Positions 1 through 64,000 of a stretch of 64,000 nt of DNA are shown here, in pieces (position 1 is the first letter of the stretch; each line of letters starts with the position of its first letter). The position numbers and the translations under genes are program-made. Below the pieces are notes generated by a model, which was not told the origin of the DNA, searched no databases, and was given only the letters and a program-made list of their open reading frames with translations. Source of the DNA: Virgibacillus sp. NKC19-3. GTDB taxonomy: Bacteria; Bacillota; Bacilli; Bacillales; Amphibacillaceae. The stretch spans positions 2,108,001-2,172,000 of the forward strand of contig NZ_JAGYHC010000001.1 of assembly GCF_019837165.1 (NCBI RefSeq), given 5' to 3'.

Positions 1-1
1 A

Positions 2-175
2 GATGTTGGGATTAATCGCTTGCAAGATGGCTCATTAACCGGTGATGTCGATTTTGATAATGTGAAACAAAAAGCGTCTTACCTAACCCCTGTACCCAAG
101 GGTGTTGGTCCAATGACAATAACCATGTTATTGAAAAACACGATCAAAGCTGCAAAAGGACTGTCTAAACAGTGA
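2..175 (+). CDS. folD: FolD C-terminus (methylenetetrahydrofolate dehydrogenase/cyclohydrolase), partial
   Basis: Only the last 57 codons lie in the window; the 5' part is upstream. The tail contains DVGINR near its start and [10 protein letters not shown] about two thirds along. The second is the C-terminal signature of FolD, the bifunctional cytosolic enzyme that interconverts methylene-, methenyl- and formyl-tetrahydrofolate. Many relatives have PVPGGVGPMT, so the lysine is a mild variation. The TGA stop overlaps the GTG start of xseA, so the two are probably translationally coupled. folD-xseA-xseB-ispA is the standard Bacillus order, which supports the call. Confidence 0.93.
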
Positions 176-1514
176 GGGATAACTATTTAACAGTTACCGC
201 GTTAACTAAATATATCAAAAGGAAGTTTGACACAGATGCTCACTTAAAAAATATTTGGCTTAAAGGTGAAATTTCTAACTTTAAGCATCATAGCCGGGGG
301 CATATGTATTTAACGATTAAAGATGACCACACGCGTATACAAGCAATTATGTTTGCCGGAAATAATCGATCACTCAAATTCAAGCCTGAAAGTGGTATGA
401 ATGTATTAATTCAAGGTGATATAAGCGTTTTTGAACCGTATGGTCAGTACCAATTATATATTCAGCAAATGGAGCCTGATGGCATTGGCTCTTTATATTT
501 AGCGTTTGAACAACTTAAAGAAAAGCTACATAAACAGGGTGTTTTTGATGCTGTCCATAAAAAGAAAATTCCATTATACCCGGAGCATATAGGTGTTATT
601 ACGTCTCCAACCGGTGCGGCGATACGTGATATTATTACTACGATAAAGCGACGATACCCGATTGTGAAGACGACTATATTACCAGTACTAGTTCAGGGAT
701 CAAATGCAGCGTTATCTATAAAACAGGCCATTGAATTAGCAAATGAAAAGGCAATATTTGATGTATTAATTATTGGCCGCGGTGGAGGTTCCATCGAGGA
801 ATTATGGAGTTTTAATGAAGCATTAGTTGCGGAGGCTATATTTCAGTCTACCATTCCGATAATCTCTGCCGTTGGACATGAAACGGACGTTACCATCAGT
901 GACTATGTTGCTGATCTACGCGCACCGACGCCAACCGGTGCAGCAGAACTTGCAGTACCATCCCAAATCGAATTGAAAGACAGAATAAATGCAAATGAAC
1001 AATCGTTAACCAAAGAAATGAATGCAACTATTACACAATGTAAAAACCATTTGCAGCGAATGAGGAAGTCTTATGCATTTCGCTATCCGGAGCAACTGCT
1101 AACGCAAAAAGAGCAAGAACTTGATAAACATGTAGAAAGCCTCGAGCGAGCAGCAGTAAATCATAAGGATAAGAGTGATAAAGCATATAAGAATCTTGTA
1201 ACACGTTTTGTAGCGCAGCATCCAGAAAAGCAGATCAAACAATCCCAAAATCATTTACGTCAGTTAATAAGGCAGCAAAACCACCATATATCACAAATTG
1301 TGGATCGAAATAAAATGCAATTATCTAATACAATCGAAAAATTGACCTTATTAAACCCTTGGAGATAATGAAACGCGGTTTTGCTTTGCCTTATACTTCT
1401 GACGGAAATATAATTAAATCCGTTAAACACGTAGATACGCAAGATATCATTACAGTAAATATAAGTGATGGAAAACTGGACGCGAAAGTTTTAGATATAG
1501 AGGGGGGAGAATAA
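172..1514 (+). CDS. xseA: Exodeoxyribonuclease VII large subunit XseA, frameshifted near the 3' end
   Basis: XseA and XseB form exonuclease VII, which degrades single-stranded DNA to oligonucleotides. The N-terminal OB-fold region (about residues 5-100) and the catalytic core with [14 protein letters not shown] and [10 protein letters not shown] are clear. The reading frame from GTG 172 ends early at 1368 after 398 residues. The expected continuation, starting [11 protein letters not shown], is intact in the next frame and ends at the TAA at 1512-1514. Adding one base near 1355-1360, where CCCTTGG stands for expected CCCCTTGG or CCCTTTGG, gives 447 aa, the usual length. The stop overlaps the ATG of xseB. 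It is either a sequencing deletion or a recent loss of the C-terminal segment. Confidence 0.9.
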
Positions 1515-1746
1515 TGACAAAAGAAGAAGAGGTATCTTTTGAAGAAGCAATGAAGCAATTGGAAGAAATAATAGCAAAGTTAGAAGAAGGTGACGTCCCT
1601 TGGAAAAAGCGATTAATTATTATCAGGAGGGGATGAATCTTACAAAGCTATGTAATGATAAACTAAAAAATGTTCAAGTTAAGATGACTCAAATTATGAA
1701 TGAGCAAGGAGAACTTGAGCAGTTTGAAATGCAGGAGGAAGAATGA
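1514..1746 (+). CDS. xseB: Exodeoxyribonuclease VII small subunit XseB, frameshifted
   Basis: Small helical subunit of exonuclease VII, partner of XseA. The ATG overlaps the xseA stop (TAATG) and has a strong G-rich ribosome site at 1502-1509. The first 30 codons read as a normal XseB start ([21 protein letters not shown]), then the frame breaks. The second half continues in another frame ([18 protein letters not shown]) to the TGA at 1744-1746. Restoring one base at about 1600, again inside CCCTTGGA, gives 77 aa, the normal XseB size. The stop overlaps the ispA start (ATGA). The same octamer is at the break in xseA. Confidence 0.88.
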
Positions 1747-2636
1747 CGGTGGATGCAAACCTGACTGAATATATACAATCAAACAAAAAGATTTTTCAGG
1801 ACTCGTTAAGGACTTTTCTTCAAAAACTTGATATCCCCACCCAGCTGAAAGAGTCCATGCTTTATTCAGTAGAAGGGAGTGGAAAAAGACTACGACCTAT
1901 CTTGGCGTTGGCTAGTTACGAGGCGTACAGTAAGGATGTTGCTTCGAAAGTATACTCATCGGCAGCAGCCTTAGAATTTATTCATACCTATTCGCTTATT
2001 CATGATGATCTTCCAGCTATAGATAATGACGATTATAGGCGAGGTGAACTGACAAATCATAAAGTATTTGATGAGGCAACTGCTATTCTTGCTGGTGATG
2101 CATTATTAACATATAGTTTTGAAATTATATCGAATGATCCTCTCTTAAGAGATAATCAGAAAGTGGAACTTATAAAAAGATTATCCCATTCCAGCGGTCC
2201 TTCTGGAATGGTAGGCGGACAACTACTGGATATAAAAGCAGAAAACAATGCAGTCACATTAGAAGAGCTTGAAAATGTTCATGCACTGAAAACTGGGGAA
2301 TTAGTAAACTTTGCGATTTTTGCAGGTGCCTTTCTTGCAGAGGCGACAGAAGACCAATTGCGTCATTTGCAAGAATTTGCCTATTATTTAGGCTTAATTT
2401 TTCAAGTACAGGATGACATTTTGGACGTAACTGGTGATCCGGGGAAGGTTGGAAGACCCGTTGGCGGTGATGAAGAAAACGAGAAAAGTACATTTCCAAA
2501 AATCCTCGGTTTAGAAGGCGCGATTCAAAAAAAGAGCGAATATGTAACCATAGCAAAAGAGGCGCTAAGAAAGGCAAATGCACAAGATTCCTATTTAATG
2601 GCGCTAACCTATCATTTTAGTCAAAGAGACCATTAA
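1743..2636 (+). CDS. ispA: Farnesyl diphosphate synthase IspA (polyprenyl synthetase family)
   Basis: Condenses isopentenyl diphosphate with dimethylallyl and geranyl diphosphate to make farnesyl diphosphate, precursor of undecaprenyl phosphate and quinone side chains. The protein is 297 aa, normal for the family. It carries the first aspartate-rich motif [11 protein letters not shown] (about residue 90) and the second, QDDILDV (about 225), which bind the Mg-diphosphate groups. GSGKRLRP near residue 45 binds substrate. An AGGAGG site lies 5 nt before the ATG, which overlaps the xseB stop. In related genomes this gene is followed by dxs; here OLE RNA and oapA follow instead. Confidence 0.95.
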
Positions 2637-2677
2637 ATTATTGAACAACTTCTTGTATAGAATTTTTTTCGACATCA

Positions 2678-2686
2678 TGTTATAAT
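2678..2686 (+). promoter_or_regulatory. Extended -10 promoter for OLE RNA
   Basis: TG at 2678-2679, one base, then a consensus TATAAT at 2681-2686. This is an extended -10 element placing the start of transcription at about 2693-2697, just at the 5' strand of the closing OLE stem. No good -35 hexamer is visible at 16-18 bp. The RNA could also be processed from an ispA read-through transcript. Confidence 0.5.
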
Positions 2687-2696
2687 AAAAACATAC

Positions 2697-3296
2697 AAGG
2701 AATGGTGCAGTATTCTAGTCAGTCCTCCGTTCCTGAAGGCGGGCCTAAAAATCCGCCAAAGGGCATATCGATGAAGTTCCTTGTGTTGGCTTGAGGCGCC
2801 CAGCCTTGGGTCGATGCTGGGAGTTAAGGTTTTCGGGCGATCCACAAAGGCATGTGGGCGTTGACCCGATTACCGTGGAGGCCCATCTCTGTAGTGGTGA
2901 CTAAGCTAGGATCCATTATGGACTGGGGTATGAACCTGCCTAATTGGAATAGGGATATTCAATTTGCAGCGTAGCCTGCCTTGAGTGGTGCTGAGGGGAT
3001 TAGAGCCTACTGTAACCATTCGGTTGGCCACTGAATGGTTACTTTTATCTCTATGAAAGCAGCTCTGCAAAAGAGGCTAGGGTTCGGTTAAAGACTGTTG
3101 AGGAAATCTCCTAGACTGTTTGAAGACGTTTAAAAGGGATTATAGTGTGGACTAAGTGGTAATCCAGTCGAACTTCCGGTGACGGAGTTCAGGTGCATTT
3201 AATGGGGAACCGCCCTAGATGGTAACATGGGGTAAGCACCGGGGAAAACCTACTGGACCTAAGCCGCAGTTTTAACCTTTTAAATGACCATTCCTT
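2697..3296 (+). ncRNA. ole: OLE RNA (ornate, large, extremophilic RNA)
   Basis: A 600-nt stretch with no credible ORF between ispA and oapA. It is far more GC-rich than ordinary spacers here and full of paired segments. Its ends pair perfectly: 2697-2706 with 3287-3296 (10 bp). Internal hairpins include GGCGG 2738-2742 with 2753-2757, CCCAGC 2799-2804 with 2816-2821, and a 10-bp stem 3012-3021 with 3033-3042. Length (about 600 nt), position after ispA and a downstream membrane-protein gene match OLE RNA of extremophilic Firmicutes. That RNA forms a membrane-bound ribonucleoprotein with OapA and affects cold, ethanol and Mg2+ stress tolerance. Identification rests on these features, not on a covariance search. 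Confidence 0.9.
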
Positions 3297-3327
3297 CCTT
3301 ACATAAATTTTTCATTTGAGGCTGATT

Positions 3328-3921
3328 ATGGATATAAAAATAAAGAAATCACTTAGATTTAGTTTGACTATCGCCGTTATCACTTTTGTGTTAGCGGCTA
3401 TTTTTTCAATAATATCTTCGTCTATTCTAAGTGGAGTTATATGGTTTATAGGTTTACTTATCGTATTTATCATTGTATTTATCGGAGTTTTATTTGATAC
3501 ACTTGGAATAGCAGCCACAGCAGCAAATGAAACGCCCTTCCATGCGATGGCGGCCGAAAAAGTAAACGGGGCCAAGGAAGCTGTGGCAATTACGAGGAAT
3601 GCAGACAAGTTTGCCAGTTTTTGTAATGATGTCATTGGGGATATATCTGGAATTGTGAGTGGTAACGCTTCTGCAATTGTTATTTTACAAATTGCTAATT
3701 TATTCGGTAATGGAGATGGCTCTACTTTACATCTTGTGTTATCCGTTGTATTGACCAGCTTTGTTGCAGCTCTTACCGTTGGAGGAAAAGCTATCGGTAA
3801 AACACTTGCCATTCATTCATCTACCAATATAATCCTATTCGCTGGGAAAATAGTAGCAATTCTTGAATCTAAATTTAAAATACGAGTTCTTCCTGATGAA
3901 AATAAAAAAGATCCATCATAA
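3328..3921 (+). CDS. oapA: OLE-associated membrane protein OapA
   Basis: A 197-aa integral membrane protein encoded 31 nt after the OLE RNA. In the OLE system OapA binds the RNA and anchors it to the cell membrane. The ATG at 3328 has a GAGG site 6 nt upstream; an in-frame TTG at 3316 is less likely. Hydrophobic segments lie at about residues 11-32, 35-56, 103-126 and 134-156. A polar central stretch (residues 62-108) has basic and acidic residues including ITRNADK and CNDVIGDI, and a late GGKAIGK follows. The last 12 residues are charged. Related proteins resemble the DUF21/CorB membrane domain. Function is inferred from context with OLE and overall resemblance to OapA. tlyA follows after 20 nt. 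Confidence 0.85.
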   Translation: MDIKIKKSLRFSLTIAVITFVLAAIFSIISSSILSGVIWFIGLLIVFIIVFIGVLFDTLGIAATAANETPFHAMAAEKVNGAKEAVAITRNADKFASFCNDVIGDISGIVSGNASAIVILQIANLFGNGDGSTLHLVLSVVLTSFVAALTVGGKAIGKTLAIHSSTNIILFAGKIVAILESKFKIRVLPDENKKDPS

Positions 3922-3941
3922 GAACGCTAGTGAAGGAAACC

Positions 3942-4766
3942 ATGAATATGAAAAAAATACGTCTAGATGAACTACTAGTAAATCGAAATATAATGGAAAC
4001 AATGGAGAAGGCCAAGCGAGTTATTATGGCTGGTCTCGTTTTCACCGGCCCAATTCGTTTGGATAAGCCAGGAATGCAAGTCGATGTAACGGCCCCTATA
4101 ACCATTAAGGGAAAGGAAATTCCATATGTAGGACGAGGCGGATTAAAACTTGAAGCAGCCTTGCATTATTTTTCGGTTTCCATTAAAGATAAAATCATGA
4201 TAGATATCGGATCTTCAACCGGCGGCTTTACAGATTGTGCACTACAAAATGGCGTATTGCAAAGTTACGCAATTGATGTTGGATACAACCAATTGGATTG
4301 GAAATTAAGAAATGATGATAGGGTTATCGTTATGGAAAGAACAAACTTTCGCTATGTAACCTCTGATATGCTTGAATATGGTATACCTAATTTTGCGTCC
4401 ATAGACGTCTCATTTATTTCCTTGAAATTAATTTTTCCAGTACTTCGTCAATTATTAGCTCCAGATAGTGATGTTATAGCACTTGTTAAACCGCAATTTG
4501 AAGCTCCCAGAGATCAGGTTGGTGAAAAGGGGATTGTGCGTGATAAGGCCGTACATCATAGCGTTTTAAAAAAGGTTATTGATATAGCCCATGAAGAATC
4601 ATTTGAACTGTATGATCTCACATATTCACCGATCACAGGCGGTGATGGTAATATTGAATTTTTGGTATGGTTTGGTTGGAAAAAGATAGGAACAGGATAT
4701 ACGATTACGGATGAACAGCTGAAAGAAGTAGTTGGTGAAGCACATCATGCATTGAAATCCATTTAA
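3942..4766 (+). CDS. tlyA: TlyA family rRNA 2'-O-methyltransferase (S4 domain)
   Basis: Belongs to the TlyA/YqxC family, which methylates cytidine 2'-OH groups in 16S and 23S rRNA; some members are instead described as hemolysins. Residues 1-60 form an S4 RNA-binding domain (IRLDELLVNRN, then KAKRVIMAGLV). The rest is a Rossmann methyltransferase with DIGSSTGGFTDC as the SAM-binding loop and VKPQFE late, fitting the K-D-K-E catalytic set. The ATG at 3942 follows GAAGGA; a GTG at 3930 is possible but worse placed. In most Bacillus genomes dxs lies immediately upstream, and here oapA does. Confidence 0.9.
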   Translation: MNMKKIRLDELLVNRNIMETMEKAKRVIMAGLVFTGPIRLDKPGMQVDVTAPITIKGKEIPYVGRGGLKLEAALHYFSVSIKDKIMIDIGSSTGGFTDCALQNGVLQSYAIDVGYNQLDWKLRNDDRVIVMERTNFRYVTSDMLEYGIPNFASIDVSFISLKLIFPVLRQLLAPDSDVIALVKPQFEAPRDQVGEKGIVRDKAVHHSVLKKVIDIAHEESFELYDLTYSPITGGDGNIEFLVWFGWKKIGTGYTITDEQLKEVVGEAHHALKSI

Positions 4767-4801
4767 TACAGCGTTATATTCTCTAAGGCGGAGGGCTGCA
4801 A

Positions 4802-5251
4802 ATGAGTAAAATACAGCGTCATATCAAGATACGTGATTTAATTACAAACAACGAAATAGACACACAAGATGAGCTTGTCGATCGATTAAAAAATCTAGGG
4901 TACAATGTTACCCAGGCAACCGTGTCCCGGGATATAAAAGACCTACACCTTGTGAAAGTTCCATCAACAAATGGAAAATATAAATACAGCCTGCCTGCAG
5001 ACCAACGATTTAACCCCTTGGATAAACTAAAACGTTTAATCATGGATGTATTTGTAAAAATAGACCACGCTAGTCATTTTATTATTTTAAACACACTTCC
5101 GGGAAATGCACATGCGGTAGGTGCTTTAATCGATAATTTAGATTGGGAAGAAATTATGGGTACGATATGTGGGGATGATACTTGTTTAATTATTTGCAGG
5201 ACGGAAGCGGATACGGAAATAATTAAGGAGCGTTTTTTAAATATGTTGTGA
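4802..5251 (+). CDS. ahrC: Arginine repressor AhrC/ArgR
   Basis: Arginine-responsive hexameric transcription factor that represses arginine synthesis and activates its catabolism. At 149 aa it has the usual length. The N-terminal winged helix shows [11 protein letters not shown] (about residues 38-48). The C-terminal oligomerisation and arginine-binding domain carries GTICGDDT (about residues 120-127). A GGAGG site precedes the ATG. It sits between tlyA and recN, the conserved Bacillus arrangement. No ARG box was identified nearby by eye. Confidence 0.95.
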
Positions 5252-5277
5252 GTTTTTCTATAATGGAGTGAACAAAT

Positions 5278-7011
5278 ATGTTAACAGAATTATCCATTCG
5301 TGATTTCGCGATTATTGATGAAGTATCTATTACATTTAATGATGGCCTTACTGTTTTATCGGGAGAAACCGGTGCAGGTAAATCCATTATCATTGATGCT
5401 GTCCAATTATTGGCAGGTGGACGTGGTTCTGTAGAGTATGTACGGCATGATGCAAAAAAAGCAGAAATAGAAGGATTGTTTACCATTGATCATAAAAATC
5501 ATCCGATCTATGAGCTGAACAAGGAGTATGGCATAGAAATTACGGATGAACAGGTTGTCCTACAACGAACAATAACAGCAAATGGAAAAAGTATATGCAG
5601 AGTTAATAATAAATTGGTGACCTTAGCTATTCTCAGGGAATTTGGCAAGAAATTAATTGATATTCATAGTCAGCATGAAACGCAGTCTCTAATGAATCCC
5701 GAAACGCATATTGAATTACTTGATGCTTATGATCCTGTTCCAATAGCAGCAGCAAAAGAGGAGTATACCCATTTATTCAACAAGCTTGCTACGCTGAAAA
5801 ATAGATATGAAAAATTGAATGACAATGAGCAAGAAACGGCGCATCGTTTGGACTTATTAGAGTTCCAAATGAAGGAACTTGAACAAGCAAATCTGGTTCC
5901 GAATGAAGATGAAGCTCTTGAGGAAGAAAGACTTTCATTGGCTAATTTTGAAAAGATACATACCGCCCTTTCGGATGCGTATAATGCCTTATATGGTGAA
6001 GAAAAAGGGTTGGAATGGTTAAGTGTGGCTCAACAGGCATTACAGGATAACAGTCAATATGATCACTTCATCGCAAAAACATCAGAGGAAGTATCCAATA
6101 GTTACTTTACCCTTGAGGAATTAACATATGATCTACGTAATCATATTGAAAGTCTGCAGTATAGCCCGGAACGCTTAAATGAAATCGAATCACGTCTGAG
6201 TGAAATAAATCGATTAAAGAAAAAGTATGGATCAACGGTTAACGATATACTGGCATACATGGCAAAAATTGAAGAGGAAATCGAAGAAATAACAAATAAG
6301 GATTCTCATTTAACAAAACTCGCAGAACAAATGAATGAAACTGCTAAGGATGCATATCTGGAAGCTTGTCAACTGCATAATATTCGAAGAAAAGCCGCTG
6401 ATTCATTAATGAAGGATGTTCATCAGGAATTAAAGGGCTTATATTTAGAAAAAGCATCTTTTTCTATTTCCTTTGATCATAAACAGCATGAGCGATTGGT
6501 ACAGAATAATGACTATACGTCCATAGATCTGCATAAAAACGGGTTCGATCACGTTCGATTTTTGATCTCTACAAATACAGGAGAGCCTTTAAAACCGCTA
6601 AATAAAGTCGCCTCCGGAGGTGAACTTTCACGAATTATGCTTGTCCTTAAAAAAATATTTGCCAAACATCAAGGTGTAACAAGTGTTATATTTGATGAAG
6701 TGGACACAGGAGTCAGCGGACGTGTAGCACAAGCAATAGCAGAAAAAATATATCAAATATCCAGTGAATCGCAAGTCTTATGTATCACGCATTTACCACA
6801 AGTAGCAGCTATGGCTGATACACATAAGTTGATTGAAAAACAGGAAATAGGGAATCGTACTGCAACCACTGTTTCAGAATTAACAGTGGAAGAGAAGATT
6901 GAGGAATTAAGCAGAATGATGACTGGAACGAAATTAACAGAAACCGCAAAAGAGCACGGACAAGAATTACTTCATATGGCATCAGCATTTAAAAATAAAA
7001 AATATGGATAA
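5278..7011 (+). CDS. recN: DNA repair protein RecN
   Basis: SMC-like ATPase recruited early to DNA double-strand breaks. The protein is 577 aa, close to the usual size. The Walker A box GETGAGKS is at residues 29-36. Two coiled-coil arms fill the centre (about 150-370). The signature ASGGELSR is at 445-452 and Walker B VIFDEVD is around 470-476. A GGAG site precedes the ATG. It closes the xseA-to-recN gene string, with a terminator right after. Confidence 0.96.
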   Translation: MLTELSIRDFAIIDEVSITFNDGLTVLSGETGAGKSIIIDAVQLLAGGRGSVEYVRHDAKKAEIEGLFTIDHKNHPIYELNKEYGIEITDEQVVLQRTITANGKSICRVNNKLVTLAILREFGKKLIDIHSQHETQSLMNPETHIELLDAYDPVPIAAAKEEYTHLFNKLATLKNRYEKLNDNEQETAHRLDLLEFQMKELEQANLVPNEDEALEEERLSLANFEKIHTALSDAYNALYGEEKGLEWLSVAQQALQDNSQYDHFIAKTSEEVSNSYFTLEELTYDLRNHIESLQYSPERLNEIESRLSEINRLKKKYGSTVNDILAYMAKIEEEIEEITNKDSHLTKLAEQMNETAKDAYLEACQLHNIRRKAADSLMKDVHQELKGLYLEKASFSISFDHKQHERLVQNNDYTSIDLHKNGFDHVRFLISTNTGEPLKPLNKVASGGELSRIMLVLKKIFAKHQGVTSVIFDEVDTGVSGRVAQAIAEKIYQISSESQVLCITHLPQVAAMADTHKLIEKQEIGNRTATTVSELTVEEKIEELSRMMTGTKLTETAKEHGQELLHMASAFKNKKYG

Positions 7012-7023
7012 CATTGATTAAAA

Positions 7024-7054
7024 AGTCAGAAACTATACTATATCTGGCTTTTTT
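7024..7054 (+). terminator. Intrinsic terminator after recN
   Basis: Stem 7024-7030 with 7043-7049 (one G-U pair), extended by A-T pairs and followed by a T run. Confidence 0.7.
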
Positions 7055-7274
7055 AGTTGTAAACTTTTTTGAAGAAAATTTACCGTGATTAACAATAATC
7101 GACAGGTATTTTTACCATTACCTCTCCAATATGCACGTTATACATCTTTTCTTTTATTTATAAAAGGAAATGTTACACATCTTTCTTATGTTTCACCAGT
7201 TTAAAACAGGTGTTATTAGGTCAAATTAGAAGTACAGAAATAAATCATTATGGTATGGGTTTGGAACGAGGAGA

Positions 7275-8567
7275 GTGAAATGGAAATTGAAACAGTCAAA
7301 TATAATTCGAATTAGCGTAGGTGTATTACTCCTCATTGCTTTATTGGCAATTCCTTTTTTTACCCCAATGCAAAAGTATCTTTCCATCCCAAATGATATT
7401 GTTACCTTTAATAACCAATCACCGATAGAAGTGCCAGGTTTAGGAAGTAATGTACAGGTGAGTGCATCTGATGATAACATCCAGGCAATCGATTCCTCAG
7501 AATTTTATGCTGAAGAACCGGGAAGTAGCGAGTTGGTATATGATGTTGCTGGATTTCCAATTAAAAAGGTGGATTTATCTGTTTTAGATGATATTAGAGT
7601 TATCCCGGGTGGACAATCCATTGGTGTAAACCTTCATACACAGGGAGTACTCGTCGTCGGTCATCATCAGGTAAAGGGGCAAAATGGAAAATTATCACCA
7701 GGAGAAGAAGCGGAAATTAAAGTTGGTGATGTTATATTGGAAATCAATGGGGAATCGATTAAAGAAATGGAAGAGGTTAAACCAATCGTTAAAGAAGCAG
7801 GAGAAAATGGCGAAAGTTTAGATGTAACGATTAAGAGAGCTGATGAAACCATGGAAACAAAGTTGCAGCCGATAAAGGAGGATAATGAATATAAAATTGG
7901 CTTGTATATTCGCGATTCTGCAGCCGGTATTGGAACAATGACATTCCATGAACCGGAGTCAGATAAATATGGTGCACTAGGTCATGTTATTTCGGACATG
8001 GATACGAAAAGACCAATCGAAATTCATGATGGAACAATTGTAGAGTCTTCTGTTAATTCCATCGAAAAAGGGAACAACGGTACACCAGGAGAAAAGCAAG
8101 CCAGATTTTCCACAGATAAAAATGAAGTAGGAACGATAACCAAAAATAGTCCATTTGGTATTTTCGGGGAATTGAATGATTCCTTAAACCAAGGAAGTAG
8201 TTATGATGAACCTATGCCAGTTGCATTATCCCATGAAGTAGAAGAAGGACCTGCAAAAATTCTCACGGTCGTTGAGGATGAAGAAGTGGAAGAATTTGAT
8301 GTAGAAGTTGTCAGTAGTGTTCCACAAAAGTTTCCTGCTACAAAAGGAATGGTTATTGAAATAACGGATCCAGAGTTACTTGAAGCAACAGGTGGTATCG
8401 TACAGGGAATGAGTGGAAGTCCCATCATTCAAAATGGAAAAATTATTGGAGCAGTCACACATGTATTTGTAAATGATCCTACTTCCGGTTATGGAGTCCA
8501 TATTGAATGGATGTTGGAAGAAGCAGGTATAAATGTATCTAATGAAGAAGAACAGAAAGCCGGTTAA
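7275..8567 (+). CDS. spoIVB: SpoIVB serine peptidase (stage IV sporulation)
   Basis: Secreted S55-family protease that signals from the forespore by cleaving SpoIVFA and so activates pro-sigma-K processing. The protein is 430 aa. It has one N-terminal membrane segment (about residues 12-30) and a PDZ domain (about 105-185, [12 protein letters not shown] to INGESI). The peptidase part has the catalytic His in GALGHVISD (H237) and the Ser in GMSGSP (S380). The GTG start is chosen because it is the only in-frame start beside GAGGAGA, though the spacing is tight; TTG 7287 is an alternative. The gene lies just before spo0A, as in all Bacillus. Confidence 0.95.
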
Positions 8568-8600
8568 TATAAATGGCTCGTTACAACGAGCCATTTATAT
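8567..8600 (+). terminator. Intrinsic terminator after spoIVB
   Basis: Perfect 15-bp stem with a TACA loop (8582-8585), overlapping the end of the stop codon. The tail after it is AT-rich but has only short T stretches. Confidence 0.7.
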
Positions 8601-8655
8601 TTGATTTGTGTATTTTGAATATTTTTTATTTTATGATATAATTATAGAAAATATT

Positions 8656-8662
8656 TTCGACA
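8656..8662 (-). promoter_or_regulatory. 0A box upstream of spo0A
   Basis: Exact TGTCGAA on the minus strand (TTCGACA on the plus strand), the core Spo0A~P recognition sequence. It lies about 96 bp upstream of the sigma-H -35 element, fitting Spo0A autoregulation. Confidence 0.6.
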
Positions 8663-8757
8663 AATATTGTCATAAATTATCGATTTATATCACATGCAGG
8701 CGAAATATTGAGTAAATCAAAGAAATCTTAAAAAAAACCAATATTTTTCTAATAAAA

Positions 8758-8784
8758 GAAGGATATTTAAAACTTTTGTAGAAT
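8758..8784 (+). promoter_or_regulatory. Sigma-H promoter of spo0A
   Basis: GAAGGATAT at 8758-8766, 11 bp, then GTAGAAT at 8778-8784. This matches the sigma-H consensus RnAGGAWWW and RnnGAAT at the expected spacing. It fits the known induction of spo0A by sigma-H at sporulation onset. Confidence 0.8.
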
Positions 8785-8845
8785 AAGTAAAGAAGAAGGG
8801 CTAAAGAGCTTAAGTTTAAATGACATAAAGGAGGATCTTTTAAAG

Positions 8846-9628
8846 GTGAATAAGATATCGGTTGGTTTAGTGGACGATAACAAAGAATTGGTGCAGTTAA
8901 TGGAGGAATATTTTGGGGAACAGGCAGATATTGACGTTATTGGTACCGCCCATAATGGCAGAGATTGTTTAAATATGCTGGAGGATATGGAACCGGATGT
9001 ATTGGTTTTAGATATTATTATGCCTCATATTGATGGATTGGCGGTACTAAATCAGATAAGAGAAATGGAGGGAAGAAATAAACCTAGTGTAATTATGCTG
9101 ACAGCTTTTGGTCAAGAAGAAGTCATGAAAAAGGCTGTCGATTTAGGGGCTTCCTATTTTATATTGAAACCATTTGATATGGATAATTTAGCTGAACAAA
9201 TACGTCAGGTAAATGGAAGCAGTGTGTTTATCCCTGACTCATCAAATAAAGCATCTAAAAAAGAGCGGAAGAAACAAGATTTAGAAGCGAATATAACGAA
9301 TATTATTCATGAAATTGGCGTACCAGCACACATTAAAGGTTATATGTATTTACGTGAAGCAATTACAATGGTATATAACGATATTGAACTTTTAGGATCT
9401 ATTACGAAGGTGCTTTATCCAGACATTGCCAAGAAATTTAATACGACGGCATCTCGTGTGGAAAGAGCTATTCGCCATGCGATAGAGGTAGCATGGAGCA
9501 GAGGAAATATCGAATCCATTTCAGCGTTATTTGGCTATACTGTCAGTATCTCAAAGGCAAAACCGACCAATTCCGAATTTATTGCAATGGTCGCTGATAG
9601 GTTGAGACTGGAACATAAAGCGAGTTAA
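8846..9628 (+). CDS. spo0A: Sporulation master regulator Spo0A
   Basis: Response regulator at the end of the sporulation phosphorelay; when phosphorylated it controls entry into sporulation. The receiver domain is residues 1-125 with the acidic pair at D10-D11, phospho-acceptor D56 (LVLDIIMP) and the conserved K in FILKPF. The C-terminal effector domain (about 145-260) carries the DNA-recognition region with [14 protein letters not shown]. The protein is 260 aa, slightly shorter than in B. subtilis. The GTG start follows GGAGG. Upstream are a sigma-H promoter and a 0A box. Confidence 0.98.
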
Positions 9629-9643
9629 ATAAGGACAAAAAGA

Positions 9644-9917
9644 GGTTGGGACAAAACAACGTGTTTCATTAAAAAGACGATACATTATCAAACTTAGCGT
9701 AGGAAATATGCGGAGACTCCAGCGGGAGAAAAGGCATGGGTGAGACACCTAAAGACGCAGATAGCAATCTTTTTTGCGAGGAGTGCTGCCCCTGAGAAGT
9801 CACTTGTAACACGACGAGCACAAGGGGGCTCACCAGCCGCCCTAAGGTGCGCGAAGTATATTTTTAGAAGCGATGTATGGTCAGAATTTATTTGTTAAAA
9901 ACACTTTTGTCCCAGCC
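9644..9917. repeat. Dispersed intergenic repeat with inverted ends
   Basis: A 274-bp non-coding block between the converging spo0A and aspartokinase genes. Its ends are inverted repeats: 9644-9656 and 9905-9917 pair over 13 positions with one G-T. The outer hairpin plus the T run after 9917 could also terminate spo0A. The core, with AACACGACGAGCAC near 9807, recurs in degenerate form at about 38881-38940, so this is a repeat family. The block has no ORF that looks like a gene. Confidence 0.6.
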
Positions 9918-9929
9918 TTTTTTAATTTT

Positions 9930-11276
9930 TCATTCAAAAAAGGCGATATATAATGATTGAAGTGCACGGTCCAAACCTTCTTTTTCTATTCCGAACATTA
10001 AGGACACTTCCGAGGAACCTTGGTTAATCATGACAATATTGACATTTGCTTCAGCGAATGCTGCTGTTGCTTTTCCTGCAATGCCTATCGTATTCATTAA
10101 CCCCTCACCGACAACCATAATTACGGCTAAATCTTTTTGAATGGCTACCATATCTGGATTGAGTTCATTTTTAATTCGGCTTATAATGTTATTTTCCTTT
10201 TCAGATGTTAATTTACTCTGACGAATAATTACTGATAAATCATCAATCCCGGATGGGGCATGTTCAAAGGAAACTCCTTCCTCTTCAATGATTTGTAGCA
10301 GCTTACGTCCGAATCCCACTTCTTGGTTCATTAAATATTTACTTACATATAAACTGCTAAAACCGGTATCGCTCGCAATTCCGACTACACATTTTTCATC
10401 GCTTCTTTTTTCCGCAATGATATGGGTGCCGGGAAGGTCCGGTTTATTGGTATTCTTGATGCAGACAGGGATCTGCGCCCTAAAAGCAGGGATAAGTGCC
10501 TCATCATGGAATACGGAAAATCCGGCATAGGATAATTCGCGCATTTCCTTATAGGTTAATGTTGTTATTTTTTTAGGATTACTGACAAAATTTGGGTTAA
10601 CTTTATAGACTGAATCTACATCGGTGAAATTCTCATATAATTCTGCTTTTACCCCAGCGGCAATAATCGACCCTGTTATGTCTGAACCGCCTCGTGAAAA
10701 AGTCATCAACTTTCCACTCTTGGAATATCCAAAGAAACCGGGTATAACCAATATTCCGTCTTTTTTTCGTAAAGCGTAGATATCTGAAAAGCTCTCTGAT
10801 AGTATATGTGCATTTCCCGGTTCGTTACTGACGATAATTCCAGCCTCCTGAGGATTTATATAGCTTGCCTGGAGACCGATTTCATTCAAGTATGCACTTA
10901 AAATTTTAGCTGAGCTATCTTCACCAATCGCTTTCAGTGCATCGAGTTTTATTGCTTCTTCATCGTCATTTTTTAATACGGCATGTATAGATTGTTCAAT
11001 ATCCGTTACGATAGATGGTGGCAGTTGTAGTTCTTCAATAATTTCGCTAAAGCGATCAACGATGATATTCATATATTCTGTGTAAGGTTCATCATTTTTA
11101 AAAGCATTTCCAATCTGGATTAACATGTCGGTTATTTTGAAATCTTTTTTATTTCTTTTCCCTGGAGCAGATACGACAATGAATTTCCGATTTGAATCTG
11201 TTTTAATGATGTTTCCTACTTTTTCGATCTGTGTTGCACTTGCAACGGAACTTCCCCCAAATTTAGCTACTTTCAT
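9930..11276 (-). CDS. yclM: Aspartate kinase, single-chain class III (YclM-like)
   Basis: Phosphorylates aspartate in the first step of lysine, threonine and methionine synthesis. The protein is 448 aa. KFGGSSVA begins at residue 4, the kinase core includes FSRGGSDITGS (about 195-205), and the C-terminal 150 residues form two ACT domains that bind feedback amino acids. Length and domain make-up fit the YclM type and not the alpha/beta LysC type. A GGGAGGA site precedes the ATG. It converges on spo0A and follows yqzF on the same strand after 101 nt. No lysine riboswitch fits in that short leader, so regulation is probably allosteric. Confidence 0.9.
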   Translation of the reverse strand: MKVAKFGGSSVASATQIEKVGNIIKTDSNRKFIVVSAPGKRNKKDFKITDMLIQIGNAFKNDEPYTEYMNIIVDRFSEIIEELQLPPSIVTDIEQSIHAVLKNDDEEAIKLDALKAIGEDSSAKILSAYLNEIGLQASYINPQEAGIIVSNEPGNAHILSESFSDIYALRKKDGILVIPGFFGYSKSGKLMTFSRGGSDITGSIIAAGVKAELYENFTDVDSVYKVNPNFVSNPKKITTLTYKEMRELSYAGFSVFHDEALIPAFRAQIPVCIKNTNKPDLPGTHIIAEKRSDEKCVVGIASDTGFSSLYVSKYLMNQEVGFGRKLLQIIEEEGVSFEHAPSGIDDLSVIIRQSKLTSEKENNIISRIKNELNPDMVAIQKDLAVIMVVGEGLMNTIGIAGKATAAFAEANVNIVMINQGSSEVSLMFGIEKEGLDRALQSLYIAFFE

Positions 11277-11353
11277 CTCTAAAAATTCCTCCCGTAGTAG
11301 TGATTTTTATATGATAACATACATTTCCAGGTCTGTTTAGACAAAATAAAGGT

Positions 11354-11379
11354 AAAAGATGGAATAAGTCTCCATCTTT
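11354..11379 (-). terminator. Intrinsic terminator after yqzF
   Basis: On the minus strand AAAGATGGA, a 7-nt loop, TCCATCTTTT. The yqzF stop codon is part of the first arm. A short T-rich tail follows. Confidence 0.6.
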
Positions 11380-11617
11380 AGTCTGTACGTTTATGTTTTT
11401 TTTGAATAAGGTTTTTTTTCTTATCACGATGCACAAGAAAGCCACCTATAAACCAGATTCCCCCCACTAACAATACGATGCCTATAAAAAATTGAATTCC
11501 TGCGTGAAAGAATATCGGATTAAATTCATGGAATAATGCATCACGCATAAGCTTTATTCCATATGCCGCAAGAATTCCAGGAATGAATAATAAGGATACA
11601 GCGATGATTCGAATCAT
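11378..11617 (-). CDS. yqzF: DUF2627 small membrane protein YqzF
   Basis: A 79-aa protein with two hydrophobic segments (about residues 4-22 and 38-62) and a basic tail rich in lysine. It matches the YqzF/DUF2627 family by size, topology and position: in B. subtilis yqzF is also the divergent neighbour of bkdR. Its function is not known. A GAGGGG site precedes the ATG. The start codons of yqzF and bkdR are 135 bp apart and face away from each other, so they share a regulatory region. Confidence 0.85.
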   Translation of the reverse strand: MIRIIAVSLLFIPGILAAYGIKLMRDALFHEFNPIFFHAGIQFFIGIVLLVGGIWFIGGFLVHRDKKKNLIQKKHKRTD

Positions 11618-11752
11618 TTCATTTCCCCTCTATATGTACAAACTAAACATAGTATATCAAAAAAAATTCCGTTTAGAAATGAAATGCAATTTGCTAAATC
11701 TTGCAAGATATCGTATGATAAATGTATGCAAAAAAATGCAGGGTGGTATAAC

Positions 11753-13816
11753 ATGAAACGTGTGCTTATTGTTGGGGCAGGCAAAGGCGGAACGTCACTT
11801 TTAAAGATCTTAAACGCTGCAAAGCGAATGAAAATCGTAGGTGTTATCGACCATAATAATGATGCCAAGGGACTTGAGCTGGCGAAAGAATACCGTATTC
11901 CAATTGATAATGATTGGAAAAGCTGGATCGATGAACGAATTGATATTATCATTGAAGCAACAGGTGATGAGTCTGTTTTAGCAGATATGATGAAATTAAG
12001 AAATCGTAATACCATTATTATTCCCGGAACCGTAGCATACATAATTTCTGAGCTTTTTGATGAAAAGGAAAGCTTATTGGAACGAATAAAACTACAAATG
12101 AACAACCAGAAACTAATTCTAAATAATATCCGTGATGGAATGATTGTTATTAATGATCAGGGAATGGTTCAATTTGTGAATAAGAGCGCTGAACGAATTA
12201 TCGGATATTCTAAGGAAAAGTGTGAAGGACAGTATATAAAAAATGTTATCCCGAACTCAAGATTGCCGCAAGTTCTGATGAGTCAACGAAAAGAAGTGAA
12301 TCAGAAACTTTTTCTAAAGAATAATAAGAAAGTCATTACAACCCGTATCCCAATCATCAATGCCGATAATCATTTAATCGGAGCTTTTGCTGTATTTAAG
12401 GATATAACCGAGGTTATGAACTTAGCAGAAGAAAACACAGATTTAAAAGAAATAAAAACAATGTTGGAAGCCATTATTCAATCATCTGATGAGGCAATAA
12501 GTGTCGTTGATGAGAATGGAAAAGGACTTATTATTAATCCGGCCTATACTCAAATCACGGGAATGAAGGAAGACGATGTTGTTGGACAACCGGCGAGTGC
12601 GGATATATCCGAAGGTGAAAGCATGCATATGAAGGTACTGCAAACCAGGCGTGCTGTTCGCCGTGTACGAATGAAGGTAGGACCAAGGAAAAAGGAAGTA
12701 CTTGTGAACGTAGCGCCGGTAATCGTTGATGGGAAATTAAAAGGAAGTGTCGGCGTCCTACATGATATTTCTGAAATACAAGCATTAACATCGGAATTAA
12801 AACGGGCTAGGCAGATCATTCGAAATTTAGAGGCAAAATACACGTTTGACGATATTATCGGGACCTCTCCTGAAATGAGACTGGCATTGGAACAAGCTAA
12901 GGTAGGAGCCAGAACTCCCGCAACTGTTTTACTTCGAGGTGAATCAGGAACGGGAAAAGAACTTTTCGCACATGCCATCCATAATGAGAGCGACCGAAAA
13001 CATAATAAGTTTATCAGGGTTAATTGTGCTGCAATCGCGGAATCCATATTGGAAAGTGAACTTTTCGGATATGAAGAAGGAGCCTTCTCAGGTGCAAAAC
13101 ATGGTGGCAAAAGAGGGCTGTTTGAAGAGGCGAATTCGGGAAGTATTTTTCTAGATGAAATTGGGGAGCTATCCTTAAATATGCAAGCAAAATTGCTTCG
13201 TGTATTACAAGAAAATGAAATTGTTCGGGTAGGTGGAACGGATCCAATAGCCTTGGATGTGCGAATCATTGCTGCTACAAATGTTAATTTGGAAAAGGCA
13301 ATTATGAATCGTTTTTTTCGTGAGGATTTATATTACCGATTAAATAGGCTCCCTATTTTTATTCCATCTTTACGTGAAAGAGAAACCGATTTACCGGAAT
13401 TAGTTGATCATATTATACAACGAATTAATGCGGATTATGGAAGAAACGTCCGTGCAATAGACGGGGAGGCGCTTGTTAACTTACAGAAATATCAGTGGCC
13501 GGGCAATATCCGTGAACTGGAAAATGCGATTGGGCGAGCCATCATTTACATGGATATGAATGCAGAGATCATTAAACCGGAACATATACCGAAGTTAGAG
13601 ATTTCATCAGCTAACTCGGTACATAGCGGTTTATCGGTCAAAAAGGATCGAACATTGCAAAACGCTGTTGAAAACTATGAAAAAGAATTTATTCTTGAAG
13701 CATACAAACGAAATGAGTTTAATAAGACAAAAACAGCCAAGGATTTAAATATCTCCATAAGAAACCTTTATTATAAGTTGGATAAATACAAACTTGAAAA
13801 AACAAGCATGCAATAA
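11753..13816 (+). CDS. bkdR: Sigma-54-dependent activator BkdR
   Basis: Enhancer-binding protein that turns on the branched-chain keto acid operon with sigma-54 (SigL). From ATG 11753 (after AGGGTGG) it is 687 aa; an in-frame ATG at 11684 lacks a ribosome site. Residues 1-100 form a Rossmann-like domain (VLIVGAGKGGTS), followed by two PAS domains (about 115-230 and 245-350). The AAA+ domain has Walker A GESGTGKE at 396-403 and the sigma-54 contact loop GAFSGA at 443-448, where T is usual instead of S. A Fis-type helix-turn-helix lies in the last 50 residues (KTAKDLNISIRNLYYKL). The target operon is immediately downstream. Confidence 0.95.
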   Translation: MKRVLIVGAGKGGTSLLKILNAAKRMKIVGVIDHNNDAKGLELAKEYRIPIDNDWKSWIDERIDIIIEATGDESVLADMMKLRNRNTIIIPGTVAYIISELFDEKESLLERIKLQMNNQKLILNNIRDGMIVINDQGMVQFVNKSAERIIGYSKEKCEGQYIKNVIPNSRLPQVLMSQRKEVNQKLFLKNNKKVITTRIPIINADNHLIGAFAVFKDITEVMNLAEENTDLKEIKTMLEAIIQSSDEAISVVDENGKGLIINPAYTQITGMKEDDVVGQPASADISEGESMHMKVLQTRRAVRRVRMKVGPRKKEVLVNVAPVIVDGKLKGSVGVLHDISEIQALTSELKRARQIIRNLEAKYTFDDIIGTSPEMRLALEQAKVGARTPATVLLRGESGTGKELFAHAIHNESDRKHNKFIRVNCAAIAESILESELFGYEEGAFSGAKHGGKRGLFEEANSGSIFLDEIGELSLNMQAKLLRVLQENEIVRVGGTDPIALDVRIIAATNVNLEKAIMNRFFREDLYYRLNRLPIFIPSLRERETDLPELVDHIIQRINADYGRNVRAIDGEALVNLQKYQWPGNIRELENAIGRAIIYMDMNAEIIKPEHIPKLEISSANSVHSGLSVKKDRTLQNAVENYEKEFILEAYKRNEFNKTKTAKDLNISIRNLYYKLDKYKLEKTSMQ

Positions 13817-13826
13817 CTTTCATGTC

Positions 13827-13840
13827 TGCAAATAATTGCA
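13827..13840. promoter_or_regulatory. Candidate BkdR upstream activator site
   Basis: Inverted repeat TGCAA-4-TTGCA about 45-60 bp upstream of the -24 element of the ptb promoter, a usual place for an enhancer site. A related ATGCAATTTGC occurs at about 11681-11691 before bkdR. No experimental motif was available for comparison. Confidence 0.35.
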
Positions 13841-13860
13841 ATGGTGCGGAATGTGATAAA

Positions 13861-13873
13861 TGAAGCGCTTACA
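13861..13873. promoter_or_regulatory. cre-like catabolite repression site
   Basis: TGAAGCGCTTACA contains the palindrome AAGCGCTT. The right half fits the CcpA cre consensus perfectly; the left half is one base short. It ends 11 bp before the sigma-54 -24 element. Confidence 0.3.
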
Positions 13874-13884
13874 AATACAAAAAG

Positions 13885-13900
13885 TTGGCATGCCTTTTGC
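13885..13900 (+). promoter_or_regulatory. Sigma-54 (SigL) promoter of the bkd operon
   Basis: TTGGCA at 13885-13890 and TTGC at 13897-13900 give GG and GC at -24/-12 with correct spacing, a near-consensus TTGGCAN6TTGC element. The adjacent activator gene bkdR supports it. Confidence 0.85.
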
Positions 13901-13935
13901 TATAAGAGTTATAGAGGGTGGGTAAGGAGGGAAGT

Positions 13936-14847
13936 ATGAAAAAATCATTAGCATCCTTGAAAATCGATGTTCAACAAGAAACAAAACAAATGGTTGCAGT
14001 GGCAAATGCTGCAGATAAAGAAGTGCTTTTAGCAGTAAAGGCTGCTTTAAAGGAGGAGTTATGCTTTTTCCTGCTGTTTGGAGATGAAGCCCAAATAACT
14101 GCCATTGCCCAGCATATCCATTTAGATTTATCAACAAGCGAAATTATTGTTCGACATGAACGTACGGATGAAGCTATTGCTCATGCGGCCGTTTTAGCTG
14201 TTCATCATAATGAAGCGCAGATTTTGATGAAAGGAAACCTTTCTACAAATCAAATATTAAAGGCAGTACTAGATAAAGAACATGGGCTACGCACAGGTAA
14301 AGTATTATCCCATGTGGCACTTTTTGAAATACCGAACCAAGATCGTCTGTTATTTCTAACAGATGCGGCGATGAATATTGCCCCAAGCCTTCAAGAAAAG
14401 GCCGAGATCATTAATAATGCAGTCCATGTCGCGCACGGAATTGGAATCAAGCAACCTAAAGTTGCTGTAATTACGCCAGTCGAAGTGATTAACCAGGCGA
14501 TGCCATCGACTATAGATGCAGCAGCTTTAACGCAAATGAATAATAGAGGACAGATAAAGGACTGTCTTATTGATGGTCCATTAGCTTTTGATAATGCGAT
14601 ATCCCTAGAAGCCGCACGTCACAAAGGTATTCATTCAGATGTTAGTGGATCAGCTGATATCTTAATGGTGCCATCCATAGAAGTAGGAAACGCGTTATAC
14701 AAGTCGTTTATATACTTTGCAAGTGCTGCGGTTGCAAGCATAATTAGTGGTGCCAAGGCTCCGATAATTTTAACATCCCGTGCTGATTCAGCTGAAAATA
14801 AAATACATTCGTTGATATTCGCACTAGTATCATCTAAAACATTTTAG
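13936..14847 (+). CDS. ptb: Phosphate butyryltransferase (branched-chain acyl)
   Basis: Converts branched-chain acyl-CoA or butyryl-CoA with phosphate to the acyl phosphate, which Buk then uses to make ATP. The protein is 303 aa of the phosphate acetyl/butyryl transferase fold. Typical segments are [11 protein letters not shown] (about residue 99) and the C-terminal [11 protein letters not shown]. The start is ATG 13936, 5 nt after AAGGAGGG; an upstream in-frame GTG at 13918 lies before that site. It is the first gene of the seven-gene bkd operon, downstream of the sigma-54 promoter. Confidence 0.93.
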
Positions 14848-14858
14848 GAGGATTATAC

Positions 14859-15923
14859 ATGGAAATATTTAATTCTATGGAAAAGTATGATTATGAGCAA
14901 TTGGTTTTTTGTCAAGATAAAAATTCCGGGTTAAAAGCAGTTATCGCCATCCATGATACAACGCTTGGACCGGCACTTGGCGGTACAAGAATGTGGACAT
15001 ATAATTCGGAAGCTGAAGCGATTGAGGATGCCTTAAGATTAGCAAAAGGGATGACATATAAAAATGCTGCAGCCGGGCTAAACCTTGGTGGTGGAAAAAC
15101 AGTAATTATGGGGAATCCGAAAATGGATAAAAGTCCCGAACTATTCCGTGCATTTGGACGGTATATTCAGGGATTAAATGGACGCTATATTACAGCAGAA
15201 GATGTAGGGACAACAGAACAGGATATGGATATCATTCATATGGAAACAGATTATGTGACAGGAATTTCAAGGTATTCTGGAAGTTCAGGAAATCCTTCCC
15301 CAGTAACTGCTTACGGGGTATATAAAGGGATAAAAGCTGCAGCAAACGAAGCTTATGGCGACGAGTCCTTAAAAGGGAAAACAATTGCTGTTCAGGGTGT
15401 TGGAAATGTAGCCTACGCATTATGTGAATACTTGCATAAAGAAGAAGCAAAATTAATCGTAGCAGATATTAATAAAGAAGCTGTAAGTCGTGCTGTTGAG
15501 GCGTTTGAAGCAGAGTCTGTTGACCCAGAAGCTATTTATGATGTTGATTGTGATATTTATGCTCCATGTGCACTTGGCGGAGTTATTAATGATGAAACAA
15601 TACCAAGATTAAAAGCTAAAGTTATTGCAGGATCTGCAAATAATCAATTAAAAAACTCCGAACATGGTGATATTATTCATGAAAAAGGAATAGTTTTCGC
15701 ACCGGATTATGTGATCAATTCCGGTGGGGTGATAAATGTGGCGGATGAATTAAATGGATATAATCAGGATAGGGCTATGAAAAAAGTAGAAACGATTTAT
15801 GATAATTTAGCAAAGGTATTTGAAATTTCCAGACGTGATAATATTCCTACATATGCTGCAGCAGATAGGATGGCAGAAGAAAGAATTAAATCATTAAAAA
15901 TTCAAGAAATCAATTTCTATTAA
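14859..15923 (+). CDS. bcd: Leucine dehydrogenase
   Basis: NAD-dependent oxidative deamination of leucine, valine and isoleucine to the keto acids that feed the Bkd complex. The protein is 354 aa. The active-site lysine is in LNLGGGKTV (K80), and the NAD-binding glycine motif VQGVGNVA lies near residue 176. An AGGAGG site precedes the ATG. It is slightly shorter at the C-terminus than the B. subtilis enzyme. It lies 11 bp after ptb and belongs to the same transcript. Confidence 0.95.
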
Positions 15924-15983
15924 ATGAACATCACATATTAAGCAGAAGATAAAGCTTGCAATTTTGAAAATGGAGGTCAGATT

Positions 15984-17071
15984 TTGCAATCAATATACCG
16001 CGTTCTGGTCATAAATCCAGGATCAACATCAACGAAAATTGGCGTTTTTGATGGTGAAAAATGTATCGTTGAAAAAACGATCCGTCATCATTTGGATGAT
16101 GTACACAACTTCCAGCGAATTATAGATCAATATGATTTTCGTAAAAAGGTAATCCTGGAAACCTTGGATCATGAAGGAATCAATATATCAAAATTAAATG
16201 CTGTTTGTGGCAGGGGCGGGTTGTTAAGGCCTATTGAAGGTGGTACTTATGAAGTGAACGAATACATGCTAAAGGATTTACAACGTGGCCTGAACGGAGA
16301 GCATGCTTCTAATTTGGGGGAATCCTTGCTTATGAAATAGCGTCAGGATTAAATATACCTGCATATATCGTTGATCCCGTTGTTGTAGATGAATTAGAAG
16401 AGATAGCCAGATTTTCAGGAGTGCCGGATATCCCGAGGAAAAGCATATTTCATGCGTTAAATCAAAAAGCGGTTGCTAGAAAAGCTGCAATGGATTTAAA
16501 TGAAAATTATAATAGCATCAATATGATCATCACCCATATGGGTGGTGGGATAACCATAGGTGCTCACCAGAACGGAAAAGTTATCGATGTTAATAATGGA
16601 CTGCATGGAGAAGGACCGTTTTCTCCTGAACGCGCGGGAACTGTTCCTGCTGGCGATTTAGTTTCCTTATGCTTTTCCGGGCAGTATTACCGGGATGAAG
16701 TAATGAATAAAATCGTCGGTCAAGGTGGCTTAATGGCCTATTTACAAACCAATGACGCGGTTGAAATAGAAAAAAGAATAGAAAATGGAGATAAGGATGC
16801 AGAGCTCATCTATGAAGCCATGGCTTATCAAATAGCCAAAGAAATTGGTTCCATGAGTACTGTATTGTATGGAAATGTAGATGCAATTGTTTTAACTGGG
16901 GGCCTTGCTTACGGTAAGAAATTTGTTGATATGATAACCAAGCGCGTTAAATGGATAGCTGACACCATGATTTACCCGGGAGAAAATGAATTGCAGGCAT
17001 TAAACGAAGGTGTGTTAAGGGTACTAAAAGAAGAAGAAAGCCCTAAAGTGTATCCGAGTCTAAATGCATGA
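15984..17071 (+). CDS. buk: Butyrate kinase, frameshifted in the middle
   Basis: Transfers the phosphate of acyl phosphate to ADP, the ATP-yielding last step of branched-chain fatty acid formation. The TTG start follows GGAGG by 8 nt. The N-terminal ASKHA-fold nucleotide segment [11 protein letters not shown] is present. The frame breaks at about 16316-16321, where GGGGG should be GGGGGG; the first frame ends at 16340. The remainder, with [15 protein letters not shown] and VLTGGLAYG, is intact in the next frame. Adding one G gives 362 aa, the family norm. The most likely cause is a homopolymer error; a true mutation would leave the operon without its kinase. Confidence 0.9.
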
Positions 17072-17083
17072 GGAGGGAAACAT

Positions 17084-18505
17084 ATGACAAAAGAGTATGA
17101 TTTGGTTGTAATTGGCGGAGGAACTGGAGGATATGTTGCTGCAATAAGAGCATCTCAACTGGGTATGCAGGTAGCTATCGTGGAAAAAGGAGAACTTGGC
17201 GGAACTTGCCTTCACCGAGGTTGCATCCCTTCCAAAGCATTATTACGTAGTGCCCAAGTTTACAGGCAAACGATGGAGGCAGCCGATTTCGGTATAGAAA
17301 CAAAAGATACCACATTAAATTTCGTAAAGGTGCAAGAAAGAAAAAATGACGTTGTTAAAAAATTACATCAAGGCGTTCAAGGGTTAATGAAAAAAGGTAA
17401 AATTGATGTATATGAAGGATTTGGCCGAATTTTAGGACCAAGTATCTTCTCTCCGATACCTGGTACGATTTCTATTGAATATGAAAACGGAGAGGAAAAT
17501 ACCATGATTGTTCCTAACAATGTATTGATTGCAACCGGATCAACTCCTAAATCACTCCCTGGACTTGATATTGATGAATCGTTTGTTATGAGTTCTGATG
17601 GAGCATTAAATATGGAAGAATTACCTAAATCTATTATAATTGTAGGTGGTGGTGTAATAGGAATTGAATGGGCATCTATGCTTAGAGACTTCGGTGTGAA
17701 TGTTACTGTTGTAGAGTACTTAGATCAGATCCTTCCAACAGAAGATGAGACAGTAGCTAAAGAAGTTGAGAAGTGTTTGAAACAGAAAGGGGTAACCTTT
17801 GTTAAAGGTGCCAATGTTCTAACTGATACACTATCAAAGGATGAAAACGTGACTATAGATGCTGAAATAAAAGGAGAACATAAAACCTTTAAAGCAGATA
17901 AGATACTGGTATCTGTTGGTCGCAAGGCAAATACAACGAATATTGGCCTGGAAAACACGGATATCAATGTTGAAAAAGGATTTATTCAAACGAATAAGTA
18001 TTTCCAAACAAAACAATCGCACATCTATGCCATAGGTGATGTGATTGGAGGAATGCAATTAGCACATGTGGCATCACATGAGGGAAAAGTGGCTGTAGAA
18101 CATATGGCAAGCCAGGATCCGTTACCAATTGAATATACGACTATTCCATCTTGTATCTATTCAAATCCAGAGGCTGCTCGTGTTGGACTAACAGAGGAAC
18201 AAGCCAAAACACAAGGATATGAAATCAAAATCGGAAAATTCCCGTTCAACGCAATTGGAAAAGCGCTTGTACATGGAGAATCAGATGGTTTTGTAAAAAT
18301 AGTTGTTGATAAAAATACAGAGGACATATTAGGTATCCATATGGTTGGTCCTCATGTTACGGACATGATTTCCGAAGCAGGGCTTGCAAAAGTACTGGAC
18401 GCAACACCTTGGGAAATTGCACAAAGCATCCATCCACATCCAACACTTTCAGAAGTAATGGAAGAAGGGGCACTCGCTGTTGAAGGGATACAAATCCATG
18501 GATAA
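17084..18505 (+). CDS. lpdV: Dihydrolipoamide dehydrogenase E3 of the Bkd complex
   Basis: FAD enzyme that reoxidises the lipoyl groups of the E2 subunit with NAD. The protein is 473 aa. The FAD site is GGGTGGYVAA (about residues 10-19), the redox disulfide C42-C47 is in GTCLHRGC, the NAD-binding site is VGGGVIG (about 188-194), and the active-site HPHPTLSE is near the end. A GAGGAGGG site precedes the ATG. Placement between buk and bkdAA ties it to the branched-chain complex and not to pyruvate dehydrogenase. Confidence 0.95.
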   Translation: MTKEYDLVVIGGGTGGYVAAIRASQLGMQVAIVEKGELGGTCLHRGCIPSKALLRSAQVYRQTMEAADFGIETKDTTLNFVKVQERKNDVVKKLHQGVQGLMKKGKIDVYEGFGRILGPSIFSPIPGTISIEYENGEENTMIVPNNVLIATGSTPKSLPGLDIDESFVMSSDGALNMEELPKSIIIVGGGVIGIEWASMLRDFGVNVTVVEYLDQILPTEDETVAKEVEKCLKQKGVTFVKGANVLTDTLSKDENVTIDAEIKGEHKTFKADKILVSVGRKANTTNIGLENTDINVEKGFIQTNKYFQTKQSHIYAIGDVIGGMQLAHVASHEGKVAVEHMASQDPLPIEYTTIPSCIYSNPEAARVGLTEEQAKTQGYEIKIGKFPFNAIGKALVHGESDGFVKIVVDKNTEDILGIHMVGPHVTDMISEAGLAKVLDATPWEIAQSIHPHPTLSEVMEEGALAVEGIQIHG

Positions 18506-18526
18506 ACGAACAAGGAGGTACCTTAA

Positions 18527-19519
18527 ATGACTACAAATCGTCATGAAGCATTAGGTTTAACAGATAACCAAGTATTAGATATGTTTAAAACAATGCTATT
18601 AGCAAGGAAAATTGATGAAAGAATGTGGCTGTTAAATCGCGCAGGTAAGATACCATTTGTTATTTCCTGCCAAGGACAAGAGGCAGCTCAAGTAGGAGCA
18701 TCTTTTGCCTTAGACCGTGAAAATGATTATGTTGCCCCATATTATCGCGATCTTGGCATTGTTCTTGCATTTGGAATGACTACCAAAGATCTTATGTTAT
18801 CCGGTTTTGCCAAAGCAGCGGATCCTAACTCTGGCGGTAGGCAGATGCCCGGACATTTTGGCCAAAAAGAAAACAGAATTTTGACTGGATCCTCCCCTGT
18901 TACGACACAGCTTCCCCATGCAGTTGGCGTGGCATTAGCCGCTAAAATGGAGAAAAAAGATATTGTTTCGTTTACAACGTTGGGTGAAGGCTCGTCGAAC
19001 CAGGGAGATTTTCATGAAGGTTTAAATTTTGCCGGGGTACATAAATTACCTGTTATTACGATGGTAGAAAATAATAAATATGCCATTTCTGTACCGGTTG
19101 AAAAACAACTAGCAACGGAGAAAGTATCTGATCGGGCCGTGGCATATGGCATGCCGGGATATACCGTAGATGGAAATGATCCTCTGGCAGTATATGAAGT
19201 CGTTAAAGCAGCAAGAGATCGGGCCATCAATCAGGAAGGGCCAACATTAATAGAAGCAATCACCTATCGCTTTACTGCACATTCAAGTGATGATAATGAC
19301 AGCTCCTATCGCGATAAAGAAGAAATAGAAGAAGCGAAGAAAAATGATTCGATTATCACATTTGCAGCTTATTTAAAAGGGTTGAGTATTCTAACGGATG
19401 AAATAGAGAAAGAAATAAACGAAGAGATTAGCACGTTGGTTAATGAAGCTACAGACTACGCTGAAAACGCGCCATATGCGGCATCTGAAACTGCTTTAGA
19501 CTATGTATACGAACAGTAG
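18527..19519 (+). CDS. bkdAA: Branched-chain 2-oxoacid dehydrogenase E1 alpha
   Basis: Thiamine diphosphate-dependent E1 alpha subunit; decarboxylates 2-ketoisovalerate, 2-ketoisocaproate and 2-keto-3-methylvalerate. The protein is 330 aa. The ThDP/Mg motif runs from GEGSSNQGDFHEGLNFA (about 153) to ENNKYAIS, and the phosphorylation-loop-like region with YRFTAHSSDD follows at about 247. A strong AAGGAGG site precedes the ATG. Its product supplies branched starter CoA esters for iso and anteiso fatty acids. Confidence 0.95.
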   Translation: MTTNRHEALGLTDNQVLDMFKTMLLARKIDERMWLLNRAGKIPFVISCQGQEAAQVGASFALDRENDYVAPYYRDLGIVLAFGMTTKDLMLSGFAKAADPNSGGRQMPGHFGQKENRILTGSSPVTTQLPHAVGVALAAKMEKKDIVSFTTLGEGSSNQGDFHEGLNFAGVHKLPVITMVENNKYAISVPVEKQLATEKVSDRAVAYGMPGYTVDGNDPLAVYEVVKAARDRAINQEGPTLIEAITYRFTAHSSDDNDSSYRDKEEIEEAKKNDSIITFAAYLKGLSILTDEIEKEINEEISTLVNEATDYAENAPYAASETALDYVYEQ

Positions 19520-19534
19520 GGAGGGAAATATACG

Positions 19535-20518
19535 ATGCCAGTAATGTCATATATTGAAGCAATAACGTCTGCTTTAAAAGAAGAAATGCAACGAGATGAA
19601 AAAGTATTTATCCTAGGGGAAGACGTTGGGAAAAAAGGCGGAGTTTTTCGTGCAACAGATGGTTTATATGATGAGTTTGGCGGGACTCGTGTATTGGATA
19701 CGCCACTTGCCGAATCAGCGATTGCCGGAATAGGTATCGGGGCAGCTATGTATGGATTGCGTCCTATAGCTGAAATGCAATTTGCAGATTTCATCATGCC
19801 TGCTGTAAATCAAATTATTTCAGAAGCGGCTAAAATCCGCTATCGCTCTAATAATGACTGGAACGCTCCGATAACCATTCGCGCTCCATATGGTGGTGGC
19901 GTACATGGAGCATTATATCACTCTCAGTCTGTTGAGTCGGTATTTGCCAACCAGCCAGGCTTAAAAATCGTTATGCCATCAACACCTTATGATGTAAAAG
20001 GGTTATTGAAGGCCTCCATTCGTGATAATGATCCGGTGTTATTCTTTGAACATAAGCGTGCTTATCGTCTACTTAAAGGCGAAGTGCCGGACGAAGATTA
20101 CGCTCTTGAGATTGGAAAAGCGGATATAAAACGCGAGGGATCGGATATTACAATTATTACTTATGGTTTAAGTGTACATTTTACCCTTCAGGCTTCCGAA
20201 AAGTTAGCTGAAGAAGGGATTGATGCACATATTCTTGATTTAAGAACGGTATACCCATTGGATAAAGAAGCAATTGTGAAGGCTGCGAAAAAGACAGGAA
20301 AAGTGTTATTAATCACAGAAGATAATAAAGAAGGCAGTATTATCGGAGAGGTAGCAGCTATCATTGCTGAGAACTGTCTGTTCGATTTAGATGCCCCTGT
20401 GCAGCGTTTGGCTGCCCCGGACGCACCTTCCATGCCATTTGCACCGACCATGGAAAAGTATTTTATGATCAATCCGGAAAAGATAGAACAAGCAATGCGG
20501 AACCTGGCAGAATTTTAA
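19535..20518 (+). CDS. bkdAB: Branched-chain 2-oxoacid dehydrogenase E1 beta
   Basis: Transketolase-like beta subunit that pairs with BkdAA to form the E1 heterotetramer. The protein is 327 aa. Typical features are FILGEDVGKKGGVFRAT near residue 24, PLAESAIAG (about 57-65), APYGGGVHGALYHSQ (about 115) and the C-terminal transketolase domain with DLRTVYPLD. A GGAGGG site precedes the ATG, 15 bp after bkdAA. It is the sixth gene of the operon. Confidence 0.95.
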   Translation: MPVMSYIEAITSALKEEMQRDEKVFILGEDVGKKGGVFRATDGLYDEFGGTRVLDTPLAESAIAGIGIGAAMYGLRPIAEMQFADFIMPAVNQIISEAAKIRYRSNNDWNAPITIRAPYGGGVHGALYHSQSVESVFANQPGLKIVMPSTPYDVKGLLKASIRDNDPVLFFEHKRAYRLLKGEVPDEDYALEIGKADIKREGSDITIITYGLSVHFTLQASEKLAEEGIDAHILDLRTVYPLDKEAIVKAAKKTGKVLLITEDNKEGSIIGEVAAIIAENCLFDLDAPVQRLAAPDAPSMPFAPTMEKYFMINPEKIEQAMRNLAEF

Positions 20519-20535
20519 TTAAAAGGAGGGGTAGT

Positions 20536-21792
20536 ATGGCAGTAGAAAAAATAAATATGCCTCAATTAGGTGAGAGTGTAACAGAAGGAACCATTAGCTC
20601 CTGGTTAGTCAGTGACGGGGATAACGTGAATAAATATGACCCCATTGCCGAAGTACTGACAGACAAAGTAAATGCCGAAGTACCATCATCATTTACCGGT
20701 GTTATCAAAGAGCTTGTAGCACAAGAAGGAGACACCATTGCTGTAGGAGAATTAATGTGCTATATCGATATAGAAGAGGAAGTCACTGCATCTCCAACAG
20801 ACACAGATTCTAAAGAAAAGAACAATACAGAAAAGATAGAAACACCGTTAGAAGATCGGTCCATGAAAAAACGTTATTCTCCAGCGGTTCTTAGAATGGC
20901 ACAGGAAAATGATATCGATTTGGAATCGATCAATGGAACTGGCCGTGGCGGTAGGATTACCAGAAAAGACATTGAAAAAAGAATTGCCTCCGGGCAGACG
21001 GAAGAACCGAGCCCATCTGATGCTAAACAATTTGAGAAGGAAACAACGCATCCGGTAAAGGAACCTTCTACACACACACAAACAGTACAAACCGGTGACA
21101 TTGAAATTCCGGTTACAGGGGTTCGTAAGGCAATCGCGCAGAATATGGTTCGCTCTACGCAGGAGATTCCACATGCCTGGATGACTGTAGAAGTTGATGT
21201 AAGCGATCTTGTCAATTATAGAAACCAGATAAAGCAGGAATTTAAACAAAAAGAAGGATTCAATCTAACTTTTTTTGCTTTTTTTGTAAAAGCAGTAGCT
21301 CAGGCATTAAAAGATTTTCCACAGCTTAATAGCATGTGGGCGGAGGATAAAATCATCCAGCGGAAAGACATTAACATCTCTATCGCTGTTGCGAAAGATC
21401 AAGAACTTTTCGTACCAGTCATTAAGCATGCAGATGAAAAAAGCATTAAAGGTATCGCAAAAGATATTAATGATCTTGCTATAAAAGCACGGTCGAATAC
21501 GTTAACAGCTGATGATATGCAAGGCGGTACGTTTACGGTTAACAACACAGGATCTTTTGGCTCGATTCATTCCATGGGACTCATTAACCATCCACAAGCA
21601 GCTATTCTACAAGTGGAATCTATTGTCAAACGCCCTGTCATTATCAATGACATGTTTGCAGCAAGAGATATGGTCAATCTCTCTCTCTCATTGGATCACC
21701 GTATTTTGGATGGGCTTGTTAGCGGAAATTTCCTTGCACGTGTGAAAGAACTTTTGGAAAAAATGAATAAAGATACGATGAATGTCTATTGA
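20536..21792 (+). CDS. bkdB: Branched-chain 2-oxoacid dehydrogenase E2 (dihydrolipoyl acyltransferase)
   Basis: Core acyltransferase of the complex; moves the branched acyl group to CoA. The protein is 418 aa. An N-terminal lipoyl domain carries the lipoylated lysine K44 (EVLTDKVNAE). A charged linker follows, then a peripheral subunit-binding domain (about 115-150, SPAVLRMA to GRGGRITRKDI). The C-terminal catalytic domain ends with the active-site DHRILDG. An AAGGAGG site precedes the ATG. It is the last gene of the operon; no clear terminator is visible after it. Confidence 0.95.
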   Translation: MAVEKINMPQLGESVTEGTISSWLVSDGDNVNKYDPIAEVLTDKVNAEVPSSFTGVIKELVAQEGDTIAVGELMCYIDIEEEVTASPTDTDSKEKNNTEKIETPLEDRSMKKRYSPAVLRMAQENDIDLESINGTGRGGRITRKDIEKRIASGQTEEPSPSDAKQFEKETTHPVKEPSTHTQTVQTGDIEIPVTGVRKAIAQNMVRSTQEIPHAWMTVEVDVSDLVNYRNQIKQEFKQKEGFNLTFFAFFVKAVAQALKDFPQLNSMWAEDKIIQRKDINISIAVAKDQELFVPVIKHADEKSIKGIAKDINDLAIKARSNTLTADDMQGGTFTVNNTGSFGSIHSMGLINHPQAAILQVESIVKRPVIINDMFAARDMVNLSLSLDHRILDGLVSGNFLARVKELLEKMNKDTMNVY

Positions 21793-21837
21793 ACTCATCA
21801 TGACATAAGCATTTAGAATTGAAATAATCGGATAAAG

Positions 21838-21868
21838 TTGATAAAGTTATAGTATGCTACATTATACT
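21838..21868 (+). promoter_or_regulatory. Candidate sigma-A promoter of brxB
   Basis: TTGATA at 21838-21843 and TATACT at 21863-21868, with a 19-bp spacer (18 bp if TTATAC is used). The spacing is slightly long. Confidence 0.4.
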
Positions 21869-21894
21869 TAAATTTAAAAGGGATGTAAGTTCAT

Positions 21895-22326
21895 ATGGAT
21901 TTTAACCTATTCATGAACGACGTGGTAGATGTTGCTCGCAAAGATGTAAGAGAAGCTGGTTATCAAGAGCTTACAACTGCAGAAGATGTTGATAATGCCC
22001 TAACGAAGGAAGGCACAACGTTAGTAATGGTCAATTCAACTTGTGGTTGCGCTGGTGGAGTTGCTCGTCCGGCTGCAGCGAATTCTGTTCATTATGATAA
22101 GCGTCCGGATAATCTAGTCACCGTATTTGCTGGGCAAGATCGTGAAGCAACAGAAAAGGCTCGTGAATATTTCGAAGGATATCCGCCATCTTCACCTTCA
22201 TTTGCATTTTTAAAAGATGGTAAAATTGTTACAATGTTAGAGCGTCATGATATAGAAGGATTTAGCGCTGTTGATGTTGTTGGCAAACTTCAAACTATCT
22301 TTGATGAACATTGTGCAGAGGTCTAG
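21895..22326 (+). CDS. brxB: Bacilliredoxin BrxB (YqiW/YphP family)
   Basis: Removes bacillithiol from S-bacillithiolated proteins during recovery from oxidative stress. The protein is 143 aa, the usual length, with the CGC active site at residues 50-52 (NSTCGCAGG). The preceding MVNS and later [15 protein letters not shown] match the thioredoxin-like family. A weak GGGATG site precedes the ATG. In B. subtilis yqiW also neighbours the bkd region, which favours BrxB over the paralogue BrxA. Confidence 0.9.
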
Positions 22327-22423
22327 CAATTAGCCCGTATGAATACGCGAGTGGGGCTTTCGCCTTTATTTGGAGAAAGACTCCGTCGTTTTTCTATACA
22401 AGGCTGGAGAATCTAGTGTTCAA

Positions 22424-22460
22424 GAGACTGTCTCTATTTTTAGTGGGTCAGTCTCATTTT
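22424..22460 (+). terminator. Terminator-like hairpin after brxB
   Basis: GAGACTG 22424-22430 pairs with CAGTCTC 22449-22455 across an 18-nt loop and is followed by ATTTTATT. A second imperfect hairpin (AGCCC to GGGCT) lies right after the stop at about 22331-22358. Confidence 0.45.
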
Positions 22461-22507
22461 ATTACAACTAATATGATTATGTTCTAAAAAATAAGGGAGT
22501 TTTTACC

Positions 22508-23479
22508 GTGAAAATTGGCTATCGAACCATTAAGACTGCAATAGGTGTCCCTATTGCAATTTCGATTGCTCAATTCTTAGGCCTGACAAACTTTGTATCC
22601 GCAGGCATATTAACCATATTATGTATCCAACCTTCAAGGAAAAAATCATTCTTAACTGCTTGGCATCGTTTTTTTGCTTGTATTTTGTCCATTTTATTTT
22701 CATTTATTTTCTTTGAAACCATTGGTTACAACGCCATTGCTTTAGCTTTAATGTTAACGGCGTTTATTCCGACAACGGTTTATCTGAAAATCACACCCGG
22801 AATAGGAACCAGTTCGGTCATCACGTTGAATTTATATAGTTTTTCCAGTATGTCATCGACATTTATTATCGAACAGCTTTTCATCATCATTATTGGGATA
22901 GGTATCGCTCTTCTTTTAAATGTATATATGCCCAGCCTGGATGTAGATTTAAAGAAAAAACAAAACAAACTGGAAGCCAATTTTAAAATTATATTATATG
23001 AAATTGCCCTATACATAAGAAATAAAAATGTGGTATGGGACGGTAAAGAAATAGCAGAAACAGAAGAAATTTTACAAGAAGCCGAAGATTTAGTAGAGCG
23101 TGACAAGGAAAACCATCTATTGCGAGGCAATCATATTTACCATGATTATTTTGAAATGCGCATGCGGCAGTTTGAACTATTACAGCGGATGCTCCCACTT
23201 GTGACGAAATTACCGAACAAAGACTCCATCTCTGAAAAAATCGCCAACTTTTTTGAGAATTTATCAGAATCTGTGCATCCGGAGAATACAGCAGGTTTAT
23301 TCCTGGATGATTTGGAAGCATTGCGGAGAGAATTTGATCAGGAAGATCTTCCACAAACTCAGGAGGAATTTGAAACAAGAGCGAATTTATTCCGCTTACT
23401 ACATGACATTGAAGACTATCTAAATTTGAAAAGAAAATATAAAAAGAGTGATATTAAAAGAAAAAGCAGTGGAGAATAA
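22508..23479 (+). CDS. yqjA: ArAE-family (DUF939) membrane protein, putative aromatic acid exporter
   Basis: A 323-aa protein with four to five membrane segments in the first 145 residues (about 10-30, 50-70, 75-92, 100-115 and 120-140). A long charged cytoplasmic helical domain follows. This architecture is the aromatic acid exporter family with a C-terminal DUF939 domain, as in YqjA of B. subtilis. The substrate is unknown; the exporter label is a family prediction. The GTG start follows AAGGGAG at 8 nt. It is transcribed alone and converges on prli42. Confidence 0.8.
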   Translation: MKIGYRTIKTAIGVPIAISIAQFLGLTNFVSAGILTILCIQPSRKKSFLTAWHRFFACILSILFSFIFFETIGYNAIALALMLTAFIPTTVYLKITPGIGTSSVITLNLYSFSSMSSTFIIEQLFIIIIGIGIALLLNVYMPSLDVDLKKKQNKLEANFKIILYEIALYIRNKNVVWDGKEIAETEEILQEAEDLVERDKENHLLRGNHIYHDYFEMRMRQFELLQRMLPLVTKLPNKDSISEKIANFFENLSESVHPENTAGLFLDDLEALRREFDQEDLPQTQEEFETRANLFRLLHDIEDYLNLKRKYKKSDIKRKSSGE

Positions 23480-23483
23480 AAAA

Positions 23484-23512
23484 GACTGGAACCTGATACA
23501 GGAATCCCAGTC
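23484..23512. terminator. Bidirectional terminator between yqjA and prli42
   Basis: Outer stem GACTGG/CCAGTC (23484-23489 with 23507-23512) and inner stem CCTG/CAGG. A-rich sequence lies on one side and CTCTTTTA on the other, as expected between convergent genes. Confidence 0.65.
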
Positions 23513-23519
23513 GACTCTT

Positions 23520-23657
23520 TTATATAAACATTGCAAGGCCAGCGGTAAGCGATGACAGAAGCATCGCAAGAATCATGATATAGATTATTATTTTTGATCT
23601 GCGTTCACGCTTGGATGGTTTTCTTTTTGTTTGTTCGCTACCTTGTTTTGCAACCAT
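23520..23657 (-). CDS. prli42: Stressosome-associated miniprotein Prli42
   Basis: A 45-aa product. About 20 charged residues (KRKPSKRERRSK) are followed by a single membrane helix (about residues 23-44) ending LAMFI at the C-terminus. This basic-head, C-terminal-anchor form with AMLLSSLTAGLAMF matches Prli42, which in Listeria anchors the stressosome to the membrane and is needed to sense oxidative stress. An AAGGAGG site lies 8 nt before the ATG. No other stressosome gene is in the window. The head is longer than in Listeria. Confidence 0.8.
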   Translation of the reverse strand: MVAKQGSEQTKRKPSKRERRSKIIIYIMILAMLLSSLTAGLAMFI

Positions 23658-23877
23658 ATAAACCCCTCCTTTATTTGGCGCATCCTAGTTGTATTTTATC
23701 GTTAATTTAGATATGGAACAAGTATTAAAAAACAATGAATAATAAATAAAGAGAAAGACATCGGATTAGCTAAACGTTGGAATTAATGCATGATTTCATT
23801 GAAGTAAAAAGATAATAAGTATGAGATAAACGAAAGCTTACCTTTATTGTAAAAAATACGTTGGAGGGTTTATAACC

Positions 23878-25002
23878 ATGAATACAATAAATCAGGAACG
23901 GTTAGTTAATGAGTTTTTTGAACTTGTAAAGATTGATTCAGAGACAGAACATGAAGCGGATATAGCTGAAGTATTAAAACGCAAATTTAAAGATTTAGGT
24001 CTAGAAGTAACGGAGGATGCAAGTAAAGCAAAAACAGGCCACGGTGCCGGTAATCTTGTTTGTACATTAAAAGGGAATAAAGAAGGAGCAGATCCAATTT
24101 ATTTCACTTCCCATATGGATACAGTTGTTCCAGGCAATGGAATTAATCCAGCTATCCAAGATGGTTATATTGTTTCAGATGGTACGACGATCTTGGGTGC
24201 AGATGATAAGGCGGGACTCGCTGCTATGCTGGAAGCGATCCGGACCATGAAAGAAAATGCAATAAAGCATGGAGATATCCAATTTGTTATCACAGTTGGC
24301 GAAGAATCCGGATTAGTAGGAGCAAAAGCCTTGAATCCTTCCCTATTAAACGCAAAATATGGCTATGCCATTGACAGCAATGGAGCGGTAGGCGATATTA
24401 TCGTTGTGGCACCTACACAAGCAAAGCTTTCTGCCGTGATTAAGGGAAAAACGGCACATGCCGGTGTAGCACCTGAGAATGGAGTTTCTGCTATCACCAT
24501 AGCAGCAAAGGCAATTTCCAATATGCCGCTTGGTCGAATCGATAAAGAGACGACAGCCAATATTGGACGATTTGAAGGTGGGAATAAAACAAATATCGTA
24601 GCAGATCATGTTGAAATTTTAGCAGAAGCCAGATCACTGATTCCAGAAAAAATGCAAGCACAAGTTGCAAAAATGAAAGAAGCATTTGAAAAAGCAGCTG
24701 AAGGACAAGGTGGTTCTGCTGACGTAACGGTTGATATAAAATATCCTGGATATAATCAACAAGAAGGTGATCAAGTTGTTGAAATTGCACGACAAGCGGC
24801 TAGTGAAATCGGTCGTACTAGCAAATTATTAGAAAGTGGTGGCGGCAGTGATGCGAATGTTATTGCCGGCTTTGGCATCCCTACCGTTAATTTGGCTGTT
24901 GGATACGAAGAAATCCATACAACAAATGAGCGAATACCTGTTAAAGAACTGGTGAAAATCACGGAATTAATTACAGAAATTAGTAAACAGGCGGCAAAAT
25001 AA
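23878..25002 (+). CDS. yqjE: M20-family metallopeptidase, tripeptidase T-like (YqjE)
   Basis: Cytosolic zinc aminotripeptidase of the PepT/YqjE group; releases N-terminal residues from small peptides. The protein is 374 aa. Metal and catalytic residues are in FTSHMDTV (His and Asp near 78-80), LGADDKAG (about 107) and GEESGLVGA (about 142), with the dimerisation domain between about 180 and 290. GGGSDANV near the end is typical. A GGAGG site precedes the ATG. B. subtilis has yqjE in the same neighbourhood as yqjA and the dinB homologue. Confidence 0.88.
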   Translation: MNTINQERLVNEFFELVKIDSETEHEADIAEVLKRKFKDLGLEVTEDASKAKTGHGAGNLVCTLKGNKEGADPIYFTSHMDTVVPGNGINPAIQDGYIVSDGTTILGADDKAGLAAMLEAIRTMKENAIKHGDIQFVITVGEESGLVGAKALNPSLLNAKYGYAIDSNGAVGDIIVVAPTQAKLSAVIKGKTAHAGVAPENGVSAITIAAKAISNMPLGRIDKETTANIGRFEGGNKTNIVADHVEILAEARSLIPEKMQAQVAKMKEAFEKAAEGQGGSADVTVDIKYPGYNQQEGDQVVEIARQAASEIGRTSKLLESGGGSDANVIAGFGIPTVNLAVGYEEIHTTNERIPVKELVKITELITEISKQAAK

Positions 25003-25009
25003 CAAAGTA

Positions 25010-25043
25010 TACAAGGACTCTTCAAGGTTGAAGAGTCCTTGTA
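25010..25043 (+). terminator. Strong hairpin after yqjE
   Basis: Perfect 15-bp stem with an AGGT loop. There is no real T run after it, so termination may be weak. Confidence 0.5.
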
Positions 25044-25096
25044 TATGTTATACTAAAATTAGTACGAATTATCTAATCATAAAGGATGGAATCTGT

Positions 25097-26353
25097 ATGG
25101 AACAGCCGAGTCCAGGAAAAGGCCGGATTATTTTTCATATTGATATGAATTGTTTTTATGCATCTGTAGAAATGGCCCATGATCCAAAACTCAAAGGCAT
25201 CCCTTTAGCAATTGCCGGAAATCCGGAAGAACGTAAGGGGATTGTCGTGACAAGCAGCTATGAAGCAAGAGCAAAAGGTGTTCAAACAACGATGCAATTA
25301 CATGAGGCCAAAAGGCTATGTCCGGAATTAATTATCATGCGTCCTAATTTTGATCGTTATCGGATAGCTTCCAAACAAATATTTCAGATGCTTTCCGAAA
25401 TAACACCATATGTTCAACCGGTATCCATTGATGAAGGATATATGGATGTGACGGACGCCGAACATGACAATAACCCTCTACGTATGGCAGAAAACCTACA
25501 AAAAAAAATATTAAAAGAGTTGGATTTACCATGCAGTATTGGAATAGCGCCAAACAAATTCATGGCAAAAATGGCCTCAGATTTTAAAAAACCACTTGGC
25601 ATCACAATATTGAGAAAAAGAGAGTTACCACAAATGTTATGGCCACTCCCGATAGAAAAAATGTATGGTGTTGGTAAAAAAACCGCAGAAAAATTAAAAG
25701 CGATTGACATTGAAACAATAGGTGACCTTGCAATAAAAGATGTATATGAGCTTAAACAAATGTTAGGAATAAACGGCGAGCGTTTAAAACAGCGGTCCAA
25801 CGGAATGGACAACAGACCAGTGGATCCGAATGCCGTAAATGATTTTAAAAGCATTGGAAGCTCACAAACACTATCCCATGACACGACAGATGAAAAAGAG
25901 ATAAGAAGCCTAATGCATCATCTTGCAGACAATGTGGATCGCCGTGTGAAACGAAAAAAAGCAGCAGGACGAAGTGTACAGCTCATGATACGTTATCATG
26001 ATCGAAAAACCATTACAAGAAGTAAAAAACTGCAAACCTACATTGACGCAAAAGAGGATATTCTTCATGTAGCAAATGAATTATTGCAAAAACACTGGAA
26101 TTTAGAGCCGATTCGTCTCTTGGGAATCACGCTTCAAGATGTGGATGAAAAACAATATATTGGTCAGCAATTAGATTTATTTACGTATGAAAAGCATGCC
26201 CGAAAAGAAAACCTATACGTAGCGATTGATGCCCTATCCCAAAAATATGGGGAAAATCCGTTTAAGCAATTAGACGACGTGAGCAGCGTTGATCAGGATC
26301 AACCAAGGACAAGCTTTCAGAAAGATTTTTTGGATGATTATCGAAAAGGATAA
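25097..26353 (+). CDS. dinB: DNA polymerase IV (Y family)
   Basis: Error-prone translesion polymerase. From ATG 25097 it is 418 aa; the longer frame from 25028 would start inside the upstream hairpin. FHIDMNCFYASVE near residue 13 and SIDEGYMDV (D112, E113) provide the metal-binding acids. YGVGKKTAEKL lies in the thumb region, followed by the little-finger domain. The late segment QLDLFTYE resembles a beta-clamp-binding motif. An AAGGATGG site precedes the ATG. It corresponds to YqjH (PolY1). No LexA box was seen. Confidence 0.93.
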   Translation: MEQPSPGKGRIIFHIDMNCFYASVEMAHDPKLKGIPLAIAGNPEERKGIVVTSSYEARAKGVQTTMQLHEAKRLCPELIIMRPNFDRYRIASKQIFQMLSEITPYVQPVSIDEGYMDVTDAEHDNNPLRMAENLQKKILKELDLPCSIGIAPNKFMAKMASDFKKPLGITILRKRELPQMLWPLPIEKMYGVGKKTAEKLKAIDIETIGDLAIKDVYELKQMLGINGERLKQRSNGMDNRPVDPNAVNDFKSIGSSQTLSHDTTDEKEIRSLMHHLADNVDRRVKRKKAAGRSVQLMIRYHDRKTITRSKKLQTYIDAKEDILHVANELLQKHWNLEPIRLLGITLQDVDEKQYIGQQLDLFTYEKHARKENLYVAIDALSQKYGENPFKQLDDVSSVDQDQPRTSFQKDFLDDYRKG

Positions 26354-26385
26354 TAGCTCACATCCAAATTGAGGCTGTGAGCTAT
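26353..26385 (+). terminator. Terminator-like hairpin after dinB
   Basis: ATAGCTCACA pairs with TGTGAGCTAT over 10 bp; the downstream tail is only modestly T-rich. Confidence 0.5.
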
Positions 26386-26424
26386 TTAAGAGATACAAAA
26401 GTATTAAATTTTGTTCAGTAGTAA

Positions 26425-26573
26425 TGAAGTCTCGTCCAGCTCCAGTAACTCGCATTCTTCAACGACAAGTTAGGTTCATCTAATCTCACCTGCGGATAGG
26501 AGGTGCTGAGAACGCCTGACCACTCGCACACTAAGCACAGTTTGTACGTTGCTAACCGGATAGTTTGTGCTTC
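26425..26573. repeat. Probable dispersed intergenic repeat remnant
   Basis: GC-richer, non-coding sequence between the converging dinB and aldehyde dehydrogenase genes, opening CGTCCAGCTCCAG. Its composition differs from the AT-rich spacers around it and resembles widely dispersed Bacillaceae intergenic repeats. No second copy was found in the window, so the call is tentative. Confidence 0.3.
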
Positions 26574-27943
26574 CTATTTCATGATTTTTTTTGTAACGGA
26601 TTGAGCAAATTTCGTTCCCGGGTAACGAAACGGGATATCAAATTTAGTAGATTGCTTCAAAATGCTTTTATCATGTGAGAATGTGTCAAAACTGTATTTG
26701 CCATGGTACGATCCCATTCCGCTTGCACCGACACCTCCAAAGGGCAGGTGAGGATTGCTCAAGTGATAGATTGTATCATTAATGGAGCCCCCGCCAAATG
26801 ACAGGTACTGCATAATTTGTTCCTGCATTTTTTCATTTTCACTAAAATAATACAGCGCTAGCGGTTTTTCCTTCTCTCTGATGACTGCTGCAGCATCCTC
26901 CACATTGGTAAAAGATAAAATAGGAAGGATAGGACCAAATATTTCCTCCTGCATAATCGAATGATCCCAGGTGATTTTATCAAGAATCGTGGGCTCTATT
27001 TTTAAAGCAGCAGGATCAGTATTGCCACCATGTAACGGGGTGCCATCAGACAGAAAACCCAGTAATCTATTAAAATGTTTTTCGTTGATGATGCGTATGT
27101 AATCATCATTGTTCAATGGCTCTTTCCCATAAAATGATTTGATATGTTTCTTCATTGCTTTCAATAATTTAAATTTTACTTTTTCATGTACATATACATA
27201 ATCAGGAGCTACACATGTTTGTCCCGCATTGGTAAATTTTCCCCATACGATCCGTTTAGCAGCAAGATTTATATTGGCATCCTTATCAACAATGGCCGGG
27301 CTTTTACCACCTAATTCGAGTGTAACAGGTGTGAGATGTGTACTTGCTTCTTTCATAATTACCTTTCCTACTGCTGTACTTCCTGTGAAGAAAATATAGT
27401 CAAATCGTTGCTTTAGTAATTCTTCACTTGTTTCTTTCCCGCCCTGAACTACAGTGATATAAGATGGATTAAAAGTGTTTTGGATCATGTCTGCCAGAAG
27501 ATCTGATGTAGCCTCCGTATATTCGGATGGTTTTAATACAGCACAGTTCCCAGCAGCAATTGCTCCAATAGCAGGTGCAAGTGCTAATTGCAAGGGGTAG
27601 TTCCACGTAGCAATAATCAGACTGACACCGTAGGGTTCTTTTAAAATAAAGCTTTTGCTTCCTTTATGCGTGATAGGGGAACGTACTTTCACTGGTTCCA
27701 TCCAGCTACTAAGGTTTTTAATAGCAAAATCAAGTTCGGTATATAAAAAGCCCAATTCTGTTGTAAAGGTTTCATGCCTAGATTTGTTTAAATCTTTTTA
27801 AGCGCATGATAAATTACTCTTTCATTATCCTTAAGCATTTGCTTCAGATTTTGTAACTGCTCTTTGCGAACGTCGTAGTCTAATGTATTTCCATTCAGAA
27901 AAAATGCGCGTTGATGGGCAACAACTTCTTCTATTTGCTTCAT
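26574..27943 (-). CDS. Aldehyde dehydrogenase (YwdH-like), frameshifted near the 5' end
   Basis: NAD(P)-dependent oxidation of aldehydes to acids. The main frame shows the cofactor site WNYPLQLAL, FTGSTAVG, the catalytic ELGGKSP and the cysteine in NAGQTCVAPD. That frame has no good start. The true N-terminus starts at ATG 27943 with an AGAGGAGAG site and reads about 50 residues before a stop near 27798. Restoring one A in the A5 run before GATTTAAAC joins both parts and gives 456 aa, the usual length for this short class III-type family. Either a homopolymer error or a pseudogene. The C-terminus is complete. Confidence 0.87.
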
Positions 27944-27957
27944 TTCAAATCTCTCCT

Positions 27958-28881
27958 CTACTTTTTGTCTATAGCCATGTGTTGAAAATCATGAGCAAGC
28001 ACAGTATTTGGAAAAATCTCTCTTGCTTCTGTAACTAACTCATGGTTATCTTCTTTTTGATAGCGAGAGGATATATGAGTTAATACTAGTTTTTTAACAT
28101 TACTCTGTCTCGCGAGTGTGGCTGCCTGTGTAGTTGTCGAATGAAAATACTGATGTGCTAATGTTTCTTTATCTTTACCAAATGTAGCCTCATGGATAAG
28201 TATATCAGAATTTGCTACAAATGAACGGTACCTGTGGGAGGACCGTGTGTCTCCTAAAACGCTTATGATACGCCCCTTTTTATCAGGCCCGACAAAATTT
28301 TCTCGATGAATGACTTGTCCATCCGGTGTTTCCACAATCTCATTTTCCTTTATTTGTTTATATATTGGTCCAGGCATAATACCGACATTCTTTAATTTAC
28401 TCACTAGTAATTCGCCTGGTTTATCTTTTTCCACAATACGGAATCCATAGCTTGGTATAGCATGATCCAGTTGCTCTGTATAGACCTGAAATTGCTCGTC
28501 TTCAAAAAGCTTCCCCGCACTAAACTCGATAATGGATAATGGATACGTTAAGTGCGTTGTACTTGCTTGAAGACTTGTTTCAATAAAATCTTTAATACCT
28601 ACAGGACCATACACGGTCAATAAATCAGATCCGCCCTGAAACGACCGACTGCTGAGTAATCCTGGCAAACCAAATATATGATCCCCATGCATATGGGTGA
28701 TGAAAATTTTATTGATTTTTCTTGGTTTGAGGTTTGTATGCAATATTTGATGCTGTGTCGATTCCCCGCAATCAAATAGCCATATACTGTTTTGTTCTTG
28801 CAGTAATGTCAAGATAATAGCTGATACATTCCGTTCTTTTGATGGAACACCAGCACCAGTACCTAGAAAAGTTAGTTCCAT
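27958..28881 (-). CDS. rnz: Ribonuclease Z
   Basis: Zinc endonuclease that matures the 3' ends of tRNA precursors lacking an encoded CCA. The protein is 307 aa. The metallo-beta-lactamase motif is at H63-x-H65-x-D67-H68 (THMHGDH). [14 protein letters not shown] at the N-terminus, the late HEATF and LTHISSRY are typical. The flexible exosite arm falls around residues 155-180. It lies 14 nt upstream, in transcription order, of the aldehyde dehydrogenase start, so the two may be cotranscribed. Confidence 0.95.
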
Positions 28882-28928
28882 AGCTAATCCTCCAGCATCT
28901 TGTTTAGCATCCTACCTTGTTATTTTAA

Positions 28929-29696
28929 TCATGGCTTCTGTTTAATCTTACGCTCATTTTTATAAAGTCTTTGACGATATTTCAATATCTTATCTGGAAC
29001 ATCGGTAAAAATAGCGTCACAACCAAAAGAAAAACATTTTTTAACATGTGCGAATTTATTAACGGTAAATATACGGATAGGCATGTTCTCCTTGTGAGCT
29101 TTTTTAACAAGGGTTTGATGGAGTAAACGATATTTTATATGTATGGCATTTGCACCAAGCTCCAACGCATAAGATACAAGATTTTTATTTTTTTGCAATG
29201 TTAAAAAGGCCGTTTCTATATCGTTGAACTCTCTCAATCGTTTTACACTATTTGGATTAAATGTAGAAAATATGGTACGATTTACTAATTGATAGTAATC
29301 GATCCTTTCGTAAACGATTGCTTCCAGATTCTTATAATTTATTTTATTATTTTTAAGCTCAATATTTAAATATAAAGGTTTATCATGTATCCATTGTAGG
29401 AATTCGTCAAGGGAAACGATCGTTGTACCTCGGTATTCTTGTGCAAACCAAGAACCTGCATCAAGCTGTTTTAATTGGTTAAAAGTGAAATCCTTTACGT
29501 AACCGGTACGATTTGTTGTTCGTGTTACTTGTTCATCATGAATTAATACCGGGATGTCATCTTTGGTTAATTGAACATCTGTTTCAATCCCTTGTGCGCC
29601 TAGAAAGTAAGCAAGCTTGAATGCGTGCATTGTGTTTTCAGGAGCACGTTTGCTGGCACCCCGATGTGCAAAAATCTTTGGATCCAATACATTCAC
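28929..29696 (-). CDS. Glycerophosphodiester phosphodiesterase, cytoplasmic type
   Basis: Hydrolyses glycerophosphodiesters to glycerol 3-phosphate and an alcohol. The protein is 255 aa and has no signal peptide, unlike the secreted GlpQ. The N-terminal AHRGASKRAPENT, GIETDVQLTKD and LIHDE are the GDPD catalytic motifs. A late IFTVN and the final IFTDVPD complete the barrel. GAGG precedes the ATG with short spacing. It is followed by rnz on the same strand. Confidence 0.9.
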   Translation of the reverse strand: MNVLDPKIFAHRGASKRAPENTMHAFKLAYFLGAQGIETDVQLTKDDIPVLIHDEQVTRTTNRTGYVKDFTFNQLKQLDAGSWFAQEYRGTTIVSLDEFLQWIHDKPLYLNIELKNNKINYKNLEAIVYERIDYYQLVNRTIFSTFNPNSVKRLREFNDIETAFLTLQKNKNLVSYALELGANAIHIKYRLLHQTLVKKAHKENMPIRIFTVNKFAHVKKCFSFGCDAIFTDVPDKILKYRQRLYKNERKIKQKP

Positions 29697-29752
29697 CTCA
29701 CTTTTATTGTGTTTTATTAACTGGAAAAAGTCAATTACAAGGAGGAACTTAC

Positions 29753-29867
29753 GTGCAAAATTGGCAAACGAAAGAAGAACTTACGGATTTATGGCAATCT
29801 CGTTAATCAGCAAAGTGTTACCGGTAACACGGCAGAAGTTGCCCAGCTCTTGGAGCAAAAAGAATAA
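29753..29867 (+). pseudogene. Small unidentified gene with a probable frameshift
   Basis: A GTG at 29753 sits 7 nt after a perfect AAGGAGG site, better than many real genes here. The frame reads 17 codons (MQNWQTKEELTDLWQSR) and stops at 29806. A coherent continuation (NQQSVTGNTAEVAQLLEQKE) occupies the +1 frame to 29867, so one base may be extra, or two missing, near 29800. The repaired product would be about 37 residues, acidic and glutamine-rich. I do not recognise the family. It may also be a genuine 17-residue peptide. Confidence 0.35.
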
Positions 29868-29919
29868 ATAATGGGATTTGTAATTTAACGATAAAACAAC
29901 AAAAAATGGTGTGTTATTT

Positions 29920-30717
29920 ATGATACGAAATAGGTTGGAAAACAAGAAAATATTAATCACTGGTGCTTCGAGTGGAATTGGAGAAAGACTCGCCTGGCAT
30001 ATAGCAAACAATGACGGTATTCCGATTATGCTAGCAAGATCCATGGACAAATTGAAACAACAACAACAGTTGCTTAAACAAAAATCACGAACAGAGAGCT
30101 TTATTTACCAAGTTGATTTACAAAATGGAGGAGAGTTAGATGCTGTCATAAACAATATATTGCTGGATCATAAACGAATTCATGGGTTAATTAATAACGC
30201 TGGTGTTGGAAAGTTCGACTTTGTAAAAGATATCACGTGGCAGGATGTTGATCAGATGTATCAATTAAATGTGTTTGCCGTCATTCAAATAACCAAGCGA
30301 ATGCTTGGCCATTTTTCACACTATCAGGAAGGACATATCGTCAACATCGCTTCACAAGCTGCTAAAATTGCCACACCGAAATCAGCAGTTTATGCTTCAA
30401 CAAAACATGCTATACTCGGGTTTACCAATGCATTAAGACAGGAGTTAACCGATGAAAAGATAAGCGTCACTGGAGTCAATTTAGGTCCGGTACGAACAAA
30501 TTTCTTTGTACAAGCAGACCCTGAAGGGACTTATCAAAAAAGTGTTGAACGTTATATGCTTGATCCAGATAGGGTTGCCAAAACAATTGTCCGACATTTG
30601 TTTACAACCAAACGGGAAATAAATTTACCATATTGGATGGAACTTGGTGGCAAAATATATCAACTTTTTCCGAGTTTCGTGGAACGTGCATTGAAAAGCC
30701 AATTTAATAAGAAATGA
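29920..30717 (+). CDS. yqjQ: Short-chain dehydrogenase/reductase (YqjQ-like)
   Basis: NAD(P)-dependent oxidoreductase of unknown substrate. From ATG 29920 it is 265 aa; an in-frame GTG at 29911 is the only alternative. The cofactor motif TGASSGIG is at residues 14-21, NNAGVG at about 85-90, and the catalytic YASTK follows after IASQAA. The C-terminal hydrophobic tail (LPYWMELGGKIYQLFPSF) may touch the membrane. The ribosome site is weak. Gene content nearby matches the yqj region of B. subtilis. Confidence 0.85.
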   Translation: MIRNRLENKKILITGASSGIGERLAWHIANNDGIPIMLARSMDKLKQQQQLLKQKSRTESFIYQVDLQNGGELDAVINNILLDHKRIHGLINNAGVGKFDFVKDITWQDVDQMYQLNVFAVIQITKRMLGHFSHYQEGHIVNIASQAAKIATPKSAVYASTKHAILGFTNALRQELTDEKISVTGVNLGPVRTNFFVQADPEGTYQKSVERYMLDPDRVAKTIVRHLFTTKREINLPYWMELGGKIYQLFPSFVERALKSQFNKK

Positions 30718-30756
30718 AAATCAGTCTCCTGCACCTATAATTGTTGACAAGAAGAC

Positions 30757-30794
30757 AAGGTGGCATTGATCCGGAGAATCGGTTTTGCCACCTT
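30757..30794. terminator. Bidirectional terminator candidate between yqjQ and the AKR gene
   Basis: AAGGTGGCA at 30757-30765 pairs with TGCCACCTT at 30786-30794, with a weaker inner stem. It lies between two convergent genes. Confidence 0.45.
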
Positions 30795-30839
30795 TACAGC
30801 ATTTGGTTTCATTGTAATAGCGAGTACAGGATTCACGTA

Positions 30840-31757
30840 TTAACGATGGTTTGTATAGGTTATCGGTTTTGTAATGTCCTGTAATGCGTGATACGTTTCA
30901 GGTGTTAGTGCCTTGGAATGAGTCATGTCTACATTTTCTTTAACTTGCTCCTTCGAACTTGCTCCAAATACGGCACTTGCTACAGCCGGGTGTTTCAGGA
31001 CATACTGTAATGCGCTGACATTGAGTGTAGCTCCCTTGGGTACAGTTGTAGAAAGGTTATGATGAATTTCTTTAAGCTCACCATACGTGTAATCTAAAAA
31101 ACCATCCTGTCCTTTTTCCTCTATTTGTTTTGCTGCTTGGTTACTTAACATGCCTTTGGCTAACGGACCACGTGCAAGGACACTAATTTGGTTTTCATGT
31201 AATACATCTAATAGTGTCTCAGGTCTTCTATCCAACATGCTGTATTGCATCATTACGGCATCAATAGTAGAACGGTTCACATATTCGAAAATCACATTTG
31301 GTCTTATGGAAGATATACCATACGCACGAATAAGACCTTCTGCTTTTAACTCTTCAAATGCTTCAATCGATTCATTAATCGGATCGTCGATTGTTCCTCC
31401 ATGAAGCATGTAAAAATCGATATAGTCAGTTTTTAATCGGGATAAGCTATCCTTTAAGCCATTTTTTATATGATTCTTTGATGGATCCCAGAACCAGTCT
31501 GTTTTTTCCTTATTAAAATGATTCCCAACTTTGGTTGTTAGTATTAGTTCATCTCGTTTTCCTTTAATTATTTCACCAATGATTTTTTCGTTTTCTCCAA
31601 AATCGTATAAATCAGCCGTATCTAAGTGATTGATGCCGGCATCCAGAGCCTGATTAATAATTTCTGTTGCTTCTTTTCTATTTGTTCCTAAGGACATGCA
31701 GCCGAGTGTTAATTCGGATACGTATATATCTGATTTGCCTAATTGATTTTTCTTCAT
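30840..31757 (-). CDS. yqkF: Aldo/keto reductase (YqkF-like)
   Basis: NADPH-dependent reductase with a TIM-barrel fold and unknown natural substrate. From ATG 31757, placed 6 nt after GGAGG, it is 305 aa; a TTG at 31763 directly beside that site is rejected. Family marks are LTLGCMSLGTN, HLDTADLYDFGENE (catalytic Asp and Tyr), LTTKVG and DFYMLHGG. It is divergent from nudF, the same pairing as yqkF and yqkG in B. subtilis. Confidence 0.9.
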   Translation of the reverse strand: MKKNQLGKSDIYVSELTLGCMSLGTNRKEATEIINQALDAGINHLDTADLYDFGENEKIIGEIIKGKRDELILTTKVGNHFNKEKTDWFWDPSKNHIKNGLKDSLSRLKTDYIDFYMLHGGTIDDPINESIEAFEELKAEGLIRAYGISSIRPNVIFEYVNRSTIDAVMMQYSMLDRRPETLLDVLHENQISVLARGPLAKGMLSNQAAKQIEEKGQDGFLDYTYGELKEIHHNLSTTVPKGATLNVSALQYVLKHPAVASAVFGASSKEQVKENVDMTHSKALTPETYHALQDITKPITYTNHR

Positions 31758-31870
31758 AATCAACCTCCATTTCTATTTCTGCTTATTTTATTGTACAATT
31801 AACTTGAGGTGGAATACTACTATTTTATGCTAAAATGGGAAGTAGCATAAAGAAAGGCAAGGCGATAATA

Positions 31871-32422
31871 GTGAAAAAAATGGAAGAAAAAACGATCAAA
31901 ACGGACGAAATATATAATGGGAAAGTGGTTCAATTACAAGTCGATGATGTTACATTACCAAATGGGGAAAACGCAAAACGGGAAATTATTAAGCACCCAG
32001 GAGCAGTGGCGGTGATTGCACTTACAAAAGATAATAAAATTGTTTTTGTAGAGCAGTACCGTAAACCATTGGAAAAGTCACTCATTGAAATTCCAGCAGG
32101 TAAATTGGAAGAAGGAGAAGACCCGGAAGTAACGGCAGTTCGTGAATTAGAAGAAGAAACGGGCTATACTACCAATGAATTATCCTTTGTTACCTCTTTT
32201 TATACCTCACCTGGATTTGCAAATGAACTCATGTACATCTATATAACCGATCAACTCCAAATCGTAGAAGAGACAGTTAACGGCGATGATGATGAATTTG
32301 TTGAACTAGTGGAGCTAACATTAGATGAAGCAAAAGAATACGTAGAAGCAGAACGTATACATGATGCAAAAACGAACTATGCAATTCTTTACTTACATGC
32401 TCTGAAAAGAAGTATGGCATAA
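31871..32422 (+). CDS. nudF: ADP-ribose pyrophosphatase (Nudix)
   Basis: Hydrolyses ADP-ribose to AMP and ribose 5-phosphate. The Nudix box is complete (GKLEEGEDPEVTAVRELEEE followed by TGY). From GTG 31871 it is 183 aa and aligns from the first residues with B. subtilis NudF/YqkG; the longer frame from 31835 has no better site. AAGG lies 8 nt upstream. FYTSPGFANE after the box is typical of the ADP-ribose subgroup. It probably has its own promoter in the space shared with the AKR gene. Confidence 0.93.
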   Translation: MKKMEEKTIKTDEIYNGKVVQLQVDDVTLPNGENAKREIIKHPGAVAVIALTKDNKIVFVEQYRKPLEKSLIEIPAGKLEEGEDPEVTAVRELEEETGYTTNELSFVTSFYTSPGFANELMYIYITDQLQIVEETVNGDDDEFVELVELTLDEAKEYVEAERIHDAKTNYAILYLHALKRSMA

Positions 32423-32497
32423 AACCTCCTTATACATTTTATGCATAAGATAAATGAAATAGAACCAATTAATGCGAATATATTTTAATTGTAACCT

Positions 32498-32526
32498 TTG
32501 ACATGTACGCTTAAACAAGCTGTAAA
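32498..32526 (+). promoter_or_regulatory. Candidate sigma-A promoter of the LysM-3D gene
   Basis: Consensus TTGACA at 32498-32503, a 17-bp spacer and TGTAAA at 32521-32526 (4 of 6). This would give a leader of about 55 nt. A WalR box was looked for and not found. Confidence 0.35.
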
Positions 32527-32587
32527 CGCAGAAGGGTCCCTCCTATGGTACGATGACCTTGTCAATAATTATAAGGGGGACTACATA

Positions 32588-33511
32588 ATGAAGAAGTTAG
32601 TAGCCATATTAGCAGGGTTGATTATTGCGGGTATATCTGCCATGAGTGTATCAGCAGCAGATTATAAAGTGGAAAAGGGAGATACACTTTGGGATATAGC
32701 AAATGAAAATAATACAAATGTAGAAACATTAATGGATATAAATGGATTAAGCAGTTCTGTGATTTATCCGAAACAGGAATTAAAACTGAAGGAAAAACAG
32801 CGTGAATATTATGTTGTGCAAAAAGGAGATACACTTTTTGAAATCAGCCGTGAACATAAGATACCTATAGATGACCTTAAAACATGGAATAATCTATCTT
32901 CCGATCTGATTATTACTGGACAGAAATTAGCCGTAAATGAAGTAAGTGCCAGAGAACAAGCGCCATCCGATGCTTCTGAACAAACAGCTGATAGTGAAGC
33001 AGGCACAACTGAAAAGAATACACAACAAGCGGAAGGAACCCTTGAATCAGAAGAAGCAGAAAATAATACAGAGCAAGCGGAAGAAAATCCGGAATCAGAA
33101 GAAGCGGAAAATAACACAGAGCAAGCAGAAGAAAATTCGGAATCAGGGGAAGGGGAAGATAATACAGATCAAGTCGAAGCCAATTCTGAACCAGAAGAAG
33201 AAACAGAACAACAACCGAGCGGCCAAACAATGTCAGTTGAAGCTACAGCATATACCTCAAGCTGCAATGGTTGTTCCGGCGTTACTGCTACTGGAAGAGA
33301 CTTGAATGAGGATCCTCATGCGAAAGTGATTGCCGTTGATCCAAATGTGATTCCACTTGGAACAGAAGTTTATGTAGAAGGCTATGGCCATGCAGTTGCA
33401 TCCGATACCGGCGGAAGCATTAAAGGACATAAAATAGACGTGCATGTACCAACGACAAATGAGGCAACTAGCTGGGGAAGGAAAACGGTTAATATTACCA
33501 TTCTGGAGTGA
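32588..33511 (+). CDS. Secreted LysM and 3D-domain cell wall protein (YocH-like)
   Basis: Probable peptidoglycan hydrolase or wall-remodelling protein. From ATG 32588 it is 307 aa. A signal peptide covers about residues 1-23 (cut near SVSAAD). Two LysM domains follow (about 24-68 and 75-118), then an acidic linker of four 16-residue repeats (142-205). The C-terminal 3D domain (about 218-307) shows VEATAYT, TATGRDL, VIAVDPNVIPLGT and ASDTGGSIKGHKID, with the Asp residues of the family. The domain order equals that of YocH. A GGGGG site precedes the ATG. Confidence 0.88.
   Translation: MKKLVAILAGLIIAGISAMSVSAADYKVEKGDTLWDIANENNTNVETLMDINGLSSSVIYPKQELKLKEKQREYYVVQKGDTLFEISREHKIPIDDLKTWNNLSSDLIITGQKLAVNEVSAREQAPSDASEQTADSEAGTTEKNTQQAEGTLESEEAENNTEQAEENPESEEAENNTEQAEENSESGEGEDNTDQVEANSEPEEETEQQPSGQTMSVEATAYTSSCNGCSGVTATGRDLNEDPHAKVIAVDPNVIPLGTEVYVEGYGHAVASDTGGSIKGHKIDVHVPTTNEATSWGRKTVNITILE
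33011..33202 (+). repeat. Tandem 48-bp coding repeats (4 units)
   Basis: Units at 33011-33058, 33059-33106, 33107-33154 and 33155-33202 encode imperfect copies of ENNTEQAEENPESEEA. The two middle units are nearly identical and the outer two are diverged. They form the linker between the LysM and 3D domains. Confidence 0.85.
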
Positions 33512-33519
33512 ATGATTGC

Positions 33520-33557
33520 AAGCCAGGAACGTATCTTACGAGGTACATTCCTGGCTT
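33520..33557 (+). terminator. Intrinsic terminator after the LysM-3D gene
   Basis: Perfect 10-bp arms AAGCCAGGAA/TTCCTGGCTT, followed by TATTTCT. Confidence 0.7.
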
Positions 33558-33676
33558 TATTTCTATGTATAAAGCTTTGTTTTGTGATATAGTTTAATGG
33601 ATGTTCTGTTTACTTTAAACTGGGTTTATGTACTTTTATATAAACCAATGGTGGCAACTAAACGTGGGAAAATGAA

Positions 33677-33705
33677 CTACAACTTTTATGTTGTAGCATT
33701 TTTAT
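33677..33705 (+). terminator. Second terminator-like hairpin before the EndoQ gene
   Basis: CTACAAC 33677-33683 pairs with GTTGTAG 33690-33696 and is followed by CATTTTTATTT. No gene lies between it and the preceding terminator, so it might end a short unknown transcript or act as an attenuator. Confidence 0.4.
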
Positions 33706-33739
33706 TTCTATATATGAAAGAGCTAAATTGAGGTGAAAG

Positions 33740-34975
33740 ATGTTGAATAAAAACACGATAAAGCAGGAAGCAAAAGAAGTTATAGAAGAAAATAAAAATA
33801 TAGTAACGAACAAAACTTATTTTGCAGATATGCATATTCACATAGGACGAGACATGTACGATAACCCTGTAAAAATAACCGGAGCAAAGCGTTTAACATT
33901 GACGAATATTCTAAAAGAATCCAGTCGCAATAAGGGAATCGATATGATTGGTGTGATTGATAGCCAAGCTCCGGCTGTCCAGCAGGAGATAAAAAGGCTG
34001 ATTGAAGCAGGAGAAGCATACGAGTTGGCAGATGGCGGTATACGTTTTGAAAAAGTTACCCTACTATTAGGATCAGAAATTGAGGTCTATGACGAATATT
34101 GCAAAGGGCCTATTCATGTGCTGTGTTACTTTCCAACCCTAGATAAAATGGAATATTTTTCTGAATGGTTAACAACAAAAATGAAAAATATTACCCTTAG
34201 TTCTCAGAGATATTATGGAACGGCCAAAGCATTGCAGTATAAAGTAAAAGAATTAGAAGGGATCTTTATTCCCGCTCATGTGTTTACTCCTTTTAAAAGT
34301 TTATATGGCAAGGGTGTGCAAAGCTCGTTGCATGAAATATTTGATCCGGATCTTATTGATGGAATCGAACTTGGATTAAGTTCAGACACGCAAATGGCCG
34401 ACCAAATAAACGAACTGCATGACTACACATTTGTTTCTAATTCTGATGCACATTCATTAGCTAAAATAGCACGTGAATATCAGGAAATAAATATGAAAGA
34501 GCCTTCGTTTAAAGAATTCTATTGGTCATTACATCACGTGAACGATAGAGGGATAAGAAGAAATTTCGGTATGAATCCTCAATTAGGAAAATATCATACC
34601 ACTGTCTGCAGCAACTGTTTAGAACCGTTGACTCCAGAATCTACGGTGTGCAGGAATTGCGGTTCTAAGAAAATAATAAAAGGGGTATTTGATCGAATTC
34701 AGGAATTGAAAAACACGACTGGAAGGTTAGAGAAAAGACCCCTGTACTTATATCAAGTCCCATTAGAATATTTGCCATCACTAGGACAGAAAACGTTTGA
34801 GAAGTTACTGAATCACTTTGACACAGAAATGAACGTTATTCATTACGCAACATTCGAGGAATTACAAAAGGTCGTTCCAAAAAAACTAGCAGATTCCATT
34901 ATCCAATTGCGAGAAGGTAAATTGACTATAAAAGCAGGTGGGGGAGGAAAATATGGCAGCATAAGATCATCGTAA
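33740..34975 (+). CDS. yqxK: EndoQ-like DNA repair endonuclease (YqxK; PHP domain, zinc finger)
   Basis: The family cuts DNA 5' to deaminated bases (uracil, hypoxanthine) and abasic sites. The protein is 411 aa. The PHP metal site is visible: FADMHIHIGRDM (about 29-40), GVIDSQAP, LGSEIEVYDEY, IPAHVFTP and SNSDAHS. A zinc ribbon with two CxxC pairs (CSNC and CRNC, about residues 293-311) follows, then a helix-hairpin-helix-like tail with YLPSLGQKTFEKLL. A GAGGTG site precedes the ATG. It neighbours nudF and spoIIM, as yqxK does in B. subtilis. Confidence 0.85.
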   Translation: MLNKNTIKQEAKEVIEENKNIVTNKTYFADMHIHIGRDMYDNPVKITGAKRLTLTNILKESSRNKGIDMIGVIDSQAPAVQQEIKRLIEAGEAYELADGGIRFEKVTLLLGSEIEVYDEYCKGPIHVLCYFPTLDKMEYFSEWLTTKMKNITLSSQRYYGTAKALQYKVKELEGIFIPAHVFTPFKSLYGKGVQSSLHEIFDPDLIDGIELGLSSDTQMADQINELHDYTFVSNSDAHSLAKIAREYQEINMKEPSFKEFYWSLHHVNDRGIRRNFGMNPQLGKYHTTVCSNCLEPLTPESTVCRNCGSKKIIKGVFDRIQELKNTTGRLEKRPLYLYQVPLEYLPSLGQKTFEKLLNHFDTEMNVIHYATFEELQKVVPKKLADSIIQLREGKLTIKAGGGGKYGSIRSS

Positions 34976-35008
34976 TATATATAGTATAAAAATAAAAAAT
35001 AGTAATTT

Positions 35009-35038
35009 GGTATTTTTGTACGGCTTTCTTCATAGTTT
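35009..35038 (+). promoter_or_regulatory. Candidate sigma-E promoter of spoIIM
   Basis: GGTATTT at 35009-35015, a 15-bp spacer, then CATAGTTT at 35031-35038. It matches only part of the sigma-E consensus, but spoIIM is known as a sigma-E gene. Confidence 0.35.
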
Positions 35039-35073
35039 TAATGATAGATACATCATTCGAATGGGGGATTCCG

Positions 35074-35709
35074 ATGTACAAAAATAAGACACTAATCATG
35101 AATCACGTAAAAGAGCATGCAACGATCTATCTTTTTATGATTATTTTATTTTTAACAGGGGTCATTTTTGGGGCAATTATTGTTAACAGCATGAATTTTG
35201 TCCAGAAGCAAGATTTATTTTTTTATTTAGAGCGCTTTTTTAATCAAATTACAGATAACCAGCAGGTTGAAAACTTGGAAATACTAAAAGTGAGTTTTGC
35301 CTACCACGCTAAGTATTTATTACTTTTATTTCTTTTGGGGCTTTCTGTTATTGGTCTTCCATTAGTATGGATCTTGTTGTTTATAAAAGGAGTGGTCGTC
35401 GGATTTTCTGTAGGTTTCATCGTTAATCAACTTGGTACAAAGGGGCTTATTTTGGCTGCTTTGTCCATTGCACCACAAAATATTCTTATTATACCAGTAT
35501 ATATTATTGCCGGCAGTTTATCGATGATATTTTCATTGACTTTATTAAGTAAGCTGTTTACCCGGAAAATTTCACAACCTGTTTTCCAGCCGTTTGGTAG
35601 ATATGTTATTATTTTTTCCATATTACTGGCGATTTCTTTCATTTCCGCTATGTTAGAGGCTTATGTTGCCAATGGAGCGATGGAATCACTGATTGAATCA
35701 TTTTACTAA
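35074..35709 (+). CDS. spoIIM: Stage II sporulation protein M
   Basis: Membrane protein of the SpoIID-M-P complex that dissolves septal peptidoglycan and drives engulfment. From ATG 35074, after GGGGG, it is 211 aa; an in-frame ATG at 35041 has no site. About five membrane segments (20-42, 78-105, 110-130, 140-165 and 178-200) fill the protein. The DUF95-type core shows LPLVWILLFIKGVVVGFSVG. It is followed by fur, the conserved order. Confidence 0.93.
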   Translation: MYKNKTLIMNHVKEHATIYLFMIILFLTGVIFGAIIVNSMNFVQKQDLFFYLERFFNQITDNQQVENLEILKVSFAYHAKYLLLLFLLGLSVIGLPLVWILLFIKGVVVGFSVGFIVNQLGTKGLILAALSIAPQNILIIPVYIIAGSLSMIFSLTLLSKLFTRKISQPVFQPFGRYVIIFSILLAISFISAMLEAYVANGAMESLIESFY

Positions 35710-35760
35710 TAGTTAAACTTAGATTATAATTATTATTAATACAAAGTAATATAAAATATT

Positions 35761-35789
35761 TTGACACAGGTTTCTTTGGTGCATATAAT
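35761..35789 (+). promoter_or_regulatory. Consensus sigma-A promoter of fur
   Basis: TTGACA at 35761-35766, a 17-bp spacer, TATAAT at 35784-35789. Both hexamers are perfect, suggesting strong constitutive expression. AT-rich TTATAATTATTATTAAT at about 35724-35740 upstream is a weak Fur-box-like sequence. Confidence 0.85.
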
Positions 35790-35821
35790 AAAAGATGGGA
35801 TATGAGGGAGGTTAACTTGTC

Positions 35822-36277
35822 ATGGAACATCGAATTGAGGGAATAAAAAAACAGCTCCATGCACAGAGCTATAAGCTTACTCCGCAACGAGAGGCAATTG
35901 TTCGTATATTGTTAGAAAGAGAAGAAGATCATCTAAGTGCAGAAGAAATTTATTTGCTTGTAAAAGAAATTGCCCCTGAAATTGGTTTAGCCACTGTTTA
36001 CCGCACACTCGATTTACTTTCGGAACTAAAAATTGTTGATAAAATTAATTTTGGTGATGGAGTCTCTTCCTATGACCTTCGTAAAGAAGGTGCCAAACAC
36101 TTTCATCATCACCTTGTTTGTACAGAATGTGGTTCTGTTGAAGAAATTATTGATGATCTATTAGAAGATGTTGAACAAATTGTTCAAAATGATTGGGGCT
36201 TTCAAGTACAAGATCACCGTCTAACATTTCATGGTATTTGCAAACAATGTCAGGAAGTAACGGTTAAAGCAACATAA
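35822..36277 (+). CDS. fur: Ferric uptake repressor Fur
   Basis: Iron-dependent repressor of iron uptake genes. The protein is 151 aa. A winged-helix DNA-binding domain occupies residues 1-85 (KLTPQREAIV, GLATVYRTLD). The dimer and metal domain has HFHHHLVCTECG with the first CxxC and HGICKQCQ with the second, forming the structural zinc site. AGGGAGG precedes the ATG. Sequence alone separates it from PerR and Zur mainly through gene position: fur lies between spoIIM and xerD in B. subtilis. Confidence 0.92.
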   Translation: MEHRIEGIKKQLHAQSYKLTPQREAIVRILLEREEDHLSAEEIYLLVKEIAPEIGLATVYRTLDLLSELKIVDKINFGDGVSSYDLRKEGAKHFHHHLVCTECGSVEEIIDDLLEDVEQIVQNDWGFQVQDHRLTFHGICKQCQEVTVKAT

Positions 36278-36291
36278 TACGTATATGAATT

Positions 36292-36316
36292 TGCCTTTTC
36301 CACGAGGATAAAGGCA
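36292..36316 (+). terminator. Terminator candidate after fur
   Basis: TGCCTTT/AAAGGCA 7-bp stem with an 11-nt loop, then TTTACTTTAT. Confidence 0.45.
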
Positions 36317-36488
36317 TTTACTTTATAATAATATCATTTAGTGATTTACAAATGGATGGAAAAAGGGTACATTTGATTGGAGAAGTTTTTTCTGTACTCT
36401 ACTTTATTTCAACTTGTATGTATAATCTTATTCTTTTATGGCATATCTTTTAATAGGGTTTGAATTTTTAAAAGAAGGGACATGCCAT

Positions 36489-36695
36489 ATGAGACGTATC
36501 GTTTGGGACACATGCAAAGTTTTTGTGCTATTTATTGTTTGTACATTATTATTTTACTTTGGTTTACGTACCATGCATGCGGAATATCAAGATTATCACA
36601 GATACGATCCACCAGAAGGCCCTGCTGTAAAAGTATTTAATGAAGATCAGAGTTTTATCGATCGATTGAATTTATTTTTTCGATTAGGAGAGTAA
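36489..36695 (+). CDS. yqzK: DUF4227 small membrane protein YqzK
   Basis: A 68-aa protein with one membrane helix (about residues 9-27), then a polar tail with [14 protein letters not shown]. The ATG at 36489 follows AAGAAGGGA at 9 nt; an in-frame ATG at 36438 has no site. Size, topology and the position between fur and xerD match YqzK (DUF4227). Function unknown. It ends 5 nt before xerD, so the two are coupled. Confidence 0.85.
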
Positions 36696-36700
36696 GGGAT

Positions 36701-37594
36701 ATGCTGAAATATGCTTTTGAGGATTTTTTTCACTTTCTCCGGGTAGAAAGAGGTTTATCTGATAATACGCTGGAGTCCTATGAGCGTGATTTGACAAATT
36801 ATAAGCATTATATGGAGCATGTCATATTAAAAACGGAATGGGACGCTGTGAATCGAAGCGACATCAGTAATTTTTTGTATATGTTAAAAGACAGTGGAAA
36901 ATCCTCTGCGACGATTTCACGTCACATTGCATCTATCCGATCATTCCATCAGTTTTTAATACGTGAGCAACTTGTAAATCAGGATGTTAGTTTACATATT
37001 GAAACACCTAAAAAAGCGAGAAAACTACCGGATACTTTATCTGAAAAGGATGTTGAATCATTACTGATGATCAGCGGAAATTCGCCTTTGAAAATTCGAA
37101 ATAAAGCAATGCTGGAATTACTTTATGCTACGGGCTTACGTGTAAGCGAATTAATAACATTAAAAATTGGTGATCTCCATCTTACAATGGGGTTTGTCCA
37201 GTGTATTGGAAAAGGTGGTAAAGAGAGAATTGTTCCACTTGGAAATGTTGCCAAAAGAGCTGTAGAGGATTATCTAAATCGTGCAAGAGGACGCTTAGTA
37301 AAACGACAGGTCGATGACAATGTTTTATTTGTCAATCAGCATGGTAGGGCCTTATCTCGGCAAGGATTCTGGAAAATACTTAAAACGGCTGCGAAAGAGG
37401 CAGGTATAACCCAGAAAATTACTCCACATACATTGCGGCATTCTTTTGCCACACATTTGTTGGAAAATGGTGCGGATTTACGTATCGTGCAAGAAATGCT
37501 GGGACATGTAGATATATCTACGACACAAATTTATACACACGTGACAAAAGCTAGATTAACAGATATATATAAGACGTATCATCCAAGAGCATAA
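36701..37594 (+). CDS. xerD: Site-specific tyrosine recombinase XerD
   Basis: Resolves chromosome dimers at dif with XerC. The protein is 297 aa. The N-terminal SAM-like domain is residues 1-90. Catalytic residues of the C-terminal domain are R147 (TGLRVSE), HTLRHSF (His and Arg), LGH and the nucleophile Y278 (IYTHV). AGGAG precedes the ATG. It continues the fur-yqzK-xerD order and is followed by deoB. Confidence 0.95.
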
Positions 37595-37683
37595 TTTTAT
37601 TTATAGAGGTCTGACATCATACAACTTAATTGTTGACATAGATCAAAGATAAATTGGGAATATAATTATAGGAGGTAATATAA

Positions 37684-38859
37684 ATGCAAAAATTTAAGCG
37701 CGTTTTTTTAATTGTAATGGATTCTGTTGGAATTGGAGAAGCCCCCGATGCAGAAAAATTTAACGACAAAGGTGCAGACACATTAGGACATATTGCCAAA
37801 CATATGAATGGGTTGCATATGCCAAACATGGGTGAATTAGGGCTTAGTAATATTAGAGAAATACAAGGAATTGAGAAAGCGGATTCTCCAAAAGCGCATT
37901 TTACGAAAATGCAGGAATCCTCAAATGGGAAGGATACAATGACAGGTCACTGGGAAATCATGGGTCTGAACATACAACAGCCATTTCGTACATTTCCTGA
38001 TGGTTTTCCAACTGCTTTAATAAATGAGTTAGAAGAAAAAACAGGTAGAAAGATCATTGGAAATAAACCGGCTTCTGGTACAGCGATTTTAGATGAACTT
38101 GGAAAAGAACAGATGGAAACTGGTTCAATAATCGTTTATACCTCTGCTGATTCTGTACTTCAAATCGCTGCACATGAAGAAATTGTTCCACTTAAAGAGC
38201 TGTATCAAATTTGTGAAATTGCACGCGAGCTCACATTGGATGAGAAATATATGGTAGGTCGTGTCATTGCTCGTCCCTTTGTAGGTGAACCAGGGTCTTT
38301 TCAACGTACGTCAAACCGGCATGACTACGCTTTAAAACCATTTGGTCGGACTGTAATGAATGAGCTTAAAGATGCAGAGCATGATGTGATTGCTTTAGGA
38401 AAAATCAATGATATATACGATGGTGAAGGTGTAACGGAAGCTATCCGTACAACGGACAATGAAGATGGAATGACAAAACTGGTTGAATCCATGCGTAAAG
38501 AGTTTACGGGTATTAGTTTTTTAAACTTAGTTGATTTTGATGCAAAATATGGGCATAGACGTGACCCTGAAGGTTACGGAAAAGCGCTGGAAGCATATGA
38601 TGCAAGGCTTCCGGAAGTGTTGGATAAACTTAGAGAAGACGATTTGTTAATCATTACTGCAGATCATGGGAATGATCCTATTCATCATGGAACCGACCAT
38701 ACACGTGAATATGTACCATTGATTATTTATCATTCAGCTATCACAGAAGGCAAGGAATTGCCATTAAGAGAAACTTTCGCAGATATTGGTGCAACCATAG
38801 CAGACAACTTTAAGGTCAGCATGCCTAAAAACGGGGAAAGTTTTTTAGACACCATTTAA
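37684..38859 (+). CDS. deoB: Phosphopentomutase
   Basis: Interconverts ribose or deoxyribose 1- and 5-phosphates in nucleoside salvage. The protein is 391 aa of the alkaline phosphatase superfamily. Metal ligands are in [13 protein letters not shown] near the N-terminus and ITADHGNDP with HGTDHTRE at the end; the central [11 protein letters not shown] is the family signature. AGGAGG precedes the ATG. It starts the nucleoside group deoB-punA-pdp. Confidence 0.96.
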
Positions 38860-38880
38860 CAAGACATATATAACGTTTAT

Positions 38881-38940
38881 TTGCAACACGACGAGCACGA
38901 AGAGGGTTCATCAGCTGCCCTAAAGCGCGTGAAATGTGGT
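38881..38940. repeat. Degenerate copy of the 9.8-kb dispersed repeat
   Basis: TTGCAACACGACGAGCAC and the following GAGGG, CAGCTGCCCTAAAGCGCG closely track 9804-9855, with about one difference per 5-6 bases. It lies in the deoB-punA spacer. The left part and the inverted ends of the first copy are not recognisable here. Confidence 0.6.
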
Positions 38941-39093
38941 TTCGTATGCTACGCTCAACCAACATTCGCAAAAATAATTTCCACTACGCTGCAGTTTATA
39001 TCTTTTGTACTAAAAACAGGGTTTATAAAATGGTGGTTTTATTTTATAAGGCAATCGCTACATGTAACATTATTATAAAGGGGAGGAACTATC

Positions 39094-39915
39094 ATGGATC
39101 AAAGCGCTATTAAGGAAGCAAGTAAATATATAGAGGAAAAATTATCCGAGCAACCAACGATTGGCTTAATTTTAGGATCCGGACTTGGTGTATTGGGAGA
39201 AGAAATTGAAAAACCGGTAACAATTCCATACAATGATATTCCTCATTTTCCTGTATCAACTGTAGCCGGACATAAGGGGCAGCTTGTTATTGGATCATTG
39301 GAAGGAAAACAAGTAATAGCAATGCAGGGAAGGTTCCATTACTATGAAGGCTATTCCATGAAACAGGTAACATTTCCGGTTCGCGTTATGAAACAACTAG
39401 GAATTGATTCCATTATCGTAACCAATGCAGCTGGTGGAATAAATATTGGATTTAACCCTGGTGATTTAATGCTAATAACAGATCATATTAATAATATGGG
39501 AAGCAATCCTCTAATCGGTAAGAATAATAGCGAATTAGGCGATCGCTTTCCTGATATGTCACAAGTATATGATAAAACATATATACAACACGCAGAAACA
39601 GTTGCAGATGAACTTAGTATTGATGTAAAAAAGGGCGTATATGTTGGTAATACAGGGCCGACCTATGAAACACCAGCAGAAATTAAGATGCTTCGAACAC
39701 TTGGTGGAGACGCAGTAGGCATGTCTACAGTACCGGAAGTTACTGCTGCTAAACATGCAGGCTTACGAATACTTGGCATATCCTGTATTTCCAATATGGC
39801 AGCAGGCATATTGGATCAACCGCTAACCCATGCTGAAGTAATGGAAACCACTGAAAAAGTCAGACAGGATTTTTTACGATTTGTTAAAAACATAATTAGC
39901 AAATTACCAAATTAA
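39094..39915 (+). CDS. punA: Purine nucleoside phosphorylase
   Basis: Phosphorolysis of guanosine and inosine type nucleosides to base and ribose 1-phosphate. The protein is 273 aa, trimeric PNP type. The phosphate site is in [11 protein letters not shown], with [11 protein letters not shown] at about 77 and [15 protein letters not shown] at about 113; [12 protein letters not shown] is the purine-site signature. GGGGAGG precedes the ATG. Ribose 1-phosphate is passed to DeoB encoded upstream. Confidence 0.95.
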
Positions 39916-39935
39916 ATCGAGAAAGGTGGGGTATA

Positions 39936-41240
39936 ATGAGGGTATATGATGTTATTGAAAAAAAGCGAGATGGAAAAGCCCTAACACAAGAAGAAATACA
40001 ATTTTTTATTGATGGGTATACAAATGGTGAAATTCCGGATTATCAAGCGAGTGCTCTATTAATGGCCATTTATTTTCAAGATATGACCAAAGAGGAACGT
40101 GCTAATTTAACAACAGCCATGGTTAAATCCGGAGATCAAATTGACCTTTCTGCCATCTCCGGTATAAAAGTGGATAAACATTCCACTGGAGGAGTTGGAG
40201 ATACAACAACATTAATCCTGGCTCCTATGGTAGCCTCATTGGGCGTAGCAATCGCTAAAATGAGTGGGCGTGGACTTGGGCACACAGGTGGCACGATTGA
40301 TAAGCTTGAAGCAGTGCCAGGATTTCATACAGAAATAACAAATAACGAATTTATTGATCTTGTAAATAAAAATAAAGTCGCAGTTGTTGGTCAATCCGGT
40401 AATTTAACACCTGCTGATAAAAAAATATACGGGTTACGTGATGTAACAGCTACTGTAAATTCGATCCCATTAATCGCCAGTTCCATAATGAGTAAAAAAA
40501 TCGCATCAGGTGCGGATGCGATTGTATTAGATGTGAAAACTGGAGCAGGTGCTTTTATGAAAGATATTAGCGAGGCAAAGGAGCTTGCTAGTGCCATGGT
40601 TTCTATCGGAAATCAGGTGGGAAGAAGCACGATGGCGGTTATCTCCGATATGAGTCAACCACTTGGAAATGCAATCGGAAATGCCCTAGAAGTAAAAGAG
40701 GCTATTGAGACATTGCGGGGACAAGGACCTGAGGATTTAACTGAATTATGTCTGACGCTAGGCAGTCAGATGGTTGTATTAGCTAATAAAGCAAATAGCA
40801 TTGAAGAAGCAAGGGCGCGTTTAAAAGAAAACCTTATGAATGGAAAAGCGTTTGAACAATTTAAAATTTTCCTTGCTTCACAAGGTGGAGAAGTAAACGT
40901 AGCTGATTCCCCTGAGTTATTAGCGCAAGCTACTCATAAAATTGAATTGCCTTCCAAACAATCAGGAACAGTCGCAAACATTATTGCAGATGATGTTGGT
41001 ACAGCTGCAATGATGCTTGGCGCAGGAAGAGCTACAAAAGATTCAGAAATCGATTTAGCTGTAGGTATCGTTCTTCATAAGAAAGTCGGTGATGATGTAA
41101 AAGAAGGCGAGTCTCTACTAACGATACACGCGAACCGACAAGATGTGGAAGATGTGAAAGAAAAACTATATGCCAGTATTGTTGTCTCAAATACAGCAGT
41201 TCAAGCACCGAAGCTAATACATGATACGATAACAAAATAA
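39936..41240 (+). CDS. pdp: Pyrimidine-nucleoside phosphorylase
   Basis: Phosphorolysis of uridine, deoxyuridine and thymidine. The protein is 434 aa. [13 protein letters not shown] (about residue 81) is the phosphate-binding loop, followed by [18 protein letters not shown]. The C-terminal domain has the usual GAGR and HKKVGD segments. An AAGGTGGGG site precedes the ATG, 20 bp after punA. A strong terminator follows. Confidence 0.95.
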
Positions 41241-41247
41241 CTAGGTG

Positions 41248-41276
41248 AAAAAGCACACATTTTAGTGTGCTTTTTT
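41248..41276 (+). terminator. Intrinsic terminator after pdp
   Basis: AAAAAGCACAC pairs with GTGTGCTTTTT, followed by T. Confidence 0.85.
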
Positions 41277-41287
41277 CCTGTATAGCG

Positions 41288-41316
41288 GTATAAAAAATAC
41301 CAATGATGGCAATCCT
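41288..41316 (+). promoter_or_regulatory. Candidate sigma-F/sigma-G promoter of dacF
   Basis: GTATA at 41288-41292, 15 bp, GGCAATCCT at 41308-41316. It partly fits the sigma-F consensus; dacF is a forespore gene in B. subtilis. Confidence 0.35.
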
Positions 41317-41346
41317 AAAATTATATAAATTGCTGGAGGTATAACG

Positions 41347-42528
41347 ATGAAAAAGTATGCTTTAATTGTCGGTATTATATTTTTGATGGTGTTTACTACA
41401 AGTTTTCCCATTTTTGCTGAAGAGGAAAGTGATGAAAACACTGACGATACAAACCTTGCATCAAATTCAAAATCGGCTATATTGATCGAACGTGATACAG
41501 GGAAATTACTTTTTGATAAAAATGCACATGAACAGCTTCCACCAGCCAGTATGACTAAAGTCATGACACTTCTATTAATTATGGAAGCACTGGATCAAGA
41601 GGACTTAGCGTATGATGAGATCGTGCGAGTAAGTGAACGAGCAGCTTCTATGGGAGGATCACAGATATTTCTTGAAGCCGGTGAGGAAATGTCTGTCGAA
41701 GAGCTACTAAAAGGAGTAGCTGTCGCATCCGGAAATGACGCTAGTGTAGCTTTGGCAGAAAGAATTGCAGGCAGTGAAGATGCTTTTGTCAAGCAGATGA
41801 ATGAAAAAGTAAAAGAATTAGGCTTGGAAAATACGCATTTTCAAAACACGACCGGATTACCAGCTGATGACCATTACAGTACAGCCTATGATATGTCTAT
41901 AATAGCAAAGGAGCTATTAAAATACGAAACGATAACAGATTATACATCTATTTATGAGGATTATTTAAGAGAAGGAGCAGATAATGAGTTCTGGCTAGTT
42001 AACACGAACAAATTGGTTCGTTCCTACTCTGGGGTTGATGGATTAAAAACTGGGTTCACGAACGATGCAAAATATTGTTTAACTGCGACTGCCAAAAAAG
42101 ATGATATGCGTGTAGTTGCAGTAGTACTAGGAGCAGAAACACCAAAAGATCGAAATGCGGATGTTTCTCAAATGCTTGATTATGCTTTTAATCAATTTGA
42201 CACCAAAAAGTTATTTGAGAAAGATCAAACGATTACAAACATGGAATTACTAAAAGCAGAAAATAAAGATATAAATATTGTAGCATCTCAATCCATTAGT
42301 ACCATTCATCCAAGGGGAGAATCGACAGAGAACCTGACGACAGCCGTAGATATTAATGAAACAATTGACCTGCCACTTAAAAAAGGAGATCCGGTAGGAA
42401 CTTTAACCGTAGAAAATGAAGGTGAAATCCTATCTGAAACCCCTTTAGTTGTAGATAGAGATATTGAAAAGGCCTCTTATTTTACATTTTTAAAAAGGTC
42501 TCTGCAGGAAATAGCGAAATCACAATGA
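41347..42528 (+). CDS. dacF: D-alanyl-D-alanine carboxypeptidase DacF
   Basis: Penicillin-binding protein 5-type enzyme that trims peptide side chains of spore peptidoglycan. The protein is 393 aa with a signal peptide of about 24 residues (cut near FAE). The active-site SxxK is S68-M-T-K71, SGN is in ASGNDAS and KTG is in DGLKTGFT. A C-terminal beta domain and a basic amphipathic end (FTFLKRSLQEIAKS) suit membrane attachment. GGAGG precedes the ATG. It lies upstream of spoIIAA, as in B. subtilis. Confidence 0.94.
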   Translation: MKKYALIVGIIFLMVFTTSFPIFAEEESDENTDDTNLASNSKSAILIERDTGKLLFDKNAHEQLPPASMTKVMTLLLIMEALDQEDLAYDEIVRVSERAASMGGSQIFLEAGEEMSVEELLKGVAVASGNDASVALAERIAGSEDAFVKQMNEKVKELGLENTHFQNTTGLPADDHYSTAYDMSIIAKELLKYETITDYTSIYEDYLREGADNEFWLVNTNKLVRSYSGVDGLKTGFTNDAKYCLTATAKKDDMRVVAVVLGAETPKDRNADVSQMLDYAFNQFDTKKLFEKDQTITNMELLKAENKDINIVASQSISTIHPRGESTENLTTAVDINETIDLPLKKGDPVGTLTVENEGEILSETPLVVDRDIEKASYFTFLKRSLQEIAKSQ

Positions 42529-42560
42529 ATGACTTCTAATTTCGTCGATTATCTTCTACT

Positions 42561-42569
42561 TTTGTCGCA
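42561..42569 (+). promoter_or_regulatory. 0A box before spoIIAA
   Basis: TTTGTCGCA differs by one base from the Spo0A target TTTGTCGAA. It ends 2 bp before the sigma-H -35 element. A second related TTCGTCGA is at 42541-42548. Confidence 0.5.
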
Positions 42570-42571
42570 AG

Positions 42572-42599
42572 GCAGGAATTGACCCATTCCATCAAGAAA
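42572..42599 (+). promoter_or_regulatory. Sigma-H promoter of the spoIIA operon
   Basis: GCAGGAATT at 42572-42580, a 12-bp spacer, CAAGAAA at 42593-42599. The -35 is a full sigma-H match; the -10 has two mismatches. spoIIA is a known sigma-H and Spo0A target. Confidence 0.6.
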
Positions 42600-42636
42600 A
42601 AATAGTGTGACATGGATTTTTGAAGGAGGAAGTTAA

Positions 42637-42990
42637 ATGAGTCTACGTTCACTATTTGATATTAAACAAGATGTATTAATCGTAAGGCTATCCGGTGAGT
42701 TAGACCATCACGAAGCAGAAGCACTACGGGATAAATGGAAAAACATGATGCAATCGAATGATGTAAAACATGTAATATTAAACTTAGAGTCCATGACATT
42801 TATGGACTCCTCCGGGCTGGGAGTAGTACTGGGGAGATATAAGGAAGTTCTGCAGGTTGGAGGAGAAATGGTCGTTTGCTCCGTCTCACCACCTGTTAAA
42901 CGATTATTCGAAATGTCAGGTTTATTTAAAATTGTTCGTTTAGAGGAGAACGAAGCATTTGCTTTAGAAACGTTGGGGGTGGCATCATGA
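42637..42990 (+). CDS. spoIIAA: Anti-sigma-F factor antagonist SpoIIAA
   Basis: STAS-domain protein that, when dephosphorylated by SpoIIE, pulls SpoIIAB off sigma-F in the forespore. The protein is 117 aa. The phosphorylated serine is S58 in MDSSGLG. AAGGAGG precedes the ATG. The stop overlaps the spoIIAB start (ATGA), so the two are coupled and made in matched amounts. Confidence 0.97.
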
Positions 42991-43427
42991 AAAATGAAAT
43001 GTTTTTGGAATTTTCCAGTGTTAGTCAAAATGAGTCATTTGCAAGAGTAACTGTAGGTGCATTTATCACCCAGTTAGATCCAACAATGGAAGAGTTAACA
43101 GAAATTAAAACCGTCGTTTCTGAAGCGGTAACGAATTCCATTATTCACGGATATAACAACGAAGCACATCATACCATTTCTATTTCCTGTCAGTTATTGG
43201 AAGGAGAAATCGAACTAACGATAAAAGATAATGGAATTGGAATTGGTAATGTTAATGAAGCCTTGCAGCCCTTATATACATCTAAACCTGAACTGGAAAG
43301 ATCCGGAATGGGATTTACCATCATTGAAAACTTTATGGATACTGTAGAGGTTATATCACATCCTGGAGAAGGAACTACCGTAAATATGACAAAGCAATTA
43401 ATGAATAGTAAAACGGTTAGTAAGTAG
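42987..43427 (+). CDS. spoIIAB: Anti-sigma-F factor and kinase SpoIIAB
   Basis: Binds and inhibits sigma-F and phosphorylates SpoIIAA. The protein is 146 aa, GHKL ATPase fold. The N box is [13 protein letters not shown], the G1 box DNGIGI, and the G2-like segment RSGMGFTI. It overlaps spoIIAA by 4 bases and precedes sigF by 9 bp. Confidence 0.97.
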
Positions 43428-43436
43428 GTTCTGCCT

Positions 43437-44192
43437 ATGGATGTGAATGTTAAAAACAATAGCCATAGTGAGGCATTAACGGATGAACAGGTGAAAGATT
43501 ATATTTTTAGGAGTCAGCAAGGGGACAAAGAGGCAAGAAACGTACTGGTAGAAAAAAATGTACGTCTTGTATGGTCTGTTGTGCAACGGTTTATTAATAG
43601 AGGATATGACCCTGACGATCTATTTCAAATCGGGTGTATTGGGTTAATTAAATCCATTGATAAATTTGATCTGTCTTATGATGTTCGTTTTTCCACATAT
43701 GCTGTTCCAATGATCATTGGAGAAATTCAGCGCTTTATTAGGGATGACGGCAGTGTGAAAGTGAGTCGTTCTTTAAAAGAAGTTGGTAATAAAATCCGTA
43801 AAAAGAAGGATGAATTAACAAAAAGCTATGGAAGGTCACCAACTGTAAATGAAATTGCTGATGCGCTTGAAATTTCAGCAGAAGAAGTGGTACATGCACA
43901 AGAAGCGTCTAAGTCACCACATTCCATTCATGAAACTGTCTTTGAAAATGATGGAGACCCAATCACCTTATTAGATCAGATAGCTGATCAGGATACAAAC
44001 TGGTTTGATAAGCTATCGTTGCAGGAAGCGATCAGGGGGTTAAATGAACGAGAACGGTTAATTGTGTACTTGCGTTATTATAAAGATCAGACACAGACAG
44101 AAGTAGCAGATAGACTTGGCATATCACAAGTTCAAGTTTCCCGTTTAGAAAAAAAAATCTTACAGGATATGAAAATAAATATGGATTTATAA
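43437..44192 (+). CDS. sigF: RNA polymerase sigma-F factor
   Basis: First forespore-specific sigma factor. The protein is 251 aa. Region 2 has DDLFQIGCIGLIKSIDKFD and FSTYAVPMIIGEIQRF; region 3 has KVSRSLKEVGNKI; region 4 is the helix-turn-helix TEVADRLGISQVQVSRLEK. It is the third gene of the spoIIA operon and is held inactive by SpoIIAB until septation. A weak GTAGG site precedes the ATG. A strong terminator follows. Confidence 0.97.
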   Translation: MDVNVKNNSHSEALTDEQVKDYIFRSQQGDKEARNVLVEKNVRLVWSVVQRFINRGYDPDDLFQIGCIGLIKSIDKFDLSYDVRFSTYAVPMIIGEIQRFIRDDGSVKVSRSLKEVGNKIRKKKDELTKSYGRSPTVNEIADALEISAEEVVHAQEASKSPHSIHETVFENDGDPITLLDQIADQDTNWFDKLSLQEAIRGLNERERLIVYLRYYKDQTQTEVADRLGISQVQVSRLEKKILQDMKINMDL

Positions 44193-44223
44193 AAAATCAT
44201 CACAGCCTGTGGTGATTTTTTTT
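44191..44223 (+). terminator. Intrinsic terminator after sigF
   Basis: AAAAATCATCACAG pairs with CTGTGGTGATTTTT, followed by a T run. Confidence 0.85.
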
Positions 44224-44283
44224 GATAAAAATTGTACTTCCGGCAAATACTATTTTTAACGACATACAAAGGATGATGGCAAC

Positions 44284-44901
44284 ATGGCTGAAATCGTTTA
44301 TTTACGTTTAAAAAAAAGTATAGAATTATCCATTATGCAACAGGTTCAGCTGAAAGATATTGCATATATATCCACTTCTTCGTCAAAGAAACGTAAATTA
44401 GAAAATACACCGATTTATCGGATTACGAAAAAAGACAAAAACATTGTAATTATTGACAGCTTTATCATTATAGATCATTTAAACAACGTATACGATGATT
44501 TGGAATTTCAGCTTATAGGCCCAACACAAACGATTATTCGCATCAATAAAAGTAAGAAAAGCCCTTCTATCGTAATTGTATCTTGCGTCTGGCTTCTTTT
44601 ATTTATAGGTTCCGCCATGACGATTATGAATTTTCATTATGACGTCAGTATGCAAGAAGTTCAACAAAGACTGCATTATTTACTTACGGGGGAGAATAAT
44701 GAATTTCCACTATGGATACAAATACCTTATTCTTTTGGATTGGGGATAGGAATGTTGTTATTTTTTAATCACTGGTTTAATAAACGATTTAATGAAGAGC
44801 CAAGCCCACTTGAAGTAGAGATATACAACTACCAGCAAGACCTTGATAATTATGTTAATCATTATGAAAATAAACTAAATGATACAAAACCTCCTACTTA
44901 A
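44284..44901 (+). CDS. spoVAA: Stage V sporulation protein AA
   Basis: Component of the SpoVA system that moves dipicolinic acid into the developing spore and out at germination. The protein is 205 aa. The N-terminal 90 residues are soluble; two membrane helices follow (about 98-118 and 144-162), with a short charged tail. Position after sigF and overlap with spoVAB match the B. subtilis operon. In related species it is a forespore sigma-G gene; I could not find a convincing sigma-G promoter. Confidence 0.88.
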   Translation: MAEIVYLRLKKSIELSIMQQVQLKDIAYISTSSSKKRKLENTPIYRITKKDKNIVIIDSFIIIDHLNNVYDDLEFQLIGPTQTIIRINKSKKSPSIVIVSCVWLLLFIGSAMTIMNFHYDVSMQEVQQRLHYLLTGENNEFPLWIQIPYSFGLGIGMLLFFNHWFNKRFNEEPSPLEVEIYNYQQDLDNYVNHYENKLNDTKPPT

Positions 44902-45307
44902 TTGCATTCAAATTATTATTGGGTTTGCTGGAGGACTTGCTGTTGGGGGAGGGTTTGTTGCCTTCTTAACTGTTCTTGGAATCATTCCGAGATTAATTCA
45001 ATTAACGAAAACCGAAAAAATAGTAAATGTTTATGCGACATGTGTAATTCTGGGTACATTATTTGGAACCTATCTGTCTTTTACTAATCTGACCTGGAAT
45101 CAACCAATTGCATTATTAGTACTCTGGGGAATATTTCATGGAGTATTTAATGGAATGCTTGCGGCAGCTTTAACAGAAGTTTTAAATGTTTTTCCGATTA
45201 TATCCAAAAGAATTAGGATGGAGAAATATATGCTATGGTTACTCATGGCTTTTGTCTTTGGTAAAATTGCCGGATCATTGTTTCAATGGATGTATTTCGT
45301 TACGTAA
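44879..45307 (+). CDS. spoVAB: Stage V sporulation protein AB
   Basis: Small membrane partner of SpoVAA. The protein is 142 aa with four hydrophobic segments (about 8-33, 48-68, 76-98 and 118-138) and a glycine-rich first helix (GFAGGLAVGGGFVAF). It overlaps spoVAA by 23 bases and has no clear ribosome site of its own, so it probably depends on translational coupling. The next gene is spoVAF; spoVAC, AD and AE are not here. Confidence 0.88.
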   Translation: MIQNLLLNCIQIIIGFAGGLAVGGGFVAFLTVLGIIPRLIQLTKTEKIVNVYATCVILGTLFGTYLSFTNLTWNQPIALLVLWGIFHGVFNGMLAAALTEVLNVFPIISKRIRMEKYMLWLLMAFVFGKIAGSLFQWMYFVT

Positions 45308-45333
45308 TGCCTTTCTAAGAATGGAGGATGTAC

Positions 45334-46815
45334 ATGAACAAAACAAATAATACAAGTCCCATTTCTGCTAAATTACGTGATAATGAAGCATATATGAAAG
45401 AGCGAGTTGGATTTGATGTTTCATTCGATCTTGGTTTTCGAGAAATCAGCGTGTTAAAAAATAACATACAAATGTATTATGTAAATGGGTTAGTTGATGA
45501 TGTTATTGTACAGCAGATAATGGAGACATTGGTCGAAGTTAATGATTTTGAGAGCAATAGGAAGAAGATTCCTGAAATTATAAAAAATCGTCTCGTACAC
45601 CATCAAGTCGAGAAGGTTAAAAACATGGATGAAGTGGTAGATGAAGTACTATCTGGATTGATTTGTGTATTCATTGACGGAGCAAATTATGCCTTTATCA
45701 TTGACGTTCGACACTATCCTGGAAGAACGCCGGAAGAACCTGATACAGAAAGGGTCATTAGAGGTTCCAGGGATGGTTATACCGAAAACATAATAGAGAA
45801 TGCAGGCCTGACAAGAAGAAGAATACGTGACGAGCGACTTCGTATGGAAATGTTAAAGGTAGGGGAACGTTCGAAAACCGATGTGTGCATTAGCTATTTG
45901 CAAGATGTGGCAGATGATGATTTCATTAAAACAGTAAAAGAAAAAATTAATGCCATTGAGATTGATGGCATTTCGATGGCAGATAAACCGTTAGAAGAGT
46001 TTATCATGGAGCGAAAAACATCTCCATTCCCTTTAGTGAGATATACAGAAAGACCGGATGTTGCAGCAAATCACATATTGGAAGGACATGCACATATTAT
46101 CGTTGATACCTCTCCTAGTACCATTATTCTTCCTACTACTTATTTTGACCATTTGCAACATGCTGAGGAATTTCGACAAGCCCCTGCTATTGGAACCTTT
46201 GTCAGGATGGTACGATTTTTAGCTGTATTTGCTTCGATGTATCTTTTACCAATATGGTTGTTATTTAGCCTTGAACCAACCTTGCTTCCTCAAGGACTGG
46301 AGTTTATAGGACCAACAGATGAAGGAAATGTTCCTATAACGGTACAAATAGTTCTGGGGCTTCTGGGAATGCAATTTCTTCGTCTAGCCGCCATTCATAC
46401 TCCTACTGCTATTGCTACTTCTATGGGACTGATTGCCGCGGTATTGATTGGAGAAATTGCGATTGATGTAGGGCTGTTTACTTCTGAAGTGATTTTATAT
46501 GTGTCTATCAGTGCTGTAGGTTCTTATGTGACACCAAGCTATGAATTAAGCATAGCCAACCAAATTGTCAATGTTGCTTTAGTTATACTAACCGGGCTCT
46601 TTGGTTTAATTGGCTTTATGATTGGACTTGTCATACATGTATTACTTTTAGTACGCCTAAGATCATTGAAAACACCCTATTTATGGCCATTTATTCCATT
46701 TAATGCAGAGGCCATGTTACGTGTTTTAATTCGTATTCCAGTTCCATATTCAAATAAAAGACCGAGTATCGTTCATCCAAAAAATAATTACAGACAACCT
46801 ATAAAAAAGAGCTAA
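45334..46815 (+). CDS. spoVAF: Spore germination protein SpoVAF (GerA family)
   Basis: Homologue of the A subunit of GerA germinant receptors, encoded in spoVA operons; it is thought to help amplify germination. From ATG 45334, 6 nt after GGAGG, it is 493 aa; an ATG at 45328 is too close. A soluble N-terminal domain covers about 1-285 (FDLGFREISVL, VFIDGANYAFIIDVR). Four to five membrane segments follow (about 290-440), with LRLAAIHTPTAIATSMGLI, then a basic tail. It ends at a strong terminator and precedes lysA, as in B. subtilis. Confidence 0.9.
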   Translation: MNKTNNTSPISAKLRDNEAYMKERVGFDVSFDLGFREISVLKNNIQMYYVNGLVDDVIVQQIMETLVEVNDFESNRKKIPEIIKNRLVHHQVEKVKNMDEVVDEVLSGLICVFIDGANYAFIIDVRHYPGRTPEEPDTERVIRGSRDGYTENIIENAGLTRRRIRDERLRMEMLKVGERSKTDVCISYLQDVADDDFIKTVKEKINAIEIDGISMADKPLEEFIMERKTSPFPLVRYTERPDVAANHILEGHAHIIVDTSPSTIILPTTYFDHLQHAEEFRQAPAIGTFVRMVRFLAVFASMYLLPIWLLFSLEPTLLPQGLEFIGPTDEGNVPITVQIVLGLLGMQFLRLAAIHTPTAIATSMGLIAAVLIGEIAIDVGLFTSEVILYVSISAVGSYVTPSYELSIANQIVNVALVILTGLFGLIGFMIGLVIHVLLLVRLRSLKTPYLWPFIPFNAEAMLRVLIRIPVPYSNKRPSIVHPKNNYRQPIKKS

Positions 46816-46833
46816 TTAATGGTTAGCTCTTTT
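46805..46833 (+). terminator. Intrinsic terminator after spoVAF
   Basis: AAAAGAGCTAA pairs with TTAGCTCTTTT, followed by ATTTTTTT. Confidence 0.85.
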
Positions 46834-46892
46834 ATTTTTTTATGTAATATGATAAAGTTTTTTTAACTTTAATGAAACAATGGAGGAAAATG

Positions 46893-48203
46893 ATGATAAT
46901 AGATAATCACCCATTCCAAACAAATCAGGATGGACATCTTCAGATAGGTGGTGTTGACACCATTGAACTGGCAGAAAAATACGGGACCCCGTTATATGTT
47001 TACGATGTTTCCATAATCAGAGACAATTGCAGAGCGTTTGTCAATACATTTCGTGACTTAAATGTAGAAGCAAAAGTGGCTTACGGAAGCAAAGCTTTTT
47101 CTTCCATCGCGATGCTTGAAGTCATAAAAGAGGAAGGACTATGTTTGGATGTCGTTTCTGAAGGTGAATTATATACGGCCCTACAGGCTGATTTTCCAAC
47201 AGAAAGAATACATTTACACGGGAATAATAAAAGTTTAAGCGAGTTAGAGATGGCAATCACTCATAATATCGGTTGTATTGTGGTTGATAATTTTCTTGAA
47301 ATAGAATTGATTAGTAGCATATTGAAAAAACACAATAAACAAGTAGATGTATTGATGCGAGTGACACCTGGAGTTGAATCAGAAACACATCAATATATTA
47401 TGACAGGAAATGAAGATTCAAAGTTTGGTTTCAACTTAAAAAATGGACAGGCAGAAGAAGCGTTTCACGTTTTATATGGCCATGAATCCATTCATTTTAA
47501 AGGATTACATTGTCATATTGGTTCACAGATTTTCGAAACAGAACGTTTTTTGATGGCGACGAATGTTTTATTTGAAAATATTAAAAAGTGGAATGCAGCT
47601 GTGGATTATGTGCCGGAGGTTTTAAATCTCGGTGGAGGTTTCGGAATCCGTTATACCGAAAAAGATTCACCTATACCATTAAATAGCTATGTGGAAGATC
47701 TTGTAAAGACCGTTCAAAGTCATTCAGAAGATTTAGGTATTTCTATGCCGGAAATATGGATTGAACCAGGGCGGGCAATTGCAGGAGAAGCAGGCATAAC
47801 GTTGTATACCGTTGGTGCAATGAAACAGATACCTAACGTCCGCCACTATATTTCTGTTGACGGTGGCATGACGGATAATTTGCGCCCCGCTTTATATGGA
47901 GCAGAATATGAAGCAGTAGTGGCAAATAAAGTTAATCACCCCGCCGATAATACAGTTTCTATTGCCGGAAAGTGTTGCGAATCTGGTGATATGCTCATTT
48001 GGGATTTGCTTGTACCTGATATAAATGATGGAGATATATTAGCAGTATTTTCAACAGGGGCATATGGGTACTCCATGGCTAATCACTATAATCGTATTCC
48101 AAAAGCCGCTGTTGTATTCGTGGAAAATGGTATAGACAAACTCGTTGTTCGACGTGAAACGTATGCGGATGTTGTCAAAAATGACTTATCCTATTATGAC
48201 TGA
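46893..48203 (+). CDS. lysA: Diaminopimelate decarboxylase
   Basis: PLP enzyme that makes lysine from meso-diaminopimelate, the last lysine step. The protein is 436 aa. The PLP lysine is in AYGSKAF (K67). Other marks are GLHCHIGSQI, NLGGGFGI and EPGRAIAG, and near the end CCESGDML supplies the active-site cysteine. ATG 46893 is 6 nt after GGAGG; 46890 is the adjacent alternative. No lysine riboswitch fits in the 59 nt between the terminator and the start. Confidence 0.96.
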   Translation: MIIDNHPFQTNQDGHLQIGGVDTIELAEKYGTPLYVYDVSIIRDNCRAFVNTFRDLNVEAKVAYGSKAFSSIAMLEVIKEEGLCLDVVSEGELYTALQADFPTERIHLHGNNKSLSELEMAITHNIGCIVVDNFLEIELISSILKKHNKQVDVLMRVTPGVESETHQYIMTGNEDSKFGFNLKNGQAEEAFHVLYGHESIHFKGLHCHIGSQIFETERFLMATNVLFENIKKWNAAVDYVPEVLNLGGGFGIRYTEKDSPIPLNSYVEDLVKTVQSHSEDLGISMPEIWIEPGRAIAGEAGITLYTVGAMKQIPNVRHYISVDGGMTDNLRPALYGAEYEAVVANKVNHPADNTVSIAGKCCESGDMLIWDLLVPDINDGDILAVFSTGAYGYSMANHYNRIPKAAVVFVENGIDKLVVRRETYADVVKNDLSYYD

Positions 48204-48280
48204 TTATCTTAAATATTTTCTTTTAAGTAAATGAATGGTAAAATGAATTAGGTTTATACATTATTAAAGGGGTTGTAAGT

Positions 48281-48718
48281 ATGGATAAAAAAGGATACAT
48301 TATAATGGAAAATGGTAATAAAATTGAATTTGAGCTTTACCCAAATGAAGCACCTAATACAGTTGCTAATTTTGAAAAACTGGCAAATAGTAATTTTTAC
48401 GATGGGTTAACATTTCATAGAGTAATAGACGGTTTCGTTAGTCAGGGTGGATGCCCCAATGGAAATGGAACTGGTAATGCGGGTTATACGATTAAATGTG
48501 AAACAGAAGGCAATCCGCATAAACACGTAGAGGGATCGTTATCAATGGCTCATGCGGGGAAGGATACCGGAAGTTCCCAATTCTTTATCGTTCATGAGCC
48601 CCAACCGCATCTAAACGGTGTTCATACTGTATTTGGACAAGTCACATCAGGTATTGAATATGCGAAGGCCATGAAAAATGGTGATGTAATGAAAGAGATG
48701 AAGGTTTTTTCAGAATAA
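48281..48718 (+). CDS. ppiB: Peptidyl-prolyl cis-trans isomerase B (cyclophilin)
   Basis: Speeds proline isomerisation during protein folding in the cytosol. The protein is 145 aa. Cyclophilin marks are [15 protein letters not shown] (active-site Arg), GSLSMAH, GSSQFFI and HTVFGQV. There is no signal peptide. GGGG precedes the ATG. In B. subtilis the rib operon follows ppiB; here an M50 protease gene does. Confidence 0.95.
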
Positions 48719-48765
48719 TTAGTAGTAGCTGGTGATTTATTGGCATCTTCTGAGGAAGTTTTTTT

Positions 48766-49242
48766 ATGGATATTTACGTATTACTCTATCTTGTATTTAT
48801 AGTGGCACCACTTAGCAGCCTATTACATGAAGCTGGACATGCAGCTGCAGCTCGAACAGTAGGTGCGGATCAGATAACATTGTCAATTGGTCTGGGAAAA
48901 AGAATTAACACAGTTATCTTTGCCAACGTTCATATCACTTTTCATGCTATTTTCTTTTTAGGAGGCTTAGCGAAGAGTGAAAGAGTAATTCCGTATAAAT
49001 CATGGGAAATTATATGGATTACCATAGTCGGTCCATGCACGAATGCTTTTTTTGCCTTTCTTTTTTATATATTGTATGGTATGTACCCGAATGATTATCT
49101 GCAATTACTTTTTTTATTTAATATGTGGCTTGCTTTTGTTAACATTATTCCATTCAAAATCAAAGAGAAATGTTCAGATGGGTATTTAATCCTTCAAACC
49201 ATTTCGAGAAAAGACACACCTTTCAAATTTAAACATAAATAA
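48766..49242 (+). CDS. Small M50-family (site-2 protease-like) membrane metallopeptidase
   Basis: A 158-aa membrane protein with the zinc protease motif H21-E22-A-G-H25 inside the first hydrophobic segment. The second M50 signature is reduced to NIIPFKIKEKCSDGY near residue 125-140, with N, P and DG in the right order. Further hydrophobic segments are at about 55-68, 82-104 and 108-125. It lacks PDZ or CBS domains, so this is a minimal form. GAGGAAG precedes the ATG. It sits between ppiB and ribT, where ribDEAH would be in B. subtilis. Substrate unknown. Confidence 0.75.
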   Translation: MDIYVLLYLVFIVAPLSSLLHEAGHAAAARTVGADQITLSIGLGKRINTVIFANVHITFHAIFFLGGLAKSERVIPYKSWEIIWITIVGPCTNAFFAFLFYILYGMYPNDYLQLLFLFNMWLAFVNIIPFKIKEKCSDGYLILQTISRKDTPFKFKHK

Positions 49243-49447
49243 TAGTATGATTTTAACTGATCGTGTTAATGCTGTTTTAGAGAATGGTTGATTAGGATAT
49301 GATTGGATAAATACGTGTATTCATGCGAAAATATATATACAAAAGTAAAAAATTATTGTATAACAAAGGTAATGATTAAAAATAGGTATTGTGTATGTTT
49401 GAAGGATATGACGTTATGATCCGTTATTTTGTTAATGAGGGGTATCT

Positions 49448-49825
49448 ATGTTAATTCGTTATAAAAAAAATATGGAAAAGATTGCAATGGGTTTACTATC
49501 GTTTATGCCAGAAGAAAAAAAAGATGTAAAAAAATTGCAGCAAACAATTAAGGAATATGAAACAAATCCGGATTGGCATCTTTTTTTGTGGAAAGAGGAG
49601 GAAGATGTATTAGGTGCGGTTGGGTTAAGAATTGAAGATGAAATAAATGCTGTTATCCAACACGTTTCCGTGAATCCATCACATCGCAATATTGGAATTG
49701 GTAAGAAGATGATTAATGAGGTGCACCGACTTTATCAATCTAAATACGCTGTATCTGCTAATGATGAAATACAGCATTTTCACAATAAATGTGAAGTATC
49801 CAATAAACAGGACGAACATGACTAA
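49448..49825 (+). CDS. ribT: GNAT-family protein RibT
   Basis: Putative N-acetyltransferase found as the last gene of the riboflavin operon in B. subtilis. The protein is 125 aa. Its opening (MLIRYKKNMEKIAMGLLSFMP) closely resembles RibT, and the acetyl-CoA loop is VSVNPSHRNIGIGKKM (about 77-92). GAGGGG precedes the ATG. Here it stands alone, without ribDEAH upstream and with no FMN riboswitch in the 205 bp before it. Its substrate is unknown. Confidence 0.85.
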   Translation: MLIRYKKNMEKIAMGLLSFMPEEKKDVKKLQQTIKEYETNPDWHLFLWKEEEDVLGAVGLRIEDEINAVIQHVSVNPSHRNIGIGKKMINEVHRLYQSKYAVSANDEIQHFHNKCEVSNKQDEHD

Positions 49826-49866
49826 AAAAAGCCAGCTCCTTCATTCAAAGGAGGCTGGCTTTTTTA
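49824..49866 (+). terminator. Intrinsic terminator after ribT
   Basis: AAAAAGCCAGC-TCCTT pairs with AAGGAGGCTGGCTTTTTT with one bulge and a T run. Confidence 0.85.
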
Positions 49867-49911
49867 AAAGATAAAAACTATAAAATTTGGATGGTACTAA
49901 TTCTTATCAGG

Positions 49912-50052
49912 GATCCTACATCTAGCTCCATACGTCAAACTATAGAGACAACACGAGCGTAACCTTCGAAAAAGAAGACTTACTGATTGTGGAGCTACGG
50001 GCGCAGACAGAAGTAAAGTTCGTTTGCGCCGTTCCAGTTTTCTACGTTTTGA
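49912..50052. repeat. Probable dispersed intergenic repeat
   Basis: About 140 bp of GC-richer non-coding DNA. It contains an inverted repeat TAGCTCCA (49923-49930) and TGGAGCTA (49990-49997), is flanked by GGATCC on both sides, and includes AGACAACACGAGCGTAACC. It has no ORF. It resembles Bacillaceae dispersed repeats, but there is no second copy in the window. Confidence 0.4.
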
Positions 50053-50127
50053 ATTGGATCCCTGTGTTTTTGTTCATATAAACATTTGAGGTATTACAGT
50101 GAAACTAGGACACAATTGATTAGATCG

Positions 50128-50208
50128 TTACATCCATGCAGCACCAACGATAATGAGAAGAATGAACAGTACTACAATTAATGCGAAACCTCCGCCGTAA
50201 TTACCCAT
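50128..50208 (-). CDS. YjcZ-family sporulation miniprotein
   Basis: A 26-aa peptide, glycine-rich at the start (MGNYGGGF) and then one membrane helix (FALIVVLFILLIIVGA). This is the typical YjcZ/YczN-type family found in many copies in spore formers and linked to sporulation. An AAAGGAGGA site lies 8 nt before the ATG. It is divergent from scpA. The promoter was not identified. Confidence 0.85.
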   Translation of the reverse strand: MGNYGGGFALIVVLFILLIIVGAAWM

Positions 50209-50354
50209 AACAAAATCCTCCTTTTTCTTCTTTACATAAATGTTTTGTGGTAACATTTATCTTACGTTAATAACTTATGATAGAAACAATCATTCTGTAT
50301 AGGCATTTATGCCAACACTTGCAATTTTCATTTTTAAAGAAGGGAAGCTTATCT

Positions 50355-51092
50355 ATGAATCAAGCTTATCATGTAAAACTAGATGCATTTGAAGGACCGC
50401 TTGATTTATTATTACATTTAATTAATCAATATGAGATAGATATATATGATATTCCAATGGCTCAAATTACAGATCAATATATGCATTATATTCACACGTT
50501 TCAGCGTTTGGAATTAAATATAGCCAGCGAATATCTTGTAATGGCTTCAACACTTGTCGCCATTAAAAGTCAAATGTTATTACCACAAATGGAGACAATT
50601 GACGATTCGGAGGAATATATACAGGATCCAAGAGAAGAATTAATCGAGCGTTTAATGGAGTATAGAAAATATAAAGAAGCTGCAGGAAATTTAAAAGAAA
50701 AAGAACTGGAGGCACGACACACTTTCACGAGACCAGCTCATGTTTTTGACAATGTGGACACCAGAGAACTTCCGATGGTAAAAGGAGACGTTTCTGTGTA
50801 TGATATGCTTGATGCCTTTGAAAAAGTCATGGAACGAAAGAAATGGAATGAACCATTGGACACCAAAATAAAGCAGGCGGAAATTACCATTGAGCAAAAG
50901 ATGGAAGAAGTACTCCTCCTTGTAAAACAAGCAAAACAAGGAGTAAGATTTGATCAATTATTTTCATATAAGTCGCGAACTCATATCGTCGTTACCTTTA
51001 TGGCTTTACTGGAATTGATGAAAAAAAATAACGTATATTGTAAGCAAACACAACATTTGGAAGCAATACATGTATTTTATGTGGAGGACTAA
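50355..51092 (+). CDS. scpA: Segregation and condensation protein ScpA
   Basis: Kleisin subunit of the SMC-ScpA-ScpB condensin. From ATG 50355, after GAAGGGA, it is 245 aa; an in-frame ATG at 50277 has no site. The N-terminal SMC-neck binding part is FEGPLDLLLHLI to ASEYLVMAS; an acidic middle and a C-terminal winged helix (FDQLFSYKSRTHIVVTFMALLELM) follow. scpB begins 3 nt after its stop. Confidence 0.95.
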   Translation: MNQAYHVKLDAFEGPLDLLLHLINQYEIDIYDIPMAQITDQYMHYIHTFQRLELNIASEYLVMASTLVAIKSQMLLPQMETIDDSEEYIQDPREELIERLMEYRKYKEAAGNLKEKELEARHTFTRPAHVFDNVDTRELPMVKGDVSVYDMLDAFEKVMERKKWNEPLDTKIKQAEITIEQKMEEVLLLVKQAKQGVRFDQLFSYKSRTHIVVTFMALLELMKKNNVYCKQTQHLEAIHVFYVED

Positions 51093-51094
51093 AC

Positions 51095-51670
51095 GTGAAA
51101 GCAACTAAATTAAAAGCAATAGTAGAAGGTTTATTATTTGTTAGCGGTGATGAAGGAATTACGGTAAAACAATTAGCTAAAATACTGGAAATTACGCAAG
51201 CATCCGTTGAAGATATACTGGATGAATTAAAATACGATTACGAACATACCGAACGCGGAATCATGATCATGCAATCCAATCACATTTTTTACCTTACTAC
51301 TATACCTGAGCATAGCAGTTATCATAAAAAGTTATTGGAAACACCACAGACAACGAAAATGTCTCAAGCCGCTCTTGAGACACTTGCTATTATTGCCTAT
51401 CGACAACCTATAACTCGGACAGAGATTGAAGAAATCAGAGGAATAAAGAGTGACAGGCCTGTACAAACACTTCTTTCTAGGCTATTAATCGAAGAAGTCG
51501 GACGCAGGGACAGTATAGGGAAACCAGTATTATTTGGCACAAGTAAAGAATTTTTAACTTACTTTGGGTTAACCTCCCTGGACGAATTGCCTTCCCTACC
51601 AGAAAATGCAGATACAGAAGATATAGAACAAGAAGCGGATTTGTTTTTTGAACGATTTGAAGGTGAATGA
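51095..51670 (+). CDS. scpB: Segregation and condensation protein ScpB
   Basis: Two-winged-helix partner that binds the middle of ScpA. The protein is 191 aa. The first winged helix is residues 1-80, the second about 85-160 with QAALETLAIIAYRQPITRTEIEEIRG split across the core. The GTG start has GGAGG inside the scpA tail. It is transcribed with scpA and ends at a perfect palindromic terminator. Confidence 0.95.
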   Translation: MKATKLKAIVEGLLFVSGDEGITVKQLAKILEITQASVEDILDELKYDYEHTERGIMIMQSNHIFYLTTIPEHSSYHKKLLETPQTTKMSQAALETLAIIAYRQPITRTEIEEIRGIKSDRPVQTLLSRLLIEEVGRRDSIGKPVLFGTSKEFLTYFGLTSLDELPSLPENADTEDIEQEADLFFERFEGE

Positions 51671-51671
51671 A

Positions 51672-51703
51672 AATCCCAGTATTGATTAATCAATACTGGG
51701 ATT
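51672..51703 (+). terminator. Palindromic terminator after scpB
   Basis: A 32-nt perfect palindrome (AATCCCAGTATTGATT and its complement) starting 1 nt after the stop codon, followed by GTTTAAT. Confidence 0.7.
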
Positions 51704-51813
51704 GTTTAATGGAAATATCTTTTTTGATCTCTGTCAATACGATTTTTGCTAGAAAGAGCCTTTCGCATGCACAAACATATTTCAGGTGGCATAGGCTACC
51801 GCGGGGTGATTAT

Positions 51814-52695
51814 ATGGATAGTAATACACAAACGTATTTACAAAAGCTTATAGAATGGGGAGATCATACCAAAGCTACTTTAAATAATGTTCATGCTAAA
51901 TCAACAGAAGGAACAAATTGGAACGAACAAATAGAAAATTGGCAGGTAGAAATAGATCGTAAATTGAACAGAAATACGGAAGTTTCAAATGAGGAACTTG
52001 AATTATTACAAGAGGAAGGGGAACGAATCGCTTTTGCAATAAATAATAAAGAAAGAAAGGAACATGAATCATCATCCATACCTTATGGCAAGCGTAAGTT
52101 ACCACCTTTGCCTTATAAGTATGATGCACTTGAACCATATATTAGTGAAGAAATCATGCGCTTGCATCATGATAAGCACCACAAATCTTATGTTGATGGT
52201 TTAAATAAGGCAGAAAAGGAGTTATATACGAAAGGAGGGAATGATGATATTATCAAACATTGGTTGAGGGAACAAGCTTTTCACGGCTCTGGCCACCATT
52301 TGCATACCATTTTTTGGAATAACATGACACCGAATTCAAGTAGAAAGCCTTCTGGTGAAATTCAAAGACGTATCGAGGAAGACTTTGGATCATTTGATAA
52401 ATTTAAGGAGTTATTTTCAGATGTAGCAGCTTCTGTTGAAGGTGTTGGTTGGGCGGTATTACTATGGGAGCCAAGAAGCGGGAGGCTTGCGGTGCAATCA
52501 CTGGAAAAACACCAGTTATTCCAACTAGCCGATTCTATCCCATTACTGGTGCTAGATATGTGGGAGCATGCATATTATCTGCAGTACAAAACAGATAAAG
52601 AAACGTATATCAAAAATTGGTGGAATGTTGTGAATTGGGAGGATGTAAATCATCGATTTGTAGAAGCGCGAAAAGTAAAATGGCATTTGTATTAA
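51814..52695 (+). CDS. Fe/Mn superoxide dismutase with N-terminal extension (SodF-like)
   Basis: Converts superoxide to hydrogen peroxide and oxygen. From ATG 51814 (GGGG upstream) it is 293 aa; a longer frame starting at 51667 runs through the scpB terminator and is rejected. The SOD domain starts near residue 97 (LPPLPYKYDALEP). Metal ligands are H118 in LHHDKHH, the His of HLHTIFWNN, and Asp and His in LDMWEHAYY. Residues 1-95 form an extra charged helical region seen in Bacillus SodF-type enzymes, which are poorly characterised. It carries no signal peptide. Confidence 0.9.
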   Translation: MDSNTQTYLQKLIEWGDHTKATLNNVHAKSTEGTNWNEQIENWQVEIDRKLNRNTEVSNEELELLQEEGERIAFAINNKERKEHESSSIPYGKRKLPPLPYKYDALEPYISEEIMRLHHDKHHKSYVDGLNKAEKELYTKGGNDDIIKHWLREQAFHGSGHHLHTIFWNNMTPNSSRKPSGEIQRRIEEDFGSFDKFKELFSDVAASVEGVGWAVLLWEPRSGRLAVQSLEKHQLFQLADSIPLLVLDMWEHAYYLQYKTDKETYIKNWWNVVNWEDVNHRFVEARKVKWHLY

Positions 52696-52699
52696 TAGC

Positions 52700-52846
52700 C
52701 TAATATAACAGTTGTTCTCCTGCAGGACTTTTTATTACCTCATCGCTATGATATGGGAGTAGAAGTAAATAGGAAATTATATAAAGAATGGCAAACATAA
52801 CAGCATAAAAAGCATGAGCCAATAACCCTTTCGATGGCGGTTTGGT
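52700..52846 (-). other. Possible remnant of a small membrane-protein gene
   Basis: An open frame of 48 codons without a usable start. It encodes a coherent hydrophobic helix (FYAVMFAILYIISYLLLL) and a polar tail (PYHSDEVIKSPAGEQLLY). An ATG in another frame lies at 52855, and one missing base near 52847 would join it. There is no ribosome site. It may be a decayed gene or chance. Apart from this and the dacB promoter, I see nothing in the 305-bp gap. Confidence 0.2.
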
Positions 52847-52940
52847 TCAAAAATCATGTTTGCAGAGATTACATGTCAAATTGACTTGCTTTTATATTAT
52901 TTCTTTACGCTTCATCGTAAATGACAAAGCGCCTTTTTAT

Positions 52941-52968
52941 TCATATCACTATATATCCTGCATAAAAT
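52941..52968 (+). promoter_or_regulatory. Sigma-E promoter of the dacB operon
   Basis: TCATATC at 52941-52947, a 13-bp spacer, CATAAAAT at 52961-52968. This closely matches the sigma-E consensus, and dacB is a mother-cell gene. Confidence 0.75.
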
Positions 52969-53000
52969 AATTATACCAATCCTGTGGGAGGAAACCTACG

Positions 53001-54104
53001 ATGCGAATTTTTTTATGTAGTATATTGATTTTACTATTTACGTTAATACATCCAATAAGTGGACAGGCTGCACCGAAAGTCTCCGCAAATAATGCTATAT
53101 TAATAGAACAATCAACCGGTAGGGTTTTATTTGAGAAAAATGCAAATGAAGAGCAGTTGGTTGCAAGTATAACAAAGTTAATGACTGCCATTATTGCAGT
53201 AGAGTCTGGCAAAATGCATGAAGAAACCATAGCAAGCAGAAAAGCAATTAATACAGAAGGATCCGCTATTTATTTAGAACAAGGAGAAAAAATGTCCATA
53301 GAAGACCTCGTTTACGGGTTAATCCTGCGTTCGGGAAATGATGCAGCAGTTACGATAAGCGAGCATATTGGTGGCAGCATGGATGGATTCGTTTATTTAA
53401 TGAATGAAAAAGCAAGATGGTTAGGGATGACAAATTCCAGTTTTGAAAATCCGCACGGGTTGGATTCGGACAACCATTATTCTACAGCGTATGACATGGC
53501 CATACTCATGAAATATGCCATGGATAATGACCAATTTAGAGAGATAATCGGGACAAAAACGTATAAATCTGATAAGAGAACATATCCTTGGCAAAATAAA
53601 AATAAATTGTTAACTCAATTATATGAAAATAGCACTGGCGGTAAAACAGGATACACAAAAACCGCTGGAAGGACACTCGTATCTTCGGCACACAAGAATG
53701 GGATGGATCTTATTGTTGTAACGATTAATGCCCCAGATGACTGGCAGGATCATATCAATTTGTTTGAATGGGGATTTGAAAACTATGATATGAAATCAAT
53801 CGCCAAAGAGGGTCGGGAGAAATACCACCACAAAGGATCGGATAATGAAATCATTGGCTACTTACATCAAGATGTTCTTTTCCCATTAACGGAAGGAGAA
53901 ATGGAGGATATTAATAAGCAAACATATTTACGAAATGACAATCATGCAGAAGATGTAATCGGGAAAACGATGTTTCACCTGGGTGGGGAGCAAATAGCAG
54001 AAACAACAATTTTTAATAATCCGTGGGACATGCAAGAAAAAGGCTTTTTCTCTAATGTGATATCGACGTATAAGAAAATTAGTGGGTTGGATGAGATATG
54101 GTAA
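53001..54104 (+). CDS. dacB: D-alanyl-D-alanine carboxypeptidase DacB (PBP5*)
   Basis: Mother-cell enzyme that regulates cross-linking of the spore cortex. The protein is 367 aa with a signal peptide of about 23 residues (ends SGQAAP). The SxxK motif is S56-I-T-K59, SGN is in RSGNDAAV and KTG is in GGKTGYTK. GGGAGG precedes the ATG. It is first in the dacB-spmA-spmB operon; its stop overlaps the spmA start. Confidence 0.95.
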   Translation: MRIFLCSILILLFTLIHPISGQAAPKVSANNAILIEQSTGRVLFEKNANEEQLVASITKLMTAIIAVESGKMHEETIASRKAINTEGSAIYLEQGEKMSIEDLVYGLILRSGNDAAVTISEHIGGSMDGFVYLMNEKARWLGMTNSSFENPHGLDSDNHYSTAYDMAILMKYAMDNDQFREIIGTKTYKSDKRTYPWQNKNKLLTQLYENSTGGKTGYTKTAGRTLVSSAHKNGMDLIVVTINAPDDWQDHINLFEWGFENYDMKSIAKEGREKYHHKGSDNEIIGYLHQDVLFPLTEGEMEDINKQTYLRNDNHAEDVIGKTMFHLGGEQIAETTIFNNPWDMQEKGFFSNVISTYKKISGLDEIW

Positions 54105-54685
54105 ATATTATATGGGCATGTATGGCTATAATCGGAATTCTATATGCTATATTCAATGGAACAATGGATCAAGTTAATGAAGCTATATTCGAAAGTGCAA
54201 ATGAAGCAGTTACGCTGTCTATCGGTTTAATCAGTGTATTGGTGTTTTGGCTGGGTATTATGAAAGTAGCAGAACAAGCAGGGATTTTACGTATGCTAAG
54301 CAAATTATTCAGACCATTGATTCGTAGACTCTTTCCCGAGATACCGAAAGATCATCCTGCAATGGGGTATATATTATCCAATATAACAGCAAACATTTTT
54401 GGCTTAGGTAATGCGGCAACGCCGATGGGAATAAAGGCAATGGAACAAATGAAGCAATTAAATGGTGATCGTGATACTGCATCACGTTCGATGATCACCT
54501 TTTTAGCATTAAACACATCGGGCTTAACCATCATTCCAACTACGGTTATTGCGATTCGCATGCAGTATAACTCATTATCTCCAACGGAAATTGTAGGAAC
54601 TACGATTATAACTACGGCTATATCTTCTGTTAGTGCTATTTTAATTGACCGTTTTTTCTATTATAAGCGTATTTGGAGGAAATAG
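54098..54685 (+). CDS. spmA: Spore maturation protein A
   Basis: Membrane protein needed for full dehydration of the spore core. The protein is 195 aa with hydrophobic segments at about 3-20, 40-58, 85-105, 128-150 and 165-185. Typical of the nucleoside-recognition (Gate) family are NITANIFGLGNAATPMGIKAM and TFLALNTSGLTIIPTT. It overlaps dacB by 7 bases and is followed at once by spmB. Confidence 0.93.
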   Translation: MVNIIWACMAIIGILYAIFNGTMDQVNEAIFESANEAVTLSIGLISVLVFWLGIMKVAEQAGILRMLSKLFRPLIRRLFPEIPKDHPAMGYILSNITANIFGLGNAATPMGIKAMEQMKQLNGDRDTASRSMITFLALNTSGLTIIPTTVIAIRMQYNSLSPTEIVGTTIITTAISSVSAILIDRFFYYKRIWRK

Positions 54686-54686
54686 A

Positions 54687-55217
54687 ATGGGGATTATTAC
54701 TTCTGTTAGTATATGGCTTATACCATGTTTCATACTACTAGTACTTGTTGTTGCAACATGGAAACGGATACCTGCATATGAGATGTTTGTGGAAGGAGGG
54801 AAGGAAGGTGTCAAAATGGCATTTACATTACTTCCTTTTTTAGTAGGCATGATCGTTTCCATTTCAATATTGAGAAGTTCAGGAGCGTTGGAAGCTTTTA
54901 TTAATCTCATTTCACCGTTTTTAATAGCTGTTGGTATCCCGCCCGATATCATCCCGCTTGCATTAGTAAGACCTATCTCAGGTAATGCTGCACTTGGAAT
55001 GACAACGGAATTAATTGATAGTCATGGCCCTGATTCATTTATCGGCAGATTAGCATCAACCATGCAAGGGAGTACCGATACGACCTTGTATATTTTAACT
55101 GTATATTTCGGTGCAATTGGTATTAAAAAAATGAGATATGCACTAAAGGTTGGACTACTGGCCGATTTAATTGGTATACTTGCATCTATCATTGTTGTTA
55201 CTATTGTATTTGGATAA
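54687..55217 (+). CDS. spmB: Spore maturation protein B
   Basis: Partner of SpmA in spore core dehydration. From ATG 54687, 7 nt after GGAGG, it is 176 aa; an earlier in-frame start at 54645 lies inside spmA. Four to five membrane segments and the Gate-family segment RPISGNAALGMTTELIDSHGPDS (split by the core Gly-Asn) are clear, as is STMQGSTDTTLYIL. It ends the operon. Confidence 0.93.
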   Translation: MGIITSVSIWLIPCFILLVLVVATWKRIPAYEMFVEGGKEGVKMAFTLLPFLVGMIVSISILRSSGALEAFINLISPFLIAVGIPPDIIPLALVRPISGNAALGMTTELIDSHGPDSFIGRLASTMQGSTDTTLYILTVYFGAIGIKKMRYALKVGLLADLIGILASIIVVTIVFG

Positions 55218-55227
55218 TACGTTTGAG

Positions 55228-55252
55228 TAGCGTTAACCTATAGTTAGCGCTA
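55228..55252 (+). terminator. Terminator candidate after spmB
   Basis: TAGCGTTAAC pairs with GTTAGCGCTA (one G-U); the tail TTATTATG is short. Confidence 0.5.
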
Positions 55253-55294
55253 TTATTATGTAAGGAAAAAATAAAATAAAATTTGGTGGTATAT

Positions 55295-56020
55295 ATGTCA
55301 AACACAGAAGAAAGATTACAAAAAGTGATCGCACAAAGTGGTATTACGTCAAGAAGAAAAGCAGAGCAGCTCATTATGGAGGGGAAGGTAAAGGTTAATG
55401 AGCAAGTTATCATAGAATTAGGTACGAAAGTTTCACCAAGTGATAAGATTGAAGTAAATGGTGTACCCTTAGAAAAGGAAGCTCCTGTATACTATATGTT
55501 ATATAAACCTCGTGGGGTTATTTCAAGCGTTAAGGATGATAAAGGAAGAAAAGTGGTTACAGATCTACTAGAAGGAGTCACGGAACGTATCTTTCCAATT
55601 GGAAGACTAGATTATGAAACATCCGGAATTTTATTATTAACAAATGATGGCGAATTTGCTAATCTGTTAATGCACCCGAAATATGAAGTGGAAAAGGTAT
55701 ATGTGGCTAAAATAAAAGGAATACCAAATAAAATGGAATTAGGACAACTTCGAAAAGGGATTACAGACGAAAAAGACACCTTGAAGGCTAACCACTATAA
55801 CGTTTTATCAACCGATAAGAAAAAGAACACCATGATCCTGGAAATCACCTTGCATGAAGGGCAAAATAAACAGATCAGACGAATGATGGATCGTCTTGGG
55901 TATCCGGTAATGAAGTTAAAGCGGGAAAAATACGGAATGTTAACCTTAGATGGTCTTACACCTGGTAACTATAGGGCCTTAACACCGAAAGAAATTAAAC
56001 AAATGAAATACGGCAAATAA
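55295..56020 (+). CDS. rluB: 23S rRNA pseudouridine synthase RluB
   Basis: Converts a uridine of 23S rRNA helix 93 to pseudouridine. From ATG 55295, after GGTGG, it is 241 aa. An S4 domain covers residues 1-60 (SRRKAEQLIMEGKVKVN). The catalytic aspartate is in GRLDYETSGILLLTNDG, and HEGQNKQIRRMMDRLGYPV is the late family motif. It follows spmB and precedes the res operon, as in B. subtilis. Confidence 0.95.
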   Translation: MSNTEERLQKVIAQSGITSRRKAEQLIMEGKVKVNEQVIIELGTKVSPSDKIEVNGVPLEKEAPVYYMLYKPRGVISSVKDDKGRKVVTDLLEGVTERIFPIGRLDYETSGILLLTNDGEFANLLMHPKYEVEKVYVAKIKGIPNKMELGQLRKGITDEKDTLKANHYNVLSTDKKKNTMILEITLHEGQNKQIRRMMDRLGYPVMKLKREKYGMLTLDGLTPGNYRALTPKEIKQMKYGK

Positions 56021-56059
56021 AATTGTTAAATAATCGACAAATTTATCATTGCACACACA

Positions 56060-56068
56060 TGCTATAAT
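56060..56068 (+). promoter_or_regulatory. Extended -10 promoter of resA
   Basis: TGC followed by consensus TATAAT at 56063-56068; no clear -35 at 17 bp. The leader to the GTG would be about 10 nt. Confidence 0.45.
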
Positions 56069-56084
56069 GAGCGGGGTGGTCTAA

Positions 56085-56660
56085 GTGAGTTTAAACCAAG
56101 TCAAGAAAAAGAAAAAAGGCAAAAAAAGAAATCGGTTAATATTTAGATCGGCTGTTCTTGCAATTTTATTGATAGCAGTAATTTTTGCATTGGTTAATAA
56201 CTTCCAGCAAGATAATACCATCTACAGTGCGGGGGATAAGGCACCTGATTTCCAGCTACAGCAAATTAGCGATAATAATGAACTGGAATCAATCCAACTA
56301 AGTGATCTGGAAGGAAAAGGTGTTATGCTTAATTTTTGGGGTACCTGGTGTGAACCTTGTGAGGATGAAATGCCATATATGGAGGAATTATACCCCGAAT
56401 ATAAAGATAAAGGGGTTGAAATCGTTGCAGTAAGTTTAGATGCAACAACATTAGTTGTTGACCGATTTATTGATAAACATGATCTTACTTTTCCAATTCC
56501 ACATGATACGAATGGGGAAGTAATGGATTTATACAAAGTGGGACCTATTCCAAGCACTTTTTTCATTAATCCGGATGGAGAAATTGAGGAAGTAGTAAAT
56601 GGTGCCTTAACACTGGATAAGCTAGAGGGGCATCTGCAGGATATTCAACCTGAATTATAA
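56085..56660 (+). CDS. resA: Thiol-disulfide oxidoreductase ResA
   Basis: Membrane-anchored, extracytoplasmic thioredoxin that reduces the haem-binding cysteines of apocytochrome c. The protein is 191 aa. A basic N-terminus (KKKKKGKKRNR) and one anchor helix (about 19-38) are followed by the thioredoxin domain with C89-E-P-C92 in FWGTWCEPCEDE and the cis-proline in GPIPSTFFI. The CEPC sequence is the usual ResA active site. The GTG start follows GGGGTGG. First gene of resABC. Confidence 0.94.
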   Translation: MSLNQVKKKKKGKKRNRLIFRSAVLAILLIAVIFALVNNFQQDNTIYSAGDKAPDFQLQQISDNNELESIQLSDLEGKGVMLNFWGTWCEPCEDEMPYMEELYPEYKDKGVEIVAVSLDATTLVVDRFIDKHDLTFPIPHDTNGEVMDLYKVGPIPSTFFINPDGEIEEVVNGALTLDKLEGHLQDIQPEL

Positions 56661-56698
56661 GCGTAAACACGCAGTAATAGTCATTGTGAGGGATTTGA

Positions 56699-58342
56699 AT
56701 GAAAGAAATAAAATGTGAGTGCGGGCATGTTAATCCGGAGGGAACGGTTCTCTGTGAGGCTTGTGGAAAACCGATAGAAGGAAATCAGCATATTGATGGA
56801 AACGAAGGAAAAAAACTCTTAAATATGCGCTATGATGGAAGTGCGCGTAGATCACAAACTTACAATAAATCGATCATTGATAAAATTTGGAGCTTTTTCT
56901 CCTCGGTAAAAGTTGGTGTGTGGTTGATTGTTATCACATTACTGGCTTCTGCCGTTGGTTCTATCTTGCCACAGGAAATGTATATACCTGAAGATGCACC
57001 AACTCGAGATCCGGAAATCTTTTATGAAGATAGGTATGGTCTGTTCGGTCTCATCTTTTATCAATTGGGCTTCCATAATTTGTACAGCTCATGGTGGTAC
57101 ATCATACTGATAGCACTCATTGGTGTTTCCCTGGTTATTTGTAGTCTTGACCGGTTTGTTCCGCTGTATAAAGCATTGAAAAATCAAAAAGCGAAGCGAC
57201 ATGAAACGTTTTTAAATCGACAGCGTTTGTATAGTGAAACAGAAACAGTGACCGATGAGGAGATCCAGCAGGTAAAGGAGAATTTAAAGAAACAGCGTTA
57301 TCATGTGAGGGATGAAAATGGACATATCCTCGCTGAAAAAGGCAGATTTTCCAGATGGGGCCCATATGTCAATCATATTGGATTGATTATCATCTTACTT
57401 GCGGCGATATTGCGTTCTACCTCCGTTTTATATATGGATGAATACATATGGATAAGAGAAGGGGAAGAAGCCGTTATTCCTGGTACGGAGGGAGAGTACT
57501 ATATCGAAAATGAGGAATTCATTTTCGAAACACATGATGAAAATGATGAACGGTTCAGTGAAGCCATCGAGCAAGAGGGTGGCATGGTAGCAAGTAATTA
57601 TCAAACCAATGTTGTTATTTCCGAAGCAGCGGAAGGATCTGTTCCCGGAGCAGATCCTGAACTTGAGCCAATAATCGAAGATGAAATTCGACTGAATCAC
57701 CCTGTTAAATTTGATGGATATACATTATATCAAGCGGGATACCAGTTAAATGAATTTACCAGTATGTCGTTTAACATTCATGAAACAGATGATGAAAATG
57801 AAGAGGCTCTAGACACATTTACCATTGATTTAACATCTCCGGAAATGGCATATGATTTAGAAAACGGGTTTCATGTAGAGATAGGCCAATATTATCCGGA
57901 TTATTATTTGGACGATAATGGAGAACCAGCTTCCGAAACCAATTATCCAAGAAATCCGGCATTTGTCTTATACGTTACCCCACCTGATAGCGATAATACA
58001 GAGGTGAGCTTTTTAGGAATCGGTAGAAATATTGATGCCACCGGAGAAAACCAATATAACGTAAGTATCCAAGACTTTGATATGCATGATGTAAGTGGAA
58101 TAACCGTTCGTCGTGATTATACATTACCATTTTTCGGCTTAGGTGCAGCCATTTTCATGATCGGGGTCATTCAGGGAATGTACTGGTACCATAGAAGAAT
58201 TTGGATTCATCCAAAAGGCGATGGTCTATTATTGGCTGCTCATACGAATAAAAACTGGTTTGGTATACAAAAAGATATCGAAAAGGCAATTGAAGATACG
58301 AACATTAACATGGTAGATGATCAGAAGGAATTAGATGAATAG
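56699..58342 (+). CDS. resB: Cytochrome c biogenesis protein ResB
   Basis: With ResC forms the system II haem transport and ligation complex. The protein is 547 aa. An N-terminal zinc-ribbon-like head (CECGHVNPEGTVLCEACG) is followed by membrane helices at about 72-92, 138-160 and 225-245, a large outside domain, and a final helix at about 480-500. The outside domain is strongly acidic, fitting a salt-adapted organism. GAGGG precedes the ATG. Confidence 0.94.
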   Translation: MKEIKCECGHVNPEGTVLCEACGKPIEGNQHIDGNEGKKLLNMRYDGSARRSQTYNKSIIDKIWSFFSSVKVGVWLIVITLLASAVGSILPQEMYIPEDAPTRDPEIFYEDRYGLFGLIFYQLGFHNLYSSWWYIILIALIGVSLVICSLDRFVPLYKALKNQKAKRHETFLNRQRLYSETETVTDEEIQQVKENLKKQRYHVRDENGHILAEKGRFSRWGPYVNHIGLIIILLAAILRSTSVLYMDEYIWIREGEEAVIPGTEGEYYIENEEFIFETHDENDERFSEAIEQEGGMVASNYQTNVVISEAAEGSVPGADPELEPIIEDEIRLNHPVKFDGYTLYQAGYQLNEFTSMSFNIHETDDENEEALDTFTIDLTSPEMAYDLENGFHVEIGQYYPDYYLDDNGEPASETNYPRNPAFVLYVTPPDSDNTEVSFLGIGRNIDATGENQYNVSIQDFDMHDVSGITVRRDYTLPFFGLGAAIFMIGVIQGMYWYHRRIWIHPKGDGLLLAAHTNKNWFGIQKDIEKAIEDTNINMVDDQKELDE

Positions 58343-58363
58343 GATAAGGAGGGCGACTAGCGA

Positions 58364-59560
58364 ATGAGTAGTTTAGTAAGCATAAGTAGTACATTACTTT
58401 ATACAGCTTTTGTACTTTACTTAATCGCGACATTTTTCTTTGGCGCAAGCATAAGAGATAAGCGTACAACGAAAAAAAGTAGAACAAAAACAGCAAGTAA
58501 AATTGGGATTACACTAACCATCATTGGTTTTATGGCACAACTTGGTTATTTGATCACCAGGTGGATAGCTAGTGGACATGCTCCGGTAAGTAATTTATTT
58601 GAATTTATGACATTCTTTGGTATGTGTATGGTTTTGGCGTTTATCATCCTTTACTTTATTTACAACCTCAATGTCCTGGGACTGTTTGCACTACCTGTAG
58701 CAATGATTATGATTGCTTATGCCAGCATGTTTCCAACTGAGATATCTCCATTGGTACCATCTTTGCAAAGCCACTGGTTGTACATACATGTGACAACCGT
58801 TTCTTTGGCACAAGGAATACTTGCTATTAGTTTTATTGCCGGGTTGATTTATTTGATCAGACAAATCGATCAATCTGTTAGAAGCAAACGGACAACGTGG
58901 TTAGAGATTGTTTTATATTCGCTGTTCCTGTTTGTTGGCTTTGTTGTGATTACAACAGCCTTTAACTTAGCAGATTATCATGCAACATTTGAGTATACAG
59001 AACAAAATACAAGGGTTACAACAGATTATCACCTACCAGCAATTGCAGGACCTAACGAAGGAACGTTAGTAACAGAAGGTGTGATGCAACCATGGTTTGA
59101 ATCACCTGAATGGATGCATGGTCAAGACGCCGGCAGGAAATTTAATACAGTGGTATGGTCATTCATTACTGGATCTATGATATATATCCTAGTCCGTTTA
59201 GTGATAAGAAAAAGAGTTGGGGCAGCTATTCAACCCATTCTTAAAAACACCAAACCGGATCTTTTGGATGAAATTAATTATCGTGCCGTAGCAATAGGCT
59301 TCCCGGTATTTACACTTGGCGGTTTAATATTTGCTGCAATATGGGCACAAATTGCCTGGGACCGTTTCTGGGGATGGGATCCTAAAGAGGTTTGGGCATT
59401 AATAACATGGTTTTTCTATGCTGCATACTTGCATTTACGACTTTCAAGAGGGTGGCATGGCGAGAAATCTGCTTGGCTGGCTGTCGTCGGGTTTGCCATC
59501 ATTATGTTTAATCTGATTGCCGTAAATCTGGTCTTGGCCGGTTTACATTCCTATGCTTAG
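58364..59560 (+). CDS. resC: Cytochrome c biogenesis protein ResC (CcsA family)
   Basis: Haem handling partner of ResB. The protein is 398 aa with about eight membrane segments. The tryptophan-rich haem motif is [17 protein letters not shown] (about 338-354). Conserved histidines occur in [14 protein letters not shown] and [15 protein letters not shown] precedes the ATG. It ends the resABC unit with a terminator before resD. Confidence 0.94.
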
Positions 59561-59568
59561 ATATGTTC

Positions 59569-59611
59569 AAGCAAGGTGTCATTATAAAAAGCGATGATAC
59601 CTTGCTTTTTT
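59569..59611 (+). terminator. Intrinsic terminator after resC
   Basis: AAGCAAGGTGTCAT pairs with ATGATACCTTGCTT (one G-U) followed by a T run. In B. subtilis part of the transcription continues into resDE. Confidence 0.8.
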
Positions 59612-59672
59612 CTTATACTTTTAACTAGTCATGGTTTATACTTTAAATAAGGTCGAATAAGGGGGAATTTTC

Positions 59673-60389
59673 ATGGACATAGCTAGTAAAATATTAGTAG
59701 TAGACGATGAAGAACGAATTCGTCGATTAATCCGTATGTATTTAGAAAGAGATGACTATGAAATTGATGAAGCAGAAAATGGGAAAGATGCTTTACAAAA
59801 AGCACTTAAAAATGATTATGATGTTATTTTATTAGATATTATGATGCCAGAGATGGATGGAATCGAAGTTTGCCGTGAACTAAGAAAAGAAAAGGAAACT
59901 CCGGTAATTATGCTGACAGCCAAAGGGGAAGAGAGCAATCGGGTACAGGGGTTTGAAACGGGGGCTGATGATTATATTGTAAAGCCATTTAGTCCCAGAG
60001 AAGTTGTCTTACGTGTTAAGGCTTTGCTACGAAGAGTATCGTCTTCCTCTTTTAAAGATGTAGATGTAGAGGCAAGAGATATTCTTGTTTTTCCGCATTT
60101 AACGATAGATCATGATGCACATCGGGTAACGGCAGATGGTATGGAAGTTGCTTTAACACCAAAAGAATATGAATTGCTTTGTTTTCTAGCGCAATCACCA
60201 GATAAAGTATTTCACCGTGAGCAATTGTTAAAAGAAGTTTGGCAGTATGAGTTTTTCGGTGATTTACGTACCGTCGATACACATGTAAAGCGACTACGGG
60301 AAAAATTAAACAATATTTCCGAAGAAGCTGCAAAGATGATTGTAACTGTATGGGGTGTTGGATATAAATTTGAGGTAGATGAAGAATAA
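59673..60389 (+). CDS. resD: Response regulator ResD
   Basis: OmpR-family regulator of aerobic and anaerobic respiration. The protein is 238 aa. The receiver domain has the acidic pair D11-D12, phospho-acceptor D55 (ILLDIMMPE) and K in YIVKPFSP. The C-terminal winged helix (about 135-235) ends with the usual VWGVGYKFE. GGGGG precedes the ATG. Its stop overlaps the resE start (TAATG). Confidence 0.95.
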   Translation: MDIASKILVVDDEERIRRLIRMYLERDDYEIDEAENGKDALQKALKNDYDVILLDIMMPEMDGIEVCRELRKEKETPVIMLTAKGEESNRVQGFETGADDYIVKPFSPREVVLRVKALLRRVSSSSFKDVDVEARDILVFPHLTIDHDAHRVTADGMEVALTPKEYELLCFLAQSPDKVFHREQLLKEVWQYEFFGDLRTVDTHVKRLREKLNNISEEAAKMIVTVWGVGYKFEVDEE

Positions 60390-62152
60390 TGTTCTGGCGC
60401 AGTGTAGTTGGCAAACTGGCATTAACCATCCTATTGCTGGTTTCCTTCGTCTTACTTATATTGACCATTTTATTATTGGAGTTTTTTGAGGAATTTCATA
60501 TTGATGAGGCAGAAAAAGAAATGATGCAAACAGCAACTAGAGTTGCCGAGTTAGTGGAACAACAACCGAATCGATCAACAGCCCTTGAAACAACGGAACG
60601 TATTCAAGATCCGGACAGCCGTATTGCAATCATGTTTGATGAAGAAGACATTTGGGTTTCCGATAGTGCTAATGAAAATTTGACAGAGTTTCAAGCGGAT
60701 TGGATAGAAAAGGAAACTGGCTTAACCGATGTATTAACGAATGATGAACGCATAAGGAAACAAATCGTTTTACCAGGCACCGAGATTGAAGCAATGATTG
60801 TTGGGGCGCCAACATTTACGAATGATGGTGCAGTATTTGTATATCAATCGCTGGATGTTATTGAACAAACAAAAGCAGAAACGACCAAGATTATATTTTT
60901 GGCAGCCGGAATTGCCATTATCTTGACAATATTTTTTGCCTTTTTCCTATCAACACGAATAACATCCCCTCTAATCAAAATGCGAGAGGCCGTTTCTGAT
61001 TTAACTAGAGGAGAATTTAATACGAAGGTTCCTGTTTTATCCCATGATGAAATCGGGGAATTGGCTGTGGCATTTAATCGAATGGGAAGACAGCTTAAAT
61101 TTCATATTAATGCGCTCCATCAGGAAAAAGAACAGCTTTCCAGTATCGTCAGTTCGATGGCAGATGGCGTTGTGACCTTAAATAGAAATGGGGATATGGT
61201 TGTCACTAACCCTCCTGCAGAAAAATTCATTGAAGACTGGAATTTTGAACATAATATTGAAATGACTGAAGATAATCGTCCATTGCCAGCTGAACTAAAT
61301 CAAGTATTACAAAAGGTGATTGACGGAGAGTCGGAAGCTTTACATGAGATAAGTATACAGGGGCGAAATTATGTGATGTTGATGACACCACTATATGATC
61401 AATCTCATGTACGCGGGGCAGTAGCTGTAATCCGTGATATGACAGAAGAAAGACGCTTGGATAAATTTCGTAAAGACTTTATAGCAAATGTGTCGCATGA
61501 GTTACGTACACCCATCTCCATGCTTCAAGGATACAGTGAAGCAATTGTTGATGATGTTGCGGAGAGCCAATCAGAAAAAAATGAACTCGCAAAAATCATT
61601 CATGAAGAGTCTCTTCGAATGGGGCGACTGGTTAATGAATTACTGGATCTGGCACGTATGGAAGCCGGCAATATCCAGCTGAACATGGAAACTGTAGATA
61701 TAGAAGCGTATGTCGACCGAGTCATGAAGAAATTTAATGGATTAGCAACTGACAATCAAATCGAATTTTCACTGCATAAAAATATAACTGAATCATTCGT
61801 AACCATTGATCCGGATAGGCTAGAGCAAGTTTTCACAAATTTGGTCGATAATGCAATTCGACATACGAGTGAATGTGGATTTGTTAAGGTATATATTGAA
61901 TCTAATTCGAGTGAATTTCATGTGTTTATTGAAGATAATGGGAGTGGAATTCCTGAAGAAGATTTACCATTTGTGTTTGAACGTTTTTATAAAGCGGATA
62001 AATCCAGAACAAAGAATAATTCCAAAAAAGGCACAGGACTAGGATTAGCAATTGCGAAAAATATTATCGATGCACATCATGGTATTATTACTGTAAACAG
62101 TAAAGTGGATCAAGGAACAACCTTTAGCTTTAAAATCCCACAAACAAAATAA
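60389..62152 (+). CDS. resE: Sensor histidine kinase ResE
   Basis: Membrane kinase partner of ResD, responding to oxygen limitation and nitric oxide. The protein is 587 aa. Two membrane helices (about 8-30 and 168-190) flank an outside sensing domain. HAMP (about 190-245), PAS (about 250-355), HisKA with H370 in VSHELRTP, and HATPase with NLVDNAIRH, EDNGSGIPEED and GTGLGLAI follow. It overlaps resD by one base. Confidence 0.95.
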   Translation: MFWRSVVGKLALTILLLVSFVLLILTILLLEFFEEFHIDEAEKEMMQTATRVAELVEQQPNRSTALETTERIQDPDSRIAIMFDEEDIWVSDSANENLTEFQADWIEKETGLTDVLTNDERIRKQIVLPGTEIEAMIVGAPTFTNDGAVFVYQSLDVIEQTKAETTKIIFLAAGIAIILTIFFAFFLSTRITSPLIKMREAVSDLTRGEFNTKVPVLSHDEIGELAVAFNRMGRQLKFHINALHQEKEQLSSIVSSMADGVVTLNRNGDMVVTNPPAEKFIEDWNFEHNIEMTEDNRPLPAELNQVLQKVIDGESEALHEISIQGRNYVMLMTPLYDQSHVRGAVAVIRDMTEERRLDKFRKDFIANVSHELRTPISMLQGYSEAIVDDVAESQSEKNELAKIIHEESLRMGRLVNELLDLARMEAGNIQLNMETVDIEAYVDRVMKKFNGLATDNQIEFSLHKNITESFVTIDPDRLEQVFTNLVDNAIRHTSECGFVKVYIESNSSEFHVFIEDNGSGIPEEDLPFVFERFYKADKSRTKNNSKKGTGLGLAIAKNIIDAHHGIITVNSKVDQGTTFSFKIPQTK

Positions 62153-62182
62153 CAGATGATATTAAAGTGTACGGTAATAACT

Positions 62183-62212
62183 AATACCAGCTGAATTCCA
62201 GTTGGTATTTTT
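62183..62212 (+). terminator. Intrinsic terminator after resE
   Basis: AATACCAGCTG pairs with CAGTTGGTATT (one G-U), followed by TTTTCTTG. Confidence 0.75.
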
Positions 62213-62275
62213 CTTGTTTTATACTATAGTAGAGGTAATATCACGATAGGATTTTTAAGGGGGAGCTGAGGACCA

Positions 62276-63340
62276 TTGTTATTCGAAGGGATCATTCTAT
62301 TATGTTTTCTGCGAATGAATGCAGAACGAACAGAGATGGCCATTTATCATTTATTAAGAGCTAAAAAATCCATTCAAACCGTTCAGGATGCGCATCTCTA
62401 TAACCTTGAGCAATTCTACGGTGTATATCATCATTTAAATCAAGTTCAATTTGAATATAAATTACATGAATTGGTACGTAGTGGGTTGCTTCAGGAGAGT
62501 TCCTCTCAAAAGTCTGAGACTATTTACATGCCTACCAAAACAGGAGTAGAATGGATCAATAAACATCGAAAAAATCTCCCGTTCGATTATTACAATGGGT
62601 TGAAGTTTCATGATAGTGCGAATGTTTTTTTGGAACGTTTAACATTACTGATACAAACATTAACCAATAGTAAAATGAACTACTTTTCCTTTATTCCTGT
62701 CATTGATAAGTTACCGATTGAAAATTGGGTGAGATCTTTTTACAAAAAAATGAAACCCCATGAAACGAAATTATTACCGGCAATTCATGATGAATTATCG
62801 AACCTTCTACATTATTTTTCGGATCATGAAGCAGGAATGTTTGTGGATCGATTAACCGGTTTTAAAAACTATGGCATGAGCGTGAATCAACTTGCGGATA
62901 AGTATGAGATGACACCTGATGATGTAATACTATGGTCTACAGCAATAAAGCATCGCATGTTAAACCTAGTGGAAAAGGAACAAGCGCATTATCCATTTCT
63001 GTGTATGTTAACAAATGATTTGTTACAGCAAACGTCTATGACAGCTTCTGCACGTACGACCTATGAATTGTTACAAAAAAAATATTCGATTGATAACATA
63101 TCTAAAATAAGACAGTTAAAGCCAAACACCATTTATGATCATATTGTGGAGATCGCTTTATATAGGACAGATTTTCCAATAAACGATTATGTGAATGAGG
63201 AAAGCCAGCAGGATATTATAAATGTCTTTAACAACATAAAATCGACGAAATTAAAAAATATAAAACAGCAGCTTAATACTGACATCAGTTATTTTCAAAT
63301 ACGTTTGGTATTGGCCAGGACCAAAGACTTGCTGAAATGA
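62276..63340 (+). CDS. ypbB: Helix-turn-helix protein YpbB
   Basis: A 354-aa protein encoded just upstream of recQ in many Bacillales. Its C-terminal part (about 255-350) fits the HTH_40 helicase-associated domain, and the body has a second helical segment with MSVNQLADKYEMTPDDVILW resembling a helix-turn-helix. The TTG start follows TGAGG; an in-frame ATG at 62315 would lose the conserved opening LLFEG-type residues. A role with RecQ is suggested by the pairing (14 nt apart) but the function is not known. Confidence 0.85.
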   Translation: MLFEGIILLCFLRMNAERTEMAIYHLLRAKKSIQTVQDAHLYNLEQFYGVYHHLNQVQFEYKLHELVRSGLLQESSSQKSETIYMPTKTGVEWINKHRKNLPFDYYNGLKFHDSANVFLERLTLLIQTLTNSKMNYFSFIPVIDKLPIENWVRSFYKKMKPHETKLLPAIHDELSNLLHYFSDHEAGMFVDRLTGFKNYGMSVNQLADKYEMTPDDVILWSTAIKHRMLNLVEKEQAHYPFLCMLTNDLLQQTSMTASARTTYELLQKKYSIDNISKIRQLKPNTIYDHIVEIALYRTDFPINDYVNEESQQDIINVFNNIKSTKLKNIKQQLNTDISYFQIRLVLARTKDLLK

Positions 63341-63354
63341 GGTGTACGTATAAA

Positions 63355-64000
63355 ATGAATTCCCAGATGATGCTGGAGGACAGCTTAAGAACCCATTTTA
63401 ATTATACAGCTTTTCGTTTGGGACAAAAAGAAATTATAGAAGATATTATGAGTGGGAAAGATGTACTTGGAGTACTCCCCACTGGTTCCGGTAAATCGAT
63501 TTGCTACCAATTGCCGGCCGCATTGTTAGACTATGGGACAGTGATTGTTGTGTCACCATTAATTTCTTTAATGGTAGATCAAGTAAAGCAATTAAAAGCT
63601 ATGAATTTCAAAAAGGTTATTGCCATAAATAGTTTTATGGCTTCAATAGAAAGAAAACGTGCATATGATCACTTACATACGTATAAGTTAATCTATATTT
63701 CTCCTGAATTATTACAAAAAAATGAGATCATGGAGTATTTGCGAAAATTAAAGATACGTTTATTCGTAATCGATGAAGCGCATTGCATATCTCAATGGGG
63801 GCATGAATTTCGACCGGATTATCTAAAGCTTGCTTCCATTATACAATCACTTGATAATCCTCCTTTATTAGCACTAAGCGCAACGGCAACACCAGAAGTT
63901 CAACAGGATATTATAACTGCTTTAAAAGTCCCGAACATTACAAAACATATATATCCAATGGACAGAGATAATATTGCCTTTGCTGTAGAGCAAGTTACTG
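63355..64000 (+). CDS. recQ: RecQ-family ATP-dependent DNA helicase, 5' part
   Basis: 3'-5' DNA helicase used in recombination and repair. The first 215 codons are present and the gene runs off the window. Helicase motifs visible are motif 0 (FRLGQKEII), Walker A LPTGSGKS (about residues 41-48), motif Ia VVSPLISLM, the DEAH box in VIDEAHCISQWGHEFRP, and motif III LSATATP. The last part of RecA domain 1 and everything after it are missing. The ATG at 63355 is preceded by GAGGTG at a long distance. Confidence 0.93.
   Translation, partial: MNSQMMLEDSLRTHFNYTAFRLGQKEIIEDIMSGKDVLGVLPTGSGKSICYQLPAALLDYGTVIVVSPLISLMVDQVKQLKAMNFKKVIAINSFMASIERKRAYDHLHTYKLIYISPELLQKNEIMEYLRKLKIRLFVIDEAHCISQWGHEFRPDYLKLASIIQSLDNPPLLALSATATPEVQQDIITALKVPNITKHIYPMDRDNIAFAVEQVT

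What the first reader, a model, noticed from the sequence alone, without database searches (positions are those of the whole stretch)
2697..3296. A 600-nt OLE RNA in the isoprenoid/exonuclease VII gene string
Large, highly structured non-coding RNAs are rare in bacteria. This spacer is non-coding, GC-rich and bounded by a perfect 10-bp pairing of its ends, with at least three clean internal hairpins. It lies between ispA and a multi-pass membrane protein gene, exactly the setting of OLE RNA. OLE forms a membrane ribonucleoprotein with OapA and other proteins, and its molecular job is still unresolved.
Basis: partly seen in the sequence, partly recalled or inferred. Interest (0 to 1): 0.9.

Follow-up and report, generated by a model that had tools for sequence, protein, structure and literature searches.

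The report
OLE RNA with two conserved flanking signals
The spacer encodes a normal OLE RNA, a large membrane-bound bacterial RNA; comparing its relatives shows two conserved signals beside it, a toxin-type RNA cutting site and a stop-like hairpin inside the next gene, that may explain how its 3' end is made.

Summary
As an RNA it is an ordinary member of a known class, and the 10-bp end pairing is the published P1.

The comparison showed two conserved features that I did not find in the six held OLE papers, with the terms asked.

(1) The P1-oapA spacer carries UACAUA in 96 of 106 Bacillales-type loci (shuffles: mean 4.6, max 13); 15 of 50 distant families also have it (dinucleotide shuffles: mean 1.1, max 5). 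It occurs in none of the 106 OLE bodies. This is the hexamer cut by B. subtilis EndoA/MazF (PMC11780869). EndoA is present here.

(2) oapA codons at 3373-3408 are nearly frozen at synonymous sites and form a terminator-shaped hairpin with U-tract (stem in 103 of 106); all three third-position pairs are Watson-Crick in 101 of 106.

Proposed: own promoter, attenuation inside oapA, cut 3' of P1. Identity is near certain; terminator (~0.65) and EndoA as cutter (~0.45) are inferences, testable in Halalkalibacterium halodurans.

The parts
2678..2686 (+). Extended -10 promoter TGtTATAAT of ole; predicted start about 2693
   Evidence: 98 of 106 near loci scored with a TATAAT-like box (>=5/6) in the 55 nt before P1, 94 with TG in front (the script prefers boxes with TG); 8 without box or without a recognised P1 anchor. 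The generic promoter scan, which needs a -35 box, does not list it. That ole has its own promoter in H. halodurans is stated in PMC9723947 (passage).
2686..3307 (+). OLE RNA (RF01071), full model 1-616
   Evidence: 508.2 bits, E 3.8e-146; single match in the genome
2697..2706 (+). P1, 5' strand
   Evidence: Perfect complement of 3287-3296; covaries
3287..3296 (+). P1, 3' strand
   Evidence: As above
3300..3305 (+). UACAUA; predicted EndoA/MazF-type cut after U3300, so that OLE would end 4 nt past P1
   Evidence: 96 of 106 near spacers, 14 of 48 distant spacers; in a fixed 45-nt stretch 92 of 106 near and 15 of 50 distant; EndoA motif in B. subtilis: PMC11780869 (passages)
3328..3921 (+). oapA, OLE-associated membrane protein A
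   Evidence: No Pfam or NCBIfam match; found downstream of OLE in 106 of 106 near and 48 of 50 distant loci
3373..3398 (+). Terminator-shaped hairpin inside the oapA frame, beginning 45 nt after the first base of the start codon (codons 16-24)
   Evidence: 3365-3410 folds at -14.9 kcal/mol, z -4.9; stem in 103 of 106 near loci; synonymous sites frozen
3399..3408 (+). U-tract UAUUUUUUCA after the hairpin
   Evidence: >=6 T in the 9 bases after the stem in 102 of the 103 loci with the stem
1743..2636 (+). ispA (farnesyl diphosphate synthase), upstream neighbour
   Evidence: NF045485, 382.5 bits
3939..4766 (+). tlyA, the next gene after oapA; a dxs gene follows oapA in the H. halodurans-type locus L167 but not here
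   Evidence: TIGR00478; dxs in L167 recognised by eye in the translation; no dxs match over the cut-off in this genome

Best explanation
This is the ole gene of a member of the Bacillales (nearest to Virgibacillus and Oceanobacillus by OapA similarity). SHOWN by sequence: a complete OLE RNA, its partner gene oapA, OapB and OapC genes elsewhere, a conserved extended -10 box, a conserved UACAUA just 3' of P1, and a conserved hairpin with U-tract inside oapA. KNOWN from others' work in H. halodurans: OLE is an abundant, membrane-bound, stress-protective RNP with OapA/B/C and is presumed to be processed from longer transcripts. INFERRED here: RNA polymerase starts near 2693, makes OLE and enters oapA. 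A large share of transcripts ends at the hairpin, at about 3405 (probability about 0.65), so that much OLE and little oapA mRNA comes from one promoter. The 3' tail and the oapA mRNA are separated from OLE by a cut at U^ACAUA (about 0.6 that it is a cleavage site at all, about 0.45 that EndoA/MazF is the cutter, probably under stress). This leaves an OLE of about 608 nt ending 4 nt past P1, and an oapA mRNA that keeps its ribosome-binding site. The confidence given below is for the identity and RNP role as a whole; the 3'-end steps carry the lower odds stated here.
For: Identity; setting; partners. UACAUA: 89 of 103 near loci within 41 nt of the P1 anchor, shuffle mean 3.2, max 8; 92 of 106 near and 15 of 50 distant in a fixed 45-nt stretch, dinucleotide shuffles mean 5.2 and 1.1, max 12 and 5; 96 of 106 in the P1-oapA spacer, shuffle mean 4.6, max 13, 91 with exactly one copy. 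By position, 69 of 81 loci in that 40-nt bin against a mean of 1.4% in the other 189 bins; the next highest, 20 of 79 and 14 of 79, lie within ispA by window coordinates. The sixth base is A in 101 of 105 TACAT, other flanking bases vary, as in the hexamer U/ACAUA of EndoA (PMC11780869, passages). 0 UACAUA in 106 OLE bodies vs 7.75 by dinucleotide shuffle. RNase P RNA 3' ends: 1 of 30. EndoA in this genome, 98 of 115 residues identical to B. subtilis EndoA (PDB 4me7/4mdx). Predicted start to cut: median 611 nt, n=84, range 588-641. Hairpin: mean log codon homozygosity ratio 0.94 per 10 codon columns vs at most 0.25 in xseA, ispA, tlyA, argR, recN of the same loci; third-position pairs Watson-Crick in 105, 102 and 102 of 106 vs 26-30% expected.
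Against: No RNA data. In wild-type B. subtilis the UACAUA cut was not seen, only in exonuclease-deficient strains (PMC11780869), so EndoA may be idle in normal growth. EndoA-like genes are in 49 of 52 and 30 of 30 genomes, with or without the motif, so presence does not discriminate; one distant genome with the motif (G433, 79% complete) shows none. 10 of 106 near and 34 of 48 distant spacers lack UACAUA, and one distant OLE body contains it. Loci are related, so counts are not independent events. The hairpin is not found in the distant loci and the generic terminator scan does not list it, I think because of its internal mismatch. Published OLE size is ~630 nt (PMC9723947), somewhat longer than predicted.
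Confidence: 0.9

Rival explanations
1. UACAUA is not an EndoA cut but a landing site for another RNA-binding protein or nuclease (a 3'-end protector, a membrane factor, another OLE partner).
For: The motif is conserved, but EndoA is a toxin whose cutting is not seen in wild-type B. subtilis, and no correlation with EndoA presence could be tested.
Against: The six fixed letters, the required sixth A included, are exactly those of EndoA. I made no search for other factors that read UACAUA.
Confidence: 0.4
2. The hairpin in oapA is not a terminator but another RNA or DNA signal (ribosome-pausing stem at the first membrane helix, protein operator, binding site for an OLE partner).
For: It lies in translated sequence; the frozen block includes the TCA codon beyond the U-tract; the arms also form an imperfect DNA palindrome (sequence); the generic terminator scan does not list it.
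Against: The stem is followed by a U-rich tail in 102 of 103, the usual terminator shape on the + strand; third-position bases pair with each other.
Confidence: 0.3
3. The synonymous freeze reflects only protein conservation or common descent.
For: The amino acids there are conserved too, and serine columns elsewhere in oapA also score high, which I ascribe to the split serine codon box.
Against: Non-serine residues that are just as conserved elsewhere in oapA use codons freely, and five neighbouring genes of the same loci show no such block.
Confidence: 0.03
4. A degenerate OLE remnant or a look-alike.
For: Neighbouring xseA and xseB are each frameshifted in this assembly.
Against: Full-length 508-bit hit with consensus loops and an open oapA frame; both congeners keep OLE.
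Confidence: 0.01

Closest known systems
OLE RNA, RF01071 (e.g. of Halalkalibacterium halodurans)
   Same: Whole consensus, A-rich P4 loop, GGCC palindromic P9 loop, neighbour oapA
   Different: Nothing in the RNA itself. The UACAUA and the oapA hairpin are not part of the family model's description, and I did not find them in the held OLE papers with the terms asked
EndoA/MazF site U^ACAUA of Bacillota
   Same: Identical hexamer, in an unpaired linker beside a helix
   Different: Here conserved at one place beside one non-coding RNA; the published map shows peaks at UACAUA across the transcriptome (PMC11780869, passages), and UACAU was found enriched in secondary-metabolite genes (PMC6562991, passages)
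Intrinsic terminator / attenuator
   Same: GC-rich stem plus U-tract, -14.9 kcal/mol
   Different: Embedded in the reading frame of oapA, written into synonymous positions, with one fixed mismatch

Membership tests
OLE RNA (RF01071) | Covariance-model score above gathering cut-off over the full model | tested here: met
   508.2 vs 50 bits, positions 1-616
OLE RNA (RF01071) | oapA as downstream neighbour | tested here: met
   3328-3921; a search with this protein brings 80 of 80 kept loci with OLE
OLE RNA (RF01071) | Terminal helix P1 | tested here: met
   10 perfect pairs; covariation
OLE RNA (RF01071) | Membrane-bound RNP, stress phenotype, abundant ~600-nt transcript | not testable with these tools
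   Reported for H. halodurans (PMC9723947, PMC12265935; passages and parts read)
OapA | DxxxD motif (named as distinctive in PMC11332333, passage) | tested here: met
   NDVIGD; both D in 106 of 106. That this is the published DxxxD is my reading
OapB / OapC | Orthologues in the genome | tested here: met
   OapB: 7k9b, E 1e-31; OapC: 3v7e, E 8.2e-23, between rpoC- and rpsL-like frames
EndoA/MazF cleavage site | Exact UACAUA in an unpaired stretch | tested here: met
   3300-3305, outside P1 and unpaired in the model
EndoA/MazF cleavage site | Cut in vivo, dependent on EndoA | not testable with these tools
   No transcript-end data
EndoA/MazF cleavage site | Motif presence tracks EndoA presence | tested here: inconclusive
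   EndoA nearly universal in the genomes tested
Intrinsic terminator | Stable GC-rich stem directly followed by U-tract | tested here: met
   not listed by the generic scan
Intrinsic terminator | Releases RNA polymerase | not testable with these tools
   No transcription assay or transcript-end data

The most novel reading that the evidence does not exclude
OLE RNA is matured, and uncoupled from its partner mRNA, by the stress endonuclease EndoA/MazF at a dedicated UACAUA. A toxin nuclease would thus act as a specific processing enzyme of a stress-response RNP, while a terminator written into the synonymous codons of oapA sets the ratio of RNA to protein.
Probability: 0.35. Interest if true: 0.85.

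Novelty: new member of a known kind. Interest (0 to 1): 0.6.

Why it matters
OLE is among the largest bacterial RNAs of unsettled function, and in the held literature its processing is stated only as presumed (PMC9723947, passage). The two conserved signals give a concrete, cheap test of who makes the 3' end. They would link the OLE stress RNP to the MazEF toxin-antitoxin system, and show a terminator hidden in codons that could balance OLE against OapA. The RNA itself is an ordinary addition to RF01071.

Tried and rejected
Tried: (a) Mutual exclusion of UACAUA and a terminator after OLE: no association. Near: motif+terminator 44, motif only 48, terminator only 6, neither 8 (p 0.78); distant: 1, 14, 2, 33 (p 1). 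The scan was confounded by the oapA hairpin, which is how that was found. (b) Correlation of the motif with EndoA presence: not possible, EndoA is nearly universal in the genomes tested. (c) The oapA hairpin sequence in 50 distant loci: one fuzzy match at the 8-mismatch limit, none convincing. (d) Published OLE end mapping: four papers asked for by id (two of the ids are DOIs recalled from memory) are not held. (e) Paper searches: OLE RNA+EndoA none; OLE RNA+MazF one paper, where the two words are unrelated; the phrase search gave none but may miss the usual spelling with commas; OLE RNA+oapA+terminator two papers, one on the ykoY riboswitch terminator, one citing OLE only in passing. In six held OLE papers UACAU, MazF, EndoA or terminator were not found in connection with ole or oapA; not every term was asked of every paper, and supplements and subscription papers were not seen.

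Rejected: chance, pseudogene, base composition (shuffles), a general 3'-end signal of stable RNAs (one control only: RNase P RNA, 1 of 30).

Full report
WHAT IS THERE. A scan of the window against Rfam at the curators' cut-offs gives one match: OLE (RF01071) at 2686-3307 (+), 508.2 bits against a cut-off of 50, E 3.8e-146, the whole model 1-616. It is the only match in the 4.05-Mb genome. Upstream lie xseA, xseB and ispA (1743-2636), downstream oapA (3328-3921), tlyA, argR and recN. It corresponds to P1 of the published numbering, part of domain 2 (PMC12265935, parts 1 and 2 of 5 read), although the Rfam model leaves it unpaired. An A-rich P4 loop and a GGCC palindrome in the P9 loop, dimer contacts in the cryo-EM structure (PMC12286853, passages), are both present in the alignment.

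PARTNERS. The oapA product has no Pfam or NCBIfam match. A search with it gave 380 confirmed relatives, of which the best 80 loci were kept; all 80 carry an OLE match upstream. Two D residues in the arrangement DxxxD are invariant in 106 of 106. OapB (112 aa, among translation genes; PDB 7k9b 'OLE-associated protein B', E 1e-31) and OapC/YbxF (between frames that I recognise as rpoC and rpsL; PDB 3v7e, E 8.2e-23) are present. OLE is found in 77 of 101 genomes searched as relatives (own included) and 284 of 398 drawn across the phylum (own included).

SETS USED. 'Near': 106 sequences, namely 104 with distinct OLE cores out of 111 considered (window, L002-L111; seven duplicates dropped; L001 is the window itself), plus two congeners (L164, L165). 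'Distant': 50 loci, each from a different family, which I picked by hand from the rows printed; that list was cut and the other matching genomes were not examined.

FIRST FEATURE, UACAUA. In the 41 nt after the P1 anchor TACATA occurs in 89 of 103 near loci (shuffle mean 3.2, max 8; one of 104 dropped because its anchor was not found). In a fixed 45-nt stretch it is in 92 of 106 near and 15 of 50 distant loci; dinucleotide shuffles give means of 5.2 and 1.1 and maxima of 12 and 5. In the whole P1-to-oapA spacer it is in 96 of 106 near loci, once in 91, twice in 4, three times in 1 (shuffle mean 4.6, max 13), and in 14 of 48 distant loci (shuffle mean 1.3, max 8). Of 105 TACAT in the near spacers 101 are followed by A, while the bases before and after the hexamer vary. 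The distance to P1 varies too, so the hexamer, not the spacer, is kept. Across 190 bins of 40 nt in 81 loci this bin has 69 of 81; the mean of the other 189 is 1.4%, and the next highest, 20 of 79 and 14 of 79, fall at 1970-2009 and 2490-2529 in window coordinates, inside ispA. The near OLE bodies hold none in 61,878 bases (dinucleotide shuffles 7.75, minimum 2); the distant bodies hold one, and 4 of 106 oapA frames (beyond their first 90 bases) hold one or more. At the 3' end of RNase P RNA, my only control RNA, the motif is in 1 of 30 relatives.

WHAT IT MATCHES. Transcriptome-wide mapping in B. subtilis shows that EndoA, a MazF-family toxin, cuts U/ACAUA and needs the sixth A (PMC11780869, passages). 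The genome here has an EndoA, by my reading in the order alr-mazE-mazF-rsbR-rsbS, identical to B. subtilis EndoA in 98 of 115 residues. A cut after U3300 would leave OLE ending 4 nt past P1, and oapA with its ribosome-binding site. From the predicted start to this U is 608 nt here and a median of 611 nt in the 84 loci where both signals were scored. The literature on H. halodurans says that ole has its own promoter and is 'presumably posttranscriptionally processed' to ~630 nt (PMC9723947, passage). One of 397 genomes searched (G645) contains a published H. halodurans ole primer exactly; it has the promoter box, the UACAUA and the hairpin, with 612 nt between predicted start and cut. I infer, but could not verify by name, that it is H. 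halodurans or a close relative.

LIMITS OF THIS READING. The UACAUA cut was absent in wild-type B. subtilis. EndoA-like genes are in 49 of 52 and 30 of 30 genomes, including genomes without the motif, so presence cannot discriminate; one distant genome with the motif (G433, 79% complete) shows none. Ten of 106 near and 34 of 48 distant spacers lack the motif. The loci share descent, so the counts are not independent. Another factor may read the motif.

SECOND FEATURE, A HAIRPIN WRITTEN INTO oapA. While scanning for terminators I found GCCGTTATCAC-loop-GTGTTAGCGGC-TATTTTTTCA at 3373-3408, inside oapA. The stretch 3365-3410 folds at -14.9 kcal/mol (z -4.9, 0 of 200 shuffles as stable). The stem, with small variations, is in 103 of 106 near loci (not in L094, L105, L015), median -12.9 kcal/mol, with a U-rich tail in 102; 99 of 106 have it in the strict form. 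Apart from the loop codons the codons are almost invariant: GCC 103 of 104, GTT 103 of 103, ATC 100 of 102, GTG 103 of 104, GCG 103 of 106, TTT 105 of 106, while most equally conserved residues elsewhere in oapA use codons freely; some serine columns outside the block also score high, which I ascribe to the split serine codons. The best 10-column window has a mean log ratio of 0.94; the best elsewhere in oapA is 0.30, and the best in xseA, ispA, tlyA, argR and recN of the same loci (75-81 loci each) is 0.25. The mismatch and the wobble pair of the stem are at bases fixed by the amino acids, and the free third positions pair with each other: Watson-Crick in 105, 102 and 102 of 106, where gene-wide codon use predicts 26-30%; all three in 101 of 106. 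I read this as selection on nucleic-acid structure. The shape is that of an intrinsic terminator. The element is not found in the distant loci, and the tool's generic terminator scan does not list it.

PROMOTER. A TATAAT-like box was scored upstream of P1 in 98 of 106 near loci, 94 with TG before it; in 8 no box or no P1 anchor was found. The generic promoter scan does not list it.

MECHANISM. Shown: the RNA, its partners, and the three conserved signals. Inferred: own promoter, attenuation at the hairpin within oapA (much OLE, little oapA mRNA), and separation of OLE from what follows by a cut at UACAUA, with EndoA as the best-matching enzyme. I put the identity at 0.99, the terminator at 0.65, cleavage at UACAUA at 0.6, EndoA as cutter at 0.45.

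NOVELTY. The RNA is a new member of RF01071. I did not find UACAUA, MazF or EndoA next to OLE, or a terminator in oapA, in the held library with the searches and terms named. The original end-mapping papers could not be read, so this says only that it was not found there.

Noticed in passing
window 172-1740: xseA and xseB are both frameshifted: each is one base short compared with both congeners (near 1358 and 1596-1599). Assembly error or real loss; intact copies exist in relatives.
   Followed up: partly
window 3921-3939; genome: dxs, which follows oapA in the H. halodurans-type locus L167, is not here: no match over the cut-off in the genome, whereas HMG-CoA synthase is present (546.8 bits), pointing to the mevalonate route.
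   Followed up: partly
L080, L099, L015, L103, L107, L109, just 3' of OLE: Extra hairpin-like repeats sit after P1 in a few species, sometimes between P1 and a UACAUA (sequences printed; partly read by eye).
   Followed up: no
L134 and L157: The two of 50 distant loci with no oapA match in the 400 nt fetched downstream of OLE.
   Followed up: no
L113 (G000:C1:1740770-1741039): A second, diverged PemK/MazF-like match (70.9 bits) with an in-frame stop in the matched stretch.
   Followed up: no
window 3312-3812 (-): A 166-aa open frame antisense to oapA; probably only a shadow of the coding strand.
   Followed up: no
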